Shown piece by piece: positions 1 to 64,000 of a stretch of 64,000 nucleotides of DNA. The notes beneath the pieces were generated by a model. That model was not told the DNA's origin, did not search any database, and was given only the letters and a program-made list of their open reading frames with translations. The stretch lies in NCBI GenBank assembly GCA_900101355.1, contig FMUV01000001.1, positions 143,457 to 207,456 on the forward strand, given 5' to 3'. This DNA is from Ruminococcus sp. YE282. GTDB lineage: Bacteria > Bacillota > Clostridia > Oscillospirales > Acutalibacteraceae. The stretch's first letter is position 1. Each line of letters opens with the position of its first letter. The translations under genes and the position numbers were made by a program.

Positions 1-866
1 AAAATAGGCGTACAGAAATTCTTCTGTGCGCCATAAATTTCGTATAATGTTGTAAGTAATTCTTGTGTGCGGCTAAAACTGAAACAGGGGAGAAGTACCG
101 TACCTTTGCGCTCGATAACTGTATTTATCGCGGACTCAAGCAATTTGATGTCATATGAGCGTTTCTTTTTGGTTTGCCGTTTAGCCAATCCGTAGGTACT
201 CTCTAAAAGACAAACATCTATGTGCCGGCTCGGAATTTCAGTATTCGTAACATAATGATTTTTGGATTTTAATGCTCCGATGTCTGACGTATATAAAACT
301 CTTTTCGTTGAATTTTTGTCGCGGAGTGTTAGTAACAACTGAGCCGCGCCAAGACAATGAGAATTTCTTAACCATTGAAAACTTACATTGTCGTTCAAAA
401 CATAATCTTTGTTATATTCGTTATATACCTCAACCAATTCCAATGCTTTGTAAACATCTTCTTCTTCGTATAGAGGCTTATAATCTCGCTTGTATTTTCG
501 AGATAAAATCCGTGCTTCTTCTTTAAGTATTGCACAGGAGTTTAATAACATTGGTTTTAGCAATTCCGCAGTTTCTTTTGTGGCTATAATTTTACCACGA
601 AAACCCTCGCGGACTAATCTACCTATGCAACCTGAGTGGTCGATATGAATATGATTTAGGAAAACAAAATCAATTTCTGAGGGTTTGAACTGATATTTCG
701 CGGAATTTGCTCGATATGATTCTATGTAATCGTTAGATTGAAATAATCCACATTCAAGCAAGCATTGGGTATGTCCGAATTTAATAAGATACTGAGAACC
801 CGTTACATCCTCGGATGCCTTTCCCGTGAAGAATATGCCATTTGATTTTAGTTTCTTTTTAGCCAT
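1..866 (-). CDS. Beta-CASP metallo-beta-lactamase ribonuclease, C-terminus outside window
   Basis: I translated this from the minus strand; it starts at ATG 866 and runs off the left edge, so it has no stop here. The metallo-beta-lactamase core is visible as NHIHIDHSG (the HxHxDH metal site), followed by HCLGAAQ, TSDIGAL and LLESTYG, and near the edge LLPCFSFSRTQELL, which matches the beta-CASP motif-A region of RNase J/CPSF73-type nucleases. The family cleaves or trims RNA using two zinc ions. It lies downstream of a leftward tRNA cluster, so a role in tRNA or mRNA processing is a reasonable inference. Family assignment is firm; substrate is unknown. Confidence 0.82.
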   Translation of the reverse strand, partial: MAKKKLKSNGIFFTGKASEDVTGSQYLIKFGHTQCLLECGLFQSNDYIESYRANSAKYQFKPSEIDFVFLNHIHIDHSGCIGRLVREGFRGKIIATKETAELLKPMLLNSCAILKEEARILSRKYKRDYKPLYEEEDVYKALELVEVYNEYNKDYVLNDNVSFQWLRNSHCLGAAQLLLTLRDKNSTKRVLYTSDIGALKSKNHYVTNTEIPSRHIDVCLLESTYGLAKRQTKKKRSYDIKLLESAINTVIERKGTVLLPCFSFSRTQELLTTLYEIYGAQKNFCTPI

Positions 867-875
867 ATACGCTCC

Positions 876-1061
876 TTATGTGAGTTTTTTGGCTATGTCT
901 ACATATTTGTCCTCTAAGTATCTTCTGTGGCGGGTACGATAAAATCCTACGATGTCGCCGTTTTGTTTAACATAACCTCTTGTTGAATTGCGGATAACAC
1001 CTTTTTCAATTAGTGCTTCCATTTCCTTTTTTGTTATTTCTTTCAATTTTGGTGTAACCAC
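876..1061 (-). CDS. Small basic hypothetical protein
   Basis: A 61-residue lysine/arginine-rich protein ending 9 nt upstream of the beta-CASP gene on the same strand, so probably co-transcribed with it. It begins MVTPKLKEITKKEMEALIEKG and ends in YVDIAKKLT. No domain is recognisable; the basic charge would fit nucleic-acid binding but that is a guess. Confidence 0.55.
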   Translation of the reverse strand: MVTPKLKEITKKEMEALIEKGVIRNSTRGYVKQNGDIVGFYRTRHRRYLEDKYVDIAKKLT

Positions 1062-1092
1062 CTTTTGTAAATTTAGCTTTCGCTATGTTTGG

Positions 1093-1163
1093 AGCTGAAA
1101 CCGAGAGTCGGACTCGGATTAGTAGGTTACAAATCTACGGTACTACCATTATACTATTTCAGC
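1093..1163 (-). tRNA. tRNA-Thr(TGT)
   Basis: The minus strand folds as a complete tRNA: acceptor GCTGAAA/TTTCAGC, anticodon stem GTAGA/CCTAC with loop TTTGTAA (anticodon TGT), T stem CCGAG/CTCGG with loop TCCGACT. The CCA end is encoded (1090-1092). It decodes ACA. Confidence 0.93.
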
Positions 1164-1181
1164 ATATTACCCTTGCGGGTA

Positions 1182-1986
1182 TTAAGCGGCATTTCGATAA
1201 TATGATGAATGTCGCGGGATATTATATTTATCGCACCATTTACGAACCGCATTGTCTGTTACTCCATATATTTTACCGACACTTACAAAAGAATTTTTTG
1301 ATAGTAAATCAATTAATTCTTTCTTACTTGGTATATATTGAATTAATTGTTTGTTATAACAATCAGGACATAATAGTGTTTTGCATTTTCCACTTAATTT
1401 TTTACCACACTGCAAACACGCATAATCTCTTTTTACTCTAATAGAAACATCTTTATTTTCTTCTTGCCTTTGTGCAAAAGATTTTTTATTGTTTTTTATT
1501 GCAGTTTGCCTAATCGGGTATTGTTTATTGTCATCTTTCCAAGTATTTCCAACATTTATTTGAGAGATTGTATTAAAATGCAGTGAATACTTTTTTGCAA
1601 TTTCATTTTCAGTTAAAATGTTTTCTTCTAAATCAACAATTATTTTATTAACAGTATCTTGATTTAATTTTTTATAGTATAGCATATCGCCTCCAGCAGT
1701 GAGATTATAACCATTTGGATATTTGGTGTTATATTTAGCAATATAATATATTTCTTTTTCTTTTAATTCTTCTTTTTTATATCCTTCGATAACCTCAAAA
1801 TTAAAATTGTTAAATCCAAAATAGTTAAGCATATGATGAAAGTAAGAATTTTCTGTTGATTTACCAGTATCTCTTTTGACATCACTCTTATTTTTTATGT
1901 TGATTATATCTTCTTTTTATATTTGTACTTTGTCCAATATAAGATTCACCTGTTATTTTGTTCGTAAATTTGTATATTCCTATCAT
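1182..1986 (-). CDS. GIY-YIG homing endonuclease with one-base frameshift
   Basis: The N-terminus MIGIYKFTNKITGESYIGQS carries the GIY...YIG catalytic motif; after about 32 residues the frame stops, and the neighbouring frame continues with a typical GIY-YIG middle (LNYFGFNNFNFEVIEGY, YNLTAGGD), a helix-turn-helix-like stretch and a Cys4 zinc ribbon (CLQCGKK, LCPDCYNK). The span is 3n+1 nt. Removing one A from the A6 run at about 1892-1897 joins both parts into roughly 268 residues. These enzymes cut DNA to spread their own gene. It sits between tRNA-Thr and a truncated tRNA 5' half, an expected landing place. Whether it is intact in vivo is open. Confidence 0.75.
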
Positions 1987-2169
1987 AATAAAACTTCCTT
2001 TCTGCAAAAAGATATAAAAAAACAAAGTTAGTAATTGTTGTTGCAGCAACAAAAAGAGAGCGACTCTCTGTCCTAACTTTGTATTTTGACAAATGTATTC
2101 GATTGTGAACAAAAAACTTTCGATTTCTAAAAACAATAGAAACAAACGATGTTTAATAAAATATCAAAT

Positions 2170-2202
2170 CAGTATAACTCTACCAACTGAGCTACACGAG
2201 AA
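2170..2202 (-). pseudogene. Truncated tRNA 5' half
   Basis: The minus strand reads TTCTCGTG-TA-GCTC-AGTTGGTA-GAGT followed by ATACTG: an acceptor strand, a perfect D arm and the start of an anticodon stem. The following sequence diverges and no complementary 3' half (CAGTAT ... CACGAGA) is seen nearby. It lies just upstream of the GIY-YIG gene, so it may have been interrupted by that element. Confidence 0.6.
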
Positions 2203-2209
2203 TATATGG

Positions 2210-2282
2210 CGGCTCTATGGGGACTCGAACCCTAAACTCCGCCGTGACAGGGCGGTGCTTTAACCAGTTAAACTATAAAGCC
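2210..2282 (-). tRNA. tRNA-Asp(GTC)
   Basis: Acceptor GGCTTTA/TAGAGCC (one G-T pair), anticodon stem CCGCC/GGCGG with loop CTGTCAC (anticodon GTC), T loop TTCGAGT. The CCA end is encoded at 2207-2209. First of three closely packed minus-strand tRNAs separated by the spacer ATATGG or TATG. Confidence 0.94.
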
Positions 2283-2288
2283 ATATGG

Positions 2289-2373
2289 TGGGCAGGAAAG
2301 GATTTGAACCTTTGAATCGTTGCCGAAACAGTTTTACAGACTGCTTGCTTTGACCAGACTTGCATACCTACCC
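2289..2373 (-). tRNA. tRNA-Tyr(GTA)
   Basis: A class II tRNA with a long variable arm: acceptor GGGTAGG/CCTGCCC, anticodon stem GCAGT/ACTGT around loop CTGTAAA (anticodon GTA), T stem AAAGG/CCTTT. CCA is encoded at 2286-2288. Confidence 0.94.
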
Positions 2374-2379
2374 ATATGG

Positions 2380-2452
2380 TAGCGGATGCCGGAGTTGAAC
2401 CGTGCGCCACTCGATTGAAAGCCGAGTATCTTGACCGCTTGACTAATCCGCC
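2380..2452 (-). tRNA. tRNA-Glu(TTC)
   Basis: Acceptor GGCGGAT/ATCCGCT, anticodon stem CTCGG/TCGAG with loop CTTTCAA (anticodon TTC). CCA is encoded at 2377-2379. Another tRNA-Glu(TTC) occurs on the plus strand near 38.7 kb. Confidence 0.93.
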
Positions 2453-2484
2453 ATTTGATTGAACTATTATGCAAAATATGTAAA

Positions 2485-2600
2485 TCGCGGGAATTGCACA
2501 ATCAATTACATCTACTCATACAACGATTAAATTGTAAAAGCAGATAGTTAGTCTTTTTTATAATGTAGATAATGTAGAAGGATGATTGTGTTTAGCCGCG
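2485..2600 (-). ncRNA. Copy 0 of the GCGGCTAA/TCCTTCT hairpin RNA motif
   Basis: On the minus strand: GCGGCTAA, then CACAATC, then ATCCTTCT, a 70-nt interior, GATTGTG (perfect complement of CACAATC), AATTCCCGC closing the outer GCGG. The interior has its own ATCTAC/GTAGAT stem. This matches the eight plus-strand copies at 39.8-43.0 kb in stem layout and in the unpaired conserved bases. It immediately precedes the minus-strand tRNA-Glu. Confidence 0.75.
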
Positions 2601-2815
2601 TTGTTTTAAGATGCGCCGACGCAGCTTTTGCCGCGCCAACGCCAATTCTGAAAGAGAAAGATAAAGAAATGAGAGTATAAGTGGGTTATCCCCCACTCAT
2701 ATAAATAAAAGGATTCGTTTGTGTAAATTGCACAAAATACCCTGTAAACCCTCTAAAATAGGGCGTTTTTGTTGTGAAAAATGCACAAATTTCTTTGATT
2801 TCTCTCATATTTGCG

Positions 2816-4024
2816 CTATGAACAAATTTTATGCCTATACCGATATTTACGCTCTTTGTCGATTCTTTTTCTTTCATTGCGATGGCAAGTTTCACAACGA
2901 ATTTGACGTGAGTGCGCCGATATAACATATTCTTTGCCACAATCAATACATTTTTGAATTTTGTATCTCTGCAATTTATAGGTTGAACAATAATCGCAAT
3001 ACTTTCTCGTTCTGTTCTTATTGTTCATAATAAATGAACCACACTTTTCGCACTTTGATACATTTTGATTACCCACATATTCTTCTAAGAGTAAATATAT
3101 ATTTTCATCTATCGTAAAAGAAGAAATTGTTTTATAAACATCGCAAGCACTTTCGTTAGCACAATAAGGAATACGGTAACGATTCCCATAAATCTCTATG
3201 TAACCATCATCCTCTAATTGCTTTATTAAATTCTGTCGTTCTTGCTTTTTAACTGATACCTTACCTAATTTACATATTGCAGAATTATTAAATTCAATGT
3301 AGTCGCAATTATTGTTTGACTTTAGTTTATAATAAATTAATGTTCCAAATGCAATCTTTTTTATTTTTTTATTCTTTATCCCGCAAATATAATTTAGCTC
3401 CGACTCGTACAAAGTAAACTTTGTATTACCTATAAAATCAACGATTTGAGATTCTGATAAACCATATATTTGGTCAATTAATTCTTGCATAAAAATATTT
3501 CTTCTGACATTATTTGTTAAAAATTTTTCTTTTGCCTTTTTGCTTATTTCAATCAAAATATCTTTAGCTATTGATTTAGAAAATCCATTTAACCGTAAAT
3601 ACATACAATAATACTTCAACTTGAAAAGTGTCCGACCTTGCGCCTTAACAAAATCTCTATTAATTTCTGAAATATATTTTTTAGGATTATATATTTCTGG
3701 GTGCTTTTTGAAGTTGCCAGGAGCAACAGCAGAACCAACGGCAATTCCTTCTCCGCCAGTTGCGAGATTATAATACATATCATCATCAATGGCGTTGCGC
3801 TTTTTAATTTCTTCTATTTCCAAATTAAACGCTTCTTCCTCTGAATCACAATGATGCAATATTTCTCTGCGAAAACTATTTCTGCCATATTTTGATATTG
3901 CTTTAGCAATTAGCACTCCACTACCTAAATAATTGTCATCTTCGATACTTTTATCGGTTGAATGTTTTCCAATATATTTCTTGCCATTCACTAAATTGGT
4001 AGTTAAATATACATAATGGTTCAT
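2816..4024 (-). CDS. GIY-YIG endonuclease fused to a zinc-ribbon replication-region domain
   Basis: A 402-residue protein. Residues 1-110 are a GIY-YIG nuclease (YVYLTTNLVNGKKYIGKHS, later YNLATGGEG). The rest has a helical region, a winged-helix-like segment (LIKQLEDDGYIEIYG) and two C-terminal zinc ribbons (CEKCGSFI, CDYC; CIDCGKEY, CETC). That second part resembles the adjacent upstream gene (4021-4893) in layout and in the KCIDCGKE motif. The start codon overlaps the stop of that gene (ATGA). It looks like a mobile nuclease domain joined to a duplicate of its neighbour. Confidence 0.75.
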   Translation of the reverse strand: MNHYVYLTTNLVNGKKYIGKHSTDKSIEDDNYLGSGVLIAKAISKYGRNSFRREILHHCDSEEEAFNLEIEEIKKRNAIDDDMYYNLATGGEGIAVGSAVAPGNFKKHPEIYNPKKYISEINRDFVKAQGRTLFKLKYYCMYLRLNGFSKSIAKDILIEISKKAKEKFLTNNVRRNIFMQELIDQIYGLSESQIVDFIGNTKFTLYESELNYICGIKNKKIKKIAFGTLIYYKLKSNNNCDYIEFNNSAICKLGKVSVKKQERQNLIKQLEDDGYIEIYGNRYRIPYCANESACDVYKTISSFTIDENIYLLLEEYVGNQNVSKCEKCGSFIMNNKNRTRKYCDYCSTYKLQRYKIQKCIDCGKEYVISAHSRQIRCETCHRNERKRIDKERKYRYRHKICS

Positions 4025-4893
4025 TTCTTTTGTTTTTCCCTTTGATTTCTTCTATATTCACGGTAATACTTCCTTTTATACTCCAAATTACAAGTATCAC
4101 ATCTACAAGTACAGTTATCTTTGGAATTTACCTCAAACTCTTTGCCGCAATCAATACATTTAATGATTTTTACGAGCATTGGATTATATGATTTACAATT
4201 ATTACAATATTTTTTATTACCATATTTATTCCCGCGAGTTAAAATCCCGCACTCAGCACATCGAATAAAATTGCCGCCCTTGTATTTCAAATACTCATAT
4301 CCAAGTTCACGGAAGTCAGATACCAATAGCTTCTGTTCGCCCTCATTGTCGATGAATGTCACTCTCACACTGTTGTTTGCGTTTCGCAGCGGCAATTCAA
4401 GAAAACCATTATCGGTTAATTCACCGATACATAATTCACGGTCAAATCGTTTAGAGGAAACCCGCGCCATTTTGAAAATATCCTTTGTGCTTTCATTTAC
4501 CCAGCCGTCACTATTCGGGTTTCTTAACTGCCCAAGTTTGGCAAGACATAAGATTGTAAACATAACCCGCTCTTTTTCAGGATTATCAAGCGTAGCTATT
4601 TTTTCAAGCTCAGATTCCGTGATACTAACTCCCGCGAGTTCAAGTAACTCATACCTGTTTACATTCCTAACAATTTTATCTATGGTTTCCTCCCAAGTGA
4701 GTTTATCGTTTTGATAGCCAAAATAATTTTTCTGCATAAACTCATTTAGCAGTTTATTGATTTTGCTTTTCTTATATCCCAAACAGTGATAATAATACTT
4801 CGCAATCATAGATAATGTGAAAAACGGTTTTTCGCCGACATCGCCACTTTCAAGGTGTTCGATAGCATAATCTTTCTCATTTAATACAATCAT
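4021..4893 (-). CDS. Zinc-ribbon, winged-helix-like phage protein
   Basis: A 290-residue protein of unknown function. It has a helical N-terminal half, a central possible winged helix (FDRELCIGELTDNGFLELPL), and two C-terminal zinc ribbons (CAECGILT...CNNC and CIDCGKEF...CDTC) ending in a basic tail. It overlaps its neighbours by four bases on each side, so it is translated with the cysteine-rich protein and the RNA polymerase. Context suggests DNA binding in transcription or replication (inference). Confidence 0.65.
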   Translation of the reverse strand: MIVLNEKDYAIEHLESGDVGEKPFFTLSMIAKYYYHCLGYKKSKINKLLNEFMQKNYFGYQNDKLTWEETIDKIVRNVNRYELLELAGVSITESELEKIATLDNPEKERVMFTILCLAKLGQLRNPNSDGWVNESTKDIFKMARVSSKRFDRELCIGELTDNGFLELPLRNANNSVRVTFIDNEGEQKLLVSDFRELGYEYLKYKGGNFIRCAECGILTRGNKYGNKKYCNNCKSYNPMLVKIIKCIDCGKEFEVNSKDNCTCRCDTCNLEYKRKYYREYRRNQREKQKK

Positions 4894-5138
4894 TCTTCGT
4901 CACCTCCTTGTAAATGGCTTTCTTTTTCATTTAGAGGGGGCGTAGAGGCACATTTTTTTGTAAAACTACCCTCGGTAATGAAATTATATTCCTCAGTACC
5001 TTTTCTCGGTTTATGCCCACTTTTATAGGGGTATAAAGGGCAAGTCTTAATATCGCACAGTTTTACCTCTGTTGGACTATCACAACAACAGTCAAGACAC
5101 TTGGCGCGGATTGCCCTCATCGGGGTCAATTTTCCCAT
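4890..5138 (-). CDS. Small cysteine-rich phage protein
   Basis: An 82-residue protein with the pattern IRAKCLDCCCDSPTEVKLCD...CPLYPYKSG, a cysteine cluster recurrent in Firmicutes phage and mobile-element proteins of unknown function and probably metal-binding. It overlaps the 3' end of the RNA polymerase gene by 47 nt in another frame and the next gene by 4 nt. Confidence 0.7.
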   Translation of the reverse strand: MGKLTPMRAIRAKCLDCCCDSPTEVKLCDIKTCPLYPYKSGHKPRKGTEEYNFITEGSFTKKCASTPPLNEKESHLQGGDEE

Positions 5139-7926
5139 AATCCACCTCCAATTCTTTCATTGTAAACTGCCGACCACAATATTCAAACTCACCCTCGCCG
5201 GAAACCACTTGCGGGAAGTGAATTACATTATCATTTCTCTGTAACAGATTTTTGATAATAACATCGCCGCATACATCCCAAGCAAACTTCTTTGAATTTT
5301 CACTTTGATAGCATAAATCCAAAACGATATTACACATTTCTTCTTCACTCGGACAAATCTCAAAGCATTGCTTTCTGAAATGATTTATCATAATCATATA
5401 GTCCGCGAACTCCTGCTCTGAGGAAACCTTGCGCTCGGTTAGATTTTTCATATGGTTTTTGGTTTTGGCTTTATAATCATTAAAAATCTTTGAGATTCCT
5501 ACATAGTCTGATTTGCTATATTCAGTTTTACTTTTCAAAATCGTATAATCAAACGGCTTTTGAGTTATTTTAATCATATATTCGCTGATATTAGATAAGC
5601 AATCTCTAAACGAATCCTCAAAAAACCAACAGATACGATTTATTGTCGAGTCGCCGCAATCAACAGGGGAGAGTTTGTCGTAGAATTTTATGAAGTCCGA
5701 CATCTCAGGCGATTGCGCGGGATAGTTACGAATATCGTCTACGCACTTTATTCCATACTTACCATATTTGCGGATTGCTGAGTTATTATTGTTCTTAACG
5801 TATTTGTTGTATTCCGATTTGAGCTTGGGATAAACATAGCACATAAAGTAGGGTTTCTTTGTCGCGGCAATTCGCTCGTTGATTGTTTTCCAATCAATAA
5901 CCTCTTGTGTATCATTTTCTTTTATTTTTAAGCTGCGCATTGAATACCAATACTCTGGCATAGACTTTGCAATAATTCCTTTGCATTTATCAATACAACA
6001 CTGCTGAAAATGCTGCCCACATCTAATCCTGTATGTCAACATTTCGTATTCAACAGAATCTTTTGGAAATCTATCACGTACAACCGTCATTGCTGTAACG
6101 TGGTTTGTAACTTCGCCTATTTCATCACTAAACGCAAGTTTGTTGGCAGCAATAATATCTTCCTCTGAGGCAATAACCTTTTCTGCTCGTTTTTGTAAAC
6201 AAATAATTGTAGGAAGATTATCGGTATTATCCAAAAGAACTCTATTATCCGTACAGAAGAAACTATCTCCGTCAAAATCGCACCCATTTTCCGCCTCTGC
6301 CGTAGAATCCCAATCATTGATAATGCAAGCCGTCTGAATATATCTAAACCAATAAGCAACAATATCTGATTTTACAAGTTTTAATTTCCTTATGTTGGAA
6401 CTTTGACTCATTGGAGCGCGAAAACAAGCGATTTCCTCCGCTCCTTTATCAATCCAATATTTGTGATAAACTTCTCCTGCCTTTAGTAATCCTGTAATCT
6501 CCAAACCAAAGATAGATTGCAATAAGGCATAAGGGTCTCCGCTAACCATAGCGAAATTTGCATTAATGCGAATTGCTCCGCGTTCGCCCATTTCAATCCG
6601 CTTGCGAATCATACTGTATATCTTTCTACGGATGAATGGGTCGTTAATCATATCTGATTCAATCATTAACGCTTTAACATAACTCTCAGTATCTTTTGTG
6701 AAACAATTATCCTCAGTTAAACTAAATCCCGCGAGAAATGCTAAACTCTTTCTGTAATCCAAACCAATAACAGACTTTATTTCATCAACCGTCGGCTGAC
6801 ACAACTCTTTGATTTCCTCATCTGTGAATTGATAGGATTGCAAAAACTGATAGTTTGTATCTCTTACGTTTTCAAGCTCTTGAGGCGTGGTTTTAGTTAC
6901 TGCAAACTCATAATTGTTTTTTTGACAATTCTCAAAGTAATCTTCCCAACTGTCATATGAATCCCACAACTTTAACATAGATTCCGTAAGGATAACATCT
7001 GCTTCGCGGACATCGCGCTTTTGCCCCCAAACATCTATGATTTCGTATGTGCCGGCAATTTTTTCCGCAAACTCCACAAAATCCATAGTATAAAGCATCC
7101 CTTTAGTCCAAGCGTATCTAACAGTCATACCCGACAGGGTATCTTCACACCCTGTCAGGTAGCCGTTTACTTCGCGGGAGTATGAGGGAGACATTAACCC
7201 AAACCCATCCGAGCCGTTGTGTTCAATTTCATAATCTTTCTCAAACGTCAGTTTTGGTTCTCCGTCACCGCTATCATCAATCACATAAACATCCTCTTTG
7301 AATTTCGTTATGCAATCCTTAACCACAATGAAACCTTTTGGCATTGGCAGCGGAATTGAGCCAGAACAGATAAGGGCTTGATATGCTTCGAGCTTGGCGG
7401 GAACAAGCTTCATATCCATTTTCCTGCCGTTATCTAATTTGCTTTTTATCTTGTCGTATAGAAGTTCATTGACATAGACAATAGTTGAGTTTTTGATACC
7501 GCCATTTGTGCCGAGCAAGCGGCGGTATTTTACTGTATGATTGTTTTCGTATGTAATTGAAAATCCTTGATTGGCGCGGTCGTAATCCTTTTTGGAGTTC
7601 ATAACCACACAAACATAATCTTGTTGGAATTGAAGATGATATAGAGTGTTATAGTAATTGCCAATCAATCGTTTGTTTTCAATGCTTTTGGGTTTCTTCT
7701 TGATATTGCGGATTCTTCTTTGTAAGTTATAGATTTTCTCACTTACGTTTTCCGCGCCGTTGATTTCATCTATAAATCTCAGACATTGACTATCGTTCAG
7801 AGCCACAATAACGCTTGGACATTCTTTCCACGCGGTTTCAAGCGGGAGGTTAAGTTTCCACTTGTTCCGCTTCAACATTTTGCTCTCTATTTTGTATATG
7901 AGCTTATGTGGGCTTTTTTGCTCCAC
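5092..7926 (-). CDS. Single-subunit phage RNA polymerase, two-barrel (YonO/QDE-1-like)
   Basis: A 944-residue protein whose key signature is CDFDGDSFF at residues 549-557. DxDGD is the catalytic aspartate motif of the double-psi beta-barrel RNA polymerases. Upstream blocks such as RINANFAMVSGDPYALLQ and CFRAPMSQSSNIRKLKL agree with the cell- and phage-encoded single-chain branch (YonO of phage SPbeta, eukaryotic QDE-1-like) rather than with multisubunit beta'. Such enzymes transcribe phage genes from phage-specific promoters. The gene is in the leftward operon with zinc-ribbon proteins. The start overlaps the upstream membrane gene by 40 nt. Family-level call is strong; its promoter specificity is unknown. 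Confidence 0.85.
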   Translation of the reverse strand: MEQKSPHKLIYKIESKMLKRNKWKLNLPLETAWKECPSVIVALNDSQCLRFIDEINGAENVSEKIYNLQRRIRNIKKKPKSIENKRLIGNYYNTLYHLQFQQDYVCVVMNSKKDYDRANQGFSITYENNHTVKYRRLLGTNGGIKNSTIVYVNELLYDKIKSKLDNGRKMDMKLVPAKLEAYQALICSGSIPLPMPKGFIVVKDCITKFKEDVYVIDDSGDGEPKLTFEKDYEIEHNGSDGFGLMSPSYSREVNGYLTGCEDTLSGMTVRYAWTKGMLYTMDFVEFAEKIAGTYEIIDVWGQKRDVREADVILTESMLKLWDSYDSWEDYFENCQKNNYEFAVTKTTPQELENVRDTNYQFLQSYQFTDEEIKELCQPTVDEIKSVIGLDYRKSLAFLAGFSLTEDNCFTKDTESYVKALMIESDMINDPFIRRKIYSMIRKRIEMGERGAIRINANFAMVSGDPYALLQSIFGLEITGLLKAGEVYHKYWIDKGAEEIACFRAPMSQSSNIRKLKLVKSDIVAYWFRYIQTACIINDWDSTAEAENGCDFDGDSFFCTDNRVLLDNTDNLPTIICLQKRAEKVIASEEDIIAANKLAFSDEIGEVTNHVTAMTVVRDRFPKDSVEYEMLTYRIRCGQHFQQCCIDKCKGIIAKSMPEYWYSMRSLKIKENDTQEVIDWKTINERIAATKKPYFMCYVYPKLKSEYNKYVKNNNNSAIRKYGKYGIKCVDDIRNYPAQSPEMSDFIKFYDKLSPVDCGDSTINRICWFFEDSFRDCLSNISEYMIKITQKPFDYTILKSKTEYSKSDYVGISKIFNDYKAKTKNHMKNLTERKVSSEQEFADYMIMINHFRKQCFEICPSEEEMCNIVLDLCYQSENSKKFAWDVCGDVIIKNLLQRNDNVIHFPQVVSGEGEFEYCGRQFTMKELEVDYGKIDPDEGNPRQVS

Positions 7927-8408
7927 TCACATACCTCCCTCGCGGAGTTTAATTCCGTTCCGTCTTGTTTGTAACATTTGATTAATAGATAACCCTGCCG
8001 TTCGCCTTGAGGCAAAGTCTTGGTTAATTCAATATCATAAAATCCATCGCCGGGAGAAACGTTGCCCAACTTCCAAACAAGCTCGTCCTCGGCATACAAG
8101 TTCATTTGAAAGTAGCAGTTGTTTTCTCGCGGGTTATAAAGATTAACCTTCTGTTCTTTTTGGTTGGCAATAAAAATCATTTCTTTTATGCCGGGAACAG
8201 CGATGGCAGGTTTATTATCAACTGTTGGTTTTGATACTTCTTGCTCTCCGTTCCAAGTAACAGCGGCATCATCAGGATTTAGATTTTGCGCCGGCTGTTC
8301 GTTCCCGCATTTAGAAAACAATAGGATAACTAAAACCAAACAGGCGATTAGTAAGATAACCACAATGGGTATAAGTTTGTTCTTTTTCTTAATATCAATA
8401 TTAAACAT
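7887..8408 (-). CDS. Membrane-anchored protein with extracytoplasmic beta-type domain
   Basis: A 173-residue protein with a single N-terminal transmembrane helix (about residues 12-32) after a basic KKKNK stretch, a low-complexity linker and a soluble domain including NPRENNCYFQMNLY and PQGERQGYLLIKCY. The order fits a type II or lipoprotein-like anchor with an exported domain. Function unknown. It is translated just before the RNA polymerase and overlaps it. Confidence 0.6.
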   Translation of the reverse strand: MFNIDIKKKNKLIPIVVILLIACLVLVILLFSKCGNEQPAQNLNPDDAAVTWNGEQEVSKPTVDNKPAIAVPGIKEMIFIANQKEQKVNLYNPRENNCYFQMNLYAEDELVWKLGNVSPGDGFYDIELTKTLPQGERQGYLLIKCYKQDGTELNSAREVCEWSKKAHISSYTK

Positions 8409-8417
8409 TTGTGCTAT

Positions 8418-8738
8418 TTATTTTAGAGATATGCGGAAACAGCGTTCAGACTGTAACCATTGAACCTCTAACCTTTCTTTCTCATATTTTAGTAAATCCG
8501 CTATTTGATATATGTAATAACAGTAATCAACCTCTCCGCGCCGGATGTTCCTCAAAATGTTATTGATAAAGCTGCAATAATTCTGATACTGAGTTTTACC
8601 GTGATATGAACCATAAGAGGGAGTATCGGGGATTACCCTCATTCTGTCCTCTTGCGCGGGAATGACTGTTCGTTTAAGGTTTTCAAAATCAGATAGCCAT
8701 TCTTCGTTCGTGTATTCTTTGGGCGGTCTATCGTTCAA
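8418..8738 (-). CDS. Hypothetical acidic/aromatic protein
   Basis: A 106-residue protein rich in Tyr and Glu, first gene of the leftward operon. The start is TTG preceded by GGAGGTG. A short ATG-initiated frame (ATG ATT GAA CGA TAG) overlaps this start and might modulate its translation. No domain is recognised. Confidence 0.5.
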   Translation of the reverse strand: MNDRPPKEYTNEEWLSDFENLKRTVIPAQEDRMRVIPDTPSYGSYHGKTQYQNYCSFINNILRNIRRGEVDYCYYIYQIADLLKYEKERLEVQWLQSERCFRISLK

Positions 8739-8811
8739 TCATAAGCACCTCCTTTCTTTGTTTGTAAATGTAGTCCCACCTCGCGGCGGTTTATTTATTC
8801 AATCCATAGCT

Positions 8812-8840
8812 ATTGTAACACTTTACAAAAGTTTTGTCAA
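8812..8840 (-). promoter_or_regulatory. Promoter of the leftward operon
   Basis: On the minus strand TTGACA (8840-8835), 17 nt, TACAAT (8817-8812). It is preceded by the same upstream box (TAAATAGCAAAAAACAT) that precedes plus-strand promoters at 36.4, 42.6 and 60.5 kb. Confidence 0.75.
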
Positions 8841-8950
8841 TATGTTTTTTGCTATTTACATTAATTTTTTTTATTTTTTTGTAGAAGCCACAGAGGGAAG
8901 TCTGCGAACTCCGCCGGATTTTTGCATTATAAAGTAAATAGTATATATTA

Positions 8951-9065
<115 letters not shown>

Positions 9066-9074
9066 TTATTATAC

Positions 9075-9134
9075 ACTTTATTATATACTATTCATACATT
9101 AATGTATCTTTAGTATTAAAGTATATAATAAAGT
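9075..9134. repeat. 15-bp inverted repeat, left copy
   Basis: Arms ACTTTATTATATACT (9075-9089) and AGTATATAATAAAGT (9120-9134) are perfect complements around a 30-nt centre. The iteron cluster plus this inverted repeat occurs again in the same order at 17972-18179. Confidence 0.85.
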
Positions 9135-10283
9135 ACACCTTCCCTACCTGACGGTAGGGTATATTTTTAACCAACATTCGGATTATTTTTTGCATAAATT
9201 CGGAATAGTTTATCACGCAAATTTCGCGGGTTATCTGTTAAAACATAATCCGAAAAACCATATCAGCTAAATTCTGCGGGATAAGAAACCGTCTAAAATA
9301 GAGGGATTGTGATTACTGTTCTGATGTGGTTTTTATAGGTGGTTTTCGATAATCGAATTTTTTGGGCAGTAAACCCTCTATTTTCGCGGAGTAGCTATTA
9401 AGGAATGACTGTTTCGGTATGTATTGCAAAACGTCTATTTATGGTGACTTGTAATGAAAAATTTGATTTTTCGGTAAACCTCTATTTTTGAGGGATAGGA
9501 TGGGGTTTGGTTAGTAGAAGAAATGTGGATAGAATGGGACACATAACACTCCTGACGGTAACGCTTTATCGCTTTACTATGTTAAAGCCCCCCTCTATTT
9601 TTGGGCTATTCCGGCGGTATCTTCATATTTGTGCATTTTATGAAGTTGATTTTTGACTATAAAACATTTATTTTATTGTGATATTATTCTATTTTAGCAA
9701 TATACAATTTGTAATTCTGATTATATAACATTTTGTATAGTTTTAGATTTTTCGGGAAGGTGTAAAGTAAATTACTTTACATTGTTAAATTTTTAACAAT
9801 CTTTTACAATATTTTATATTTGTTTACAATCTTTTACCGCTTTTTACATTGACAAAACTTTAACAATCTTTACCATCTCAATACATTGACAAAAAATTAA
9901 CAATCTTTTGCATAACATTGTTATTAATTTAACAATCTTTTTAGCAGCAATAATATTTTAACATATTAAAGCGTTAAATCATAACCCGCGCGTTATATTG
10001 TTAATATTTTAACAATCTTTAGCATATAAATATATTTTAGCACTATACCATATTAAAATATTTATATCTAACCCGGCAGCCGTCCAGGAACTTATATCTG
10101 ACTCCCGCGCTAAATATCCATATTATTCTAATATGCTTTTATTTTATTTGTATTGCGTTTTATTATTTGATTATATATTTATATTACTAATATATATTTA
10201 ATATAAATACGCTTTGATGCTTGCACAAATAGAGCTATTTATATTTAGTTATACCGGCGCAATTATACCGATATAATAGAGTT
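9135..10283. other. Non-coding candidate origin region with TTAACAATCTTT iterons
   Basis: No convincing gene lies in this 1.1-kb stretch between divergent operons. From about 9785 to 10020 the word TTAACAATCTTT or a close variant (TTTACAATCTTTT) recurs at least six times in very AT-rich DNA. Around 9290-9620 several short CCCTCTATTTT/AAAATAGAGGG words occur. Direct repeats, AT-rich DNA and divergent transcription are usual for a replication origin or partition site, but which role applies is not visible. Confidence 0.5.
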
Positions 10284-10365
10284 GTGCATATTATACAATT
10301 ACATTATACTTGCATTGTGCAATGTGACAAATCAATAATTTTTCAAAAAAATTTCAAAAAAAGTA

Positions 10366-10394
10366 TTGACATAGTATTAATAGTATGTTATATT
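10366..10394 (+). promoter_or_regulatory. Promoter 1 of the small-gene operon
   Basis: TTGACA (10366-10371), 17 nt, TATATT (10389-10394). The spacer contains an AGTATTAATAGTAT near-dyad similar to that of the next promoter, suggesting a shared operator. Confidence 0.75.
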
Positions 10395-10458
10395 ATAGGT
10401 ACAGTAAATCACACAAAACATCTACACAAAAAATTATTAAAAAACTTTCAAAAAACTA

Positions 10459-10487
10459 TTGACATACTATTAATAGTATGTTATAAT
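10459..10487 (+). promoter_or_regulatory. Promoter 2 of the small-gene operon, with operator-like dyad
   Basis: TTGACA (10459-10464), 17 nt, TATAAT (10482-10487). Between the boxes is a perfect 16-bp palindrome, ATACTATTAATAGTAT, a likely repressor site. Degenerate versions recur in the promoters at 14953, 17176 and 19049. Confidence 0.8.
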
Positions 10488-10520
10488 TAAATCAAGATAA
10501 GAGAAGGGAGACAAACAAAA

Positions 10521-10838
10521 ATGATTAAAACATTATTTACAATAGGCTTATATGATAAAGATACAGAAACACAAATCATAAAAGCCGGCGATGCTAAAAA
10601 GATTATAGCAAATACATTATTAAACCAGTATAATATTTTTGCATTTACAATGATGGATGCCGAAGGCGTTTACAAGATGGGCAGCACGGGCAATATTATT
10701 TTTGAGCCGTCCATCCGCGTAGAAATTGCAAGCGATGCCGATATTCCCGCCGCGCAAATTTGCGAGACGCTCAAAGAATTATTAAATCAAGAAACAATAA
10801 TGACGGAGCGGGAGGAGGTCAATATTTCTTTCATCTAA
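10521..10838 (+). CDS. Hypothetical protein, first gene of small-gene operon
   Basis: A 105-residue protein with a strong ribosome site (GAGAAGGGAG) and promoter directly upstream. No domain is recognised. Features include a GIIF/GNIIFEPSIRVEIAS segment with alternating hydrophobics, consistent with a small alpha/beta fold. Its lead position suggests early, abundant expression (inference). Confidence 0.6.
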   Translation: MIKTLFTIGLYDKDTETQIIKAGDAKKIIANTLLNQYNIFAFTMMDAEGVYKMGSTGNIIFEPSIRVEIASDADIPAAQICETLKELLNQETIMTEREEVNISFI

Positions 10839-10841
10839 AAG

Positions 10842-10858
10842 TAAATAGCACAAAACAT
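10842..10858 (+). repeat. Intergenic TAAATAGCACAAAACAT motif (representative copy)
   Basis: This word or a close variant follows gene ends about 20 times. Plus-strand examples start near 10403, 10842, 12452, 15033, 16498, 19618, 19714, 25637, 27209, 27793, 29673, 31348, 36394, 36494, 42602, 43046, 60512 and 60866; minus-strand examples lie near 8405-8425 and 8845-8870, in the orientation of that operon. Several copies sit right before a TTGACA box, others have no such box. Confidence 0.8.
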
Positions 10859-10889
10859 ATAAACAAATAACGCCGGCGCGATGCCGGTA

Positions 10890-10927
10890 CTCCCGCAAAA
10901 ATAGCAAGCCTTGACGCGGCGCGGGAG
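10890..10927 (+). terminator. Intergenic hairpin CTCCCGC/GCGGGAG
   Basis: CTCCCGC (10890-10896) pairs with GCGGGAG (10921-10927) around a 24-nt loop; a smaller GCCGG/CCGGC hairpin precedes it. No T-run follows, so it may be a processing or stability element rather than an intrinsic terminator. Confidence 0.45.
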
Positions 10928-10967
10928 CTTATACAAACTAATTGCTATTAAATTATAGGAGGCTATT

Positions 10968-11114
10968 ATGCAGGAATTAACAAGAAATTATTTTGATGCT
11001 TTAATTAGTATAGGGTACAAATATATTGTTACCCGTGACGGATGTTATTATTCAGAAATTCACGCCGGCAACGATGCCGAGGCAATAGAAAAATTTAATA
11101 ATAGAGAATACTAA
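10968..11114 (+). CDS. Small hypothetical protein (48 aa)
   Basis: ATG 10968 follows AGGAGG at the correct spacing. The protein MQELTRNYFDALISIGYKYIV... has no known domain and is acidic at its C-terminus (NDAEAIEKFNNREY). Confidence 0.55.
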   Translation: MQELTRNYFDALISIGYKYIVTRDGCYYSEIHAGNDAEAIEKFNNREY

Positions 11115-11127
11115 GGAGGTTATTACT

Positions 11128-11529
11128 ATGTTAAATATTGATACTTTAAGAAATAAAGTTGAAACAAGGCAAGCCCGCAGCGCGTGGAGTCGCGGAGTTC
11201 GTGAGTATGCGCTTGAGCTTGTGGACGAATACGAGGAAGCCCGCAACTATAACGAACGCGATGCCCGCGATACTGCCGAGCTTAAAAAGTGGATGCTCAA
11301 CGGCGCGAGCGACTGGGAACAATATTCTTGGGGAGGTTGCAGCCTGATTTATAACGGGGATATCGCAGAAAGACTCTGCACGCCGTCGGAGCTGAAAAAG
11401 ACAAGAAACGGCGAACGCCGCCCGAACGCTCGGGAGGAATGGTTAGACACGCAAGCCCGCGCATTATATCAAGCCGCCGCCCGTGTGTGCTACGCCTTCC
11501 GCGAGATGATGGAAGAAACAACAAAATAA
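11128..11529 (+). CDS. Hypothetical helical charged protein
   Basis: A 133-residue highly charged, probably all-helical protein with an AAGGAGG ribosome site. A central SDWEQYSWGGCSLIYNGDIAERLCTPSE block stands out as the likely conserved core. The family occurs in Firmicutes mobile elements as far as I recall, without a known role. GC content is clearly higher here than in flanking DNA. Confidence 0.6.
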   Translation: MLNIDTLRNKVETRQARSAWSRGVREYALELVDEYEEARNYNERDARDTAELKKWMLNGASDWEQYSWGGCSLIYNGDIAERLCTPSELKKTRNGERRPNAREEWLDTQARALYQAAARVCYAFREMMEETTK

Positions 11530-11555
11530 ATATATACAAATGCAGAGCATACCGC

Positions 11556-11586
11556 GCGGGAGCGTGAGGAGGTGACAGACTCCCGC
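11556..11586 (+). other. Intergenic hairpin GCGGGAG/CTCCCGC
   Basis: GCGGGAG (11556-11562) pairs with CTCCCGC (11580-11586), extended by flanking ACCG/CGGT. It uses the same seven-base arm as the hairpin at 10890-10927 but in reversed order, hinting at a related element between operon genes. Confidence 0.45.
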
Positions 11587-11647
11587 CGGTATAATGCAGC
11601 CAGGCGGAGCGTTGCAAGCCGCTGCCAAATTTCAAGGAGGTATTACT

Positions 11648-12217
11648 ATGAAAAAATATACAATCTGGTGTGATGTCGTTTTTATGACATCGGAAGAAGT
11701 GGAAAACTATGCGCGAGATATCCGCGAGATTTGCGCGGAAATGGACGAGGAAACGCCGGAAGGCTATGCAATGGACGAACGCATCGCGGAAGATAATGCA
11801 ATGCGCCTTGACGACGAGCGCGAAAATCTGGAAGGCATCGACCTGCCGGAGTCCATCCTCTGCGTTGCCGACATCGGAAGATGGAACGGGCGCGTCTGTG
11901 GTTATCGCGAATTTGATGACCTTGAAAGCTGCCTTTATTCAAACGTGGGCGAAATTTCATATTGTGAATGGTATGTTGACCAGTACGGAAATTTACGCGG
12001 AACAGAAGCCCATCACGACGGCACAAACGCCTATTTATACAGAATGTGGAAGCCCGGACTCTCTGACGGACAGAAGGAAAAATTGCTTTATAAAATCTAC
12101 TGCGGAAAAGCAACAACGGCAGATATTAACCGCTATACGGTCAGACTCGGCGACTATATAGGCGCGGTTTACGGTTGGAAATTCCGCGGGACTGCTCCGG
12201 CGTGTGTAAGAGTATAA
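11648..12217 (+). CDS. Hypothetical acidic protein
   Basis: A 189-residue acidic protein starting MKKYTIWCDVVFM after a strong AAGGAGG site (the frame is open further upstream but lacks a better start). It contains a DEETPEGYAMDERIAEDNAMRLDDE acidic block and a C-terminal basic GWKFRG patch. No domain recognised. Confidence 0.6.
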   Translation: MKKYTIWCDVVFMTSEEVENYARDIREICAEMDEETPEGYAMDERIAEDNAMRLDDERENLEGIDLPESILCVADIGRWNGRVCGYREFDDLESCLYSNVGEISYCEWYVDQYGNLRGTEAHHDGTNAYLYRMWKPGLSDGQKEKLLYKIYCGKATTADINRYTVRLGDYIGAVYGWKFRGTAPACVRV

Positions 12218-12245
12218 CACGGAAAAATTGACAAGGAGGAAATAA

Positions 12246-12449
12246 ATGGAAACTTTAAGAGTTTACGGAATGAAGAACGGCGCGGAGTCCTTATTATTCG
12301 CAAATCTTGCCGAACATCCAAACTGCATTGAAAATGCGAAAAGAACGGCAACGAAGAACGGCTACAAAATCAGCCGCGCGGTACGGATTGGCACACATCG
12401 TAATTGCTTTACTGATGAGGATGTCACGGAAAAATTCTTGACAGCCTAA
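12246..12449 (+). CDS. Small hypothetical protein (67 aa)
   Basis: Starts METLRVYGMKNGAESLLFANLAE after ACAAGGAGG. Basic, compact and without a recognised domain. It is one of the co-oriented genes of the 10.5-17.8 kb operon. Confidence 0.55.
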   Translation: METLRVYGMKNGAESLLFANLAEHPNCIENAKRTATKNGYKISRAVRIGTHRNCFTDEDVTEKFLTA

Positions 12450-12493
12450 AATAAATAGCACAAAACATAAACAAAAGAAATGAGGTATTTGAA

Positions 12494-12700
12494 ATGGTTG
12501 GAAAAATTATTATCATTGCCGTCGGAATCGCTTATATCGTTTTTAACTGCATTGTCAGCAAGCGGATGTCGGCAAAGGAAATGGCGGGAAAGTTTATTGC
12601 CGGTCAGAATGTTGTCGGAAGAATCGCAACAAACATCTTTTATTCTCCGGCGTGGCTGCTAAAGGGTATCAAGTTTTTAGCGGTCAATCTCATTAAATAA
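12494..12700 (+). CDS. Small membrane protein (68 aa)
   Basis: One N-terminal transmembrane helix (GKIIIIAVGIAYIVFNCIVS) followed by an amphipathic, basic segment. Function unknown; small membrane proteins in such phage operons often modify the host envelope or exclude other phages, but nothing here proves that. Confidence 0.55.
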   Translation: MVGKIIIIAVGIAYIVFNCIVSKRMSAKEMAGKFIAGQNVVGRIATNIFYSPAWLLKGIKFLAVNLIK

Positions 12701-12810
12701 TTACATAGCTGTGCTATCGGCTTGACGGGCAAATTAAAACACAATTAAAGCGATTATATATTGACCGTTTTAATTATGGTTTAACGGAAAAATTCAAAGG
12801 AGTGAACGAA

Positions 12811-12975
12811 ATGGCAAAGGGAATTAAATGTACAGTAATTTGCAATACAAAGTGGGGTTATTGTATGACTCCGCGCGAATGTAAGAGCATCAGAGAAGCC
12901 GTCCGATACGCGAAAGACCTGGGAATGGCTTATAGAGTATTTGTTGACGGAAAAGTTGTAAAATCAGGATGGTAA
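12811..12975 (+). CDS. Small hypothetical protein (54 aa)
   Basis: ATG 12811 follows AAAGGAGTG. The protein MAKGIKCTVICNTKWGYCMT...SGW ends like a small beta-rich domain. No family recognised. An AATTAAAAC/GTTTTAATT hairpin lies in the leader (about 12733-12775). Confidence 0.5.
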   Translation: MAKGIKCTVICNTKWGYCMTPRECKSIREAVRYAKDLGMAYRVFVDGKVVKSGW

Positions 12976-12991
12976 ACAAGGAGGAATCACT

Positions 12992-13486
12992 ATGTCATTA
13001 GCAGAACTTAAAAGACAGGCGCGAGCCGGCAAAATCAAATTTGAATTAACCGAACGCTTCGGCAAAACCGGTGATGAAATCCCTGATTTTTGTCGCGGAA
13101 TCCGCGAGGTTGCAAGGGTCAATACAGTTGCAATTATTCTTGTGACCGCCGACGGAAAAGAAAGCGAGTTGAGGTTTAACGGCGCAAAGCTGGTTGAATA
13201 TGATGGAAAATCTCTGACTATCTATGCCGCCGGAGAACGCGACGTAACACCGGAGGAACAGTCCGTACTTGACGGCGCACAGAAAATCCGTGACAGACAT
13301 ATGAAAGTAAATCCGTATGGTAACGGCGGATTTTGGGAGTGCAAACATTATTTTGCAAACAGCTCTTGTCCGTGGATGGCAGGATATGAAACGGTGCGCG
13401 GCAAACGCTATAACTATAACGGAAAAGTCGTTGACAATTCCGTAAGGGGTAGAGCTATTCTGCGCTATACAATCCATCAGGTTTAA
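12992..13486 (+). CDS. Hypothetical protein (164 aa)
   Basis: Begins MSLAELKRQARAGKIKFELTERFG after CAAGGAGG. The N-terminal third is predicted alpha/beta; a central GNGGFWECKHYFANSSCPWMAGYE segment and the C-terminal RGRAILRYTIHQV look like conserved blocks. Function not recognised. Confidence 0.58.
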   Translation: MSLAELKRQARAGKIKFELTERFGKTGDEIPDFCRGIREVARVNTVAIILVTADGKESELRFNGAKLVEYDGKSLTIYAAGERDVTPEEQSVLDGAQKIRDRHMKVNPYGNGGFWECKHYFANSSCPWMAGYETVRGKRYNYNGKVVDNSVRGRAILRYTIHQV

Positions 13487-13496
13487 GGAGGAAAAT

Positions 13497-13700
13497 ATGG
13501 CAAACAGAATCCCGCGACATATCACAGAAATGGACGTTGAATTTTTGACAGCAACATCCGCCGGAAATCCCGGTACAAAAATGAAAGCGAAAAAAGATGA
13601 ATACGGCTGGCACGGCACAGATAAAAATGGAAAAAGTTGGTCATTATTTCCGTCACATCTCCGTTGCTCTGAGCTTTGCAGATTATCGAATATGAAATAA
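13497..13700 (+). CDS. Small hypothetical protein (67 aa)
   Basis: Begins MANRIPRHITEMDVEF eleven bases after the previous gene with an AAGGAGG site overlapping the previous stop. Basic; no domain recognised. Confidence 0.5.
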   Translation: MANRIPRHITEMDVEFLTATSAGNPGTKMKAKKDEYGWHGTDKNGKSWSLFPSHLRCSELCRLSNMK

Positions 13701-13714
13701 TCAAGGAGGAAAAT

Positions 13715-13867
13715 ATGCTCGAACCCAGACAAAGAACGGCACTGGACGGCAAGGTTTGGTGGTGTGTGTTCGATACAGAGAAACAAAAGTATTCAACGCT
13801 TTTGTGTTTCGGAAAATACAAGAAAAAGCGCGATGCGGCATATGCAATTCAGAGAGCCGCAGAATAA
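13715..13867 (+). CDS. Small basic protein (50 aa)
   Basis: ATG 13715 follows CAAGGAGG. The sequence MLEPRQRTALDGKVWWCVFDTEKQKYSTLLCFGKYKKKRDA is typical of a small single-domain phage protein that may bind nucleic acid; unproven. Confidence 0.5.
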   Translation: MLEPRQRTALDGKVWWCVFDTEKQKYSTLLCFGKYKKKRDAAYAIQRAAE

Positions 13868-13881
13868 GGAGAGGTGAGATT

Positions 13882-14055
13882 ATGCCGCTGATTATTATTA
13901 TCGGAATCCTCGCGGTTTGCGGAGCGGCGGGAGCTGCCGGCGCAGACCGACACAAACACTACACGCACAAAGACACGGAAAATATGCTAATCGAGATGAC
14001 CGGCAAAAGCAAAAGAGAGTGCCGCAAAATCTTAAAACGATACGGCAGAAAATAA
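13882..14055 (+). CDS. Small single-pass membrane protein (57 aa)
   Basis: N-terminal hydrophobic helix MPLIIIIGILAVCGAAGAAG followed by a basic cytosolic tail (KRECRKILKRYGRK). ATG 13882 has GGAGAGGTGAG upstream. The frame extends further upstream, but this start has the better ribosome site. Confidence 0.5.
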   Translation: MPLIIIIGILAVCGAAGAAGADRHKHYTHKDTENMLIEMTGKSKRECRKILKRYGRK

Positions 14056-14070
14056 GACAAGGAGGGCAAA

Positions 14071-14700
14071 ATGGATAGATGTATTCTAAAGAATAAGGAC
14101 GTTGAGGCACTGTTCGCGTGGCGCGACAGGAATAAAGACCTTGTAAGGCGCGGCGCAAATCCGATGAAAGGCATCGAGGTCATTTTGCCCGACGTAAAAT
14201 CAAGGGTCAAATATCTACGAACGGAAAATATATTAAACATCCATTATGTTGTGGCTAATGAATCATTCAATTATAAAATTGAAATCATTACAGGCAAATG
14301 GAAAATCGCAAAGCAGCCCGCCAAAGGTTTCGGCGCACAACAAACATTCATCGAGGATATTGTCGGAATGTATTTTGCGCTTATGGCTCTAATAGTCTAT
14401 GGCGACGATGTGCAATATACAGAGCAGGAACTTGATATTATTGATAGCATCACAACGGAAAAATCGAAAGCAAAGCCCGCGCAAAAGCAAACACACATCA
14501 AGCGCGACAATGTGATTTATCTTTTCAACAAAGAGCCTTCGGGCAAACTGAGCGTAAAGCGGAAAGGCGAGAGACGTTCTCCGCGCGGTCAATTCAATGT
14601 GCGCGGACATTTCAGACACTTAAAGGGCGGTAAGGTCATTTGGATTGCCGAGTATAAAAAAGGAACAGGCACAAAGAAAAACAAAATATACAAGCTGTAA
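14071..14700 (+). CDS. Hypothetical protein (209 aa)
   Basis: Starts MDRCILKNKDVEALFAWRDRNKDLV after ACAAGGAGGG. The middle (residues 90-125) is hydrophobic/helical; the C-terminal 50 residues are strongly basic (RKGERRSPRGQFNVRGHFRH), suggesting RNA or DNA binding. No family assigned. Confidence 0.58.
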   Translation: MDRCILKNKDVEALFAWRDRNKDLVRRGANPMKGIEVILPDVKSRVKYLRTENILNIHYVVANESFNYKIEIITGKWKIAKQPAKGFGAQQTFIEDIVGMYFALMALIVYGDDVQYTEQELDIIDSITTEKSKAKPAQKQTHIKRDNVIYLFNKEPSGKLSVKRKGERRSPRGQFNVRGHFRHLKGGKVIWIAEYKKGTGTKKNKIYKL

Positions 14701-14711
14701 AGGAGCAGACA

Positions 14712-14927
14712 ATGAAAAAATTAAAGCAGATTATAGACGGAGCATATAATGAGGGCAAAATCCCGCGAGGTTTGTCTCTGACGGATTTTCGCCTGTTAGA
14801 GAGTATCTATATTAACCTAACGGAAAAACGCTCATACGAGTTCATACAGGCGACTATACTGCCAATTCTTGACCGCTGCAAAATCAAATATAAGGTGCGC
14901 GGCATCGGTTGGATTGTCGGCGCATAA
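14712..14927 (+). CDS. Small hypothetical protein (71 aa)
   Basis: MKKLKQIIDGAYNEGKIPRG..., mixed helical, preceded by AAAGGAG. Last gene before an internal promoter at 14953. Function unknown. Confidence 0.52.
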   Translation: MKKLKQIIDGAYNEGKIPRGLSLTDFRLLESIYINLTEKRSYEFIQATILPILDRCKIKYKVRGIGWIVGA

Positions 14928-14952
14928 CCCGCAAAATTTTTTCAAAAAACTA

Positions 14953-14981
14953 TTGACATAATATTCATAGTATGTTATAAT
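14953..14981 (+). promoter_or_regulatory. Internal promoter
   Basis: TTGACA (14953-14958), 17 nt, TATAAT (14976-14981). The spacer ATAATATTCATAGTATGT is a degenerate version of the palindrome in the 10459 promoter. Confidence 0.75.
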
Positions 14982-15063
14982 GGTTAGCGTAATGAGGGAG
15001 CGGAAATCCCCCTTGTATTTCAAAATCTAAAGTAAATAACACAAAACATTGCGGAGGTTGATT

Positions 15064-15258
15064 ATGCTTTTAGAGTTCAAAACAAAGAGAAACACATACG
15101 GACATCGTAACTATCTGAGGATAGATACAGAGAAAAAAGAGTATTCAACGTTCTGCCGCCGGATTGTAGTTGACGGCGCGGAAATCAAGGCTACCGATAT
15201 GAAGTCAATTTTAGCACAGGCAAAGGCGGACGGCTACACAGAGAACGATAATTATTAA
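15064..15258 (+). CDS. Small hypothetical protein (64 aa)
   Basis: MLLEFKTKRNTYGHRNYLRID..., starting after GGAGGTTG. Alternating charged/hydrophobic residues suggest a small beta sheet plus helix. No family recognised. Confidence 0.52.
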   Translation: MLLEFKTKRNTYGHRNYLRIDTEKKEYSTFCRRIVVDGAEIKATDMKSILAQAKADGYTENDNY

Positions 15259-15292
15259 AGAATAATACGACCTTAAAACGGGAGGTGGCAAA

Positions 15293-15496
15293 ATGATTTG
15301 GAGCAGAAAAATTGAAGATATGATTTACCATATCTATTATATGCACGATTGCCAAAATCAAACAAAACAAATGGAAAAATTGAAATCAATCTGTATGAAT
15401 GAAATCAATTCACATCCAGAATTAAAGCAAGCATTAACCGACGACAAAGCCATAGAATATTTCATTATTCAGATGGCGTTAGAAAACATAGCGTAA
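15293..15496 (+). CDS. Small helical hypothetical protein (67 aa)
   Basis: MIWSRKIEDMIYHIYYMHDCQNQTKQ..., predicted all helical, preceded by GGGAGGTGG. No known domain. Confidence 0.52.
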   Translation: MIWSRKIEDMIYHIYYMHDCQNQTKQMEKLKSICMNEINSHPELKQALTDDKAIEYFIIQMALENIA

Positions 15497-15535
15497 ATAA
15501 AACAAGAATTTGATTGACATTAAGAGGTGATTATA

Positions 15536-15805
15536 ATGACATCCCGCATTTTCGTAAGAAGATTAAACACAAAACACATATACATTTCTGAGCCGTTCAA
15601 CATTGGCACAGAGGAAAATCGGGTTATTGTTTGCCCGATTGATAACGAAATCAAATATATAAAGACAGATGGCGGATATATCGTAAGTGGAGAGGGTTAT
15701 ATTGTTGATAACGACAACGATAAAATCTCTGCAACGAAGAAACGCCTCGGAACATTCAAAGACGTAACATATACGGAAAGCAGAACTGAGGACGAATTAT
15801 TTTAA
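15536..15805 (+). CDS. Hypothetical protein (89 aa)
   Basis: ATG 15536 follows AAGAGGTGA; an ATG three codons upstream is less well spaced. The protein MTSRIFVRRLNTKHIYISEP... is beta-rich and ends in an acidic tail (SRTEDELF). Unknown function. Confidence 0.52.
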   Translation: MTSRIFVRRLNTKHIYISEPFNIGTEENRVIVCPIDNEIKYIKTDGGYIVSGEGYIVDNDNDKISATKKRLGTFKDVTYTESRTEDELF

Positions 15806-15818
15806 GGAGGTAAACAAA

Positions 15819-16298
15819 ATGAAATTTAAGGAGTTTCAGGACAGGATTATGGCAGTTTATGCCGCGAAATTTCCTAAGAGTTTATGCACCTGCACGCTTA
15901 TTAAAGGTTTCGGAAAATACATCATCATTGATTGTTACCTCGGTGCAGGTGATGACGAGTTCCCACACAGAATCGCGGAGAACGATGCAATTTACACAAA
16001 GTTGACAATCGACCTTCCGACGAGAAACTGGACGGAAGAAAACGAACTGCCGGACACGATGACCCTTGAGGCTATCAGAAATTCAATCAAGCACAAGCCG
16101 CCGCAGGATGAGTCATATCTTTATTGCAAGTACACAAAGGTTTCTTTCCGCAAGACAACAGGCGATGCCGAGAAGATAATCAAGGCGTTCACAAGGTTTG
16201 TTGACAGGCTTCACAATGAAATCTCCGAGCAGTATGCAAACGACAATCTGCTGCCGGACGATATGGAACTTTTTGCAAGAAAGTATGAGAGGTGCTAA
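15819..16298 (+). CDS. Hypothetical protein (159 aa)
   Basis: MKFKEFQDRIMAVYAAKFPKSLC... after TAAGGAGGT. Mixed alpha/beta with an amphipathic C-terminal helix (KIIKAFTRFVDRLHNEISEQYA). No family assigned. Confidence 0.55.
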   Translation: MKFKEFQDRIMAVYAAKFPKSLCTCTLIKGFGKYIIIDCYLGAGDDEFPHRIAENDAIYTKLTIDLPTRNWTEENELPDTMTLEAIRNSIKHKPPQDESYLYCKYTKVSFRKTTGDAEKIIKAFTRFVDRLHNEISEQYANDNLLPDDMELFARKYERC

Positions 16299-16299
16299 T

Positions 16300-16500
16300 A
16301 TGTTAGTTTCTGTATATGACATCTGCTGCATCGTTGAACGAGAGGACAAGCAGATAATAAGATTAACCAGAGAGGACACGGGGCGCAAGTGTTTTGTCGG
16401 AGCAGCGACAGAAGTTAAGAAATCAAAATACTCTGACTATCGCGTGAGCAAAATCCGCGCGGATGGCGACAAACTCTGCATTAAGATTTACAAATTGTAA
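16300..16500 (+). CDS. Small hypothetical protein (66 aa)
   Basis: Starts at ATG 16300, one base after the previous stop, with GAGAGGTG as ribosome site. MLVSVYDICCIVEREDKQIIR... looks like a compact beta-barrel-type domain. Unknown. Confidence 0.5.
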   Translation: MLVSVYDICCIVEREDKQIIRLTREDTGRKCFVGAATEVKKSKYSDYRVSKIRADGDKLCIKIYKL

Positions 16501-16522
16501 ATAGCACAAAACATTCTAAAAC

Positions 16523-16606
16523 GCCGAGAATCAAATGCAAGCGCATTTGTACTCGCATAAATAGCTTTATTTTTGCGAGAATTTGCCTGTATCGCATTTT
16601 CTCGGC
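16523..16606 (+). ncRNA. Multi-stem structured leader RNA candidate
   Basis: Outer stem GCCGAGAA (16523-16530) / TTCTCGGC (16599-16606) encloses two perfect inner hairpins, CAAATGC/GCATTTG and CTCGCA/TGCGAG, the latter topped by AAATA/TATTT. It lies in the 170-nt gap upstream of a lipoprotein gene and follows the TAAATAGCACAAAACAT box. It could be a regulatory leader or a processed small RNA; no known riboswitch core was recognised. Confidence 0.5.
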
Positions 16607-16672
16607 AAGGAATATAAACATACTACCAACGGAAAAAATCGCGGCACGAGCCAAAATAAAGGAGTTTAGACT

Positions 16673-17173
16673 ATGAAAAAGATTATTGCTATCACATTGA
16701 TTATCATTATGGTTGTTTCTCTTGCAGCTTGCGGACAGGCAGAAACAACAGGAGCAACCGCAAAGAAAACAAACCTGACATTCACATTCAACGGCGCGGA
16801 ACATACGGTATTGCCTTATTATCCCATCGAGGATAATTATGTAATGCAGATGGCAGACAAAGGATATAAAAAGTTTGATATTTACGATACAAAAACATTA
16901 ACGGCGGAAATGCTAACCAACCGCACAAATCTTCAAAGGGCTATTGTCGAGCGTGTAATCGGAATTGTAACCAACAAGGAACGCAAAGGCGACGGCAGGA
17001 TTCTCAACACGGATAGCGAGCAGTACAATTATATCAGTTATAACGGATGTGATTTAGAGTACACGACCGGCACAATAATCGTTACATATTTGATGTACAA
17101 TCCAAACACAAACTACGAGGACGATATTATTGAGCGATACGATTATATCCTTGATAAAAAATTCGAGGATTAG
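16673..17173 (+). CDS. Secreted lipoprotein
   Basis: A 166-residue protein with a lipoprotein signal: KK, hydrophobic IIAITLIIIMVVSL and lipobox LAAC with Cys at residue 20. A short Thr/Ala-rich linker and a soluble domain follow. After lipidation it would sit on the outer face of the host membrane, where phage lipoproteins often block superinfection (family knowledge; not shown here). Confidence 0.75.
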   Translation: MKKIIAITLIIIMVVSLAACGQAETTGATAKKTNLTFTFNGAEHTVLPYYPIEDNYVMQMADKGYKKFDIYDTKTLTAEMLTNRTNLQRAIVERVIGIVTNKERKGDGRILNTDSEQYNYISYNGCDLEYTTGTIIVTYLMYNPNTNYEDDIIERYDYILDKKFED

Positions 17174-17175
17174 TA

Positions 17176-17204
17176 TTGACATAATATGAACAGTATATTA
17201 TAAT
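17176..17204 (+). promoter_or_regulatory. Internal promoter
   Basis: TTGACA (17176-17181), 17 nt, TATAAT (17199-17204), starting right after the lipoprotein stop codon. The spacer dyad ATATGAACAGTAT is similar to the other operon promoters. Confidence 0.75.
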
Positions 17205-17234
17205 AACCATAGACGGAAAAATTGAGGTGATTAT

Positions 17235-17414
17235 ATGGCTTTACTTGCAGTCGTTTTAATTTTAATTGCTTGGGCGGTAATTGCTATTAGGGATGCTACT
17301 AAACCCACATTACCGCCGATAGATAACATTCAGGAGCATTGCAAAACAATTCAGCAGTTGCCGGACAAAAAGGCGCGGCAGAAATATCTTAAAAATTTAT
17401 CCAAAAGAAAGTGA
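17235..17414 (+). CDS. Small membrane protein (59 aa)
   Basis: MALLAVVLILIAWAVIAIRD is a clear N-terminal transmembrane helix followed by a basic tail ending KKARQKYLKNLSKRK. ATG 17235 has GAGGTGA upstream. Function unknown. Confidence 0.52.
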   Translation: MALLAVVLILIAWAVIAIRDATKPTLPPIDNIQEHCKTIQQLPDKKARQKYLKNLSKRK

Positions 17415-17422
17415 GGCACACT

Positions 17423-17602
17423 ATGACATATATTGCTAAATTCTGGCGTAGTAATCCACAATTAAAAAATGGCGGGTATGAAACCACAAGAGAAATTGAG
17501 GCTACAAATGCTCAACAGGCACGAGCAAAAGCGCGGAAAATCAGTAACCAATGTTTGTATGGTTCTATGGATTTATTAAGTATATCCCGCGCGGAGGATT
17601 AA
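17423..17602 (+). CDS. Small hypothetical protein (59 aa)
   Basis: MTYIAKFWRSNPQLKNGGYETTREIEATNAQQARAKARKIS: a beta-beta-alpha pattern often seen in small phage proteins with an AxxxARxKA helix. I prefer ATG 17423 (GTGAGG upstream) to the GTG four codons earlier. Confidence 0.52.
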   Translation: MTYIAKFWRSNPQLKNGGYETTREIEATNAQQARAKARKISNQCLYGSMDLLSISRAED

Positions 17603-17604
17603 AT

Positions 17605-17844
17605 ATGGCGCAAAAACTATCAGACGAAGCGAGACAGCATAAAAACAAATACAATGCCGAGTATGTAAAGCAAACCAAAGGTGCAGCACAACGCAAATGG
17701 AACGAGGAAAACAAAGAAAGGAAAAAACAAAAATCTTTCTTTCTATGGTTGCCGCAAGACAAGGATATTCTTGACCATTTGGATGCTGTTGATAATGTTT
17801 CCGGCTATATAAAAGATTTGATTCGCGCAGATATTAATAGATAA
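17605..17844 (+). CDS. Small basic protein, possible ribbon-helix-helix-type regulator
   Basis: A 79-residue lysine-rich protein: MAQKLSDEARQHKNKYNAEYVKQT, then FFLWLPQDKDILDHLDAVDNVSGYIKDLIRADI, a short strand plus two helices as in ribbon-helix-helix or Arc-like proteins. Overlaps no neighbour and is the last gene before iteron cluster B. It could bind the iterons; this is inference. Confidence 0.5.
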   Translation: MAQKLSDEARQHKNKYNAEYVKQTKGAAQRKWNEENKERKKQKSFFLWLPQDKDILDHLDAVDNVSGYIKDLIRADINR

Positions 17845-17851
17845 CCAAAAT

Positions 17852-17891
17852 AGGGAACATTGATGTTGTGTGTTCAGCATAAATGTTCCCT
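17852..17891 (+). terminator. Long hairpin at the operon end
   Basis: AGGGAACATT (17852-17861) is perfectly complementary to AATGTTCCCT (17882-17891) around a 20-nt loop that itself contains GATGTTG/CAGCAT pairing. It lies 7 nt after the last gene of the operon; no T-run follows, so termination may need another factor. Confidence 0.5.
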
Positions 17892-17971
17892 AAACCATAG
17901 AAGGAAAATATCACGGCTTGCCGCGCAAGACGGGATTATAGTATTTATATAATATATATATATATATATAA

Positions 17972-18110
17972 TTAAGACTATTCTTAATTTCTATGTAATA
18001 TATGTAAGACTATTCTTAATTATATATATAATATTTAAGACTATTCTTAATTGTTATATATATGTAAGACTATTCTTAATTTCTATATATTAATTTAAGA
18101 CTATTCTTAA
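17972..18110. repeat. Iteron cluster B: five copies of TTAAGACTATTCTTAA
   Basis: Copies at 17972, 18004 (GTAAGA variant), 18035, 18064 (GTAAGA variant) and 18095, all in one orientation with about 30-nt spacing. A TA run precedes them as in cluster A. Confidence 0.85.
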
Positions 18111-18119
18111 TTATTATAC

Positions 18120-18179
18120 ACTTTATTATATACTATTCATACATTAATTTATATTTAGTATTAAAGTATATAATAAAGT
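18120..18179. repeat. 15-bp inverted repeat, right copy
   Basis: ACTTTATTATATACT (18120-18134) and AGTATATAATAAAGT (18165-18179), the same arms and nearly the same centre as at 9075-9134. Clusters A and B together flank the small-gene operon as near-direct repeats. Confidence 0.85.
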
Positions 18180-18397
18180 ACACTTGCCCATCCGCAGTTT
18201 TGTAACCACAACAGAAAACTTTTGACGGATAGACAAGTGTTCTGTTGTTAAAGGATTATGTATAGCACGAATGATATTTGCAATTTAGCTCCTGCGGAAC
18301 TAAATTGATTCTTCTAATAAAAAAAGATAGATTTGTTTAACACCGTTTCAAAAACCATAACACAAGATGTTCGATAAAAACAAGGTGGTAAACAACA

Positions 18398-18602
18398 CAC
18401 TATTATATACTTATATACTATTCACTATTATATACTGTTCAGTATATAATAGTGTTAATATAAATTAATACTATTCTTAATTTCTATGTATTAATTTAAG
18501 ACTATTCTTAATTTATATACTCCTTTAAGACTATTCTTAATTATTATATATAACATTAAGACTATTCTTAATTTATATACACTCATTTAAGACTATTCTT
18601 AA
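18398..18602. repeat. Iteron cluster C with CACTATTATATACT repeats
   Basis: CACTATTATATACT occurs directly at 18398 and 18424 and inverted (AGTATATAATAGTG) at 18441. Then come five TTAAGACTATTCTTAA copies (18465 degenerate, 18495, 18525, 18556, 18587), followed by a long TA run. The element order is reversed compared with clusters A and B. Confidence 0.8.
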
Positions 18603-18603
18603 T

Positions 18604-19045
<442 letters not shown>

Positions 19046-19048
19046 GTA

Positions 19049-19077
19049 TTGACATACTATGAACATTATGTTATACT
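19049..19077 (+). promoter_or_regulatory. Promoter of the SprT-like gene
   Basis: TTGACA (19049-19054), 17 nt, TATACT (19072-19077); spacer ATACTATGAACATTATG is again a near-dyad. Confidence 0.7.
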
Positions 19078-19126
19078 GGTTATTGTAATCAAGGTTTGGT
19101 TACAGAAATATAAAGGAGTGTATGTT

Positions 19127-19617
19127 ATGAGAGATTTAACAGAGTACGTTGCAAGGCTATGGATATGTTGGATTCCATCGGCATTAAATATGGAAACATT
19201 ATTGATTGCACTGTGAACACACGAGCACAAAAGCGTTGGGGTCAATGTAGAAAAGTTCCCGGCGGTTATACAATCAATATCAATGCTGTCCTTCTTGACG
19301 AGCAAAACAGCGAGGACGGTCTGATGAATACAATCTTGCACGAGCTGGCGCATAGCGTAGACGGATGTATGAACCACGGCGCAAATTGGAAAGCTGTTGC
19401 AAGCCGCATTTATTCAGCCTATGGTTATGAAATTAAAAGGACTGACAGCGCGGAGGATAAGGGAGTTATTGAATCCACAAGACAGATAGAATATAAGTAT
19501 CAGTTCCGCTGTGAGAAATGCGGTAAAGTAATCGGCAGGGCAAGAGCGAGTAGGTTTACGCGCAATCCCGAAAGGTTTATCCATACCGGCTGCGGCGGAC
19601 ATTTTCAAAAAATCTAA
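19127..19617 (+). CDS. SprT-like zinc metallopeptidase with one-base frameshift
   Basis: The main frame holds HELAHSVDGCMNHGANW (HExxH plus a third histidine, the SprT/Spartan catalytic site) and a C-terminal Cys4 zinc ribbon (CEKCGK...CGGH). The only well-placed start, ATG 19127 after AAAGGAG, is in another frame; adding one A to the AA at about 19162 gives MRDLTEYVAKAMDMLDSIG and restores a single 164-residue protein. SprT-type proteases degrade DNA-bound proteins; in phages the target is unknown. Confidence 0.75.
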
Positions 19618-19637
19618 AATAAATCTCACAAAACATA

Positions 19638-19666
19638 TTGACAAGTTATAAAACTTGTGGTAGAAT
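19638..19666 (+). promoter_or_regulatory. Promoter with ACAAGTT/AACTTGT operator dyad
   Basis: TTGACA (19638-19643), 17 nt, TAGAAT (19661-19666). The spacer contains ACAAGTT-ATAA-AACTTGT, a perfect dyad, as a candidate operator. Confidence 0.7.
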
Positions 19667-19748
19667 AGGTAACAGTAAAGGGCGGACATCCGCTCATAAA
19701 TAAATCGGGTAAAATAAATATCACAAAACATTTTAGGAGGTTATCGCT

Positions 19749-20702
19749 ATGACAGGATTAGAAAGAGCATATGACAACATTAATAAATTAGTTGAGTTTT
19801 GCAATTCAAAAGAAACAAACACAACCTTCGGTGAGAACGGCAAGATTATCCACCTCATCAAAGATACCGTCGGCAAGGCAACATACATCTATGGTGAGTA
19901 TGGTTTCGACAAGGATTTCTTTGTTCATTTGGATAAGAAATTTGAGGTGGTTGCCATCGCTGCGGATAATGTGGTTTATATCGTTGACACTTATATGTTC
20001 AGCGACTATGAAATTACGAGGTCTGGCAAAGAATTACCAGATGGCGTGAGATGGCTTGGCGACTATTACAATGAACTCAATGAAAAACTCACAAACGAGT
20101 TCTTCCCGCGCTATTATGAAAACCTTGTTCCGACAGGCGTGGACAGCTATGAGGATTCAAGGCTTGAAGAACTTGCAAGGATTGAACTTCTCGGAAACGG
20201 CGAACCGCACAAAGGTCAGCTTGACAGGGATTCCAAAGTAACTGAATACGACATTGCGAAGCTCCTTGCCGGGTTTGAAAACGAACAGGAAATTTTCGCA
20301 GAATGTGTGAACAGAAGCGCAGGAATTTACAACAGCAGAAAGTCCCGCGAAGTTGCGACAGCAAGATATATCGCAGAACACGACGTTGTTAAGGATTACG
20401 AACTGAGAATTGCCGAGGCAATCAGGAACACCGAAGCGAAGAACGTTGTTGTGTGGTTTGAAAAGCACAACAAGCAGTCATCGGCAAAGATTTCTCCGCA
20501 GAACATTCAGAGAGTGTTAATCCGCAAGTTTGATTACTTCTCTACTTATGTATTTATGAACGGCGAAGAAGCAAAGAGAATGTTCTTTGAAATCGGCGCG
20601 ACAGACAGAGGATGGGGAGAAAACCAGAACAGGCTGACAACAAAGGATATTGTCAAGATTATGTATCGCGGCAAAGCAATCTATCAGAGGGAGGAAGCAT
20701 AA
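19749..20702 (+). CDS. Hypothetical protein (317 aa)
   Basis: Begins MTGLERAYDNINKLVEFCNSKE after TTAGGAGG. The first 110 residues look alpha/beta with an IVDTYMFSDYEIT block; the remainder is charged and helical. No catalytic motif recognised. It shares its last base with the start of the next gene, so the two are translationally coupled. Confidence 0.6.
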   Translation: MTGLERAYDNINKLVEFCNSKETNTTFGENGKIIHLIKDTVGKATYIYGEYGFDKDFFVHLDKKFEVVAIAADNVVYIVDTYMFSDYEITRSGKELPDGVRWLGDYYNELNEKLTNEFFPRYYENLVPTGVDSYEDSRLEELARIELLGNGEPHKGQLDRDSKVTEYDIAKLLAGFENEQEIFAECVNRSAGIYNSRKSREVATARYIAEHDVVKDYELRIAEAIRNTEAKNVVVWFEKHNKQSSAKISPQNIQRVLIRKFDYFSTYVFMNGEEAKRMFFEIGATDRGWGENQNRLTTKDIVKIMYRGKAIYQREEA

Positions 20703-21013
20703 TGGTAAACATTACTGAATATCAAAAATGTTCCTGCGGAGCAATCACGTTATATACGAATAACGGCGATGCTTATTCTTGCAAGCAGAAAAATCTCCGC
20801 AAGTTCTTCCCGAACATCGACCTCCGCAAAATCGAGAGGTTGCCGGAAAGTTACTGTTGCAATCATTGCGTAAACCATTTCGGACTTGACCTCTGCGGTT
20901 GCGGCTCTGGCGAAGAATTTGGAAAATGCGATGAGGGCTATCCCGAATGTAAACAGCCTATGCAGGTCGTTGGAAAATATACCCGCGTTTGCGCTGCTGA
21001 TGCTTGGATATGA
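20702..21013 (+). CDS. Cysteine-rich metal-binding protein
   Basis: A 103-residue protein with CSCGAI, CCNHCVNHFGLDLCGCGSGEEFGKC and CKQPM, enough cysteines for two zinc sites; CGCGSGEEFGKC resembles SEC-C-type motifs. Start ATG 20702 is coupled to the upstream gene (GGAGGAAGCATAATG). Function unknown. Confidence 0.6.
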   Translation: MVNITEYQKCSCGAITLYTNNGDAYSCKQKNLRKFFPNIDLRKIERLPESYCCNHCVNHFGLDLCGCGSGEEFGKCDEGYPECKQPMQVVGKYTRVCAADAWI

Positions 21014-21021
21014 GGTGTGAA

Positions 21022-21408
21022 ATGAACGACATTGTAAGTTTACAGGAAATTCTGCGGATAGAGCAATCAATATCTGAATTGCTCAAATCCGCGCGGGATG
21101 ACATCATAAAAGAGACTGAAACCACGGAAATCGAGGGCGTAAAAAAGATAAATGATTTCTGTTGTGTGGTTAAATTATCCAAACTCAGAAACAATATTTG
21201 GTCAGCGGAATATTATCTGCCGCACGTTCAGGCATCATATGTCAAAACGGCACTTGCAAGTGTTAAAACTGCCGCAGCGTTCGTGGAAAAAGTCGCGGAT
21301 ATGGTAGAGAATAGGCGCGTGAAAATCGGAAAGAATGTGTACTATCTGAACGACACGACAGTTGGTATTCTTATGCGACACTATAAGGGCTTAACGGAGG
21401 AATTGTAA
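21022..21408 (+). CDS. Hypothetical helical protein
   Basis: About 128 residues starting MNDIVSLQEILRIEQSISELL (ATG 21022 after GAGGTG). Mostly amphipathic helices, which may form a coiled coil. The stop overlaps the next start (ATG inside GTAATG). Confidence 0.55.
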   Translation: MNDIVSLQEILRIEQSISELLKSARDDIIKETETTEIEGVKKINDFCCVVKLSKLRNNIWSAEYYLPHVQASYVKTALASVKTAAAFVEKVADMVENRRVKIGKNVYYLNDTTVGILMRHYKGLTEEL

Positions 21409-21746
21409 TGTCAGAGATTACATCCGGCAGATATGTTTCAACGGAATATTACGAAGATTTCAGCACTGGAAAAGCATATACAACATCACAGGGAACGCCG
21501 CTTTTGAAATATCAAGTAGTCATTGATGTTAAGGTAACGGAAAAATCGTATATCTTTAATTTGGTTGACTTCATCGAAAATCACGGATATGCGCCGCAGA
21601 TTGCCGATATGTTCAGAGATAACAAGCGCGTTGCTATTAGGCGCGATAAGCCGAGCAAACACGCTATTCATACTTGGTCGGGCAATTCATTTACGTTATA
21701 TCCTTATCGGGTTGGCGTTCCCTATGTTTTCAACAAGGAGGAATAA
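21408..21746 (+). CDS. Hypothetical protein (112 aa)
   Basis: MSEITSGRYVSTEYYEDFSTGKAY..., beta-rich with a central LVDFIENHGYAPQIADMF helix. Coupled to its upstream neighbour by overlap; GGAGGAATT ribosome site. No family recognised. Confidence 0.55.
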   Translation: MSEITSGRYVSTEYYEDFSTGKAYTTSQGTPLLKYQVVIDVKVTEKSYIFNLVDFIENHGYAPQIADMFRDNKRVAIRRDKPSKHAIHTWSGNSFTLYPYRVGVPYVFNKEE

Positions 21747-21748
21747 CT

Positions 21749-22075
21749 ATGGTCTATAACTGTTTTGGATATTTTGAACTCTGCGATAAATTGTTTTTGG
21801 GCGTTCCATTGACGAATGACCATATGAACGAAGCAACGAAACAAATTTGTTCGTATATCCTTAAAACCGGCGGAGCAAAAAATATGCTAAAGCTCGGCGT
21901 TGGAATCCACACAAGAAGGCTTAGTGAATCGGATAAAATCATAAGACAGCGGTTAGTCTATACGAAGGGTAGTCGCGCGGGTCAGGAGTTAGAAATACAC
22001 GAAATAAAAAAACTGGGACACTTCCTGCGCGATGGAAATTATGCCGACTATTACAAGAGAGAAGATATGAAGTAG
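21749..22075 (+). CDS. Hypothetical protein (108 aa)
   Basis: MVYNCFGYFELCDKLFLGVPL..., with CAAGGAGGA two codons upstream of ATG 21749. Ends in a charged LGHFLRDGNYADYYKREDMK. Unknown function. Confidence 0.52.
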   Translation: MVYNCFGYFELCDKLFLGVPLTNDHMNEATKQICSYILKTGGAKNMLKLGVGIHTRRLSESDKIIRQRLVYTKGSRAGQELEIHEIKKLGHFLRDGNYADYYKREDMK

Positions 22076-22076
22076 A

Positions 22077-22592
22077 TTGGAAGTGATAACCTTGCCATTT
22101 AATAAAAGCGACGAATACATTTCTGTGATTTGTCAGGATTGCGGAAAATCTTTTATGATTGACAAAAGCTATACAAATGTAATTAAGCGTTGCCCGATAT
22201 GCCAAAGTAGGGCAAACAAAAATCAAAACAGAACTTGCGGATGCTGCGGACGGAAATTCCCGATGGATAGGCTGAAATATGTTTCAAAAGAAAAATCTCG
22301 CACATCGTATCTTTGTTATGAATGTTTTGGCGACTTTACAAAAAGCGACCATCGTTTGATTAAGTGGGCAGTTGAAAACATAATAAAGAAATACTGTAAA
22401 CAGAGCGGAAAATCTTTTGAAAACGACATTGAAGGATATATAACTCTTTCAAGCGGAACGAAGGAAATCGAATCCGTCGAATACATTGATTATTTCTTTT
22501 GTCAAATGTTGGTGTATCAAGGGAAAAATGCGGTCAGGCAATTCGTGGAAAATTATACATACAATCCGGCGCAAAAGAAGCAGCCGGTCTAA
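22077..22592 (+). CDS. Zinc-finger protein
   Basis: A 171-residue protein with three Cys-x2-Cys knuckles: CQDCGKS...CPICQS and CGCCGRKF...CYECFG, indicating tandem zinc ribbons. The start is TTG 22077, one base after the previous stop. It precedes the sliding-clamp gene and may act with replication proteins (inference). Confidence 0.6.
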   Translation: MEVITLPFNKSDEYISVICQDCGKSFMIDKSYTNVIKRCPICQSRANKNQNRTCGCCGRKFPMDRLKYVSKEKSRTSYLCYECFGDFTKSDHRLIKWAVENIIKKYCKQSGKSFENDIEGYITLSSGTKEIESVEYIDYFFCQMLVYQGKNAVRQFVENYTYNPAQKKQPV

Positions 22593-22601
22593 GGAGAAAT
22601 T

Positions 22602-23768
22602 ATGAAATTCAAACTCTCAGCTAAAGACTTCAAAAACATTATCGAGCGCGTAGCCGTTGTTGCTGCGAAGAAATCACCTCTGCCCATACTTGAATGTGTG
22701 CAGATTATTGCTAACGATGACACTGTTATGTTCCGAACGACAGACCTTGAGGCGTATGTAACCATCACGGCGAACACTGAGGTAATCGAGAATGGAACTG
22801 CTATTGTCGAACTCAGCAGCATTAAGAAACTGTACACAGTCAGCGGCGATGTTACATTCGAGCGGGACGGCATAAAATTCAGCGCATCCAACGGAAAGAA
22901 AAAGAATGAGATACCTTGTTATCCCGAATCTCAGAATGAACTTATGCCCGAGTTTCCGAATAATCCTCCGCGCGAATCCGCGATTATGACCGTGCCGGAC
23001 AAAGCAGACTTCATTAAGGTTTTGGAAAATCTCGCGCCTTGCTTGAGTCCTGACCCCGCAAGAGTTATTTACACGGGATATAACATCAACAGCGGCAAGT
23101 ATGGAATTATCGCAATAGACGGTTATCACGCATTGAGTTTCTTAAACCCGTGGTGCGAACAGGGAAGGACATTCGACACTGTAATTCCCGGCTATACATA
23201 CAAAATGTTGAAGAAAGTTTCCAATATCAAAGCAGAAACAAATTCGTTGGAACTTTACTATGAGGACGGCGGCAAATATATCTTTTATGTTGGCTACGAT
23301 TATGTCCTCGCAACGAAGGTTATTGATGGAAACTTCTGCGTTTTTGCGCGGATTGTCGATGGCGACGGCAGTTATAAACACTCATTCAGCTTCAGCGCGG
23401 ACTCTGCGGGATTGTGTGCTATTGCAAAGGAATATGCTGCGGTTTCAAAGGATAAAACGCATATTCATTGTATTGAGCTTAACGGAAAACTTGCGACGAC
23501 CACGAGGACGTTTGATTTCCGAACGGCAGGTTGTGTGGATATTTTGGGCGGGAATTTGCCCGAAGGATTCCATATTCTGTTGGATTCCAAATATCTGTAT
23601 GATATTATGAAAACTTTCAATGGCACAGATATTACCATTGAGTGCGGAACAGAGATTACTCCGTGGAAATTTTACAACGACAATTATGTTGGATTGGTCG
23701 CGCCGGGCAGGATGGAAGGCGACGTAAAAGATGATGCAGAATCGTATGTGAGGAACGCTTTTGCATAA
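22602..23768 (+). CDS. dnaN: DNA polymerase III beta subunit (sliding clamp)
   Basis: A 388-residue protein, close to the usual ~370 residues of bacterial DnaN. The N-terminal block MKFKLSAKDFKNIIERVAVVAAKKSPLPILECVQI, FRTTDLEAYVTI and the later CIELNGKLATTTRTFDF segment match the clamp repeats. The ring-shaped dimer tethers DNA polymerase and ligase to DNA. A phage-encoded clamp implies a partly self-sufficient replisome, together with LigA at 58.4 kb. Confidence 0.85.
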   Translation: MKFKLSAKDFKNIIERVAVVAAKKSPLPILECVQIIANDDTVMFRTTDLEAYVTITANTEVIENGTAIVELSSIKKLYTVSGDVTFERDGIKFSASNGKKKNEIPCYPESQNELMPEFPNNPPRESAIMTVPDKADFIKVLENLAPCLSPDPARVIYTGYNINSGKYGIIAIDGYHALSFLNPWCEQGRTFDTVIPGYTYKMLKKVSNIKAETNSLELYYEDGGKYIFYVGYDYVLATKVIDGNFCVFARIVDGDGSYKHSFSFSADSAGLCAIAKEYAAVSKDKTHIHCIELNGKLATTTRTFDFRTAGCVDILGGNLPEGFHILLDSKYLYDIMKTFNGTDITIECGTEITPWKFYNDNYVGLVAPGRMEGDVKDDAESYVRNAFA

Positions 23769-23878
23769 ATGGCTTTCTTTTCGATTTAAGCGTGTCCTAC
23801 GCGCGGTTTTTGCGGAGAAAAAAAGTTAGGAATGATATTATATTCCTAAATAGTTTGTCCGTTTTTAGTGGGTTTTAT

Positions 23879-23887
23879 GGGGGGGGG
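23879..23887 (+). repeat. G9 tract in the leader of the next gene
   Basis: Nine Gs directly upstream of AAAACTAAATG, where a ribosome-binding site would be. Such tracts are prone to length change; here that could tune translation. Confidence 0.7.
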
Positions 23888-23895
23888 AAAACTAA

Positions 23896-24360
23896 ATGAA
23901 AACATACATCCATTATGGCTCAAAACAATTCGACAAAGAGCGTTTTACACCAATTCAAAATTGTTATCCGCGAAATAAGCCTATTGGCGGGTTATGGGCT
24001 TCCGAAGTTGGTGCTCGATACAGTTGGAAACGATGGTGTGAAGGTGAGAATTACCGTACCGACCATTACAGAGCGGATAATTATTTCAAATTCACGATTG
24101 CAGAAAATGCAAAAATCCTTACTCTACTATGTGCAGATGATGTAAAAGCTATGCCAATGCTCGGCAAAGCTGGAATCGTTGATTATAAACCTGATTTTGA
24201 AGAAATAATGTCTTTGGGTTATGACGCTATTGATTATCGTCTGAGCGATGAAGTTGGAGCATTTGCATTTGATAGCCTGTATTGGTGTCTGTACGGCTGG
24301 GATTGTGATAGCATTTTGATACTAAACAAAGATATTGTTATACCAATTACGGAGGAATAA
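23896..24360 (+). CDS. Hypothetical protein, possible ADP-ribosyltransferase-like fold
   Basis: A 154-residue protein with MKTYIHYGSKQFDKERFTPI and NKPIGGLWASEVGARYSWKRWCE, a recurrent family in mobile elements. The layout (H-Y-G near the N-terminus, GGLWAS strand, FKFTIAENAKILTL) is reminiscent of small ADP-ribosyltransferase-like folds, but I cannot identify a catalytic triad. Its ribosome site is replaced by the G9 tract. Confidence 0.55.
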   Translation: MKTYIHYGSKQFDKERFTPIQNCYPRNKPIGGLWASEVGARYSWKRWCEGENYRTDHYRADNYFKFTIAENAKILTLLCADDVKAMPMLGKAGIVDYKPDFEEIMSLGYDAIDYRLSDEVGAFAFDSLYWCLYGWDCDSILILNKDIVIPITEE

Positions 24361-24363
24361 ACT

Positions 24364-24591
24364 ATGGAAAATTTTATAGGAATAGCTACTTGTTTCCTCT
24401 TTGGTGGAATAATTACAGGGGCATATATTATATTCCGCTTATTGATTGAATTAATACTTGATAAAATCAGTTTTTTGGAATCAAAATGGCTATTAATCAC
24501 ATTGATTGTGATGTTTGGGTTATTTTTGCTTGTACTTTTAACAATACTATGTGGTGTAATAATCACTTTTGTATTTAATGCAGGAGGATAA
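24364..24591 (+). CDS. Two-helix membrane protein (75 aa)
   Basis: Two predicted transmembrane helices (FIGIATCFLFGGIITGAYII and WLLITLIVMFGLFLLVLLTI). Preceded by ACGGAGGAA. Function unknown. Confidence 0.55.
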   Translation: MENFIGIATCFLFGGIITGAYIIFRLLIELILDKISFLESKWLLITLIVMFGLFLLVLLTILCGVIITFVFNAGG

Positions 24592-24592
24592 A

Positions 24593-24772
24593 ATGAAAGA
24601 TTCAAGAAAGAAATCACATAGACACGATAAAGCTGTAAAGGCTGCGTATAACCTTCTTGTGAGTTATCGGAAACTTATGGAAGAAAAAGGTTAAGACGAA
24701 TACGCGGCTGAAATTGAATCGGCATATAAAGATTTATGGTGTGAATGTTTGAATGAAAAAGCACCGTGGTAA
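24593..24772 (+). CDS. Small basic protein interrupted by in-frame TAA
   Basis: ATG 24593 after CAGGAGGA opens MKDSRKKSHRHDKAVKAAYNLL...LMEEKG, then TAA at 24692, after which the same frame runs on for 25 codons (DEYAAEIESAYKDLWCECLN) to a second stop at 24772. The continuity of amphipathic helices suggests one ~59-residue protein with a point mutation or read-through. Confidence 0.5.
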
Positions 24773-24794
24773 TGCAAAGAAACGAGGTATATAA

Positions 24795-25631
24795 ATGACT
24801 AACACTCTTTATGATTATGACCCGACCAAAGCCGAGCGGAAGGCTCTTGGCTACGATTGGGCGGAAAAAGCAAGACGGCAGTTTGAATTAGATAAAATCA
24901 ACCGTGAGTTGAAAATAGGAATGGTAGTGTTCTTTATTAGCGGTTCAATAGGTAAACGGAGAGTTGATTTTGGAACTATTGACTTTCATTATCCCGGCGC
25001 GGTCAGCCTTGCACTATATGACGTTCCGCGTAAAAGAGCCATAGACGGCGTTCCTATTGACCAAATGCAATTTCCTACGCCATTCAAGAAATTACCGAAG
25101 AACTGGACGTATGACACGGAATTATATAAGGTGACATATTTGCCTTACCCGCCCGAAGTCGCGGAAGAAGCTAAACATCTTTCTCCGCGCAAAGCCGAGG
25201 ATGTTAGGCGAGCTATTGACATCGGATTTATCGTTAATCGTCGCGACGTGGATTATAGTAATATCGAAACCAACTTTTCTAAAGGTGACGGATGGCAGAT
25301 TGTCAAGAGAAGTACGCCGTTTTCTACGCCATTGCTAAATACATATAAGGCAACGTATGAGATTTACCAAACATACGAAGAAGCCGAGGAAGTAATCAAA
25401 GCAGAGGAGCGACAGTTACAAATCGAGTCCGAGATGTCGGATGAGGAATGGTCTATCTATCAGATTGACAGAACCTTGTCGAAAATCTCTATGTCGGAAA
25501 CGGATAGGGAACAGTACAGAAAATTTCTTTTGTCTTTGGATAACATTGAGGATGTCGTTGTCCGACTGAGCGACGGTACGATTCAGTGGAAATATGACCG
25601 AAACAAAAGATGGAATAACATCGAGGTATAA
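24795..25631 (+). CDS. Hypothetical protein (278 aa)
   Basis: MTNTLYDYDPTKAERKALGYDWAEKARRQ after AAGAAACGAGG. Contains a near-duplicate segment: DFGTIDFHYPGAVSL (about residue 55) and DYSNIETNFSKGDGW (about residue 155), each followed by a P-F-S/T-P-L/F stretch, suggesting two repeats of one fold, then an acidic helical C-terminus. No function recognised. Confidence 0.58.
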   Translation: MTNTLYDYDPTKAERKALGYDWAEKARRQFELDKINRELKIGMVVFFISGSIGKRRVDFGTIDFHYPGAVSLALYDVPRKRAIDGVPIDQMQFPTPFKKLPKNWTYDTELYKVTYLPYPPEVAEEAKHLSPRKAEDVRRAIDIGFIVNRRDVDYSNIETNFSKGDGWQIVKRSTPFSTPLLNTYKATYEIYQTYEEAEEVIKAEERQLQIESEMSDEEWSIYQIDRTLSKISMSETDREQYRKFLLSLDNIEDVVVRLSDGTIQWKYDRNKRWNNIEV

Positions 25632-25665
25632 CTAAAATAAATAGCAAAAAACTTTTATATTTCTA

Positions 25666-25694
25666 TTGACATTCGCGGAAAACCGTGATATAAT
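25666..25694 (+). promoter_or_regulatory. Promoter of the leader-RNA gene
   Basis: TTGACA (25666-25671), 17 nt, TATAAT (25689-25694); CGCGG/CCGTG dyad in the spacer. Preceded by the intergenic TAAATAGCAAAAAAC box. Confidence 0.75.
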
Positions 25695-25699
25695 AATAA

Positions 25700-25855
25700 A
25701 GACCATTAAGAGTGCGTAAGGGAACAAGCCCAATGACCGTACACCAACCTACCGAGTGGCAAGGTGGTAATGCTTGTCTGTATCGCTACAATGATATAGA
25801 ACCAATGGGAATCTTTTACACCTCTAATGAGATAAATTAGAGAGGATTTGAAACA
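25700..25855 (+). promoter_or_regulatory. Structured 5' leader, candidate translational riboswitch
   Basis: About 150 nt separate the promoter from ATG 25856. The leader contains AAGGGAACAAGCCCAATGACC, CACCAACC and AAGGTGGTAATGC, an arrangement faintly reminiscent of the SAM-I/S-box core (GGGA..GCCC, ATGA, CAACC, AAGGTG-TAAT). It ends in a hairpin CTCTAAT/ATTAGAG whose 3' arm includes the ribosome-binding site GAGAGG. That geometry fits ligand-controlled translation. Family assignment is tentative. Confidence 0.5.
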
Positions 25856-26176
25856 ATGACAAACAACAGAACAATCAAAGAATTAAGCAAAAAGAATGGC
25901 AGAGTATATGTATTTCTTGCCAATGTAGAGGTCGGCGAGCAGTTCCTTCAGCAAGCCGAAGATGAGGGTTTTAACTTCGCGGACGGCGCAAAACCCACGG
26001 AACGCTGCTATGCTGAGATTATGGCGGTCAACGGAAACAAGACAATCAACTTTGTCGGCGCGAACGGCAGGATTGCTTTCGGCAGCGGAGCGAAGAAGAT
26101 TGGCGACCAGAAGTTAATCCGCGTGGACTATGAGAAGTATCTAACCGGCGCGGAAAACTATGAATACAAGCAGTAA
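25856..26176 (+). CDS. Hypothetical protein under leader control (106 aa)
   Basis: MTNNRTIKELSKKNGRVYVFLANVEVGEQFLQQAEDEGF, a small alpha/beta protein with a C-terminal Gly-rich GANGRIAFGSGAKK stretch. Its ribosome site is sequestered in the leader hairpin. Role unknown. Confidence 0.6.
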   Translation: MTNNRTIKELSKKNGRVYVFLANVEVGEQFLQQAEDEGFNFADGAKPTERCYAEIMAVNGNKTINFVGANGRIAFGSGAKKIGDQKLIRVDYEKYLTGAENYEYKQ

Positions 26177-26191
26177 TATCAAGGTCAAGCA

Positions 26192-26359
26192 ATGCCGAAG
26201 ATTCAGCGTAGAGGAATAATATTCTTTATCGAGAAAAATATCCGTGGTGCTTGGGTTATCTATGGATTGGAAGGAATTAAGCAATACTATGGATATACCA
26301 AAGAACAGGCACGGCAAAAATATCTTGATGAAGCGCGAACAATAATAAATGAGAAATGA
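26192..26359 (+). CDS. Small basic protein (55 aa)
   Basis: MPKIQRRGIIFFIEKNIRGAWVIYGLEGIKQYYGYTKEQARQKYLDE: beta hairpin plus helix, typical of small phage proteins. ATG 26192; upstream AAGGTCAAGC is a weak ribosome site. Confidence 0.48.
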   Translation: MPKIQRRGIIFFIEKNIRGAWVIYGLEGIKQYYGYTKEQARQKYLDEARTIINEK

Positions 26360-26366
26360 GGTTATT

Positions 26367-26696
26367 ATGACAAAACTGAGAGTGTGGTGGATTCCGCAAG
26401 TTCCAATGGAAGCCTTTTACATTCCTGTCGAATCGCCCGAAGAAGGTCAAAAGGTAATGAATATCCTTGCGACCTATGACTGTTTCCGGTATAACCACAA
26501 TGTTAAGCCGGATTATGCCAACACGGGCGGCTTGGAATACTTCAATGAAGAAAGCGGCGAGTGGGAAGATTGGTACTTTGAGGACGAAAATTCCTACTAT
26601 GACAACCTTGATGAATACATTGAGGAACAGTCCGACCGCGCGGCTGAAATTGAAGCTCAGAACAAGGCTTTACTCGAACAGGTGTATTTCGATTAA
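26367..26696 (+). CDS. Conserved mobile-element protein (109 aa)
   Basis: MTKLRVWWIPQVPMEAFYIPV, YNHNVKPDYANTGGLEYF and an acidic C-terminus (SYYDNLDEYIEEQ). I recognise this as a family widespread in Firmicutes phages and conjugative elements without a known function. ATG 26367 (GAGGTT upstream) is preferred to the ATG six codons earlier. Confidence 0.65.
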   Translation: MTKLRVWWIPQVPMEAFYIPVESPEEGQKVMNILATYDCFRYNHNVKPDYANTGGLEYFNEESGEWEDWYFEDENSYYDNLDEYIEEQSDRAAEIEAQNKALLEQVYFD

Positions 26697-26708
26697 GAGG
26701 TGTTATGA

Positions 26709-26918
26709 ATGTTAAACGTTGAAAGACGGACAGACAAAAAATTTTTTAACTGCAATAATTGCGGAGCAACGAATTATGAATCGGAATGGAATGATACTGT
26801 TGATTATTTAACGCATATTTCCACCGAAAACGGCAGCGGTTCATTTATTTGTATTAGGCTTTGTGATAAATGTCTTAAAGAGTTGAAAAATAAACTCAAC
26901 GATATTCAAACGGACTAA
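26709..26918 (+). CDS. Small zinc-binding protein (69 aa)
   Basis: CNNCGATNYE and LCDKCLKEL form a Cys4 zinc site. Preceded by AAGAGGTG. Function unknown. Confidence 0.55.
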   Translation: MLNVERRTDKKFFNCNNCGATNYESEWNDTVDYLTHISTENGSGSFICIRLCDKCLKELKNKLNDIQTD

Positions 26919-26924
26919 GAGTTG

Positions 26925-27081
26925 TTTGCGGTGGCGGAATAGGTAGACGCTATAACGAGAGGTAGAGACAGACAGTGGTTCGATTCCACCCTTTGCAACT
27001 TGTAGGCGTAGTAGCCATAGCAAAGAGGCTCGTGTTGGTAATAATCGGTCTTATGTGAGGTGCAAATCCTCACCCGCAAAT
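26925..27081 (+). tRNA. Aberrant tRNA-like gene with oversized interior
   Basis: The ends form a perfect 7-bp acceptor stem, TTTGCGG (26925) / CCGCAAA (27074-27080). A class II D arm (GCGGAATAGGTAGACGC) follows the 5' strand and a T arm (TGAGG/CCTCA, loop TGCAAAT) precedes the 3' strand. The interior is far too long; ACGAG/CTCGT could be the anticodon stem around about 68 nt. A second T-arm-like hairpin GTGG-TTCGATT-CCAC sits inside. Intron, fusion of two tRNAs, or decay are all possible. The end-like segment recurs at about 27165-27210. Confidence 0.5.
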
Positions 27082-27235
27082 GACTGCAAATAAAATATGT
27101 TTTTTATCGACGGAATAACCACAATATATAGTGGTATAAGAAAAACCAAACACAATATATAGTATGTGGGCGGGACGTGTAATCTCGTCCGCAAATAAAC
27201 GCAAGTAAAATAAATAGCACAAATGATTGTGAGAT

Positions 27236-27793
27236 ATGTTTGTATATAGATATTATAATATAATGACAGACCAATTTGAATATGTTGGCGTGAATTTTGG
27301 GAATACGATAAACGAATTGATGAGGCGTGTATATAACCATAATTACCAAGATGATTGGTGTAAAAATGGATTTTATCGCATTGATTATATCGAGGTGATA
27401 AATAAAAGCGAAGCATATGCTTTAGAAAGCCATTTGATTTCATTATATGAAACATTTCTCCGTCAAAATAAGGATAAATCTAATTATGGTATAAATAGTT
27501 TATTGCCAAAACATTTTGAATGGATTATATTGCGCTATGTGCGTGATGGCAAAGTAGTTGTTGTGCCTGAACTTAAAATTCGACAAAGACAATGCAAAAG
27601 TAATGTTAAAAGGGTTTTAGAATGGCTTGATAAAAAGTCTATTGGCGAAACATTTTATATTAAAGAGATGTTAGCCGATTTAGAGTTGAGCCAGCAGCAG
27701 TTAAAAACTATAAAGCGTGGTAATTTATACATTAAAAATCTTCTTGCGAAAATGAGAATAAATCAGCGAAAAGGATTATATCAAAAAATCTAA
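27236..27793 (+). CDS. GIY-YIG-like nuclease
   Basis: A 185-residue protein: MFVYRYYNIMTDQFEYVGVNFG (degenerate GIY...YVG), RVYNH, FYRIDYIEV, NKSEAYALESHLISLYET, in the order expected for GIY-YIG domains. The C-terminal third is a basic helix-turn-helix-like region. Likely a selfish nuclease; it lies next to the aberrant tRNA. Confidence 0.6.
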   Translation: MFVYRYYNIMTDQFEYVGVNFGNTINELMRRVYNHNYQDDWCKNGFYRIDYIEVINKSEAYALESHLISLYETFLRQNKDKSNYGINSLLPKHFEWIILRYVRDGKVVVVPELKIRQRQCKSNVKRVLEWLDKKSIGETFYIKEMLADLELSQQQLKTIKRGNLYIKNLLAKMRINQRKGLYQKI

Positions 27794-27823
27794 AATAAAT
27801 AGCAAAAAACTTTCATATTTCTA

Positions 27824-27852
27824 TTGACAAATGAAAGAATCGGAGGTATAAT
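27824..27852 (+). promoter_or_regulatory. Promoter of the integrase gene
   Basis: TTGACA (27824-27829), 17 nt, TATAAT (27847-27852), just upstream of the integrase. The spacer AATGAAAGAATC is preceded by CTTTCAT, a possible operator dyad. Confidence 0.75.
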
Positions 27853-27885
27853 GTAAATAGTAAAAAACATTTAGGAGTGATTATA

Positions 27886-28836
27886 ATGTTGAACGCTAAT
27901 ACACTTACAATTACATCTCCATTTCTTTTCCCGAATCAGGAATTTTATATGGAAGCTCCGGCGGAACAGCCGAAACTCAAAAAGGACGGAACGCCCAAGC
28001 GCGTAAAGTGCAACAAGCAGCGCGGCAAAAAGTCTGAGGTTTATCCCATTCAGGTCAGCGACATCCGCAGATTTATGGATTGGTTTGCAGACCACGGCAA
28101 GTGGGAGTGCTACCTTGCTTTTGTCATCGGTATCAATATGGCACGTCGCGCAGGTGATACGCTTGCACTGAGATGGGAGCATTTCTTTAATGCAAACGGT
28201 ACATTCCGCGCGGATTTGCTTGAAATCGTAGAGGACAAGACAGATAAACTTGCTAACCCGCACATCAACTCGGCAGTAAGAAAAGCAATCAATCTGTATG
28301 TCGAGAAAACGGGCGTGAATCCTGCGGATAACGGTTATCAGAACTACGTATTTGTTCAAACGAGCGGAAACTACAAAGGTAGAGTTATTTCTTATAATGC
28401 TTATCGCCTTTGCTTGAAGAAAGCTGCGGACGAACTCGGTGTTGAGTATAACGTCGGAACGCACAGTACACGAAAGACTTTCGGTATGGTTTCTCGTATG
28501 CTCCACGCGGGCGATTATGACTCGATGGAACTTCTGCAAACTATCTACAACCATTCCGACACAAAAACCACAAAGAGCTACATTGGATTAACCAAGAAGA
28601 AGGTTGACCAGTATTTCGACGATATGGGCGAGTTCTTTGATGATTATGTGACGGGTGAAAAGACATTCACAGAAGTCGCGGAAGCTCCTGTTGTGAGTAT
28701 TGACGTAAACGACCTGCGAGATGTTATCAAGATGGCTTATAAGGCTGGCGCGGATAATGCCGGAACGACAGACCCCGCCGTTCACCTTGAGGCTATGAAT
28801 AATCTTCTCGCTATGATTGACGGATTGCAGAAATGA
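27886..28836 (+). CDS. Tyrosine recombinase (phage integrase family)
   Basis: A 316-residue protein with the catalytic pattern of tyrosine recombinases: Arg87 in NMARRAGDTLALRW, H193-x-x-R196 in THSTRKTFG, His in YNHSDTKTTKSYIG and the nucleophile Tyr232. The N-terminal ~75 residues are a short core-binding region; a helical C-terminal extension (about 70 residues) follows the catalytic domain. It could integrate the phage or resolve genome dimers. I do not see att sites. ATG 27886 has TAGGAGTG upstream. Confidence 0.82.
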   Translation: MLNANTLTITSPFLFPNQEFYMEAPAEQPKLKKDGTPKRVKCNKQRGKKSEVYPIQVSDIRRFMDWFADHGKWECYLAFVIGINMARRAGDTLALRWEHFFNANGTFRADLLEIVEDKTDKLANPHINSAVRKAINLYVEKTGVNPADNGYQNYVFVQTSGNYKGRVISYNAYRLCLKKAADELGVEYNVGTHSTRKTFGMVSRMLHAGDYDSMELLQTIYNHSDTKTTKSYIGLTKKKVDQYFDDMGEFFDDYVTGEKTFTEVAEAPVVSIDVNDLRDVIKMAYKAGADNAGTTDPAVHLEAMNNLLAMIDGLQK

Positions 28837-28848
28837 GGTATATTTTGT

Positions 28849-29298
28849 ATGTATAATAATTTTTTACTTGATGGCTGTATTTATAGCGAAAACGAAAAAT
28901 ACTCTTTGAATACTCCATTTAAGTGGAAGGACGAAAGAATTAGCGTTGAGTTTGATTTAATTAGAGAGGGTAACAATGTTTCGTTAAAAGCGATAATCCC
29001 TGCGAATAAATACTCTGAATTTCAGTCTATGAAAGGCACTATTCGTTGTATTCAAAGGGTATCTGGGAAAGAATTTATTATCACATTTTTGCCGGAAGAT
29101 ATAATTCGCATTATCAGTGATGATTATGAGGTTGTCAATGTTGCATATCAAAGCAAATGTGAAAAATATCTTATGGATAGAGAAAAGAAATGGCTTGCAA
29201 AAGAGGAAGAAGAACGCAAGCAAAAAGAAGCAGAAGAAGCTGAGCGTATGAGTCATTTTTGGTATCGGTTATTCCATCGCAAAAGTGAGGTGAGATAA
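28849..29298 (+). CDS. Hypothetical protein with charged C-terminal coil
   Basis: A 149-residue protein, beta-rich in residues 20-90, then a long charged helix (EKKWLAKEEEERKQKEAEEAE). Overlaps the next start by one base. Unknown function. Confidence 0.55.
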   Translation: MYNNFLLDGCIYSENEKYSLNTPFKWKDERISVEFDLIREGNNVSLKAIIPANKYSEFQSMKGTIRCIQRVSGKEFIITFLPEDIIRIISDDYEVVNVAYQSKCEKYLMDREKKWLAKEEEERKQKEAEEAERMSHFWYRLFHRKSEVR

Positions 29299-29480
29299 TG
29301 AAAGCATCAATCGCTCTGATTGTCCTTGCACTTGTTTTAAGTGTGGCTGCAACTGTGTTGTGTTTATATGTTGGGATTGCAACAGACAGACCTTTCCAAA
29401 TCGTTTTAGGCGGGTTAAACGCAACGCTTGTGCTGTTTAATACGGCAAATCTAATATCGGTTATACGGAGGAATAAATGA
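29298..29480 (+). CDS. Two-helix membrane protein (60 aa)
   Basis: Hydrophobic helices IALIVLALVLSVAATVLCLYV and FQIVLGGLNATLVLFNTANLI with a basic C-terminus (RRNK). Coupled to both neighbours by overlaps. Confidence 0.55.
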   Translation: MKASIALIVLALVLSVAATVLCLYVGIATDRPFQIVLGGLNATLVLFNTANLISVIRRNK

Positions 29481-29674
29481 CTGCAATCGCAGGAATCCCG
29501 AAAACGGAAACAATATGGGTGACATACACCTCTGAAAAAGGCGAGGTTTACCATATCACGGCGAAAACCAACAACAGAGATTATTACTACCTTTATAAAA
29601 TAGTTGATGGCAAAGCACAGAAACTCGGACGAGCAAGAACACCTACGGAACTTGAAGAAAAATTTTTGAAATAA
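29477..29674 (+). CDS. Small hypothetical protein (65 aa)
   Basis: MTAIAGIPKTETIWVTYTSEKGEVYHITAK, beta-rich, start overlapping the previous stop (ATGA). No domain recognised. Confidence 0.52.
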   Translation: MTAIAGIPKTETIWVTYTSEKGEVYHITAKTNNRDYYYLYKIVDGKAQKLGRARTPTELEEKFLK

Positions 29675-29689
29675 ATCTCACAAAACATA

Positions 29690-29718
29690 TTGACAAAGTT
29701 GTTACCTTGTGTTACAAT
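29690..29718 (+). promoter_or_regulatory. Promoter of the PemK-like gene
   Basis: TTGACA (29690-29695), 17 nt, TACAAT (29713-29718). Spacer ACAAAGTTGTTACCTTGT is an imperfect dyad. A 130-nt leader follows before the toxin start. Confidence 0.7.
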
Positions 29719-29849
29719 AGTGTTACAAGATAACCCGACGGGTGGAAGGAGTGTTAATGCTTTTCAACTGACAACTGAATAATTCACATAGAGGCACTAA
29801 ATCCAGCCTACGCGGGTTACATATTCTTACACAAGGTAGGTGCGGATTT

Positions 29850-30230
29850 ATGTTAAAGATTAATGAAAAGATTCGCCCTCGATTTGGTGAAGTGTGGATG
29901 TGCCATCTCACAGACAAGGGCGGAAGCGTACAGAGTGGTTATAGACCTGTGTTCATTCTGTCTAACAATCAGAATAATACATATAGCTCCACGCTAAATG
30001 TTATTCCTATTACATCCAAGATGAATAAGAGGAAACTGCCAGTTCACGTTGAACTTTGGAATTACGCAATATTCGGATTAAAAACTCCAAGCACAATGAT
30101 GGTCGAACAGACGACAACGGTTTCCATTGAAAGTCTTGAAAGAAAAATCGGAGCAATTAGCGACCACGCAATCTTGGCGAGCATCGGCAGGGCGATTATC
30201 GTTCAGTTCCCGATTTTCGCGGGTTGTTAA
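29850..30230 (+). CDS. PemK/MazF-family endoribonuclease-like protein
   Basis: A 126-residue protein with RPRFGEVWMCHLTDKGG, YRPVFILSNNQNN and LNVIPITSKM, the RGDIW-x-GSEQ-x-RP-like layout of MazF toxins, which cut mRNA at short motifs. No obvious antitoxin gene flanks it. The long leader and separate promoter suggest independent control. Toxin activity is inferred from the family. Confidence 0.75.
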   Translation: MLKINEKIRPRFGEVWMCHLTDKGGSVQSGYRPVFILSNNQNNTYSSTLNVIPITSKMNKRKLPVHVELWNYAIFGLKTPSTMMVEQTTTVSIESLERKIGAISDHAILASIGRAIIVQFPIFAGC

Positions 30231-30248
30231 AAACAATAGCAAAAAAGA

Positions 30249-30277
30249 TTGACATTTATAATCGGCTTTGCTATAAT
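30249..30277 (+). promoter_or_regulatory. Promoter of the recombinase-like gene
   Basis: TTGACA (30249-30254), 17 nt, TATAAT (30272-30277), preceded by CAATAGCAAAAAAG. Confidence 0.72.
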
Positions 30278-30309
30278 GTATGTGTAATAATCTGTTTGAG
30301 GTGTGAATT

Positions 30310-31305
30310 ATGGGTAAAGTGTCAACAGAAAAGTTATTAGACCGTTTCTTTGGAAGCCCCGAAGGTGCGAAATACGCAAGTAAACGAAAACTAATTAGAG
30401 AAGAACAATTATATGAGTATGAAATGGAAATCGGCAAAGAAATTGTCGATATGGATGCTGATGAGATAATTGGCTTCTTGTCTAATATGAAAACACGCAG
30501 GAACAGCGCGGAAACGAACACAGTAATGAACAATTACTCGTTAGACCAAGTGTTAGTCATATACCGCAAAGTTTTTGATTACTACATTGAAGAATTTGAA
30601 GTTATAAAAAATCCATTCCGCAATCCCAAACTGCGCGGCACAGAGTTGTATAATCGGCTCTATGAAAACAAGGAACGCTTTTCTTGGGAAATGGTTGAGG
30701 ATATTATATGCAAACTTCACTCAGGCGACAATCAAGCCCGCGCGGATTATATCGAATTGATTATGTTGCTCTACTATAACGGATTTGAGAACGCAACTGA
30801 AATCGTGGAAATGCAGGAACAAGATGTAAACCACAAGATGAAGGCTGTTCTCCTGCCGGGCAAGACAATTCATTTGTCGGACAGATGTTATAATTTGCTT
30901 ACAAAGTTTAATTCAATGACCGAATTAGAGGGTTGGCGGAACTTTGTGTTGGCAAGCTGGCACGGAAGTTATTTCAAGTTCATTGTTAGAGCAAGCAAGG
31001 CGGATGAGATTGATGAACGACCGCTGAAGGTTATGCGTGAGAATATCAATGTTTATCTATGCAAGTATGTAAACAATGAGTATAACACGCATATCAATTA
31101 TAGCAACCTTTATTTGCTTGGATTCTATGATTATTTGGTCGGCAAATTTGGCGAGGGCAGAGTTAATGAAATGCTCTTGTCTAATTATGATAGCGAAGCC
31201 GTTCAGCAGTTGCAGCAAGCCGCGCGTGAGTATGGTTTCAAATATGAAAACGTATCTCATTTGAAAAGGCGGCTGAGAATGTTTGTTAAACCAGAAGAAG
31301 AATAA
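30310..31305 (+). CDS. Recombinase-like helical DNA-binding protein
   Basis: A 331-residue helical protein. The middle (ADYIELIMLLYYNGFENATEIVEMQEQDVN) resembles the start of a tyrosine-recombinase catalytic domain, and the N-terminal third a SAM-like core-binding domain, but the R-HxxR-Y pattern is absent. It may be an inactive relative acting in DNA architecture or regulation. Function uncertain. Confidence 0.5.
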   Translation: MGKVSTEKLLDRFFGSPEGAKYASKRKLIREEQLYEYEMEIGKEIVDMDADEIIGFLSNMKTRRNSAETNTVMNNYSLDQVLVIYRKVFDYYIEEFEVIKNPFRNPKLRGTELYNRLYENKERFSWEMVEDIICKLHSGDNQARADYIELIMLLYYNGFENATEIVEMQEQDVNHKMKAVLLPGKTIHLSDRCYNLLTKFNSMTELEGWRNFVLASWHGSYFKFIVRASKADEIDERPLKVMRENINVYLCKYVNNEYNTHINYSNLYLLGFYDYLVGKFGEGRVNEMLLSNYDSEAVQQLQQAAREYGFKYENVSHLKRRLRMFVKPEEE

Positions 31306-31308
31306 AAG

Positions 31309-31334
31309 TTGGGCTGTCGAAAGGCAGCCTAACA
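31309..31334 (+). terminator. Hairpin after the recombinase-like gene
   Basis: GTTGGGCTG and CAGCCTAAC form a 9-bp stem with one G-T pair around TCGAAAGG-type loop bases. No T-run follows. Confidence 0.5.
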
Positions 31335-31384
31335 CAAACAAATTAAAATAAATATCACAAAACATTTAATACGAGGTGCAGAAG

Positions 31385-32017
31385 TTGGGATATTATGTAT
31401 TGACAAATGGAGAAGGAAGTTACATCACGCTTGATAAGAGCGGGAATAAGTATATACCAATAAGAAGCTCAAACGCGGCACATAAGTTTCCTGACTTGAA
31501 ACGCGCAATGAATGTTCTCAATAACTCAATTACAACGTCAATCCGCAGCCATTATATGCCCGAGTACCACAAGACAGAGGAAATCGTTGAAAAGATTGAA
31601 ACGGAGCGGCAAAGCGAAATTTGCTTTCGTGAAATTGAAAACAACGAAATCGCGGATTGGCAAAAGCGGATTATGCAGTTGCTTGACCTGTTCGGCGGGA
31701 CGGATAATCGCACAAGTGAACTCTCCGAAAAACTGAGCGACGTGGACAAAAAGATTGTAGATGTTGAGCATTATATAGAGTTTGGTAAGTTCAATGCTTA
31801 TCAAGGTTGGATATGTTTCAAGATGTTGCAGAATCTCCTTCAGCAACGCCGGCAATACAAGAACGAAATGCAGGTTTTGCAAAAGATAAAGAGCTGCCCA
31901 ATATCCAAAGAAGCAATCAAGGCACTTTCGGACAGCGTGGCGGAGGCACAGAATAAAGTGTATAAGCCGCGCAAATTCACAGAGTTATTTTCGGGGTGGT
32001 CGGAACGAAGAAATTAA
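31385..32017 (+). CDS. Hypothetical coiled-coil protein
   Basis: About 210 residues beginning LGYYVLTNGEGSYITLDKSGNKYIPI, then long helices rich in E/K/Q (KTEEIVEKIETERQSEI; LSEKLSDVDKKIVDVEHYIEFG). I prefer TTG 31385 with GAGGTG upstream; GTG 31376 overlaps that ribosome site. Unknown function. Confidence 0.55.
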   Translation: MGYYVLTNGEGSYITLDKSGNKYIPIRSSNAAHKFPDLKRAMNVLNNSITTSIRSHYMPEYHKTEEIVEKIETERQSEICFREIENNEIADWQKRIMQLLDLFGGTDNRTSELSEKLSDVDKKIVDVEHYIEFGKFNAYQGWICFKMLQNLLQQRRQYKNEMQVLQKIKSCPISKEAIKALSDSVAEAQNKVYKPRKFTELFSGWSERRN

Positions 32018-32141
32018 AACTATGGCTTTATTATAACAAGCCGCGAATCCAAATATATCCACATATGTTGTACATAAGATGGCGGGATTACGAATGGATT
32101 ATTCCGCGAAACAATAATTACTATCGTTAAGGAGAATTATA

Positions 32142-32423
32142 ATGTATGTACCAAAGCCTGTCGATACGGCAGATGTTACACTAAGTCCTGACATTGTTGA
32201 GTTGGGCGAGAAAATTACAGAGAGCGTCCACGATGTATGGACGGAAGGTCGGGTTAAAGAGGGATGGACATATGGCGAAACGAGAAATGATGAACTAAAG
32301 CAACATCCTTGTCTTGTTCCATATGGAGATTTGTCCGATTCCGAAAAGGAATACGACCGCAATACCGCGATGGAAACACTCAAACTCATTATGAAGTTGG
32401 GCTACAAAATCGAAAAGGTATAA
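32142..32423 (+). CDS. RyR-domain protein
   Basis: A 93-residue protein, VHDVWTEGRVKEGWTYGETRNDELKQHPCLVPYGDLSDSEKEYDRNTAMETLK, which matches the RyR repeat (ryanodine-receptor-type domain) found alone in bacteria and phages. Its biochemical role in phages is unclear; it often neighbours NAD/nucleotide-metabolism genes, as here. Confidence 0.8.
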   Translation: MYVPKPVDTADVTLSPDIVELGEKITESVHDVWTEGRVKEGWTYGETRNDELKQHPCLVPYGDLSDSEKEYDRNTAMETLKLIMKLGYKIEKV

Positions 32424-32445
32424 TAATACATAAGGAGAACAGAGA

Positions 32446-32992
32446 ATGAAAAAAATTACTTGTTGTTGTAGATTTTCAGAATGACTTTATTGACGGTGCG
32501 CTCGGAACTTCCGAAGCTGTGGAAATCGTGCCAAACGTGGTAAACAAAATCAACGATTGGGATGGCGACATCGCTTTTACTGCCGACACTCACGGCGAAA
32601 ATTACCTTGAAGCCAACGAGGGCAAGCATTTGCCGGTCGTACATTGCGTACAGAATACGGACGGTTGGGAACTTCGCGCGGAGGTTGCAAAGGCTGTCAA
32701 AGAAAAGATGGATGCAAAGGTATTTCAGGGCGTTTCATTCCTAAAAGATACTTTCGGTTCGCTTGACCTTATGAACTACATTAGCGCAATCGGTTATGAG
32801 TATGTTGAGTTTATCGGACTATGCACGGACATTTGCGTTGCAAGTAACGCGATTATGGCGAAGGCTTTTCTGCTCGAAGCCCAGATTGTCGTTGACCCGT
32901 CTTGCTGCGCGGGCGTAACTCCCGAAACCCACGATGCGGCACTTACCACAATGAAGATGCGTCAGATTGATATTTTGGAGGTAGCAAAATGA
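32446..32992 (+). CDS. Cysteine hydrolase (nicotinamidase/isochorismatase-like) with one-base frameshift
   Basis: Main frame: VVVDFQNDFIDGALGTSEA, FTADTHGENYLEANEGK, FGLCTDICVASN with the nucleophilic Cys and a late SCCAGVTPETHDAAL, the Asp-Lys-Cys amidohydrolase layout. Nicotinamidases convert nicotinamide to nicotinate for NAD synthesis. The start ATG 32446 (AAGGAG upstream) is followed by A7; with A6 the frame reads MKKLLVVVDFQNDF, so one extra A breaks the gene (span 3n+1). It overlaps the next gene by four bases. Confidence 0.78.
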
Positions 32993-33570
32993 TTAGGATT
33001 AAGGGCGACGAAATCACTTTGTCGAGATTTCCCGACGGAACTCTGCGCCTGATACCAAATCTTCCCAATATTTCGTTAGAAGAATCATCATAAGCGTATG
33101 CTCTCATTGCTTGGAACTACGAGAGCGATGAGGAAATGGCGGCAATCCTATTCTTGACTAAGCACCTTAAAAATCTTGGATATAATGTCAGTTTGGATAT
33201 GCCGTATATCCCAAATGCTCGGCAGGATAGAGTAAAAGGAGAAAATGACGTATTCACACTCAAATATTTCGCGGAGTTCATCAACTCTCTTGATTTCGAT
33301 AGAGTATTTGTGTTAGACCCTCGTTCTAATGTTAGCGCGGCACTGATTGATAAAATCATCGTAGAATCTCCCGAATATTATTGTGATAAGGCAATACAGA
33401 AAATATATTATGAAATTGAGTTTAGTCCGCTGATGGCTTTTTATCCCGATGAGGGCGCAACGAAACGATACTCCGAGAGCTACGGCTTGGAATGTGCATA
33501 CGCCGCGAAAAATCGCGACTAGCAGACTGGCAAAATCCTCGGATTATCGGTTTCTCATATGCTGTTCTGA
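32989..33570 (+). pseudogene. Truncated PRPP-synthetase-like gene with in-frame stops
   Basis: Reads MIRIKGDEITLSRFPDGTLRL, TAA (33091), then AYALIAWNYESDEEMAAILFL, MPYIPNARQDRV, FTLKYFAEFIN, VFVLDPRSNVSAALIDKI and AYAAKNRD, TAG (33520) where the family has Trp, then QTGKILGL and a final stop. This is the N-terminal half and linker of ribose-phosphate pyrophosphokinase; the C-terminal half with the PRPP-binding loop is missing. An unrelated-looking frame continues to 33710. With the neighbouring nicotinamidase it resembles a decayed NAD-salvage cassette. Confidence 0.72.
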
Positions 33571-33757
33571 ATAAGTATATCCGCACAGGAGTATGTGCAG
33601 ACAGTATTATAAGAGAGCGAATTGTCGCTATGCACGAAAAGAATATATTTAAGCTGTTACCAATGCCGACATTTCCTTATAATGGGAAAATAACGGTTTA
33701 TGTGGAGTAATTAATATGAAATTTCTTAACAGAATTTTAAAAAAAGAGGTATATAAT

Positions 33758-34369
33758 ATGAAATTTAATGTAATCAACAATTCGTCCAACGTCAATGTTG
33801 AGGTTAAAGATAATTTGGACGGTTCTGTTGCAATTATCGTAGATGTTAAGCCAAATGGCAAACCGCTTTCAGAGTATAAGCCTGGTGAAACCGCAACTAT
33901 TGGCGAACGTGAATACATCGTCCTCGGTCACGCAAACGAAACAACTGCGCTTGTTACAAAGGATATTGCGAAAACAATGGAGTTTGGTACTTCCGGCGAC
34001 TATCGCAAGAGTTATGTGCGTGATTATTGCAACGGCGAATTTTATAGGGGACTTGTAAAAGCTGTGGGAGCAGACAATATCATTCCCCATACGGTCAATC
34101 TTATGTGTGATGATGGTTCAAATAAGGGCATTGTATGTAAGGATAATGTATCAATTCTTACTATGGCTAATTATCGCCGCTATCGTGAGCAGCTTCCCGC
34201 GATTGGCAAGACGTTCTGGACAGCAACAGACGTAACTGTTCTCGATAAGGATTACGCTCGCAGCGTTTGCTGCGTCCGTTCCAGCGGTGTTCCGAGCTGG
34301 TGTGGCTGTGGCTGGACTTGCGGTGTGCGCCCGTTTTGTATCTTGAAATCTTCTGTCTTGGTATCTTGA
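33758..34369 (+). CDS. DGR variable protein
   Basis: A 203-residue protein whose C-terminus carries the variable region (CCVRSSGVPSWCGCGWTCGVRPF). The N-terminal half holds a GETATIGEREYIVLGH beta region and the C-terminal half a C-type-lectin-like/formylglycine-enzyme-like fold, as usual for DGR targets. The mutagenised codons decode to exposed residues used in ligand binding. ATG 33758 follows AAAGAGGT. All VR changes relative to the template are at template adenines. Confidence 0.85.
   Translation: MKFNVINNSSNVNVEVKDNLDGSVAIIVDVKPNGKPLSEYKPGETATIGEREYIVLGHANETTALVTKDIAKTMEFGTSGDYRKSYVRDYCNGEFYRGLVKAVGADNIIPHTVNLMCDDGSNKGIVCKDNVSILTMANYRRYREQLPAIGKTFWTATDVTVLDKDYARSVCCVRSSGVPSWCGCGWTCGVRPFCILKSSVLVS
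34256..34335 (+). repeat. DGR variable region (VR)
   Basis: 80 nt aligned without gaps to the template at 34776-34855. There are ten differences, all at template A: eight A-to-G, one A-to-C, one A-to-T. This is the signature of adenine-directed mutagenic retrohoming. Confidence 0.93.
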
Positions 34370-34385
34370 CATCTTGAACTCTTAA

Positions 34386-34748
34386 ATGGACGAATCACAA
34401 TTTGAGATAGGAAATAAGGCGGAAAAGTTGTATTTTGCGGTGTTTGATGCTACAACCAACCGCCATCATTATCCTGTTAGATTTCGCAGGTTGTCGGACA
34501 AGTTGCAAGAATACGCTCTTGATATATATAGTAATTTAATTGATGCTAATTCATTCAAGGCGGATACTCTGCAACACCGAACAACAAAATATGATTTACA
34601 AACTAAAGCAATTACGACTTGTAACAAATTTTTAAGTTTAACAAGATATAGTTTGCACGCAAAACTAATAAGTTTTGCAATAAGCGAGGAATGGACACGA
34701 TTAGCACACGATGTTAAATTTATGTCGCTCGCTTGGAGAAAAACATAA
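34386..34748 (+). CDS. avd: DGR accessory protein (Avd-like)
   Basis: A 120-residue, basic, all-helical protein (NKAEKLYFAVFDATTNRHHYPVRFRR, then helices with KYDLQTKAITTCNKFLS) between the variable protein and the template repeat. Avd proteins form helical-bundle pentamers that bind the reverse transcriptase and template RNA. Position, size and charge fit; sequence-level identification is by pattern. Confidence 0.78.
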   Translation: MDESQFEIGNKAEKLYFAVFDATTNRHHYPVRFRRLSDKLQEYALDIYSNLIDANSFKADTLQHRTTKYDLQTKAITTCNKFLSLTRYSLHAKLISFAISEEWTRLAHDVKFMSLAWRKT

Positions 34749-34775
34749 ATTAATACATATAGGTTATGCGCTGTT

Positions 34776-34855
34776 GCTCGCAACGTTTGCTACGTCAATT
34801 CCAACGGTGTTCCGAACTGGAATGACTGTGGCTGGACTTACGGTGTGCGCCCGTT
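34776..34855 (+). repeat. DGR template region (TR)
   Basis: 80 nt that match the VR except at adenines. It is non-coding, located between avd and the reverse transcriptase, the standard DGR order. AAC, TAC and AAT codons predominate, as expected of templates tuned for A mutagenesis. Confidence 0.93.
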
Positions 34856-34972
34856 CTGGTGGATTAGTGAGGACTATAAATCGCAACAACAGCGATTACA
34901 AGGAGTACGCCACATCATCAAAAGAGCGCATAACCTTTCTCACGGAGGTTGGGATAAATACAAAAGATTATT

Positions 34973-36394
34973 ATGGATGATTTTCAAACACTTACTGATT
35001 TTGGGAATCTCTATAATTCTTACCTTGTTTCGTTAAAAGGCAAAGGTAAGATAAAGAGTGCGGCGAGATTTAATATTATGGCACTCGAAAACCTTTATGT
35101 AATGAAGCAACGTCTTTTAAACCATACATATCGAATTTCGCCGTATTCAGAGTTTGTAGTTAAAGAACCAAAAGAAAGAATTATAAAATCTGGTTCATTT
35201 CGCGATAAGGTATTACAACATTGTTTATGCGATTATGTGTTGATACCAAAACTTAATAATGAATTTATACTTGATAATTATGCCGGACAGATTGGCAAAG
35301 GTACTTTGTTTGGTTTGGATAGATTATCGAAGCATCTATTAGATTTCTATTCCGAACGCGGTTGTAATGGTTATATTTTAAAATGTGATATAACTAAATT
35401 CTTTTATTCAATTAACCATAATGTAATGAAGAAATTGATTAAAGAATTATTTACTGATGAGGATATTCAATGGATTTGTAATTCATTTATTGACAGTGTG
35501 GATGGTGATGGTCTACCTCTCGGAAATCAAAGTAGTCAAGTTTTCGCACTTATATATCTTAACGGTCTTGACCATTACATAACCAAGGAATTAGGTTGCA
35601 AGTATTATGGTCGATATATGGACGATTTTTATTTACTTTCTGATGATAGAGAATATCTCAAAGAATGTTTGGCTAAAATTAAAAAATATTTGGCTAATCT
35701 CAAATTAACATTGAATAACAAAACCGAGATTGTTTCAATGAGTAAGGGAATACGATTTCTCGGATTTCATACATATCTTACCGAGGAGGGCAAGATTATC
35801 CGCAAACTTAACAGTGATAACAAAAGACATATTAAAAAGCGTTTGAGAAAATATGCAAAGTTAGTTTTTGATGGCAGAATGGAGAGAAAACGCTTTAATG
35901 AGATATATCAATCGTGGCGAAATCACGCTTCTCACGGTAATTGTTTTAAACTGATTTATGAAATGGATTTATTTATGGATGAATTAATGAATGAGCAGAA
36001 AACAGAATTAAGAATAATTATTGCCGGAAGTAGAGATTTCAATGATTACGAATTTCTAAAGAAACAACTGTCTAAATTTATCAAAGACCACCAGAATAGG
36101 AGATTTACTATTGTTAGTGGTGCAGCCCGTGGAGCAGACCAACTCGGAGAGAAATACGCAAGAGAGAAATGTATTCAATTAAAGCGTTTTCCTGCGGACT
36201 GGAATAACCTTGGACGGAGTGCAGGATATATTCGCAATACTCAAATGCTGGATTATATCAAGCAAAATGATTGTGAGGGATATGTATTGGCATTTTGGGA
36301 TGGTCAGAGCAAGGGAACACGGCATATGATTAAAACCGCCAAAAAAGCGGGAGTGACCGTTGAAATAAAATTTTTCAAAAAAAAATTAATGTAA
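34973..36394 (+). CDS. DGR reverse transcriptase fused to a DUF2493/SLOG domain
   Basis: A 473-residue protein. Residues 1-340 are a reverse transcriptase: KCDITKFFYSI, LPLGNQSSQ (the DGR-type version of the QG motif), YMDD at 215-218 and FLGFHTYL. Residues ~347-470 are a DUF2493 SLOG domain: IIIAGSRDFNDYEFL, VSGAARGADQLGEKYARE, PADWNNLGRSAGYIRN and FWDGQSKGT. The RT makes mutagenised cDNA from the template RNA; SLOG domains bind nucleotide-derived ligands. The RT part has its usual C-terminal length, so the SLOG part is an extra module, possibly a former overlapping gene (an internal ATG lies at the junction). Confidence 0.88.
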   Translation: MDDFQTLTDFGNLYNSYLVSLKGKGKIKSAARFNIMALENLYVMKQRLLNHTYRISPYSEFVVKEPKERIIKSGSFRDKVLQHCLCDYVLIPKLNNEFILDNYAGQIGKGTLFGLDRLSKHLLDFYSERGCNGYILKCDITKFFYSINHNVMKKLIKELFTDEDIQWICNSFIDSVDGDGLPLGNQSSQVFALIYLNGLDHYITKELGCKYYGRYMDDFYLLSDDREYLKECLAKIKKYLANLKLTLNNKTEIVSMSKGIRFLGFHTYLTEEGKIIRKLNSDNKRHIKKRLRKYAKLVFDGRMERKRFNEIYQSWRNHASHGNCFKLIYEMDLFMDELMNEQKTELRIIIAGSRDFNDYEFLKKQLSKFIKDHQNRRFTIVSGAARGADQLGEKYAREKCIQLKRFPADWNNLGRSAGYIRNTQMLDYIKQNDCEGYVLAFWDGQSKGTRHMIKTAKKAGVTVEIKFFKKKLM

Positions 36395-36409
36395 ATAGCA
36401 AAAAACATA

Positions 36410-36438
36410 TTGACAAAATTTTAGAGTTGTGGTATAAT
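36410..36438 (+). promoter_or_regulatory. Promoter of the first tRNA/tmRNA block
   Basis: TTGACA (36410-36415), 17 nt, TATAAT (36433-36438), with TAAATAGCAAAAAACAT immediately upstream. The next 2.5 kb contains structured RNAs rather than ORFs. Confidence 0.78.
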
Positions 36439-36608
36439 TCTAAATGTAGTCAAGAGAAGCCGATGTGGGTCGGCAATTCTTAAAATCTTTAATGTAAATA
36501 GCACAAAAAATATAAATCGAGTAGTGAGTATAGAGCCATATGAAGTGCGCCGCGACGTACAACCGTTAGCTGAATCCGTACAAATTCGCTATCGGGCGGC
36601 AGAGATTA

Positions 36609-36682
36609 GGAGCCTTGTGTAGTTTGGTTTAGCATCGCGCGATAGTTAGCGCGGAAAGCAGGTTCGATTCCTGCTGGTTCTG
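36609..36682 (+). tRNA. tRNA-like gene with 8-nt anticodon loop
   Basis: GGAGCCT/TGGTTCT gives six of seven acceptor pairs, T arm GCAGG-TTCGATT-CCTGC is perfect, the D arm is TGT-AGTTTGGTTT-AGCA, and CGCGC/GCGCG encloses an 8-nt loop GATAGTTA, so the anticodon is ambiguous. A perfect alternative partner for the 3' acceptor strand (AGAGCCA) lies at about 36532. Probably a divergent or defective tRNA. Confidence 0.5.
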
Positions 36683-36732
36683 GCTGAAAAGAAAATCTCT
36701 TAAAAGCACAGATTATGAAAAAGTAGTGACAG

Positions 36733-36825
36733 GAAAATGAGAATAGAAGAAAACCGTTGATGATACTACGCGCGGGTTGAATCAACCTCTACTCCCATAG
36801 GTGAGAGTCCTATGGCTCGATTTTC
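36733..36825 (+). ncRNA. Degenerate tRNA-like RNA
   Basis: GAAAATGAG and CTCGATTTTC can pair (nine pairs with one bulge); an ATAGG/CCTAT hairpin with loop TGAGAGT is in the T-arm position and GGTTGAATCAACC forms a short hairpin. No normal anticodon arm is found. Confidence 0.35.
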
Positions 36826-36827
36826 AA

Positions 36828-36898
36828 TGGGCTATGGTGTAGCGGTAACACAGCGGACTTTGACTCTGCCATCTCTGGTTCAAATCCAGATAGCCCAG
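36828..36898 (+). tRNA. tRNA-Gln(TTG)
   Basis: Acceptor TGGGCTA/TAGCCCA, anticodon stem GCGGA/TCTGC with loop CTTTGAC (anticodon TTG), T arm CTGG-TTCAAAT-CCAG; CCA encoded. Confidence 0.93.
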
Positions 36899-36901
36899 CC
36901 A

Positions 36902-37252
36902 GAGGTCGAACTGCCTTTAGCCAAAAGAGTTTGTTTTCATACTTTTGTTTATCGGAAGTAAGGTTTGCGCGTTTTACTTAATAAGAGCGTGGAGTACGGT
37001 TTCAATTTAAGCCGAGGGAAGTTTATTCATTCTGACCTATGGAAAGCGAATGGGTAAGGCAGGATTCGTGCCTTGTATATCGGAGATTACAAGTAATCAT
37101 ATTCCGGGTTGGCTGCGAGATATTGATTACACAGATTAGGATGACAACCTACTTTCAACCGCAAAAGATAACAATAGTCAATAAATTTAATGGCTCGCGG
37201 CTCGCAAAGAGCGACCACATATTATGACTTTGGCGGAAGTCGCGGGTTATAT
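36902..37252 (+). other. Non-coding interval with no clear RNA gene
   Basis: 350 nt without a plausible ORF. It holds an AAGGCA/TGCCTT hairpin with loop GGATTCG near 37055-37074, and a GACTT/AAGTC hairpin near 37226. These could be remnants of tRNAs; none folds completely. Confidence 0.35.
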
Positions 37253-37345
37253 GGCGCGGTAATCCTAATTGGTAAGGAGTTGTCCTGCTAAGACAATAGT
37301 AGCCGGGTTTATCTCGGTGTGTGAGTTCAAGTCTCACCCGCGCCG
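37253..37345 (+). tRNA. tRNA-Ser(GCT)
   Basis: Class II tRNA: acceptor GGCGCGG/CCGCGCC, anticodon stem TTGTC/GACAA with loop CTGCTAA (anticodon GCT), long variable arm, T arm GTGAG-TTCAAGT-CTCAC; CCA encoded. Confidence 0.94.
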
Positions 37346-37516
37346 CCAATGGTTCTCGTTGACCCAGAATAACGAGCGATGCCCAATGAGAAGCGGGCGT
37401 GAAGTCTGTCAGTCAGACAATGCTGAGATAGCGGCTGCGTGTTAAAATGCTTGGATTTTGCGGTTTTTCGCAGAGGATTTCGCGTGAAGAAATGGAGTAA
37501 GAAAAACCGTATATAT

Positions 37517-37916
37517 GGGGCTGAAATAGATTCGACAGGGCGCAGAAAACATATAACTTCGCAGGAATGTAACATCCTTAAAGTACATCTTAAAAATAAA
37601 CGACACTACTGTTGTTACGCTTCATCCCGCGCTTTTAGCAGTTCTCGGTCAGAGAGCCGTAGCGTGAGATTCCGATAAGCACCTGCTATTCGGTCTAACT
37701 TATCGGACGGAAATAGAATAGCAAACAACGGTTTCTTGCCTCCGTAAAAGGTAAGTGTTGGAGTGGGTGTAATTCCTTACATCTCCATTCGTTTCCCGCG
37801 AATTAAAACAATGTTGTGGTTTGCAGATTGCCACGGAGCAAAATCGGCTATTGCGTGAAAAGAGTTAGTGTGGGTATGTGTTTTGGACACGGGTTCGATT
37901 CCCGTCAGTTCCACCA
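37517..37916 (+). ncRNA. ssrA: Transfer-messenger RNA
   Basis: The 5' end GGGGCTGAAATAGATTCGAC and the 3' end GGACACGGGTTCGATTCCCG...CAGTTCCACCA are the tRNA-like domain of tmRNA about 400 nt apart; the encoded CCA closes it. tmRNA rescues stalled ribosomes by adding a degradation tag. A possible tag frame runs NDTTVVTLHPALLAVLGQRA-VA-stop around 37600-37665, but the resume codon is not certain. A phage-borne copy is unusual. Confidence 0.88.
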
Positions 37917-37920
37917 GTTA

Positions 37921-38400
37921 TAGGGTTAGGCAATTTGTTAGTGTGCTTTCCTAATTTGGCATATTACTGTAATGCCAAAGGGAAATGAGGGTTTTGCCAA
38001 TGCCGGATAGAAAGAGGTTGATTCCGGCTATGTTTCTAAAGGATGCGGTGCGGAATAGCAGGACTGATATAAGTGATGGAGAAGAAATTCAGAGAAGTTG
38101 CTATATGTCGAGGATAAGTAGTCCATCCTGTTCCTTTTGAAACGAGAATCGACTAAGGGCATCAGGGACTCCCCCGATTGCACGTATTTCGTGCATTACG
38201 AAGGCAATAAAGTTAGTAATAACGTGAGCAACTATGGTGAGGGAAGGGAGTCGCTGGACAGTGGGAAAGTCCAGGTTTTGAAGAAAGATGAACCAAATCC
38301 ACATCTATAAAAAGGATTGGTGGTAGTGGAATCTTTGTATTCACCCGATGAACCTAACTCACATCGTTAAAAAGAGTTGGTGGTGGGTGTGTTGTTTTTA
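37921..38400 (+). ncRNA. Large structured RNA candidate with twin pseudoknots
   Basis: No ORF; many paired segments. CTGGAC/GTCCAG forms a hairpin at about 38255-38275. Then two tandem H-type pseudoknots: AGATG/CATCT with AATCC/GGATT (38287-38322), and CGATG/CATCG with AACTC/GAGTT (38346-38380). Their helices differ by compensatory changes while AACC, TAAAAA and GGTGG linkers are kept. By size and position next to phage tRNAs it recalls GOLLD/ROOL-type RNAs, but I cannot assign it to either. Confidence 0.55.
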
Positions 38401-38412
38401 CGACTCCGGACA

Positions 38413-38428
38413 GCCCGGAAAGACGGGC
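38413..38428 (+). repeat. GAAAGA-loop hairpin 1
   Basis: GCCCG-GAAAGA-CGGGC, ending 5 nt before tRNA-Gly(TCC). Confidence 0.8.
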
Positions 38429-38433
38429 AATTT

Positions 38434-38505
38434 GCAGATATGATGTAGCTGGTAGCATATCAGCCTTCCAAGCTGAATGGGCGAGTTCAAATCTCGTTAT
38501 CTGCT
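38434..38505 (+). tRNA. tRNA-Gly(TCC)
   Basis: Acceptor GCAGATA/TATCTGC, anticodon stem TCAGC/GCTGA with loop CTTCCAA (anticodon TCC), T loop TTCAAAT; CCA encoded. Confidence 0.93.
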
Positions 38506-38660
38506 CCAATGCTGATTGAGCTGGTGAAAGACCTCCCCAACTATAAGGGGTGAACTGTTCGGCTCGTATAATTAGCAGCATAGTTGGTAGCACTACGGTC
38601 AAGAAGCTATCCGCGATTGGTGGTTGACGTAGGGATTTGACAACCAATAACCATCTGACA

Positions 38661-38676
38661 CCTCGGAAAGACGAGG
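38661..38676 (+). repeat. GAAAGA-loop hairpin 2
   Basis: CCTCG-GAAAGA-CGAGG, ending 9 nt before tRNA-Glu. Confidence 0.8.
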
Positions 38677-38685
38677 CATATATGT

Positions 38686-38758
38686 GGCGGGTTAGTCAAG
38701 AGGTTAAGATACGCGGCTTTCAATCGCGTGACGCTGGGTTCAATTCCCGCACCCGCTA
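38686..38758 (+). tRNA. tRNA-Glu(TTC), second copy
   Basis: Acceptor GGCGGGT/ACCCGCT, anticodon stem CGCGG/TCGCG with loop CTTTCAA (anticodon TTC); CCA encoded. It shares its anticodon with the minus-strand copy at 2380-2452 but differs in the stems. Confidence 0.9.
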
Positions 38759-38829
38759 CCATAAGTTCATTTTGAACTTCTTCTCATTAGATAGTTTATT
38801 CTTGGATTCGGAATAAATTCATCTTGGCG

Positions 38830-38845
38830 GCTCGGAAAGACGAGC
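38830..38845 (+). repeat. GAAAGA-loop hairpin 3
   Basis: GCTCG-GAAAGA-CGAGC, ending 5 nt before tRNA-Gly(CCC). Confidence 0.8.
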
Positions 38846-38850
38846 AACCT

Positions 38851-38921
38851 GCGGATATGATGTAATGGTAGCATATCAGATTCCCAATCTGATTGTGAGG
38901 GTTCAAATCCCTTTATTCGCT
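38851..38921 (+). tRNA. tRNA-Gly(CCC)
   Basis: Acceptor GCGGATA/TATTCGC, anticodon stem TCAGA/TCTGA with loop TTCCCAA (anticodon CCC), T loop TTCAAAT; CCA encoded. Confidence 0.92.
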
Positions 38922-38942
38922 CCATATAGGTTGGTGCTGAAA

Positions 38943-39305
38943 ATGATTGAAATAATAATTACATTTGTTGTTCCTATATTACTGAATTTAATAATCATTA
39001 TTAGTGCAATAATCCAAAATGAAAAAGAGAAACAATGTCACGAACACTTACTTCATAGTATTCCACATACTCCTGTTATGGATAAAACTGTGAATGGCGA
39101 TAGCGATATAAATGAGTTGTTAGAAACTTGTCTCAAATTGGGTTGTAACGGATTTACTATGAATGAAATGAGAGAGATGCTTAATATAGAGAAAGTTACA
39201 AATGATAATATTAGCAAGCCAAAACATTATCCAACAAATTGTGTGAACTGTGGCGCAGTATTACACGGAAATCAATGCGAATATTGCGGAACGGAATACA
39301 ATTAA
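38943..39305 (+). CDS. Membrane protein with C-terminal zinc ribbon
   Basis: A 120-residue protein: one N-terminal transmembrane helix (IEIIITFVVPILLNLIIIISAII), a charged middle and a C-terminal Cys4 ribbon (CVNCGAVLHGNQCEYCG). It is wedged between tRNA-Gly and tRNA-His. ATG 38943 has no strong ribosome site (GGTGCTGAAA). Function unknown. Confidence 0.6.
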   Translation: MIEIIITFVVPILLNLIIIISAIIQNEKEKQCHEHLLHSIPHTPVMDKTVNGDSDINELLETCLKLGCNGFTMNEMREMLNIEKVTNDNISKPKHYPTNCVNCGAVLHGNQCEYCGTEYN

Positions 39306-39309
39306 ATAT

Positions 39310-39381
39310 GTGGTTGTTGGTGTAACGGTAGCACGGTAGCTTGTGACGCTATTAGCGTAGGTTCGACCCCTACACTTCCAC
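39310..39381 (+). tRNA. tRNA-His(GTG) with mismatched acceptor
   Basis: An encoded extra G at -1 faces discriminator C, as tRNA-His requires. Anticodon stem GTAGC/GCTAT with loop TTGTGAC (anticodon GTG); T arm GTAGG-TTCGACC-CCTAC; CCA encoded. Two adjacent T-T mismatches interrupt the acceptor stem (TGGTTGT against ACTTCCA). Confidence 0.78.
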
Positions 39382-39387
39382 CCATAT

Positions 39388-39458
39388 GGCGAGATAGTTT
39401 AATGGGTAAAGAACACCACCGGAAGGGTGGAGGCGCAAGTTCGACACTTGCCTCGCCA
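39388..39458 (+). tRNA. Divergent tRNA with shortened anticodon loop
   Basis: Acceptor GGCGAG/CTCGCC, D arm GTTT/GAAC, T arm GCAAG-TTCGACA-CTTGC are clear. The anticodon stem CCACC/GGTGG leaves only a 5-nt loop GGAAG; opening one pair gives loop CGGAAGG (anticodon GAA, but G at position 33). The CCA end is not encoded. Identity is uncertain, possibly Phe. Confidence 0.6.
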
Positions 39459-39532
39459 ACATAAAATTTGTGTGGTGCGTTGCCGAAAAATCGGAGGAAA
39501 GCACGATGACCGCGTGGAAAGTCGCGTTGACA

Positions 39533-39548
39533 CTTTGGAAAGACAAAG
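39533..39548 (+). repeat. GAAAGA-loop hairpin 4
   Basis: CTTTG-GAAAGA-CAAAG, ending 6 nt before tRNA-Ile(GAT). Confidence 0.8.
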
Positions 39549-39554
39549 GTATAC

Positions 39555-39629
39555 GCCGATGTAGCTCAGTCAGGTAGAGCAGCGGACGGATAATCCGCGG
39601 TGTCGGTGGTTCGATTCCACCCATCGGTT
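39555..39629 (+). tRNA. tRNA-Ile(GAT) with G33
   Basis: Acceptor GCCGATG/CATCGGT, D arm GCTC/GAGC, anticodon stem GCGGA/TCCGC, T arm GGTGG-TTCGATT-CCACC. The loop is CGGATAA, giving anticodon GAT but G instead of the nearly universal T at position 33. CCA is not encoded. Confidence 0.8.
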
Positions 39630-39742
39630 GGGCTTTAGAAGGTCATACGCCCAACTCACAAGACCTCTCACAGTGATTCGCGACATTGTGGATGCGAAAC
39701 AAGTGTAATACAACTTGGTTGAGTGCCAAAAAGTGTTGGGCA

Positions 39743-39758
39743 CCTCGGAAAGACGAGG
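39743..39758 (+). repeat. GAAAGA-loop hairpin 5
   Basis: CCTCG-GAAAGA-CGAGG, ending 9 nt before tRNA-Lys. Confidence 0.8.
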
Positions 39759-39767
39759 AGTATACTT

Positions 39768-39840
39768 GTGCGTATAGCAAAATTGGTAATGCACTTGACT
39801 TTTAATCAAGAGATTGTCAGTTCGAGCCTGACTACGCACA
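39768..39840 (+). tRNA. tRNA-Lys(TTT)
   Basis: Acceptor GTGCGTA/TACGCAC, anticodon stem CTTGA/TCAAG with loop CTTTTAA (anticodon TTT), T arm GTCAG-TTCGAGC-CTGAC; CCA encoded. Confidence 0.94.
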
Positions 39841-39846
39841 CCATAG

Positions 39847-39919
39847 ACGGCTATTTGTAATCTTCCTTCTATCATTGGACTGTAAATCCGATACCACTCA
39901 TAGATTGCAAAATTCCCGT
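39847..39919 (+). ncRNA. Hairpin RNA motif copy A, enclosing a Tyr-like anticodon arm
   Basis: Outer stem ACGG/CCGT, CTA, inner helix TTTGTAATC/GATTGCAAA (one G-T pair), TTCCTTCT after the 5' strand. Its interior holds TTGGA-CTGTAAA-TCCGA, a 5-bp stem with a 7-nt loop identical to a tRNA-Tyr(GTA) anticodon arm, with no acceptor or T arm. Confidence 0.75.
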
Positions 39920-39929
39920 TACCTTTTTA

Positions 39930-40014
39930 GCGGCTATGTAGAAACTTCCTTCTTCCGTCTCACATACAGAGGTGGATTTCGACCATATGAAATTATAGTT
40001 TTTGCAATTCCCGC
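39930..40014 (+). ncRNA. Hairpin RNA motif copy B
   Basis: Outer stem GCGG/CCGC, CTA, inner helix TGTAGAAAC/GTTTTTGCA (all nine pairs, two G-T), TTCCTTCT. The interior has a possible T-arm-like GGTGGATTTCGACCA stretch. Eleven nt downstream of copy A and 30 nt before the TerD-domain gene. Confidence 0.72.
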
Positions 40015-40045
40015 GAAATTAAAAAACAAAAAAGGAGAAAAAGAA

Positions 40046-42280
40046 ATGAATGTATTAAATGAAATTTTGTTGAGAAGAAAAAATCAGCTCATTCTCGAAA
40101 ATGTAAACCCGGATTATGGACAGACCGACAGTGAAAAGGCAATGGTCGGCGCAATCCTCAAAAATGTTCAGTCACTTGGATTTACGTTTGCCCGCGATGT
40201 GCTTGAAATTCTGTTTCACTATAACCGCGCGGAGTTAGAGTCATTCTATCGTGACCTCATTCCCGAGTTGAAGAAACTTGTCGGCGCAGACGTTCAGTAC
40301 AATCCTATGTACCCGAACTTCCCGCAGCAGGTAATGGAAGCAAGCGATGCGGAACTGTTCATTAACGCCATTATTCATTATTGGTCGTTTGGAACGCTTC
40401 TCCCGCAGTACGAGAAGCAGGAAAGACTGCCTTTAATTGATGACAATAAAATGACGGTTTTATCGACAGGAAATTGCAAGAACGTAGGCGAAATCTTGCA
40501 AAATTTGCTTAAATCTCCTACAAATCTGTCTGAAAATGACAGAAATGACATAGCAACTTGCATAAAAAATATGCCAAATTATGCAGAATTTTTGCCGGAC
40601 GAGATTCCGCTCAAAGAAAACGTTGCTTTCTTGGGAAAACTCATTATTGAGCAAACTCCGATTAAAACCAGCCGAAATATCGAAAAATATTTCAAAACTG
40701 CGACAGATGTTCTTCGTTTGGTCACTGCATTGTCTGACGGCGACATCAGCCTTGCGACAAAGACTCAGTACAGAAACCTTCGTCGAGCAGAACGCAGGAT
40801 TATAATGAACTTACTTGCAAATTGCGGAAATATCTTGGAGGATTTGTACTGCTATAAGTATGAGTGGTTGTACATTGGCAAAATGCTCCACGTTGGCGAG
40901 TATTGGTATATGAAGAAGTACAACAACGTCAGAGGTGCTTTCTATACCTTCCGCAACGAGAAGAAGCCTATGTTTATGGCTGGCAAGGTTCAGGCAGCTA
41001 TTCTCAAAAACGATATGCTTGAGGCGGCAAATATGCTGAAATCAAGACCCGGCGATTTTGCAAGACAGCTTGACAAGTTGCTCAGAGATAGCGATGAAAA
41101 GCACATTGCATATATCACGGCTGCGTTTGCGGAAGTCGCGGAGAAAGTTTCAACTCCTGTTCTGTTGCAGGTCAGAGAACACTTTATCGAGCGCAAGGGC
41201 GAGAAAATGCCTATAAGAGTGTTCTTCCCGAAGGGCAATGTTGCAAAAGCTATGGTTATCCCGAATGACCTGCCGGCAATTTCTGTCACCGCTTGTCAGC
41301 AAATTGTTGATACTTGCAACAAGGCTTTGGTCGCGCAGTTCAAGACGAAAGAGCCTATGGGTAAGGTTTATATCAATCCCGATTTCAAGAACTATCTCGT
41401 GCCGTTCAGCCAGAGAAGCGCAAGTTCCGCGAATAAAATCGTTGTGCGCGGAAGTAAGTTGCCCATCAATCCAAAGGCAAAAGCTGTTCGCGGATTTATT
41501 TGGTGGACAAATATGGGTAGCAATGATATGTACGATGGCAGAGTTGACATTGACCTTTCAGCGGCAATCTATGATGAGAATTGGAACTACGTTGAACACG
41601 TTTCCTATACTAATCTCCGCTCTAAGAAGTACAACGCTTGTCATTCCGGCGACATCACGAACGGCGGGTCTGTAAACGGCGACGGCGTGGCTGAGTTCCT
41701 TGATGTGGATATTGATTCCGTTGCAAGAAATGCAGGAAGATATATCGTCTATCAGGTTTACAGTTTCACAAGGCAGAAGTTCTCTGAAATGCCCAACTGC
41801 CGATTCGGTTGGATGGAGCGTGAGGACGTTGATAGTGGTGAAATCTTTGAACCAAAGACGGTTGAGATGAAGATTGACCTCACTTCCGAGAGTGACGTTG
41901 CAATTCCCGTTATCTTCGACTGCGTGGAGCGCAAATTCATTTGGTGTGATATGAACCTCCGCATTGCACAGACGAGATTGGGCGGCAATAACCTTGAAAG
42001 CAATCTCAAAGGTACAACTGCTACTTGCTATGCGCTCACTCATTTCAACAAGCCCAATCTGTATGAGTTGGTTTACCTCAATGCTTTTGCAAGAGGTGAG
42101 ATAACCACCGACAGAAACGCGGCGGATATTATCTTCGACAATGATAAGACGATTCCTTATGAGGTTGTCGAAACCGTTGACGAGGTTACGGGATTACCTT
42201 CTCGCACACTCCGCGACAAAACGGAAGTTCCGATTATAGACAGCTATAACTTCGATTTTCTTGTCGGAGAGCTGTTATAA
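40046..42280 (+). CDS. TerD-domain protein with N-terminal helical region
   Basis: A 744-residue protein. Start ATG 40046 has AAAGGAGAAA upstream; the longer open frame upstream covers RNA motifs and is not used. Residues ~1-400 are helical (DSEKAMVGAILKNVQSLGFTFARDVLEILF; YPNFPQQV). Around residues 470-640 a TerD-type domain is visible (KAVRGFIWWTNM; RVDIDLSAAIYDENWNYVEHVSYTNL; SGDITNGGSVNGDGVAEFLDVDID; YIVYQVYSF). TerD domains bind calcium and belong to tellurite/phage-stress systems. A phage-borne version may counter or mimic such a host system (inference). Confidence 0.75.
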   Translation: MNVLNEILLRRKNQLILENVNPDYGQTDSEKAMVGAILKNVQSLGFTFARDVLEILFHYNRAELESFYRDLIPELKKLVGADVQYNPMYPNFPQQVMEASDAELFINAIIHYWSFGTLLPQYEKQERLPLIDDNKMTVLSTGNCKNVGEILQNLLKSPTNLSENDRNDIATCIKNMPNYAEFLPDEIPLKENVAFLGKLIIEQTPIKTSRNIEKYFKTATDVLRLVTALSDGDISLATKTQYRNLRRAERRIIMNLLANCGNILEDLYCYKYEWLYIGKMLHVGEYWYMKKYNNVRGAFYTFRNEKKPMFMAGKVQAAILKNDMLEAANMLKSRPGDFARQLDKLLRDSDEKHIAYITAAFAEVAEKVSTPVLLQVREHFIERKGEKMPIRVFFPKGNVAKAMVIPNDLPAISVTACQQIVDTCNKALVAQFKTKEPMGKVYINPDFKNYLVPFSQRSASSANKIVVRGSKLPINPKAKAVRGFIWWTNMGSNDMYDGRVDIDLSAAIYDENWNYVEHVSYTNLRSKKYNACHSGDITNGGSVNGDGVAEFLDVDIDSVARNAGRYIVYQVYSFTRQKFSEMPNCRFGWMEREDVDSGEIFEPKTVEMKIDLTSESDVAIPVIFDCVERKFIWCDMNLRIAQTRLGGNNLESNLKGTTATCYALTHFNKPNLYELVYLNAFARGEITTDRNAADIIFDNDKTIPYEVVETVDEVTGLPSRTLRDKTEVPIIDSYNFDFLVGELL

Positions 42281-42289
42281 TACAATTTG

Positions 42290-42373
42290 GCGGCTAAGAG
42301 ATTCCATCCTTCTAATGATAGGTTCAACTCCTGTTGTAAGTGTGGTTTACAATGTAGGAAACTCAATTTCCGC
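42290..42373 (+). ncRNA. Hairpin RNA motif copy 1, enclosing a permuted acceptor-T minihelix
   Basis: Outer stem GCGG/CCGC, CTAA, inner helix GAGATTCC/GGAAACTC (one mismatch), ATCCTTCT. The interior has a T arm (ATAGG-TTCAACT-CCTGT) followed by TGTAAGT and then GTTTACA, which pair perfectly as an acceptor stem with the 3' strand first. No D or anticodon arm is present. Confidence 0.72.
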
Positions 42374-42389
42374 AATTACACTCATTTTT

Positions 42390-42484
42390 GCGGCTAAGTG
42401 CAATCATCCTTCTATTTTTACATAATGAAGAAAATAATGCTAACCGTCGTGGTTAGCCCCAAAATTTGATTGCACAATTCCCGC
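42390..42484 (+). ncRNA. Hairpin RNA motif copy 2
   Basis: Outer stem GCGG/CCGC, CTAA, inner helix GTGCAATC/GATTGCAC (perfect), ATCCTTCT. The interior hairpin CTAAC-CGTCGTG-GTTAG has anticodon-arm size (loop would give TCG, Arg, with G at position 33). Confidence 0.75.
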
Positions 42485-42501
42485 GCTTTAATTCACATCC
42501 T

Positions 42502-42588
42502 GCGGCTAAATCATAACATCCTTCTAAAAAAAGAACTTGCGCTTTAGGCGCGACTAAATACATAAGATTTTGTTACGATAATTTCCGC
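42502..42588 (+). ncRNA. Hairpin RNA motif copy 3, enclosing a Leu-like anticodon arm
   Basis: Outer stem GCGG/CCGC, CTAA, inner helix ATCATAACA/TGTTACGAT (one G-T), TCCTTCT. The interior contains TTGCG-CTTTAGG-CGCGA, a 5-bp stem and 7-nt loop like a tRNA-Leu(TAG) anticodon arm. Confidence 0.73.
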
Positions 42589-42619
42589 AAAAAAATTAAT
42601 GTAAATAGCAAAAAACATA

Positions 42620-42648
42620 TTGACAGAAATATCATTCTATGATATAAT
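42620..42648 (+). promoter_or_regulatory. Promoter inside the hairpin-RNA array
   Basis: TTGACA (42620-42625), 17 nt, TATAAT (42643-42648), preceded by TAAATAGCAAAAAACAT. It would transcribe copies 4-6 with the permuted tRNAs and the following tRNA-Leu. Confidence 0.8.
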
Positions 42649-42674
42649 CTTAAATGTAAGTTAAACAAACTATT

Positions 42675-42750
42675 GTGGCTAACAAAATTCATCCTTCTAC
42701 CCGTATGGGAACAAAATTGGTAGTTTGTCTATTGAATTTTGAATTTCCAC
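42675..42750 (+). ncRNA. Hairpin RNA motif copy 4
   Basis: Outer stem GTGG/CCAC (compensated relative to GCGG/CCGC), CTAA, inner helix CAAAATTC/GAATTTTG (perfect), ATCCTTCT. The interior has CCC-GTAT-GGG and an ACAAA/TTTGT hairpin with loop ATTGGTAG that resembles a D arm. Confidence 0.75.
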
Positions 42751-42765
42751 TTTTACATAGTTTAA

Positions 42766-42897
42766 TCGGCTAAGAAACATCATCCTTCTAAAAAGTGTTA
42801 ATCTGTTTGTCGTGGGTTCGAGTCCCACCACGCTACGAATGTAGGGTGTAGCTCAGTTGGTAGAGCAACAGCGAAAAGTCGATGTTTCAATTTCCGA
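42766..42897 (+). ncRNA. Hairpin RNA motif copy 5, enclosing a permuted tRNA
   Basis: Outer stem TCGG/CCGA (again compensated), CTAA, inner helix GAAACATC/GATGTTTC (perfect), ATCCTTCT, then the permuted tRNA-Asn-like sequence, then AATTT. Separated from copy 4 by 15 nt. Confidence 0.8.
42795..42872 (+). tRNA. Circularly permuted tRNA, Asn(GTT)-like
   Basis: The 3' half comes first: T-GTT-AA (anticodon loop), TCTGT, T arm GTGGG-TTCGAGT-CCCAC, acceptor 3' strand CACGCTA. After six nt the 5' half follows: acceptor TAGGGTG, TA, D arm GCTC-AGTTGGTA-GAGC, anticodon stem AACAG. TAGGGTG and CACGCTA pair at six of seven positions; AACAG pairs with CTGTT. The reverse assignment (this 5' half with the next 3' half) fails to pair. 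The exact joining point in the anticodon loop is not visible. Confidence 0.72.
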
Positions 42898-42914
42898 ACA
42901 ATAATTGAATTTGG

Positions 42915-43041
42915 GCGGCTAACGAGTATCATCCTTCTTACAGCTCCAAACTGCAATCGCGGGTTCGATTCCCGCTCATCCAACCTTTGGGTGGTGGTCA
43001 AGTGGTAAGACAGCAGTTATGTACGATATTCAAATTCCCGC
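42915..43041 (+). ncRNA. Hairpin RNA motif copy 6, enclosing a permuted tRNA
   Basis: Outer stem GCGG/CCGC, CTAA, inner helix GAGTATC/GATATTC (one G-T pair), ATCCTTCT, then the permuted tRNA-Trp-like sequence, then AAATT. 17 nt after copy 5. Confidence 0.8.
42944..43017 (+). tRNA. Circularly permuted tRNA, Trp(CCA)-like
   Basis: 3' half first: CTCCAA (loop with anticodon CCA), ACTGC, T arm GCGGG-TTCGATT-CCCGC, acceptor TCATCCA. After A-CCTT the 5' half: acceptor TGGGTGG, TG, D arm GTC-AAGTGGTAA-GAC, A, stem GCAGT. TGGGTGG/TCATCCA pair at all seven positions (two G-T); GCAGT/ACTGC pair fully. The loop is one A shorter than a usual Trp loop. Confidence 0.75.
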
Positions 43042-43066
43042 AAAATAAATAGCACAAAACATAAAT

Positions 43067-43149
43067 GCGGATATGGCGGAATAGGTAGACGCGCGTGATT
43101 TAGGTTCACGTGTCCCTGTGGCGTGTGGGTTCAAGTCCCTCTATCCGCA
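43067..43149 (+). tRNA. tRNA-Leu(TAG)
   Basis: Class II tRNA in normal order: acceptor GCGGATA/TATCCGC, anticodon stem CGTGA/TCACG with loop TTTAGGT (anticodon TAG), variable arm, T loop TTCAAGT; CCA encoded. Confidence 0.93.
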
Positions 43150-43169
43150 CCAAAATTAAGGAGAACCAT

Positions 43170-43460
43170 ATGAAAAAGATTTTGAGCATTATGTTCACGG
43201 TAATTGCAATAACTGGTATAATTTTCACTTTCGCAAGAGCCACAGCGATTGTCGAAAGAGGAAGTCAAGCATTTGGCGGCGAAATGCTCATTCTTTTAAT
43301 TCCTGTTATCGCGTGGATTGTTTATTGCAATGTTAATACTACAAAGCAGGAGTTTAAGGATTACAAGTTGACAGATGAAGCCGAGGGCGCGGGTTATATT
43401 GCAAATCCTGATTTCGGTGGGTCAATTCAAATCACAGACATTAACGAAATTTCGATATGA
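43170..43460 (+). CDS. Two-helix membrane protein (96 aa)
   Basis: Signal-like first helix (ILSIMFTVIAITGIIFTFA) and a second helix (EMLILLIPVIAWIVYCNV), then an acidic tail. ATG 43170 follows AAGGAGAACC. Located between tRNA-Leu genes; function unknown. Confidence 0.6.
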   Translation: MKKILSIMFTVIAITGIIFTFARATAIVERGSQAFGGEMLILLIPVIAWIVYCNVNTTKQEFKDYKLTDEAEGAGYIANPDFGGSIQITDINEISI

Positions 43461-43481
43461 TAATCACCTCCTTTAAAGGCA

Positions 43482-43497
43482 AAGCGGAAAGACGTTT
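43482..43497 (+). repeat. GAAAGA-loop hairpin 6
   Basis: AAGCG-GAAAGA-CGTTT (one G-T pair), 24 nt before tRNA-Leu(TAA). Confidence 0.72.
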
Positions 43498-43521
43498 GAC
43501 AGCCGGATAGACGGCAAAAAT

Positions 43522-43605
43522 GCGGGTGTGGTGGAATTGGTAGACACATCGGGTTTAAGCCCCGATGGGCGTTTGCCCGTGCAAGTTCGAGTCTTGTCAC
43601 CCGCA
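43522..43605 (+). tRNA. tRNA-Leu(TAA)
   Basis: Class II: acceptor GCGGGTG/CACCCGC, anticodon stem TCGGG/CCCGA with loop TTTAAGC (anticodon TAA), T loop TTCGAGT; CCA encoded. Confidence 0.94.
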
Positions 43606-43611
43606 CCATAT

Positions 43612-43685
43612 GCTCCGATAGCTCAATAGGTTAGAGCGTTCGCCTTATAAGCGATTGACGATTGGTTCAATCCCATCTCGGAGTA
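43612..43685 (+). tRNA. tRNA-Ile(TAT)
   Basis: Acceptor GCTCCGA/TCGGAGT, D arm GCTC/GAGC, loop CTTATAA (anticodon TAT), T loop TTCAATC; CCA encoded. It would read ATA. Confidence 0.9.
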
Positions 43686-43724
43686 CCACAAACATAGTCA
43701 AAATCATTTAAGGAGAAGTTTGCG

Positions 43725-45191
43725 TTGAGTACAGATAAGAAATACTATAAAATTTCACAATATACAATGAAATGCCGACTTTATCCGAATAAAACGGTTG
43801 CTAAAGGTTTTGATAAGGCAATTCAAGCTATTCATTGTTATCATAATTGCCTTTTATACGATATTTTTAATGGAAACATTGAATCTACTGCAAAGCCATA
43901 TAAGCCAAAAAAGGAATCAAAGCCTGAGAAAAAGAAAAATGAAAGCGATTTTGATTATCGGCAACGTCTTTACTCTTATGAACAAAAGCAAAAGTACAAA
44001 GAGGGCGATATAATTCATTTCCCGAATTTGAATTACGCATTTTCCGCAGAGTATAAGAACAAGTTAATCGAAGAACATCCCGTAATCGCTAATGCTCCGG
44101 CTTCTGCAATCACAGCAAAGATTGGTCTTATGTCCGATGTTAAGAAATCGCTCGGCAAACTTCCAATCGAATTTCAGAAACCAAAGTATTATAGCAAGAA
44201 AAAGCCAAGACAGAGTTTTTCTTATCAAGATGTATTAGGTAAATTAGTTGAAACCGATAATAAAAATGTATTGTTTATTAAACTGCCAGAGAAATTTGGC
44301 GGCACACGCTCAAATCCTGCAAAGTGTAAAATTCGCGGTTGGAATAAAAAAATTCGTTTTGATAGATACGGGGAAATAAATTTTATAGATTATTTCAAAT
44401 CCAATCCAAACAAAAGGATTACTATTAAAATCGAAAAGGATAATTGTGGTGATTATTGGATTGTTTTTTCACTGACCAATGTTTATAAGTCAATGGCAAA
44501 TCCACAAAATACATTTGGTGGTATTGATGTTGGAATAAAAGATATTGCTATTCTTTCTGATAATACAAAATTTGAAAATCGAAAATTTAAGGATGAAGAA
44601 AAACAGCATATTAAATTTTTGAATAGGCGATTGAGCAGAAGGCAAGGTTGGTCTAACGAAGAATTTAGAGATGGCTATAAGCAGAACAAAGATATGATTG
44701 TATCAAAAACATATCAGAGAACACAGCTTAAACTTTCTAAATTACACAGAAAAATCGCTCGTAAGAGGGAGAACTATAATCATAATATAACCACAAAGAT
44801 TATAAATACATATTCGTTCATTGGTATTGAAACTCTGAATGTAACTGGTATGTTTAGAAACAGACATTTATCAAATGCTTTGTCGGATGCCGCTATGGGA
44901 GAAATTTTGTCAATGCTTAAATATAAAGCAGAATGGTATGACAGAATCATTCAACCCATCAGTCAATGGTCGCCATCAAGTAAACGGTGTAGTTGCTGCG
45001 GATATATTAGACCAAAGTTGGGCTTACATATCAGAGAGTGGCAATGTCCAAAATGCGGAACGTTTCACGATAGAGATGTAAATGCCGCAATAAATATTCT
45101 TTACTATGCTTTGTTAATTTATTACGGCGAAGAAAAAGGCAAAGAAATTTTTGAAAAATTGAATAATAATTTTCAATTATTATGTGCATAG
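43725..45191 (+). CDS. Compact TnpB/Cas12-family RNA-guided nuclease
   Basis: A 488-residue protein starting at TTG 43725 (AAGGAGAAG upstream). The RuvC triad is intact: D268 in GIDVGIKD, E369 in GIETLNV and D451 in DRDVNAAINI. A zinc-finger insert with two Cys pairs (CSCCG...CPKCG) lies before the last Asp, as in TnpB and Cas12f/Cas12-U effectors. Size is in the overlap of large TnpB and small Cas12. A true CRISPR array 197 nt downstream argues for use as a type V effector. No Cas1/Cas2 or TnpA neighbours. It would cut DNA complementary to its spacers. Confidence 0.85.
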   Translation: MSTDKKYYKISQYTMKCRLYPNKTVAKGFDKAIQAIHCYHNCLLYDIFNGNIESTAKPYKPKKESKPEKKKNESDFDYRQRLYSYEQKQKYKEGDIIHFPNLNYAFSAEYKNKLIEEHPVIANAPASAITAKIGLMSDVKKSLGKLPIEFQKPKYYSKKKPRQSFSYQDVLGKLVETDNKNVLFIKLPEKFGGTRSNPAKCKIRGWNKKIRFDRYGEINFIDYFKSNPNKRITIKIEKDNCGDYWIVFSLTNVYKSMANPQNTFGGIDVGIKDIAILSDNTKFENRKFKDEEKQHIKFLNRRLSRRQGWSNEEFRDGYKQNKDMIVSKTYQRTQLKLSKLHRKIARKRENYNHNITTKIINTYSFIGIETLNVTGMFRNRHLSNALSDAAMGEILSMLKYKAEWYDRIIQPISQWSPSSKRCSCCGYIRPKLGLHIREWQCPKCGTFHDRDVNAAINILYYALLIYYGEEKGKEIFEKLNNNFQLLCA

Positions 45192-45387
45192 CACTGATAA
45201 TAAAAGGGTTGCAGGCACAACGCCGCCCTGTGCGAGCCACAAGTAACCATAAATTATGTGGGAGGTTCGCACCAAGTAGGCATAAGAAATCGGTAGTATA
45301 TGCTGTAAAATCGGCAATACAAAGTAGATATTGCTTATGCAATCACTATATATGCGCGAATTGAAATATCAAACACAATATGTTGCG
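45192..45387 (+). ncRNA. Candidate guide-associated RNA between nuclease and array
   Basis: No ORF. GGTT...AACC and GCACA/TGTGC form a nested hairpin just after the stop codon (about 45208-45252). Near 45335-45365 there is a TCACTATATATGCGCGAATTG stretch that looks like a decayed repeat. It may act as omega/tracr-like RNA or as array leader; I see no convincing anti-repeat. Confidence 0.45.
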
Positions 45388-45838
45388 GTTATAACTCACG
45401 GGTATATATGAATTGTGAGGCTTAACCGCGAAGAACTATTCCAACTCAAATGGTTATAACTCACGGATATATGAATTGTGAGTCAAAAGGCTATCAAGTA
45501 TTTACTCAAACGTCTTGTTATAACTCACGGGTATATATGAATTGTGAGCTTTCTTGACACCAATAATTTTGTCGGTTATAAGTTATAACTCACGTGTATA
45601 TACGAATTGTGAGCACAAATGGCAATCGTGATAATGCTGTTTCAAGGGTTATAACTCACGCATATGTATGAATTGTGAACCCATTCTACTGTATATATGA
45701 ATTGTGAGTAAGAAAGTCAGAGCAACTGCAAGCAAGGTTTGGTTGTAACTTGCGTATATGTGTGAATTGTGAACTTTCAGAAAATCCTATTACGATAGGT
45801 TGACAAACTGCAACTCACGTGTGTATATGAATTGTGAG
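45388..45838 (+). CRISPR. CRISPR array, seven repeats plus one partial
   Basis: A 32-nt repeat starting GTTATAACTCACGGG and ending ATATGAATTGTGAG occurs at 45388, 45453, 45517, 45582, 45648, 45742 and about 45807; a 3' fragment lies at 45689-45708. Spacers are 33-34 nt and unrelated. CTCAC and GTGAG at the repeat ends can form a stem. The last repeats are more diverged, so the leader is likely at the nuclease side. The array directly follows the compact Cas12/TnpB gene. Confidence 0.9.
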
Positions 45839-45938
45839 TACCGATACGTTAAATCAAGATATCACAAATAGCAGGACATTGAATAGTGTTTAGGCATTGA
45901 GTAGGAATTATCCCGTTGGAGCGGTATTGATGACATTT

Positions 45939-46020
45939 GCGAGCGTGACGGAACGGGTAGACGTTGCAGATTCAAAATCTGTTGCCGAAAGGCGTGTGGG
46001 TTCGAGTCCCACCGCTCGTA
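45939..46020 (+). tRNA. tRNA-Leu(CAA)
   Basis: Class II: acceptor GCGAGCG/CGCTCGT, anticodon stem CAGAT/ATCTG with loop TTCAAAA-type (anticodon CAA), T arm GTGGG-TTCGAGT-CCCAC; CCA encoded. Confidence 0.92.
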
Positions 46021-46180
46021 CCAGCCGTTGTTGTTCGTTGTTCGCAGCGGCGGCGTTGTTGTTGTTGGCAGAGAACGCGGAAAACTCTGTACAAAAAATA
46101 TCCGACAAAGGGCAGGGAGCAGAGCCTATGGCGCGGTGATAACTCTATTCCGCGCACTACAAAAGAAAAGGGCGATTTTT

Positions 46181-46450
46181 ATGACCACTTACGAAACAAG
46201 GCGAGAATCCAACAAGAAAGTTGACCGGCAAAAGCGATACAATCAAATCCTGCACATTCTAAAAGGTCGCACGATGACCGCGAAGGAAGTAGCAGTTGAG
46301 ATGAACAGGCGCGGATTAACGCCGACATCGGAACGAAATTTTGCGGCTCCGCGATTAACAGAGCTTGTGAATGATGGCTTGGTTGAAGTAGTTGGTAAAA
46401 CTGTTTGCGAATATACTTCCAAGAAAGTGGCTCAGTATAGATTAATTTAG
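46181..46450 (+). CDS. Winged-helix DNA-binding protein
   Basis: An 89-residue protein: RYNQILHILKGRTMTAKEVAVEMNRRGLTPTSERNFAAPRLTELVNDGLVEVVGK is a clear winged helix (helix-turn-helix plus wing). ATG 46181 is chosen because the domain begins right after it; the frame is open upstream over the tRNA-Leu 3' flank. Likely a small transcription regulator. Confidence 0.68.
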   Translation: MTTYETRRESNKKVDRQKRYNQILHILKGRTMTAKEVAVEMNRRGLTPTSERNFAAPRLTELVNDGLVEVVGKTVCEYTSKKVAQYRLI

Positions 46451-46507
46451 TCCTTTATTATTCATTCATATGAGTTTCGGACGTTCTCACCAAAAACGTC
46501 TACACAT

Positions 46508-46582
46508 ACGGGCATAACTCAGTTTGATTAGAGTACCTGCTTTGGGAGCAGGGGGTCGCAGGTTTGAGTCCTGTCGCCCGTA
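46508..46582 (+). tRNA. tRNA-Pro(TGG)
   Basis: Acceptor ACGGGCA/CGCCCGT (last pair mismatched), anticodon stem CCTGC/GCAGG with loop TTTGGGA (anticodon TGG), T arm GCAGG-TTTGAGT-CCTGT; CCA encoded. Confidence 0.92.
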
Positions 46583-46605
46583 CCAAAATTAAAAGAGGGA
46601 TTGAA

Positions 46606-47415
46606 ATGAGTAAAAAATACAGTGAGTTCGACAAACGTATGAAAAAGTATGAATATGTCACGCGAACATATTTGACAACACGAACTCCCGCAATCATTAG
46701 GATAGATGGCAAAAGTTTTCATATATTCACCAGAGGGTTTAAGAAACCATTTGATGATGTCCTTTCCAACGCTATGCAAGCAACAATGAAATATCTTTGT
46801 GAAAACATTCAAGGTTGCGTTCTTGGATATACTCAATCAGATGAAATCACATTGGTTTTAGTTGATTATAAGGGTATTGATACTTGTGCTTGGTTTGATT
46901 ACAACATTCAGAAATGTGCGAGTGTTGCCGCAAGTATGGCTACATTGGTATTTAAGCAGTTTTTTGATTATCAAAATAATTGTTGGTATGAAAAATCAGA
47001 TAAGGGTAATTCATTTACGAGTTCGGATATAGATATTTATAATCGACATTGCGAAGCACTTTATAATAAAGGTGCAATGTTTGATGCCCGCATTTTCAAT
47101 ATTCCAAAAGAGGAAGTGTGCAACAACATCTTATGGCAACAACAGGATGCGATACGCAACTCCATCCAAATGGTCGGTCACGCAAATTTCTCCGACAAGC
47201 AAATGCACAGCAAAAACACAACCGAAATCAAAGAAATGCTTTTGAGTGAAAAGGGCATTAACTGGAATGATTTGCCGACAAAATTTCAGCGCGGGAGTTG
47301 TTGTATTAAAACCGTGAACGAGCAGACCGGCAGAAGTGAATGGAGAATCGACAATGAAATCCCGATTTTCAAAGGCGAGGGTCGTAACTATATCGAGGGC
47401 TTGATTTATGTCTGA
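46606..47415 (+). CDS. Thg1-like 3'-to-5' RNA polymerase (tRNA-His guanylyltransferase family)
   Basis: A 269-residue protein with the Thg1 signatures: PAIIRIDGKSFHIFTRGF (first catalytic Asp near residue 33), GYTQSDEI (second acidic pair) and FDARIFNIPKEEVCNNILWQQQDAIRNS. Thg1 adds G at -1 of tRNA-His; bacterial and phage Thg1-like proteins repair truncated tRNA 5' ends in the reverse direction. It follows tRNA-Pro by 24 nt and lies in the same region as many atypical tRNAs, so a role in their maturation is plausible. Confidence 0.85.
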   Translation: MSKKYSEFDKRMKKYEYVTRTYLTTRTPAIIRIDGKSFHIFTRGFKKPFDDVLSNAMQATMKYLCENIQGCVLGYTQSDEITLVLVDYKGIDTCAWFDYNIQKCASVAASMATLVFKQFFDYQNNCWYEKSDKGNSFTSSDIDIYNRHCEALYNKGAMFDARIFNIPKEEVCNNILWQQQDAIRNSIQMVGHANFSDKQMHSKNTTEIKEMLLSEKGINWNDLPTKFQRGSCCIKTVNEQTGRSEWRIDNEIPIFKGEGRNYIEGLIYV

Positions 47416-47707
47416 GGTCGAAAAGTTCATTGAGCGTTTCCGCACGAAAGAAACAATCGAAGTTTTCACTCGCGGGTGTTGCTATTGGTTTGCGTATATC
47501 CTCTGTGGCAGATTTCCGCAAGCAGAACTTATGTACGACCTAACTGAAAACCATTTTATGGTTGAGATTGATGGTCGGTTATATGACATCACGGGAGATG
47601 TAACGGGTGAATATACGCCGATTCCGTGGGATTTCTATGACGATATTGTTCATAAAAGGAGGATTGAGCGAGATTGTGTGCTTTTCGCAAATTTGAAAGA
47701 TACATAA
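47408..47707 (+). CDS. Hypothetical protein with YDITGDV motif (99 aa)
   Basis: FTRGCCYWFAYILCGRFPQAELMYDLTENHFMVEIDGRLYDITGDVTGEYTPIPWD: this resembles small phage proteins with a buried Cys and a C-terminal strand block. Overlaps the Thg1-like gene by 8 nt. Function unknown. Confidence 0.58.
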   Translation: MSEVEKFIERFRTKETIEVFTRGCCYWFAYILCGRFPQAELMYDLTENHFMVEIDGRLYDITGDVTGEYTPIPWDFYDDIVHKRRIERDCVLFANLKDT

Positions 47708-47712
47708 AAACA

Positions 47713-48480
47713 ATGGGTTTGTCCGATAAAATACTACCAAAAGAATTGCGTAAAAGCACTTTGCTTGGATATTGGGCACCGCCCGAAGAAGAAAAAGAAA
47801 TGACAGCAGAAGAAGTAACAAAATATGCGCGCAGCGAAATTAGAGCGTATCTTAATCCAAATCCTGGATTTGTGCGTGTTGTGGATGGCAAAATTCCAAA
47901 TGATGCGCTTCTCACATATTACAATCAACACAAAGAGGAATTTAACACAATGATTAAGGAGAATGAAGAAATGAGTTATGCTTTAACAGTAACGGGAAAC
48001 AGAATGATTAAAGAGGACGGTGAGGTAAAATTTGCTTATATCGTCTCTCCCGGGCTATTTGATATTGTCACGGATGCGGTTATTCCCGAAATCGAGGACG
48101 TTCAATCTATCAACAACAAGGTTGTAATCGTCAAGTTTGCCGACGGCACTTCCGAAAAGGCGGTTCTAAGCGAGAACGACACCTTCTCTCTCGAACAGGG
48201 TGTGTCAATCTGCATTACAAAGAAGATTTTGAACAAGGTGCTAAAGGGCGCGAGCGGCACTTCCGCGTACAACAAGCTCGTTGATTATGGCTTAAAGGTC
48301 TACGACAAGAAGCAGAAAGAAATCAAAGAAGCAATCGCGGCGAAAAAGGCTGAGAAAGATGCCGAACAAAGGAAGATTGACAGAATCCGCAAAAAGAGAG
48401 CAAAGCACAAGGCAAAGCTGAGAGAGGAACAGATTGAGATTCAGGCAGAAGCGTACCGCCGCGCGATGAAGTCAGAGTAA
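47713..48480 (+). CDS. Hypothetical protein, basic coiled C-terminus
   Basis: About 255 residues. The first 85 are acidic/helical; from MSYALTVTGNRMIKEDGEVKF (ATG 47972, with AAGGAGAATG upstream) a second part begins with IEDVQSINNKVVIVKFADGTSEKAVLSENDTFSLEQGVSICITKKIL and ends in a lysine-rich coil. Two alternative starts may yield two forms. Unknown function. Confidence 0.55.
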   Translation: MGLSDKILPKELRKSTLLGYWAPPEEEKEMTAEEVTKYARSEIRAYLNPNPGFVRVVDGKIPNDALLTYYNQHKEEFNTMIKENEEMSYALTVTGNRMIKEDGEVKFAYIVSPGLFDIVTDAVIPEIEDVQSINNKVVIVKFADGTSEKAVLSENDTFSLEQGVSICITKKILNKVLKGASGTSAYNKLVDYGLKVYDKKQKEIKEAIAAKKAEKDAEQRKIDRIRKKRAKHKAKLREEQIEIQAEAYRRAMKSE

Positions 48481-48485
48481 ATTTG

Positions 48486-48520
48486 AGGGAGCGCGGATAG
48501 CACTCCCTTATTTTATTGAA
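48486..48520 (+). terminator. Rho-independent terminator
   Basis: AGGGAG (48486-48491) / CTCCCT (48503-48508) followed by TATTTTATT, five bases after the previous stop codon. Confidence 0.65.
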
Positions 48521-48548
48521 TATTTACGAATAAAGAGAGAGATTAAGT

Positions 48549-49316
48549 TTGAATAATATAGGAATAAAGCGAATGAATAATGTTGGGCAAATGATGGAAA
48601 TTATTGATTATCAAGATTGTCATAATGTTTTTGTGAAATTTGATGATGGAACGATTGTAAAATGCAGTATGAATAGTTTCCGGGCTGGTGGAGTAAAAAA
48701 TCCTAATAGCATTTCTGTTTGCGGAGTAGGAATTGTCGGGAATAAATATCCTATTCGTGAAAATAAACAACTTTGTAAAGAATATTTAGTTTGGTCAAAA
48801 ATGTTGGAAAGATGCTATAAGAATAATAGAAGCAATAAAAATAAATCATACATTGGATGTTCTGTTTGCAAAGAATGGTTGTATTATCCGAATTTTTACG
48901 AATGGTTACATAGTCAATCAAATTATGAAAAGTGGAAAACAGAAAAATATACGATTGACAAAGATATTATACAAAAGGGAAATAAAATATATGAACCTTC
49001 AAAATGTTGTTTAGTGCCATATTATATAAATCTGTTGCTTACCAATCACAAAAGCGCGAGAGGCGAATATCCAGTTGGTGTAATTTATAATAAAAGAGAT
49101 GATTGTTTCGATGTGATAGTTAATGATGGCATATTGACTGATAAGAAAAAAATTCATTTATATGGATTTCAAAATCCAACTATTGCATTTTATAAATATA
49201 AAGAATTAAAAGAAAAAATAATCAAAGAAAGAGCAAAACAAGAATTTGAACTCAAAAATATAACGGAAGATTGTTATAACGCATTATTAAGATATAAGAT
49301 AGAAATAACAGATTGA
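48549..49316 (+). CDS. HNH-type homing endonuclease
   Basis: A 255-residue protein. YLVWSKMLERCYKNN, YIGCSVCKEWLYYPNFYEWLH, IDKDIIQKGNKIYEPSKCCLVPYYIN and RGEYPVGVIYNKRDDCFDV match the phage homing family with an HNH-like core and a C-terminal AP2-like DNA-binding segment. It lies between unrelated genes and is more AT-rich than they are, in line with recent insertion. Confidence 0.72.
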   Translation: MNNIGIKRMNNVGQMMEIIDYQDCHNVFVKFDDGTIVKCSMNSFRAGGVKNPNSISVCGVGIVGNKYPIRENKQLCKEYLVWSKMLERCYKNNRSNKNKSYIGCSVCKEWLYYPNFYEWLHSQSNYEKWKTEKYTIDKDIIQKGNKIYEPSKCCLVPYYINLLLTNHKSARGEYPVGVIYNKRDDCFDVIVNDGILTDKKKIHLYGFQNPTIAFYKYKELKEKIIKERAKQEFELKNITEDCYNALLRYKIEITD

Positions 49317-50100
49317 ATGGGGGTGTGGTACAATTTTATACATCAGCGGCGATACCCACGCTGAGTTTAATCGTTTTAGCACAAAGCGATTTTCCGCACA
49401 AAAGGAAATGACAAGAGATGATTACGTTATCATTTGTGGTGATTTCGCGGGAGTTTGGGATTACAAGTTATCCTCGCCGGAAGAAAGTTACTGGCTCGAT
49501 TGGTTAAACAACAAACCATTCACAACATTATTTGTTGACGGAAACCATAGTAACCATACGAGATTAAAAGAATTTCCGCGCGTAAAATTCCACGGCGGGA
49601 TGGCGCATAAAATCAGGGATAACGTCTATCATTTAATGCGTGGTTACGTTTTTGAGATTAACGGTAAAAAGATATTCACGTTTGGCGGCGCAAAAAGCCA
49701 CGACATTCAAGACGGTATTCTTTATCAAAAAGATTATGCAAGCCTGAGAGATTTAGTTGACGATTATAACAGACGAACCAAAATGGGTGAGATGTTAAGG
49801 ATTGACGAAATTTCTTGGTGGAAAGACGAATTGCCGACAAGTGCTGAAATGAAGCGCGGAATAAAGAATCTCGAAAAGGTGAACTGGACAGTTGATTATG
49901 TTATCACGCATTGCCCGCCGAGGGAAGTTTGCAAATGGTTTGGATATTACGATTCCGATAAATTGATTGATTACTTTGACGAATTGTTAGAGCGCGGGTT
50001 GAAGTTTAAGGAATTTTGGAGCGGGCATTTGCACAAAAATGAGTATAATATTTTTGGAAAATATAATGTTATTTTTGAAGATATAAAAAGGATTATATGA
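49317..50100 (+). CDS. Calcineurin-like metallophosphoesterase with one-base frameshift
   Basis: Main frame: ILYISGDTHAEFNRF (GDTH metal site), YVIICGDFAGVWD (GDF), LFVDGNHSNH (GNH), DYVITHCPP and FWSGHLHKNEY (GHxH): a complete phosphoesterase. The start ATG 49317 is out of frame because of a G5 run; with G4 it reads MGCGTILYISGDTH. The span is 3n+1. It probably hydrolyses a phosphodiester or phosphomonoester; substrate unknown. Overlaps the next gene (ATGA). Confidence 0.76.
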
Positions 50101-50856
50101 ATAGTAAAAGAAAGATTTATCGAATAGGTGAAAAGAATATTAATAAACAGGGATTGCAAATGGTTATTATCAATTATCGAGATAGACATAATATTGATGT
50201 AAAATTTGATAATGGATATATAGTTAATGAAACTACTTATATGGAGTTTTGCAATGGTTCTATATTAAATCCATTATTCCCAAGCTATTTGAATAAGGGA
50301 TTTCTGGGCATCGGTGAATATAAAACAAGAGAAAATGGCATTAAGACATCTGCATATGTAAAATGGGGTTCAATGCTTACAAGATGCTATTCGAGTAAAT
50401 ATAAAGAAATTACTTATCAAGATTGTTTTGTTTGCGATGAATGGATGAATTATCAAAATTTTGCCAAATGGCATTATGAGAATTATTACCTTTTAGAAAA
50501 TGAAAGAGTTGAATTAGATAAAGATATATTAGAAAGGGATAATAAAGAATATTGCCCACAAAAATGTATGTATGTTCCTCATAAAATTAATTCTATTATT
50601 TGCAATAGGAGTAATAATAGGGGGTAAATACGCAATAGGTGTTTCGCAAACACCTAATGGAAAATTTATTTCAAATTGCAATATAAATGGGAAAACAAAA
50701 TATCTTGGTTTATTTACAACTGAATTAGAAGCATTTTTGGCTTATAAAAAGGCTAAAGAATCCGAAATATGTCGCCTTGCTGAAACATATAGAGGTAAAA
50801 TACCAGATAAAGTCATAGAAACAATACAACAATATAAGGTAAGGATAAAGGACTAA
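50097..50856 (+). CDS. HNH/AP2-type homing endonuclease with one-base frameshift
   Basis: Same family as 48549-49316: YVKWGSMLTRCYSSK, CFVCDEWMNYQNFAKWH, LDKDILERDNKEYCPQKCMYVPHKINSII. The frame breaks at the G5 run near 50618-50622; with one G fewer it continues RGKYAIGVSQTPNGKF...KYLGLFTTELEAFLAYKKAKE, an AP2-like C-terminus. Span 3n+1. Confidence 0.72.
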
Positions 50857-50861
50857 AGTTT

Positions 50862-51161
50862 ATGTTGCATACATTAAATAAGGCTTGGACGAAAATTTTA
50901 GCGCGGCGTACCGATAAACACATTATGTTTGTTTATTCTACTCAGCAAGAACAGGATATGCTCATAGATACATTCACCGAGGTTGAAAAAGAAATCGGAG
51001 ATTTGTGTTGTATGTGGGTAACAAATGAGAACGAGATAAAGAAAATGATGAATGATGGTATTGATATTGCAATGCAGGACGACATTCTGATTTCTCACGA
51101 CATTCACGATGTTATGCTGAAGGATTACCTCGCGCGGCATTGCAAAAGGAAGTGCTGCTAA
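50862..51161 (+). CDS. Hypothetical protein (99 aa)
   Basis: MLHTLNKAWTKILARRTDKHIMFVYSTQQEQDMLIDTF..., alpha/beta with a basic Cys-rich tail (RHCKRKCC). Its stop overlaps the start of the next small gene. Unknown. Confidence 0.52.
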   Translation: MLHTLNKAWTKILARRTDKHIMFVYSTQQEQDMLIDTFTEVEKEIGDLCCMWVTNENEIKKMMNDGIDIAMQDDILISHDIHDVMLKDYLARHCKRKCC

Positions 51162-51253
51162 TGTTTATGCGAGAAGAATGTAGGTATTATGCTCCTTGCG
51201 GGTTATGTACATATTATGACAAGCCGTGCAGTAAGATGCGGAACAAAAACTAA
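51161..51253 (+). CDS. Tiny cysteine-rich peptide (30 aa)
   Basis: MFMREECRYYAPCGLCTYYDKPCSKMRNKN has four spaced cysteines, a plausible zinc knuckle. ATG overlaps the upstream stop (TAATG). Too short for confident calling but context and composition support it. Confidence 0.45.
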   Translation: MFMREECRYYAPCGLCTYYDKPCSKMRNKN

Positions 51254-51337
51254 ATACGTAGGTTCAAGCGCACTTACTCCGACAGATAATCCTCCGCACG
51301 AAAAGATAATACCATTTAAGAAAGAAAGGGAATAAAT

Positions 51338-51607
51338 ATGGGTTCAAAAGATTTTATTTTTAAGGTTAAGGAGCTTGTTGCGGAATATGCTAATGAGCAT
51401 TTGGACAAGTCCGATAACAAACAGATTACAGTAGATGATGTCTTTATTGTTTGGTTTTGTAAAACCTTGCAGAACAATAAGGCACTCGCAAGCACCACGC
51501 TTTTCGACGGTATGTACTACGAGATTACATACAATGGCGACAAGAACGAAATCTACTTCGATGCGTATAAGAAGTGGGAAAACAAGTGTATCAAGTTAGG
51601 TGAATGA
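51338..51607 (+). CDS. Hypothetical protein (89 aa)
   Basis: MGSKDFIFKVKELVAEYANEHLDKSDNKQITVDDVFIVWFCKTLQNNKALASTT...: alpha-helical N-terminus, beta C-terminus (YEITYNGDKNEIYFDAY). I recognise this as a recurrent phage/ICE family without function. AAGAAAGGGA upstream. Confidence 0.58.
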   Translation: MGSKDFIFKVKELVAEYANEHLDKSDNKQITVDDVFIVWFCKTLQNNKALASTTLFDGMYYEITYNGDKNEIYFDAYKKWENKCIKLGE

Positions 51608-51608
51608 T

Positions 51609-51809
51609 ATGGCAAATCTTAATTTTGGTATCGGTTGCAGTTTAGAGATAACCGAAGATACGGCGGAACTTGCATTAAAGGCTGTTAATCTTTACTGCAA
51701 TAAAAACGATTTGATGATTGAAGAATCAACATACGAAGATAGAAGCGGCACAAAAATGAAGTTTGTTCCAAGACCTTATGATTTTTATGAAAAGAGGAAT
51801 AAGAAATGA
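51609..51809 (+). CDS. Small hypothetical protein (66 aa)
   Basis: MANLNFGIGCSLEITEDTAELALKAVNLYC..., overlapping the next start by four bases. A GTG three codons upstream is an alternative start. Confidence 0.5.
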   Translation: MANLNFGIGCSLEITEDTAELALKAVNLYCNKNDLMIEESTYEDRSGTKMKFVPRPYDFYEKRNKK

Positions 51810-52726
51810 TTTGTTTTTATCACGCCGATAATGACGGCAAATGCGCGGGATTTTGGGTAAACAAATGTGGACTTACAGATAAGTACGGTAAAAATTTCTT
51901 TAAGATTGATTATGGCATTGATTTCCCGTTTGATATAATTCATAAAGATGAAAGAGTTTACATTGTGGATTATTCTATCCCGCCCGAGCAGATGGACAAA
52001 CTTCTCGAAATCACGCCCAACGTCGTTTTTATTGACCACCACAAGTCAGCGATTGAAATGTACAAGGATTATGATAAAGAGATTGCCGGTCTGAGATATG
52101 ACGGAATCGCGGGATGTATGCTCACTTATATCTATCTCAATGAAATGACAAATTCAAATGGCGAGATTATCCGCGATTTTAAGCCAATGTTAGATAAAAA
52201 TGCTCCGTGGTTTACAAAGTTTATCGCAGATTATGATGTATGGAAATTTGAATACGGAGATAACACAAATTTTTTTGAAAAAGGATTTTCACTTTTCCCA
52301 CACGAGCCGGAAGATGATATTTGGAAAACTCTTTTAACAGAAGATTCTTTGTTCAAGATTAAATATCGCGGTTCAGTTGACGAATGGAATTTGCCAAAAA
52401 ATATTCAAACAATAATTGATAATGGTAAGACTATCACGGCATACCGTTATAACTATATGCAAGACTATTGTGAGAAGAAAGGTTTTGAAACTGACGCGCT
52501 TGGCTACAAGGCATTTGCTGTCAATATGGCTTTAATGGGAACAGACGATTTTGTTATCCCAAATGTTAATGACTATGAGTTGTTGGTTTCGTTCTCCTAT
52601 GACGGCAAGGCTTGGAATTACTCATTACGTTCGGAGAAGGTTGATTGCGCAGAGCTTGCGGGTAAATTTGGTGGCGGAGGTCATAAAGGAGCTGCCGGAT
52701 TTAGCACGGAATCGCTGATTTTTTAA
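51806..52726 (+). CDS. DHH/DHHA1 phosphodiesterase
   Basis: A 306-residue protein: HADNDGKCAGFW (motif I, residues 5-16), VDYSIPP, DHHKS (motif III, near residue 76), and C-terminal GGGGHKGAAGF of DHHA1. The family (NrnA/RecJ-like) hydrolyses nanoRNAs, pAp or cyclic dinucleotides with manganese. In a phage it could recycle oligoribonucleotides or degrade defence signalling molecules; no direct evidence for either. Confidence 0.85.
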   Translation: MICFYHADNDGKCAGFWVNKCGLTDKYGKNFFKIDYGIDFPFDIIHKDERVYIVDYSIPPEQMDKLLEITPNVVFIDHHKSAIEMYKDYDKEIAGLRYDGIAGCMLTYIYLNEMTNSNGEIIRDFKPMLDKNAPWFTKFIADYDVWKFEYGDNTNFFEKGFSLFPHEPEDDIWKTLLTEDSLFKIKYRGSVDEWNLPKNIQTIIDNGKTITAYRYNYMQDYCEKKGFETDALGYKAFAVNMALMGTDDFVIPNVNDYELLVSFSYDGKAWNYSLRSEKVDCAELAGKFGGGGHKGAAGFSTESLIF

Positions 52727-52738
52727 GGAGAAAATAAA

Positions 52739-52890
52739 ATGGGAGTTTTATTGATAATTTTTGGTATAATTTTGTTATTTTTCTTCATAATTACCCTATT
52801 TTCGTGCTTAAAAATGGCAAAAAATTGTTGACGAAAGAATGTATGAGCAAATAAAAGCCGAAGAAATGAAAGATAAGGCGGAGGATTGAG
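52739..52890 (+). CDS. Small single-pass membrane protein with one-base frameshift
   Basis: Reads MGVLLIIFGIILLFFFIITLFSCLKMAKN then stops; with one A removed from the A6 run at about 52815-52820 it continues KIVDERMYEQIKAEEMKDKAED to 52890. The helix plus charged tail is a sensible small protein; the span is 3n+2 including the extra base. Confidence 0.5.
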
Positions 52891-52905
52891 AAAGGAGCGC
52901 GATTT

Positions 52906-53649
52906 TTGAAGTTAGCTCTAATAAAAGGAATTATAATAGCAGTTATGTTCTTGGCGATTGCGAGTGCATCCATCGTGGCGGTAAACACTCCACATCCAGA
53001 AGTGGTTACACCCGATGAAGCCTCGACACCCGACCAAGCAACAATAGATGAAGTAACAACAACGGCGACGGTTCATATGACGACCGCAAAAGCGATTGAA
53101 ACGACCGTCGCGGGAACTACAAAACCAACAGAACCAAAACCAATAGAGGCGCAAACTACTGAGCCGATTGTAACAGAGCCGCAAGAGGAAGAACCAAAAA
53201 ACGCAGATTCGCAGGATAATGAGGTAGAAGAAGTCGCGGAAACCGAGCCAAAAGAAGTAGAATATCTTTTGGATATTGACAATCCCGACCCAAACTACAC
53301 TCCACAATCCTTCAGTTTATCGGATTCCGAGCGATACCAAATTGCTTGTGTTGTTATGGGTGAGTTTGGCGGCGGCGGATTTACAGGTTGCGCTTTGATT
53401 GCACAATCCATAAGAGATGCTATGGCTGAGTATGGCTATTCCGCAAGCTCCGTCACTTCAAGTATGGGTTATTACGGATATAACGGCGACCCAAATTCAA
53501 GCAGTTACGAAGCTGTTGACTGGATATTCGACGGAAATGCGGCGGTGCAGCATAGAATATTATATATGAATAATTCTCCCGGCGGTTGGCACGGAACACA
53601 GCAATACATATTAGATTATCAAGGCGTTTGGTTCTTTGATAAATGGTGA
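52906..53649 (+). CDS. Secreted cell-wall hydrolase (SleB/Hydrolase_2-like)
   Basis: A 247-residue protein starting at TTG 52906 (AAAGGAGCG upstream): a transmembrane or signal helix (residues 4-25), a Thr/Pro/Glu-rich linker of about 100 residues, then YQIACVVMGEFGGGGFTGCALIAQSIRDAM, typical of SleB-type hydrolases with the catalytic Glu in GEFGG. It would cleave peptidoglycan outside the membrane during lysis, entry or superinfection control. Confidence 0.8.
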   Translation: MKLALIKGIIIAVMFLAIASASIVAVNTPHPEVVTPDEASTPDQATIDEVTTTATVHMTTAKAIETTVAGTTKPTEPKPIEAQTTEPIVTEPQEEEPKNADSQDNEVEEVAETEPKEVEYLLDIDNPDPNYTPQSFSLSDSERYQIACVVMGEFGGGGFTGCALIAQSIRDAMAEYGYSASSVTSSMGYYGYNGDPNSSSYEAVDWIFDGNAAVQHRILYMNNSPGGWHGTQQYILDYQGVWFFDKW

Positions 53650-53653
53650 CACG

Positions 53654-53968
53654 ATGAAAAAGAAAAGAAATATTCCTGTTAAGATACTGAGAGGAAAAGA
53701 AGCAAGAGAGTTCTTCAAAAAGATTCCTCTTGACAGTGAGAAGCCGAAAGAGCCAAAGAATTTTCGTTTTCAGTTGTCGGACGAGCAACAAAAGAAGTAT
53801 GATAGATGGCGGAAGCGGCATAAATGTTCTTTCCGCAAGAACGGTATTAGATACGTCGGAGCTGCCGGCGGCGCAGATACATTTCACATCACAGGCACAG
53901 GACTCGGATATATCGTAAGTGTTGAATGTTCGTGCGGAAGTATATGTGATTTAACGGAGGGGTTCTAA
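53654..53968 (+). CDS. Hypothetical basic protein (104 aa)
   Basis: MKKKRNIPVKILRGKEAREFFKKIPLDSEKPKEPKNFRF..., basic N-terminal half and a C-terminal GLGYIVSVECSCGSICDLTEGF with a possible metal site. Ends one base into the next gene. Confidence 0.52.
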   Translation: MKKKRNIPVKILRGKEAREFFKKIPLDSEKPKEPKNFRFQLSDEQQKKYDRWRKRHKCSFRKNGIRYVGAAGGADTFHITGTGLGYIVSVECSCGSICDLTEGF

Positions 53969-54387
53969 TGTGGTTATTGCTAAAAATGTTATCTCAAAAA
54001 GAGAAAGAAGCAGAAAAGGAAGAAATTATAGTTTCAGATAATGATGTCTTAACTGAATTAAAGGATATACAAAAACAAATAATCGAAGTGAAGTCTGCGC
54101 TCGATATTATAGAATCAAGAAAGTTCCCAATGATTCGAGAATGGTGTAATTCCTTTTTTGGTGCGCTCCCATATCCACCATCGCCATATCGTTATGAGGC
54201 TTATACTGAGATGATAATGGAGCGTATGGCAAATGAACTTACAAAAGGAAATTTTGATTTTGATGAGTTTTGCAAGGAAGTTTCGTGGTTGCTAAAAACA
54301 GGAGAAAGCAAACAGGCATTAAATCAGCAATTAGAAGAATTGAGAAAAAGAGAGAAAAGAATAAAAGATAAATTGGGAATAACGTAA
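53968..54387 (+). CDS. Hypothetical coiled-coil protein (139 aa)
   Basis: Highly charged; LTELKDIQKQIIEVKSALDIIESRK and LNQQLEELRKREKRIKDKL form coiled coils on both sides of a short folded middle. Unknown function. Confidence 0.52.
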   Translation: MWLLLKMLSQKEKEAEKEEIIVSDNDVLTELKDIQKQIIEVKSALDIIESRKFPMIREWCNSFFGALPYPPSPYRYEAYTEMIMERMANELTKGNFDFDEFCKEVSWLLKTGESKQALNQQLEELRKREKRIKDKLGIT

Positions 54388-54407
54388 AAATAAGGTGGTG
54401 ATGTAAA

Positions 54408-55025
54408 ATGAGCCAGAATTTTTATATTTCTGACTTACATTAGCATTTTGGTCACGCAAACATAATCCATTTTGACGGTCGCCCATTCAAAGACACGCTT
54501 GAAATGGAACAAACGCTAATCAAGAATTGGAATGAGAAAGTAACCAAAGAAGATGTCGTTTACATACTCGGCGATTTTTGTTGGAGCAAGGAAAAGAGTG
54601 AATGGCTCAAAATCCTCGACCAACTGAATGGCAGTAAATATTTGATTCGCGGTAATCACGATTTGAAGAACCCGCCGGCAGCAGTCAAAAACAAATTCTG
54701 CCAAATCACAGACTACAAAGAAATAACAGACAACGGCAAACGTATCATTATGAGCCATTACCCGATTTTGTTCTATCGGTCAAGTTATAACGAGGGTGTT
54801 TGGCATTTTTGCGGGCATACGCATAATCGCACAGCCGAGGAAGATTTAAGGCAAAATTATGTTTGTGATATAATTGGTGAACGTAAACTGGCAAAATTGG
54901 CGGGTCGAGATTATCAGCATTTGAACAGAGGTCATATTATCAATGTTGGTTGTATGATGGATTATATGAACTACACTCCGCGAACTGCGGACGAGCTTAT
55001 TGAGTGGTGGAGAAAACACTATTGA
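54408..55025 (+). CDS. Metallophosphoesterase with in-frame TAG
   Basis: ATG 54408 (AAGGTGGTG upstream) reads MSQNFYISDLH, TAG (54441), then HFGHANIIHFDGRPF, VVYILGDFCW, YLIRGNHD, MSHYPILF and WHFCGHTHNR in the same frame. This is a complete YfcE/COG4186-like phosphoesterase except for the stop between the first metal ligands. Second phosphoesterase of the window; substrate unknown. Confidence 0.75.
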
Positions 55026-55417
55026 TTGATACAGAAATAAAACTATATGCCGTTCGCGATAAAAAGTCCGGCAAATTCGTAAATAACATAACTAATCCAA
55101 AACATAAATTTTGGGAAAAGAAAGGTAGTTGCGAAACCGCACTAAAAACCTATGCTATTCGTTACGAATATTTAATAACTGAGGGAAGTTATAGAGGTAA
55201 ATTATCTCATCCCGACGATTTGGAAATTGTTGAGTTATTCTGCTATGAAAAGCCAGAAGCGTTAAAAATCGCGGAATCGCTTCTCCCGCCGATTGAGGAA
55301 ATGAGAGATTTCACACCAGAAGAAAGTGCGGCATATAATAAACACATTGAAGAAATCAGCACCCCAATTATCGGAGCTGACGGTAAGCCAGTAAATTTGA
55401 TGGATATGTTGAAGTAA
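55022..55417 (+). CDS. Hypothetical protein (131 aa)
   Basis: IDTEIKLYAVRDKKSGKFVNNITNPKHKFWEKKGSCETAL: an ASCH-free, beta-rich N-terminus typical of small phage proteins, then a helical C-terminus ending PVNLMDMLK. Start uncertain (TTG 55022 or GTG 55004). Confidence 0.5.
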   Translation: MIDTEIKLYAVRDKKSGKFVNNITNPKHKFWEKKGSCETALKTYAIRYEYLITEGSYRGKLSHPDDLEIVELFCYEKPEALKIAESLLPPIEEMRDFTPEESAAYNKHIEEISTPIIGADGKPVNLMDMLK

Positions 55418-55430
55418 CTGAGGTTATAAA

Positions 55431-56141
55431 ATGAGTAATTCAGATATTAAACCGGTTGACATTACGGTAAAATTACATAAGGATTTGCACGGCAACGAAG
55501 AAATCTGCCCTACCTGCAATGGTGTTGGGCTTGTTATTGCCAACAATAGTTATGGTTTAGAAGATAGTACAAACAATAATCATTTGCCAACGTTCCCATA
55601 CAAACATCAATCTTTAAGATTTTGCTCGGACTGTTATAATGGCGTGGTTCATCGGTGCGAATATTGCGGCGAAATTATTCCAAGACATCGGACAAAATGT
55701 AATTGCGAAAAACAAAGAGAAATTGATTTCATCGAATTGCAAAACAAAGAAAATGAAAAATTGATGAAGGCATTTGAAGCTCCGCAGGAAGTGTTAGAAA
55801 AATCGTCGCTTTTCTATTCCGAGGACTACGGATATGACGATGGTTACTTTTCCGATTGGGAAGATTTCTTTGAGTGTTGGTATGAAAATCATAGTGTAGA
55901 TGACCCGCGACCAGAATATGTATGGGCAACAGAACCATATAAAATGTCGATTAGCGCGGATAGCATTATCGAAAGGGCAACAGAAGATTTATATGAGGAT
56001 GCTATAAGCGATATTTCAGATGAAAAGTTTGATGAGTTGCAGGAGTTCTTGAATAATTGGTGTGAAAATTCGGGAGTGAAAACAACATATTATCAATCAA
56101 AATACAAGGTGAAAATACCGTGGGAAGAAGATGAACATTAA
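55431..56141 (+). CDS. Zinc-ribbon protein with acidic C-terminal domain
   Basis: A 236-residue protein: EICPTCNGVGLV, FCSDCYNG, RCEYCGEI and KCNCEK give DnaJ-like zinc knuckles in the first 100 residues; a Tyr/Asp/Glu-rich second half follows. Unknown function. Confidence 0.58.
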   Translation: MSNSDIKPVDITVKLHKDLHGNEEICPTCNGVGLVIANNSYGLEDSTNNNHLPTFPYKHQSLRFCSDCYNGVVHRCEYCGEIIPRHRTKCNCEKQREIDFIELQNKENEKLMKAFEAPQEVLEKSSLFYSEDYGYDDGYFSDWEDFFECWYENHSVDDPRPEYVWATEPYKMSISADSIIERATEDLYEDAISDISDEKFDELQEFLNNWCENSGVKTTYYQSKYKVKIPWEEDEH

Positions 56142-56143
56142 CA

Positions 56144-56635
56144 ATGAGGGTTTATAATATAAATAATATTTCAATAGGTATTCTCAGCCGATTTCAGGCT
56201 TCTGAATACTGTCAAATCAAGCATAAAACCGATTCTGTGATTATCTCAATCTCCACGCCAAACGTAGATTATACTGGCTATCCTATTGAAGCAGACGACG
56301 AAAATAGAGTTATTGCTATTCTTTCGATTGAATTTATGGATGCTGACAATCCCGGCGATTACGACGTTTATGGCTCTATAACAACCATTGACGACCTTAT
56401 GACCGACGAGGATGCCAAAAAGATTGTTGCGTTCGTTGAGCAATACAAGGATAAGCGTATTTTGGTGCATTGCGATGCCGGCATTTCTCGTTCTTCCGCA
56501 GTTGTAGCGGCAATCCTCAAACACTATACAGGAAATGACGATATGATTTTCGACAGCCGTTGGTATAATCCGAACAGATGGGTTTACCGCAAAGTGCTTG
56601 AGGCGTTTGAAATTGACAATGGAGAGGTAGATTGA
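56144..56635 (+). CDS. Dual-specificity-like protein phosphatase
   Basis: A 163-residue protein with the cysteine phosphatase P-loop HCDAGISRSSA (Cys110, Arg116) and a preceding LVHC strand. The small size fits phage/bacterial dual-specificity phosphatases. It could dephosphorylate host Tyr/Ser residues or nucleotides; target unknown. Confidence 0.8.
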   Translation: MRVYNINNISIGILSRFQASEYCQIKHKTDSVIISISTPNVDYTGYPIEADDENRVIAILSIEFMDADNPGDYDVYGSITTIDDLMTDEDAKKIVAFVEQYKDKRILVHCDAGISRSSAVVAAILKHYTGNDDMIFDSRWYNPNRWVYRKVLEAFEIDNGEVD

Positions 56636-56636
56636 T

Positions 56637-57203
56637 ATGGCAAAAATAACTTTTACTTTAGATTTAGATTACATTGATGAATTTGAAAATTTAGACGATG
56701 ATTTGCGAGATGAGATTACTGATACGGTAGTAAACAAGATAATATCTAAAATTGATAATTCGATTGAAGATGAAGCCAAAAAGAAATTAGAAGAAAAACT
56801 TTGCAAGGTCGATGAAACTATTTCGAAAAGGTTTAATCAAATAATTGTGAACTTTTTTTCTACGCCGAAAACCATTACGGACGCTTATGGCGATGTTGTT
56901 GAAAAAAATGTAACAATAAACGAAAAACTAAAAGCTCGTTGTGATTCATTCCTAACGGAAAAGGTGGATTCAAGCGGAAATGTTACAAAGGGAAGCTCAT
57001 ATCGTCCTACAAAGCCAAGATATGAATATGTACTTAATCAAATTGTTGATAGCAGTCTAAAATATGAAATTGATAATATAGCAATCAAAATACGAGACGA
57101 AGCAAAAAAGATGATTGAAACCGAAGTGAAATCGCGGATTGGTGAAAAACTGGCTGATTTAATAGATATTAATGCCGTTATAAATAAAGCGATAGGAAAT
57201 TAA
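56637..57203 (+). CDS. Hypothetical helical protein (188 aa)
   Basis: MAKITFTLDLDYIDEFENLDDDLRDEITDTVVNKIISKIDNSIEDEAKKKLEEKL: long amphipathic helices, likely oligomeric. A beta-rich SSGNVTKGSSYRPTKPRYE linker is in the middle. Similar proteins are common in Firmicutes phages without assigned role. Confidence 0.55.
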   Translation: MAKITFTLDLDYIDEFENLDDDLRDEITDTVVNKIISKIDNSIEDEAKKKLEEKLCKVDETISKRFNQIIVNFFSTPKTITDAYGDVVEKNVTINEKLKARCDSFLTEKVDSSGNVTKGSSYRPTKPRYEYVLNQIVDSSLKYEIDNIAIKIRDEAKKMIETEVKSRIGEKLADLIDINAVINKAIGN

Positions 57204-57213
57204 GGAGCAAAAA

Positions 57214-58446
57214 ATGAATAACAAATGGATTAGGGTTGCGATTCCCGCGCTTTTGATACATTGCTCCGTCGGCACGGTCTATTGTTGGTCAACGTTCAAA
57301 CAATCCATAGCTGAACAGATTGGTATGTCGCCTTTTGCTGTCGGCTGGGCGTTCTCGTTGGCTATCTTTTTCCTCGGAATGTCGGCGGCTTTTGTCGGCA
57401 AATTCGTGGAACGTGACATACATAAGTCATCATTGATTGCTTGCATCTGTTTTACAACGGGAATGATTGGCACAGGATTGTCAATTCAGTTTTTGACAGG
57501 CTGGGCGGCAATGATAGGAATATATTTATGCTACGGCGTAATAATGGGTATCGGACTCGGTATCGGTTACCTAACTCCCGTGAAAACTCTTATGTTGTGG
57601 TTTTCCGAGAATAAAGGACTTGCAACAGGAATTTCAATTATGGGATTTGGACTCGCAAAAGCCATTGCAACGCCTATTATGGAGTGGTTGCAGGGCAGTT
57701 TTGGAATAGCACCAATGTTTATAATACTTGGCGTGGCATATTTCTGCTTGATGTTCCTCGGACACATATTACTTAAAAAGCCCGAAGTCTGGGTTGAACC
57801 ACAGACAAACGAGGGATTCAACGCCCTCACTATATTTAAGAATAAGCAATTTATCGGCATTTGGTTAATGTTCTTCTTGAATATCCATTGCGGGTTAATG
57901 ATTATTTCTTATGAAAAGCAGATTTTGAGCGTTACATTCGCAACTGCGGCAAGTTTGGCACTGATTTTGAGTATCGTTCCTTCGTTTACCGCAGGATTTA
58001 ATGCTCTCGGGCGGATTGGCTATTCAACACTATCCGATAGACTTAAGGAACGCAATTCAATTTACATTATCATTTTCACAAGCTGTATAGTAATTTCTTC
58101 TATGGTCGTGCTATTCCACGCGGTCGAAGGAGCAACAAATATCGCACTTGGAATAATGGTAATCGCTTTTCTATTTATTATCAACGCAGGATATGGCGGC
58201 GGTTTTTCGACCTTACCAGCACTTCTGTCAGAAAGATTTGGAATGAAGAAGATAAGCCAAATCCACGGACTTGCTTTGTCTGCTTGGGCTATCGCGGGAT
58301 TAACTGGCAATAACACCTCGGAACTGATTTTGAATAGCACGGGAAGTTATACGAGCGTTGTTCTGATTGGCGTGATATTATATACGGTTGCGCTGGTGAT
58401 TTGTGTATCTTTAGTCGGCAAGAAAAGAGGTAATACTATTGTTTGA
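57214..58446 (+). CDS. Major facilitator superfamily transporter, oxalate/formate antiporter-like
   Basis: A 410-residue protein with 12 hydrophobic helices and a central cytosolic loop (KKPEVWVEPQTNEGF). HCSVGTVYCWSTFKQSIAEQIG and LCYGVIMGIGLGIGYLTPVKTLMLWF are typical of the oxalate/formate (OFA) branch. It would exchange carboxylates across the host membrane. A metabolite transporter among phage genes is unusual. Overlaps the ligase start by 8 nt. Confidence 0.82.
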   Translation: MNNKWIRVAIPALLIHCSVGTVYCWSTFKQSIAEQIGMSPFAVGWAFSLAIFFLGMSAAFVGKFVERDIHKSSLIACICFTTGMIGTGLSIQFLTGWAAMIGIYLCYGVIMGIGLGIGYLTPVKTLMLWFSENKGLATGISIMGFGLAKAIATPIMEWLQGSFGIAPMFIILGVAYFCLMFLGHILLKKPEVWVEPQTNEGFNALTIFKNKQFIGIWLMFFLNIHCGLMIISYEKQILSVTFATAASLALILSIVPSFTAGFNALGRIGYSTLSDRLKERNSIYIIIFTSCIVISSMVVLFHAVEGATNIALGIMVIAFLFIINAGYGGGFSTLPALLSERFGMKKISQIHGLALSAWAIAGLTGNNTSELILNSTGSYTSVVLIGVILYTVALVICVSLVGKKRGNTIV

Positions 58447-60511
58447 TGTCGCGGAAATGAAAGAACTTGTTGAAAAGTTAAACAAGTACCGAGATGCTTA
58501 TTACAATCAAAATACGAGTTTAATTACCGACAGGGAATACGACAGTTTATATGATAAACTCTGTCAAATGGAAGTGGAGAGCGGGTTGATTTTGTCAAAC
58601 TCGCCCACTCAATCCGTTGGATATACCGTATCAAGCAAATTAGAAAAGGTTAAGCATAACCATCCGTTGCTTTCTCTTGATAAAACCACGAAAATAAACG
58701 AATTTGCTGATTATTTCAAAAGCAGAGATTGTCTGCTTATGGCTAAATTAGACGGGTTGACTTGCTCTATTACCTATAAAAATGGTAAGTTATTCCGCGC
58801 GGAAACTCGCGGTGATGGCGAAATCGGAGAAGATATTACCGTCAATGCAAGAGTATTCTCAAATCTTCCTCTAACAATTCCCTATAATGGTGAATTAGTC
58901 ATTGATGGGGAATGTATTATTTCTCAGGAGGATTTTGAACGAATTAACAATCCTCTTATTAAAAAAGCAGAGGTAGAGGGTAAAGCGAAAGGTCTGCAAG
59001 GTAAAGATTTGGCGGATTATGTACACAAAAATTCGTTCGCCAACCCGCGAAATCTCGTGAGTGGCACTGTTCGGCAACTCGATAACAAAATAGTCAAAAG
59101 CAGAAATGTCAAGTTTTTGGCGTGGAAGTTATATTCAATAGGGAAAGACAAGAAAATAGACTCGCATTATCGCAGATTGATTGCCTTGAATAATCTTGGA
59201 TTTGATATTGTGCCTTGTGATTATTTTGATACAATGGTAAACCAAATCAATGACGAGAGTTGTCAATTAGGAATTGAAGTAATCAAGGATAAATGTAAGT
59301 CTATGAGCATACCTATTGATGGTATGGTTGGAATGTTTGACGATATTAAATATGGTGAATCGCTCGGAATGACGGGTCATCATCCGCGCCATTCTCTTGC
59401 TTTTAAGTTCTATCAAGAAGAAAACGAAACCACGTTAAAGGATATTGAATGGGCTACGAGCCGCACGGGGCAAGTTAATCCTGTTGCTGTGTTTGAGCCG
59501 GTCGAAATTGACGGTACAACTGTTTCGCGGGCAACGCTGAACAATGTGAGTTGCATAAAGGAATTTGAGCTTGGTATAGGCGATACAATTACGGTCATTA
59601 AGAGTAATCAGATTATTCCTATGGTTACTCAAAACCTTTCAAGAAGTAATACATATAAAATTCCCGAAGTTTGCCCTTCGTGCGGACATCCAACTGTTAT
59701 CAAAAATGATAACGGCAGAGAAATGCTTTATTGCACAAATCGGCAATGTAAAGCTGTGCTGCACGATTCAATAGCGAATTTCGCAAGCAGAAACGCTATG
59801 AATATCGTCGGTATCTCAGACGAAAGATTGCGGGTTTTGATTGACGAAGGATTTATCGAGGATTATGCCGACCTATATGATTTGAAATACCGCAAGGATG
59901 AGCTTACCAAACTGTCTGGCTTTGGCGAGGATAGCGTGAATAATATGCTCCAAGCCATAGAAAATAGCAAAGATTGCGAGATGGCAAATGTTATTGTTGC
60001 GATTGGTATTCCGAATATCGGCAAATCCACGGCAAAGATTATCGCAGAGGAATGTGCGCGAAATTTCAATCCTATCATAGATAGAAACGCTATTAGCACT
60101 CTGATATGGTTAGCAACCGGTGAATACGATTGGAGCGAGTTGCCATCAATCGGCGAACTGACGAGCAATGCAATTAATGACTATGTATTTGCTAACGCGG
60201 GTTTAATAATGAGGTTGAATAATAATCTAAATGTCAAAATGCCGGCACTGAGCAAAACAAATCAAGATGATTGGCGGAGTGGCAAAACATTTTGTATCAC
60301 AGGTAAGTTAGAGCATTTTGATAACCGCGCGGCTTTGGTTTATAATATTGAATCCGCTGGCGGCAAGGTTGTTTCGTCTGTGACTAAAAAGACAGATTAT
60401 TTGATTACGAATGATAAGACCTCCGGCAGTTCTAAAAACAAGGCTGCGGCAAAATACGGAACGAAAATCATCACCGAAGCAGAGTATTGTTTGGGAGATA
60501 AAAATTTTTAA
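58439..60511 (+). CDS. ligA: NAD-dependent DNA ligase
   Basis: A 690-residue protein. The adenylation motif AKLDGLTCSI (Lys near residue 102), SGTVRQLD, a Cys4 zinc finger (CPSCGHP...CTNRQC), helix-hairpin-helix repeats and a C-terminal BRCT domain (GKTFCITGKLEHF ... KTDYLITND) give the full LigA order and length. It seals nicks using NAD+. Start TTG 58439 with AAGAGG upstream; ATG 58457 is an alternative. Confidence 0.92.
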   Translation: MFDVAEMKELVEKLNKYRDAYYNQNTSLITDREYDSLYDKLCQMEVESGLILSNSPTQSVGYTVSSKLEKVKHNHPLLSLDKTTKINEFADYFKSRDCLLMAKLDGLTCSITYKNGKLFRAETRGDGEIGEDITVNARVFSNLPLTIPYNGELVIDGECIISQEDFERINNPLIKKAEVEGKAKGLQGKDLADYVHKNSFANPRNLVSGTVRQLDNKIVKSRNVKFLAWKLYSIGKDKKIDSHYRRLIALNNLGFDIVPCDYFDTMVNQINDESCQLGIEVIKDKCKSMSIPIDGMVGMFDDIKYGESLGMTGHHPRHSLAFKFYQEENETTLKDIEWATSRTGQVNPVAVFEPVEIDGTTVSRATLNNVSCIKEFELGIGDTITVIKSNQIIPMVTQNLSRSNTYKIPEVCPSCGHPTVIKNDNGREMLYCTNRQCKAVLHDSIANFASRNAMNIVGISDERLRVLIDEGFIEDYADLYDLKYRKDELTKLSGFGEDSVNNMLQAIENSKDCEMANVIVAIGIPNIGKSTAKIIAEECARNFNPIIDRNAISTLIWLATGEYDWSELPSIGELTSNAINDYVFANAGLIMRLNNNLNVKMPALSKTNQDDWRSGKTFCITGKLEHFDNRAALVYNIESAGGKVVSSVTKKTDYLITNDKTSGSSKNKAAAKYGTKIITEAEYCLGDKNF

Positions 60512-60531
60512 TGTAAATAGCAAAAAACATA

Positions 60532-60560
60532 TTGACAAATTTTTTGAGAAGTGCTATAAT
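60532..60560 (+). promoter_or_regulatory. Promoter of the HPr-like gene
   Basis: TTGACA (60532-60537), 17 nt, TATAAT (60555-60560), preceded by TAAATAGCAAAAAACAT. Confidence 0.78.
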
Positions 60561-60590
60561 AGCCTTGTAAACGAAAAGAGGTGAAAAGAA

Positions 60591-60863
60591 ATGAGAGTAA
60601 GAATTGAATTAACCAACATTGATGATGTAAAGAAGTTCCACGAAGCAGTTTGTAAAGTTAAGGAAGATGTAAGAGTTAAGGGTAAGGATGAGAATGGTAT
60701 GCCGTGGGAAATGTCGGCAAAATCTTTGCTTTGTTCCTTGATTCTTTCGCAGAGGGCGCAGGAGGGCAGAGAGCACACCGCGCACGATGTTGACTGGAAC
60801 ACCATTTGGTGCGAATGTGAGACCGATATTTATTCGCTTATTCAGGATTTTGTCGTTCTCTAA
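60591..60863 (+). CDS. HPr-like fold protein (90 aa)
   Basis: IELTNIDDVKKFHEAVCKVKEDVRVKGKDENGMPWEMSAKSLLCSLILSQ follows the pattern of HPr-like phosphocarrier domains seen in Firmicutes phages (strand, helix, strands, SAKSLLxxLxLS helix), but the active His is not apparent. It may be a regulatory decoy. Confidence 0.6.
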   Translation: MRVRIELTNIDDVKKFHEAVCKVKEDVRVKGKDENGMPWEMSAKSLLCSLILSQRAQEGREHTAHDVDWNTIWCECETDIYSLIQDFVVL

Positions 60864-60991
60864 AGTAAATAGCACAAAAAATATTCACAGTAAATAAAAT
60901 ATTGTTTTTATTGCACATATATGTCTTAAATTACCTATCTTTCTAACTTTTCTTTTGATTTATTGCTTAATCCGAAATATTAATCATACGC

Positions 60992-61014
60992 AACCCCTCA
61001 AAAATAGAGGGGTT
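60992..61014 (+). terminator. Hairpin upstream of the methyltransferase
   Basis: AACCCCTC/GAGGGGTT around AAAAATA, perfect 8 bp. The loop-stem word matches CCCTCTAAAATAGGG-type words at 2742-2763 and 9290-9620. No T-run. Confidence 0.5.
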
Positions 61015-61017
61015 ACT

Positions 61018-61982
61018 ATGCTAAAAACGTCTATAAAAACAATAATTCAACGACACACGGATATGAACTTACGAACTTTTGCGAATTTGATAAATACGCA
61101 GCGACAAGTTATTGTGCAATCCACGGAGCAGATGAAAGTCTTAACCTCGGAGATATAACAAAGGTCGATGAAACCAAAATCAAACCTTTCACAATGATTT
61201 GTGGCGGAAGCCCGTGTCAGGATTTCAGCGTTGCGGGCAATCAAGCAGGAAGCAAATGGAAGTGCAAGGATTGTGAACACGAATATAATCCTTTGACCGT
61301 GCATTATTCTGAGCGGCACAAATGTCCTAATTGCGGAAGCGAAAACCTTGATAAGACACGCAGTTCACTCTTAGTTGAATGGTTGCGTGTCATTCGCGCA
61401 AATAAGCCTAAATGGGGCATTTATGAAAACGTCAAAAATATTGTCGGTAAAAAGTTCAAAGATACATTTCAAATGTTTATTGATGAACTTAATGAATACG
61501 GTTATAACACCTATTATCAGGTTCTCAATGCTAAAGATTATGGTATTCCTCAGAACCGCGAAAGAGTATATTTGATTATCATTCAAAAAGATTTGGATAA
61601 TGGCAAGTTCAAATTTCCCGAAGGATTTGACAATGGACTTCGCCTCAAGGATATGCTCGAAGATGAGGTTGATCAAAAATACTATATTAACACCCAAAAA
61701 GCACAGGAGCTAATTAATGATTTAGTTAGCAGCGGTAAATTAGATAAGAGTTATTCTAATGCTGTACGCGCCGGGGGGGAGAGGAAGTATAGACCGACAC
61801 CAATGGGATGCGATTCAAGTGTAAAATCAATGGGATTTATTGATAATGGCACAGGAAAACACCAATCCAATATGGTTTATAGTAAAAACGGTCTAAGTCG
61901 ATGTATTGACGCTACTGATTATAAACATTCGCAAAGGATAATATCGAATGATAAAAGAAAATCAAAAGAATCTATCATTTAG
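61018..61982 (+). CDS. C5-cytosine DNA methyltransferase, motif IV-VIII part
   Basis: The frame reads GYELTNFCEFDKYAATSYCAIHG, TMICGGSPCQDFSVAG (motif IV Pro-Cys), a Cys4 zinc insert, WGIYENVKNIV (motif VI) and AKDYGIPQNRERVYLIII (motif VIII). The usual N-terminal SAM motif I (FxGxG) is absent upstream; it appears instead after motif X at about 63055. No good start codon exists in this frame (ATG 61018 is out of frame). At the G7 run 61773-61779 the canonical continuation GGRGSIDRHQWD lies in the next frame. Confidence 0.75.
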
Positions 61983-62172
61983 TTCAAAGAATACCGACAA
62001 ACCACTTTTAGTCTGTGGTTTTGGAGAAATAAATTTTGGAAAACAATATCGGCAAGGCAACAGAGTTTATGATTCCGAACATATTGCTATGGCGTTAAAT
62101 TCATCTCCTGTCGGTAATACTGGCGGATATACATATTTATATTTGGTGAGAGTAAATGATAAACAAAGATAA
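61948..62172 (+). CDS. Methyltransferase recognition-region module (fragment)
   Basis: GFGEINFGKQYRQGNRVYDSEHIAMALNSSPVGNTGGYTYLYLV matches the repeated G-x-VYS-x-x-G-I/V-x-x-T/L-x-x-x-GG modules of C5-methyltransferase target-recognition regions. In a different frame from the preceding part. Confidence 0.6.
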   Translation: MIKENQKNLSFSSKNTDKPLLVCGFGEINFGKQYRQGNRVYDSEHIAMALNSSPVGNTGGYTYLYLVRVNDKQR

Positions 62173-62332
62173 CACCGTCCTCTTGGGCAATGTTTATGGT
62201 AAACAGTTCGGTACGGGATATGCCGGTAATGTATGGGATAAAGAATACTATTGCCCGACAATTCGTACTTGTCAGGGGGGAGGAAATCAACCAATGGTTA
62301 TCGTGAAGGAAGAAAAAGATGAGAAAAGATAG
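62156..62332 (+). CDS. Methyltransferase recognition-region module (fragment)
   Basis: VLLGNVYGKQFGTGYAGNVWDKEYYCPTIRTCQGGGNQPMVIVKEEK: a classic CPT-x-x-x-CQGGGNQP module. The GGG is encoded within a G6 run (62275-62280). Confidence 0.62.
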   Translation: MINKDNTVLLGNVYGKQFGTGYAGNVWDKEYYCPTIRTCQGGGNQPMVIVKEEKDEKR

Positions 62333-62470
62333 TGGAATCGAGGTTATTGGTTCGCTTAATCCGCAAAAAGAGGTACAGGATAGGGTTCGCGTTCTCTCGT
62401 TCGGTGGAGTTGCCAATCTTTAAGAGCGACAGATTACAAAGAGCCGCCAAAAGTTTTGGTGTTGGTTCAG
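62319..62470 (+). CDS. Methyltransferase recognition-region module with frameshift
   Basis: IEVIGSLNPQKEVQDRVRVLSFGGVA in one frame, then SLRATDYKEPPKVLVLV in the next. One extra C in the CC at about 62414 would join them as GGVAQSLRATDYKEPPKVLV, a standard module. Confidence 0.6.
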
Positions 62471-62480
62471 GAGAAATCAA

Positions 62481-62678
62481 ATGAGAATACCGATATGTTT
62501 GTTGACTCCGAATAATTTCGCTCATAAAGCAGGAGATGGCACAAAAACCAGAAAAAGAGAGATTAGATTTATTCATCCCGCGCTTCAAGCAAATTGTGGA
62601 GCAACACAGGCAACGTATCTATTAGAGCGTTGGGTACAAGAAATAAATAAAGAAATTATCCAAATAAAGGACAATTAG
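62481..62678 (+). CDS. Unassigned ORF inside the methyltransferase locus
   Basis: MRIPICLLTPNNFAHKAGDGTKTRKREIRFIHPALQANCGATQATYLL... (65 aa). It overlaps the end of the previous module in another frame. It may be a genuine small gene or a fragment; not recognised. Confidence 0.4.
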   Translation: MRIPICLLTPNNFAHKAGDGTKTRKREIRFIHPALQANCGATQATYLLERWVQEINKEIIQIKDN

Positions 62679-62681
62679 TAT

Positions 62682-63168
62682 ATGGATTTAAGACATACAG
62701 AACTCCCTTGCTTTTATGACGACCGCGACATCGGCTGGGGGGGAGAAAACGACAGATTTTTGTCCTACACAAAGAGCAAGTAGGAGTGGAATAAAAATGA
62801 TAAATAATTCTTCCGATGGTTTCAGAATCAGAAAATTAACCCCAAAAGAATGTTTTAGACTAATGGGATTTTCTGATGAGGCTTTTGAAAGAGCAAGAAA
62901 AGCACTGAACGATAAGTTTTACAAAGGCAATGATAGGTCAAGTTCTCAGCTTTATAAACAAGCAGGAAATTCAATAGTTACCGATGTATTGTTTTACATA
63001 TTTTATGAACTATATCAAGCAATGCCTTATCTATTCGATGATTTGAAAGTGAGCAGTTATTTCTCTGGGATAGGAGCTTTTGAAATTGCACTCGATAGAT
63101 TGTTTGATGTGGTTCAGAACGGCGATAGTGCTGTTATTCCCGCGAAATCCGGGGGAGAGAAACAATAA
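62682..63168 (+). CDS. C5-cytosine methyltransferase, motifs IX-X followed by motif I, with frameshift
   Basis: MDLRHTELPCFYDDRDIGWG, then a G7 run (62737-62743); with one G fewer the frame continues into CPTQRASRSGIKM, FRIRKLTPKECFRLMGFSDEAF (motif IX) and SSSQLYKQAGNSIVTDVL (motif X). Directly after, DDLKVSSYFSGIGAFEIALDRL is motif I, which normally begins these enzymes. The order IV-VI-VIII-IX-X-I indicates a circular permutation or a join of two genes. Confidence 0.68.
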
Positions 63169-63310
63169 TTTATGATGACTATAATAGCAGAGTAAGAGAT
63201 GACCAGAACACAATAGGTACTCTAACCACAAACATTGGTAGTAGTGGTTTAAGAGCAGCATATAAAATCATTGAAAATGAGGAAAAACAATGTATTCAGA
63301 ATACGGAAAA
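63169..63310 (+). CDS. Methyltransferase module fragment after the motif I block
   Basis: IIYDDYNSRVRDDQNTIGTLTTNIGSSGLRAAYKIIE is another recognition-type module in a frame one base off; an extra G in the G5 run at 63151-63155 would join it to the preceding ORF (SGGRETIIYDDYNS). Confidence 0.55.
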
Positions 63311-63763
63311 GTAGTCGTAGGTTATCAAGGCGTTGGCAAATCAACTCTTGCATTTCACAATAATCGTGTGATTGACCTCGAAAGCAGCAACTTCTTTGTG
63401 GATGGCGAACGTCCCGCGAATTGGCACATCATCTACTGCAATATTGCACGAGCATTGTGCAAGCAAGGATATATCGTTTGCATTTCATCTCACAAGGAAG
63501 TCAGAAAGGAACTTGCGCGACATCCGGCGAGCAAACAAGTAATCGTATATCCAACTCGCGCTCTAAAAGATGCTTGGATTGCTAAACTTCGTTATCGTTT
63601 TGACGAAACACAATCTATGAAGGATTTTAAGGCATTAAAGAACGCCGAAGATTGCTTTGATAAGAATATCGTAGATTTAGAAAATCAAGAGGGTTTTGAA
63701 AGAATCGGGTTTTCTACTATGGATTATGACCTTGCCGACCTTTTGGAATTAAATAGGAGATAA
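63290..63763 (+). CDS. P-loop nucleotide-binding protein, kinase-like
   Basis: A 157-residue protein with Walker A GYQGVGKST (residues 11-19), VIDLESSNF and CISSHKEVRKELARH; size and layout fit small phage nucleoside/nucleotide kinases. The neighbouring methyltransferase genes fit a DNA-modification context. Confidence 0.68.
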   Translation: MYSEYGKVVVGYQGVGKSTLAFHNNRVIDLESSNFFVDGERPANWHIIYCNIARALCKQGYIVCISSHKEVRKELARHPASKQVIVYPTRALKDAWIAKLRYRFDETQSMKDFKALKNAEDCFDKNIVDLENQEGFERIGFSTMDYDLADLLELNRR

Positions 63764-63765
63764 AA

Positions 63766-63918
63766 ATGAGTTGTAAGCACAAAATGAAATCAGTTTTAGG
63801 CAAAGAATACACACGTTGTCGTAGAGACAACTCTGTTCATAGAAAGCCGTGCAAATGCCCGAAATATGAGCCGACCTTACGAGAAAGAATTAAGAGGTTC
63901 TTTAGTGGTCGTAAATAG
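63766..63918 (+). CDS. Small Cys-rich basic protein (50 aa)
   Basis: MSCKHKMKSVLGKEYTRCRRDNSVHRKPCKCPKYEP: four Cys and two His suggest a zinc knuckle. ATG 63766 follows AGGAGATAAAA. Confidence 0.5.
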   Translation: MSCKHKMKSVLGKEYTRCRRDNSVHRKPCKCPKYEPTLRERIKRFFSGRK

Positions 63919-63928
63919 AGTTTGGGCA

Positions 63929-64000
63929 ATGCCGCACAAAAATACATTCAAAATAAAACCGATTGGCGAACTTGTTGAACGCTACGCTTCGGGGGGGGGG
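63929..64000 (+). CDS. Probable DNA methylase, N-terminus only
   Basis: MPHKNTFKIKPIGELVERYAS and then a G10 run to the window edge. The FKIKPIxELVxRY start matches phage site-specific DNA methylases that continue with a D/NPF motif. Only about 24 codons are visible and the G-run may not be reliable. Confidence 0.5.
   Translation, partial: MPHKNTFKIKPIGELVERYASGGG

Follow-up and report, generated by a model that had tools for sequence, protein, structure and literature searches.

What are the small hairpin elements arrayed around a 744-aa protein gene in Ruminococcus sp. YE282, and do they work together with that gene? The window, meaning the whole 64,000-nt stretch of contig FMUV01000001.1 that was analysed, contained nine element copies, eight on the plus strand and one on the minus strand, at the sites reported in a first-pass annotation (plus strand: 39847, 39930, 42290, 42390, 42502, 42675, 42766, and 42915; minus strand: 2599-2487). 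The pattern GGCTA-N7..13-TCCTTCT was found nine times in the window, where 0.03 occurrences were expected, and no exact match beyond these nine was found in the 2.54 Mb bin. The motif AATTYCC, offered as part of the same signature, was not enriched in the window on its own (36 occurrences versus 34 expected). Read 5' to 3', the common plan is an outer stem ending in GG/CC, a CUA(A)/AUUU internal loop, a helix of 7-9 bp whose sequence is free, and UCCUUCU. The RNA is modular; what had been annotated as a hairpin is its constant handle, and the interior is an exchangeable cassette: a permuted tRNA body without an anticodon loop, an anticodon-arm-like hairpin, or a T-arm, with a small hairpin in most copies. 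The features of the locus were as follows:

2487..2599, minus strand: element 9; neighbours a further tRNA cluster and lies 37 kb away from the protein gene
39768..39843, plus strand: tRNA-Lys (TTT), separated from element 1 by 3 nt
39847..39919, plus strand: element 1; interior an anticodon-arm-like hairpin, TTGGA CTGTAAA TCCGA, with a loop as for a GTA anticodon
39930..40014, plus strand: element 2; interior of two small hairpins, weakly T-arm-like
40046..42280, plus strand: 744-aa protein, putative partner of the elements; helical N-terminal part (about 1-388) and TerD-like C-terminal part (about 480-640)
42290..42373, plus strand: element 3; interior a T-arm and a 7-bp acceptor-like stem
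42390..42484, plus strand: element 4; interior contains a 7-bp hairpin
42502..42588, plus strand: element 5; interior contains a small GC-rich hairpin
42620..42648, plus strand: sigma70-type promoter match, 12 of 12 positions (TTGACA-17-TATAAT, TG before the -10), a sequence match only
42675..42750, plus strand: element 6; no clear tRNA likeness in the interior
42766..42897, plus strand: element 7; permuted tRNA body with T-arm, acceptor of 6/7 bp, D-arm, and 5-bp anticodon stem
42915..43041, plus strand: element 8; permuted tRNA body with T-stem of 5, acceptor of 7, and anticodon stem of 5 bp
46564..47415, plus strand: Thg1-like tRNA guanylyltransferase, 4.3 kb downstream of the protein gene

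The array belongs to a phage; the protein gene sits between the copies at 39930 and 42290, and a TnpB-like gene follows the array. From its position, tRNA-Lys (TTT) is probably co-transcribed with element 1. Linkers between adjacent copies had been given as 10-17 nt, which was correct for five of them (10, 16, 17, 15, and 17 nt) but not for the 86-nt linker between elements 5 and 6, within which the promoter match lies.

Inner helices of the window copies contained on average 7.44 of 8 pairs in the native combination versus 4.28 after arms were swapped between copies, and the observed sum was reached in 1 of 100,000 permutations. Arms in this test were located by motif only, so partners were not chosen by pairing; for the copy at 42915 the regular expression wrongly took the T-arm as the 3' motif, and this copy was retained although it works against the result. 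The earlier statement that the inner helix pairs every time was true overall, with one mismatch each in the copies at 42290 and 42502. The outer stem, also said to covary, paired over 4 bp in all nine copies, but swapped outer arms still paired at 3.57 of 4 because GG/CC is constant.

Covariation was assessed across 68 elements with 500 shuffles and a slid-partner control. Paired cells made up 92.3% versus 54.7% in shuffles, 414 cells were changed on both sides versus 137, and the covariation score was 0.947 versus 0.201, with none of the 500 shuffles as high in any of the three; with a slid partner the score was 0.105-0.203. The number of double-change pairs and the number of pair types were not above shuffles (241 and 164 of 500) in the same 68 elements, because nearly every column varies. 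A finder based on pairing was positive for 146 of 195 near-gene cores; the corresponding counts were 56 of 3900 when the downstream sequence was swapped and 3 of 122 for cores that lay far off or antisense. Rfam, as the first-pass annotation had advised, was searched and returned no family at gathering score on any window copy. Its proposal of a functional structured RNA outside known families is thus supported by the 68-element covariation and the Rfam result. A self-cleaving ribozyme or group I intron, considered only in passing, was rejected for lack of an Rfam match.

The pairs also indicate which strand is active. G.U exceeded A.C by 117:27 in 2136 cells of distinct rows (p 1.5e-14), so the element acts as RNA on the gene-sense strand. 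The window promoter match lies 44 nt upstream of the element 6 core. Among seven related loci scanned, six had a 12-of-12 match 41-59 nt before a downstream core and one (L257) had none, while the same seven loci held seven further perfect matches elsewhere.

The link to the protein gene extended well beyond the window. Beside this gene, across 56 distinct loci, UCCUUCU was found 195 times in sense and nine times in antisense orientation, and GG[CG][CT][AGT] followed by the core 151 times in sense and never in antisense. In a single bacterial family (118 genomes), 34 of 35 genomes with the protein had the handle pattern, compared with two of 83 without it (Fisher p 4.5e-26). Bacterial chromosomes carried a sense element in 30 of 31 loci of about 4 kb each and an antisense element in none; mostly, one or two simple elements immediately preceded the gene, in its own orientation. 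Phage and plasmid elements lay upstream of the gene in 87 of 146 cases and downstream in 59, with up to nine copies in one phage. Handle and protein therefore co-occur in phages, plasmids, and bacterial chromosomes, and the pair is not restricted to phages.

Ten of the 56 distinct loci were free of elements at the threshold used: L266, L280, L293, L295, L299, L300, L301, L313, L315, and L317. Weaker or variant elements can be seen in some of them. With the finder, no element was located with the protein in Weasels2, LpeD, SCTP-2, WXIN, L295, L300, or a Streptomyces plasmid, nor in records from Deinococcus, Prevotella, Hymenobacter, and Segatella; two partial relatives (L253 and L254) were likewise without one by this finder, as were the protein's most distant relatives. 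In the Hymenobacter record UCCUUCU and then a T-arm precede the gene, with no closing arm seen. Variovorax elements were recognised by eye only. The pattern CGGCTA-N6..12-ATCCTTCT, used for the initial scans of viruses and genomes, was too loose: among the matches listed and filtered, only L013 was convincing by eye besides L122, which shares a contig with L248, a locus whose gene is 100% identical to that of the window.

The 146 elements were classed by their cassettes as 18 permuted tRNAs, three T-arm plus acceptor, four T-arm, and 18 anticodon-arm-like; the remaining 103 had no tRNA likeness by the same test. Only 18 of 146 thus had T, acceptor, and D arms together in one module. Permuted cassettes run from the 3' half to the 5' half of a tRNA gene, with T-arm, acceptor stem (6-7 of 7 bp in 17 of 18), D-arm, and an anticodon stem of 4-5 bp; the linker begins with ACCA in four of 18. 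None of the 18 read had a usable anticodon loop, as the anticodon stem continues into the inner helix. Anticodon-arm-like hairpins were found in 18 of 125 non-permuted interiors versus 0.76 in shuffles, a count in which orthologous copies in related phages were scored separately and several of the 18 loops are doubtful. Interiors with a 7-nt loop showed the Y-U..R-N pattern in 18 of 31 cases versus 0-6 for other loop sizes, and a Lys-type CTTTTAA loop occurred in three of the 18 anticodon-arm-like cassettes. Bacterial interiors were 16-51 nt long and had the appearance of plain hairpins. Because of these and of the 103 non-tRNA-like cassettes, tRNA mimicry is not universal in the family.

The window protein matched RING_SCO0854 (NF041916) at 387.6 bits (E 1.2e-115), below the cut-off of 600, and all 46 relatives aligned matched this model. 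Pfam detected TerD (PF02342) at E 0.1 in seven of the 46 members (best 4.6e-5), the window protein not among them; a TerD-like domain was recognised in its predicted structure, which matched TerD structures by Foldseek at E 2.9e-5. The N-terminal model (pLDDT 91.6) had a best Foldseek match of E 0.49, and Ro60 was not among the best 50 of 274 matches; the input to both structure predictions was the window protein aligned to 45 viral relatives. TROVE (PF05731) was not among the Pfam matches of the 46 members at E 0.1, hhalign against four TROVE proteins gave a probability of 0.2% with a shallow TROVE profile, and no TROVE match was found in the protein's own genome. PADLOC gave no match for the protein, and no paper on MXAN_6230 was found in the open-licence literature.

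To our knowledge, Rsr/Ro60 is the only kind of protein with which Y RNAs of bacteria have been associated. Like YrlA, the present RNA closes with a basal stem formed by its 5' and 3' termini, here with an internal loop, and some cassettes consist of a permuted tRNA body that has D, T, and acceptor arms, replacing the anticodon arm. It differs from YrlA in handle sequence, in having a RING_SCO0854-like rather than a TROVE neighbour, in reaching nine copies per phage, and in that most cassettes are not tRNA-like. Element 7 scored 44.3 bits against Rfam YrlA (RF02553; E 7.8e-8) and element 8 scored 19.2 bits (E 1.4); other scores were 33.3-51.0 bits, all below the cut-off of 69, the best coming from loci chosen for permuted cassettes. 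Eight of 13 further YrlA matches were limited to model positions 23-88, the tRNA module, and five spanned the model, as did that of element 7. In RcXuper one UCCUUCU, and in RpAliso two, precede YrlA matches yet fail the pairing finder, and a YrlA match at L285 (7397-7464) falls on no element found. No description of the handle RNA family was found in the open-licence literature, and Y RNA papers beyond it may show the family. The tRNA-like interiors, the Y RNA layout, and the tie of the array to the protein gene had been missed in the first-pass annotation.

In YrlA, according to the accessible text of one report, the basal stem holds Rsr and the tRNA-like domain holds PNPase (PMC8394870); Salmonella rsr-yrlBA-rtcBA is described in part of another as an RNA repair operon (PMC7790460). 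The present locus resembles that operon in pairing a putative RNA-binding protein gene with putative small tRNA-mimic RNAs, and differs in its RING_SCO0854/TerD-type protein and in an array in which rtcBA was not found. In Variovorax, the distance between rtcR and the protein gene is 1.3 kb, rtcR being last in a divergent run of four genes; phage Weasels2 carries RtcB 3.2 kb downstream, beside a gene copy without elements, and a Vibrio locus an RNA ligase 3.2 kb downstream. In two bacterial genomes, a scan of 10 ORFs surrounding the gene revealed no RNA-repair gene. The Thg1-like enzyme of the window is a possible partner in tRNA repair.

We consider it likely that the elements are a Y-RNA-like small RNA family whose handle docks on the neighbouring protein and whose cassette tethers, gates, or decoys a tRNA-handling enzyme. 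The constant handle would most likely dock on this protein, with its helical part and TerD domain, and the outward-pointing cassette, which in some copies would imitate a tRNA body, an anticodon arm, or a T-arm, would engage the enzyme much as the YrlA module tethers PNPase to Rsr. Some phages would have multiplied their cassettes, while one bacterial family would keep mostly one or two simple ones upstream. We infer that the RNAs are expressed, that they bind the protein physically, and that an enzyme is tethered or decoyed; a role in tRNA repair or in resistance to tRNA-cleaving defences may likewise be supposed. A further-reaching version, a second, Ro60-independent Y RNP class with one protein-binding handle and exchangeable heads, in which a phage library would tether or decoy tRNA-cleaving or tRNA-repairing enzymes during infection and bacteria would keep a reduced form, is somewhat less likely than not.

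If free RNAs instead served to decoy anticodon nucleases or other defences that cleave tRNA, the protein being only a stabiliser, the excess of anticodon-arm-like cassettes over shuffles (18 of 125 versus 0.76) and the Y-U..R-N pattern in 18 of 31 7-nt loops would be expected; the Lys-type loops (three of 18) fit the cleavage of tRNA-Lys by PARIS AriB given in the available part of PMC11455837. Orthologous copies were counted apart, though, several of the 18 arms are unconvincing, and in bacterial copies the handle persists although no tRNA-like cassette is evident, which makes this reading rather doubtful. A cis-acting leader, an mRNA 5' element that binds the protein and autoregulates translation, with phage copies as spread duplicates, would account for the one or two same-strand elements just upstream in 30 of 31 bacterial loci and for the 87 of 146 phage and plasmid elements upstream. 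It is unlikely, given the 59 downstream elements, the opposite-strand window copy 37 kb away, and the perfect promoter match before downstream copies, and a leader has no need for whole tRNA bodies.

Circularly permuted tRNA genes exist in algae and archaea and have the same order of tRNA halves. The cassettes share this order, with T-arm, acceptor, D-arm, and anticodon stem, and ACCA at the linker start in four of 18; a handle that mediates circularisation or splicing into decoding tRNAs is nonetheless very improbable, since the anticodon loop is not kept in any of the 18, most cassettes are non-tRNA-like on the same handle, and no splicing enzyme was identified among the part of the window proteins covered. 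Splicing permuted tRNA genes were accordingly rejected for want of an anticodon loop, and tri-split tRNAs because non-tRNA interiors bear the same handle. Tandem copies with varied interiors and the TnpB-like gene after the array might suggest a DNA element, either a mobile repeat or a single-stranded DNA hairpin. The promoter matches and a strand that is nearly always the gene's own speak against this, and a DNA repeat was rejected on the G.U bias, leaving such an element with a negligible chance.

The preferred reading, a handle docked on the neighbouring protein with an outward cassette, concerns a handle that adjoins a non-Rsr/Ro60 protein gene in phages, plasmids, and chromosomes. The linkage of handle and protein suggests an unstudied RNA-protein machine dealing with tRNAs. 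If so, tRNA-mimic tether RNAs would have arisen or spread more than once, an unstudied protein family would gain a partner RNA, and the phage arrays, in which a common handle bears tRNA-like heads, would permit a direct test of a decoy or tether role against tRNA-targeting defence.

The first-pass annotation had proposed nine copies of an RNA element in the window, each with an inner helix of its own sequence, belonging to no family that it recognised. All nine copies were confirmed. Their positions and those of other features of the window are:

2487-2599, minus strand: RNA element
25703-25808, plus strand: SAM riboswitch (45.3 bits, barely above the cut-off of 44.4)
34973-36394, plus strand: reverse transcriptase carrying a fused SLOG (YAcAr) domain (best PHROG 1423), matching PADLOC defence-type reverse transcriptase models
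37517-37916, plus strand: phage tmRNA; its predicted tag peptide, DTTVVTLHPALLAVLGQRAVA, is unusual, and the tag reading may be wrong
39847 and 39930 (starts), plus strand: RNA elements 1 and 2
40046-42280, plus strand: gene for a 744-aa protein, encoded between elements 2 and 3
42290, 42390, 42502, 42675, 42766 and 42915 (starts), plus strand: RNA elements 3 to 8
43725-45191, plus strand: TnpB/Cas12f-like transposase gene, directly past the array
46564-47415, plus strand: Thg1-like tRNA guanylyltransferase gene on the phage contig

The 5' motif occurred nine times in the window against 0.03 expected from shuffles, and the exact copy pattern had no additional match across the 2.54 Mb bin. With arms set by motif and not by pairing, the native inner helices formed 7.44 of 8 pairs compared with 4.28 when arms were swapped between copies; the native sum was reached by 1 of 100,000 permutations, and two helices carried one mismatch each. 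No Rfam family reached its cut-off on any copy.

The 744-aa protein matched PHROG 33734, where no function is assigned, and the NCBI model RING_SCO0854 (E 1.2e-115, under the model cut-off); it had no match in PADLOC. This model was matched by all 46 proteins in the set of the 744-aa protein and 45 viral relatives, and Pfam TerD by 7 of the 46. In the AlphaFold model (pLDDT 87.5), the predicted C-terminal domain matched TerD structures in Foldseek (E 2.9e-5), and the helical N-terminal part had no convincing Foldseek match (best E 0.49).

The handle (outer stem, CUA(A)/AUUU internal loop, inner helix and the UCCUUCU core) was sought in 68 loci, 56 of them distinct: 62 viral loci encoding a relative of the protein and six annotated records. 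Near the gene (up to 700 nt upstream or 1000 nt downstream), the distinct loci had 195 sense and 9 antisense cores, compared with 36 sense and 99 antisense in the rest of the same loci. Cores preceded by GG[CG][CT][AGT] numbered 151 sense and 0 antisense near the gene, and 14 and 2 elsewhere. A core lay near the gene in 54 of the 56 distinct loci, the exceptions being Weasels2 (L313) and L295, whose sole listed core lies at +1018. A pairing finder, scoring inner and outer helices in a fixed register, accepted 146 of the 195 near-gene cores, spread over 46 loci (median 2.5 per locus, maximum 8); its controls gave 56 of 3900 with downstream sequence from another locus and 3 of 122 for far or antisense cores. 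The handle RNA goes with the protein.

Ten distinct loci had no accepted element. The finder placed none next to the gene in Weasels2, LpeD, SCTP-2, WXIN, a Streptomyces plasmid, L295 and L300; in the records from Deinococcus, Prevotella, Hymenobacter and Segatella; or next to L253 and L254, which are partial relatives. Many of the element-less loci encode distant relatives of the protein, and a different handle may be present there. Accepted elements also adjoined the gene in a Niallia megaplasmid, Vibrio vulnificus and V. parahaemolyticus, and elements beside the Variovorax gene were recognised by eye.

On bacterial chromosomes, RING_SCO0854 was matched in 5 of 398 genomes of the phylum, namely the window's own genome and four from one family, in which 35 of 118 genomes carried the protein. 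Among 31 bacterial loci of about 4 kb each, drawn from the phylum and family genome scans, 30 carried sense elements, one or two apiece and 53 in total, and none had an antisense one; the sole locus without an element was L348. A fixed handle pattern was found in 36 of the 118 family genomes (reversed control 1): 34 of 35 with the protein versus 2 of 83 without it (Fisher p 4.5e-26). Genomes G635 and G640 had the pattern and lacked the protein; G704 had the pattern, with the protein matched as two short pieces only.

Covariation was measured on 68 elements with distinct inner helices (60 viral and plasmid, 8 bacterial). Paired cells made up 92.3% (54.7% shuffled), cells changed on both sides numbered 414 (137 shuffled), and the covariation score was 0.947 (0.201 shuffled, 0.105-0.203 slid); 0 of 500 shuffles were as high on any of the three. 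Two other counts, of doubly changed pairs and of pair types, were not above shuffles (241/500 and 164/500) because nearly all columns vary, and the inner helix showed no covariation at its ninth, basal pair. Since these elements had been preselected by the pairing finder, the percentage paired is biased toward structure; the motif-fixed arm test in the window and the downstream-swap control safeguard against that bias. G.U cells outnumbered A.C cells 117 to 27 among 2136, which fixes the strand and favours RNA. The helices covary and function as RNA on this strand. The 8-nt inner arms were distinct in 129 of the 146 elements.

Several window copies held tRNA pieces as interiors. Copies 42766 and 42915 contained, in order, a T-arm, 3' acceptor strand, short closing linker, 5' acceptor strand and D-arm, flanked by the strands of a 5-bp anticodon stem leading into the inner helix. 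Copy 39847 contained an anticodon-arm-like hairpin (loop CTGTAAA) and copy 42290 a T-arm together with an acceptor-like stem. The cassettes of the 146 elements comprised 18 permuted tRNAs (3' half first), 3 T-arm plus acceptor, 4 T-arm and 18 anticodon-arm-like; most heads (103) showed no tRNA likeness in this classification. Of the 18 permuted cassettes, 17 formed 6 or 7 of the 7 acceptor pairs (the one in L304 formed 4); their anticodon stems formed 4 or 5 of 5. Anticodon-arm-like hairpins numbered 18 among 125 interiors against 0.76 expected by shuffling, and among the 31 interiors whose loop is 7 nt long, 18 showed the Y-U..R-N pattern, against 0-6 at other loop sizes (3 to 12). This pattern is only suggestive, because several of these 18 hairpins are weak and some recur in related phages. 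Three of the 18 had a CTTTTAA loop, like tRNA-Lys (UUU); tRNA-Lys is the PARIS target according to PMC11455837.

Against Rfam YrlA, a bacterial Y RNA, copy 42766 scored 44.3 bits (E 7.8e-8) and 42915 only 19.2 bits, both under the cut-off of 69. In ten loci picked for holding permuted tRNA-like interiors, matches scored 33.3-51.0 bits, with at least one on a permuted interior in each locus. Of 13 matches, 8 were confined to the tRNA module (model positions 23-88) and 5 ran across the whole model. One match, in L285 (7397-7464, plus strand; 42.3 bits), lay off every accepted element. The permuted tmRNA family was matched above its cut-off in phages RcXuper (L318, 2786-3088) and RpAliso (L319, 2414-2635), slightly upstream of YrlA-like permuted tRNA interiors. 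For TROVE, the usual YrlA partner, hhalign of the 744-aa protein against four TROVE proteins gave a probability of 0.2%, and the window's own genome had no match. Genomes G265 and G304 each matched both TROVE and RING_SCO0854; both systems can therefore coexist.

In the interval from element 5 to element 6 there is a perfect TTGACA-17-TATAAT match (12/12), placed 44 nt upstream of the element 6 core. Of the 7 related loci scanned, all except L257 had a match of this kind ending 41-59 nt before a downstream element's core, and 7 further such matches lay elsewhere in these loci. These promoter-like sequences suggest that the RNAs are probably made independently of the gene; a leader role is possible for the bacterial elements. 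The first element starts 3 nt past a tRNA-Lys gene, so upstream elements may be cut from the tRNA transcript. RNA-repair genes (rtcR, RtcB, RNA ligase) lay within a few kb of the gene in some relatives, as does the Thg1-like gene in the window, and Variovorax rtcR, 1.3 kb away, was the final gene of a divergent four-gene run; none was found in the 10 ORFs scanned in two bacterial neighbourhoods.

The handle RNA has the layout of YrlA, in which Rsr is held by the basal stem and PNPase by the tRNA-like domain, as described in PMC8394870; Salmonella YrlA is suggested in PMC7790460 to be a possible competitive inhibitor of an anticodon nuclease. By analogy with YrlA, the handle would dock on the helical TerD protein; an enzyme of tRNA metabolism would be held, gated or decoyed by the head.
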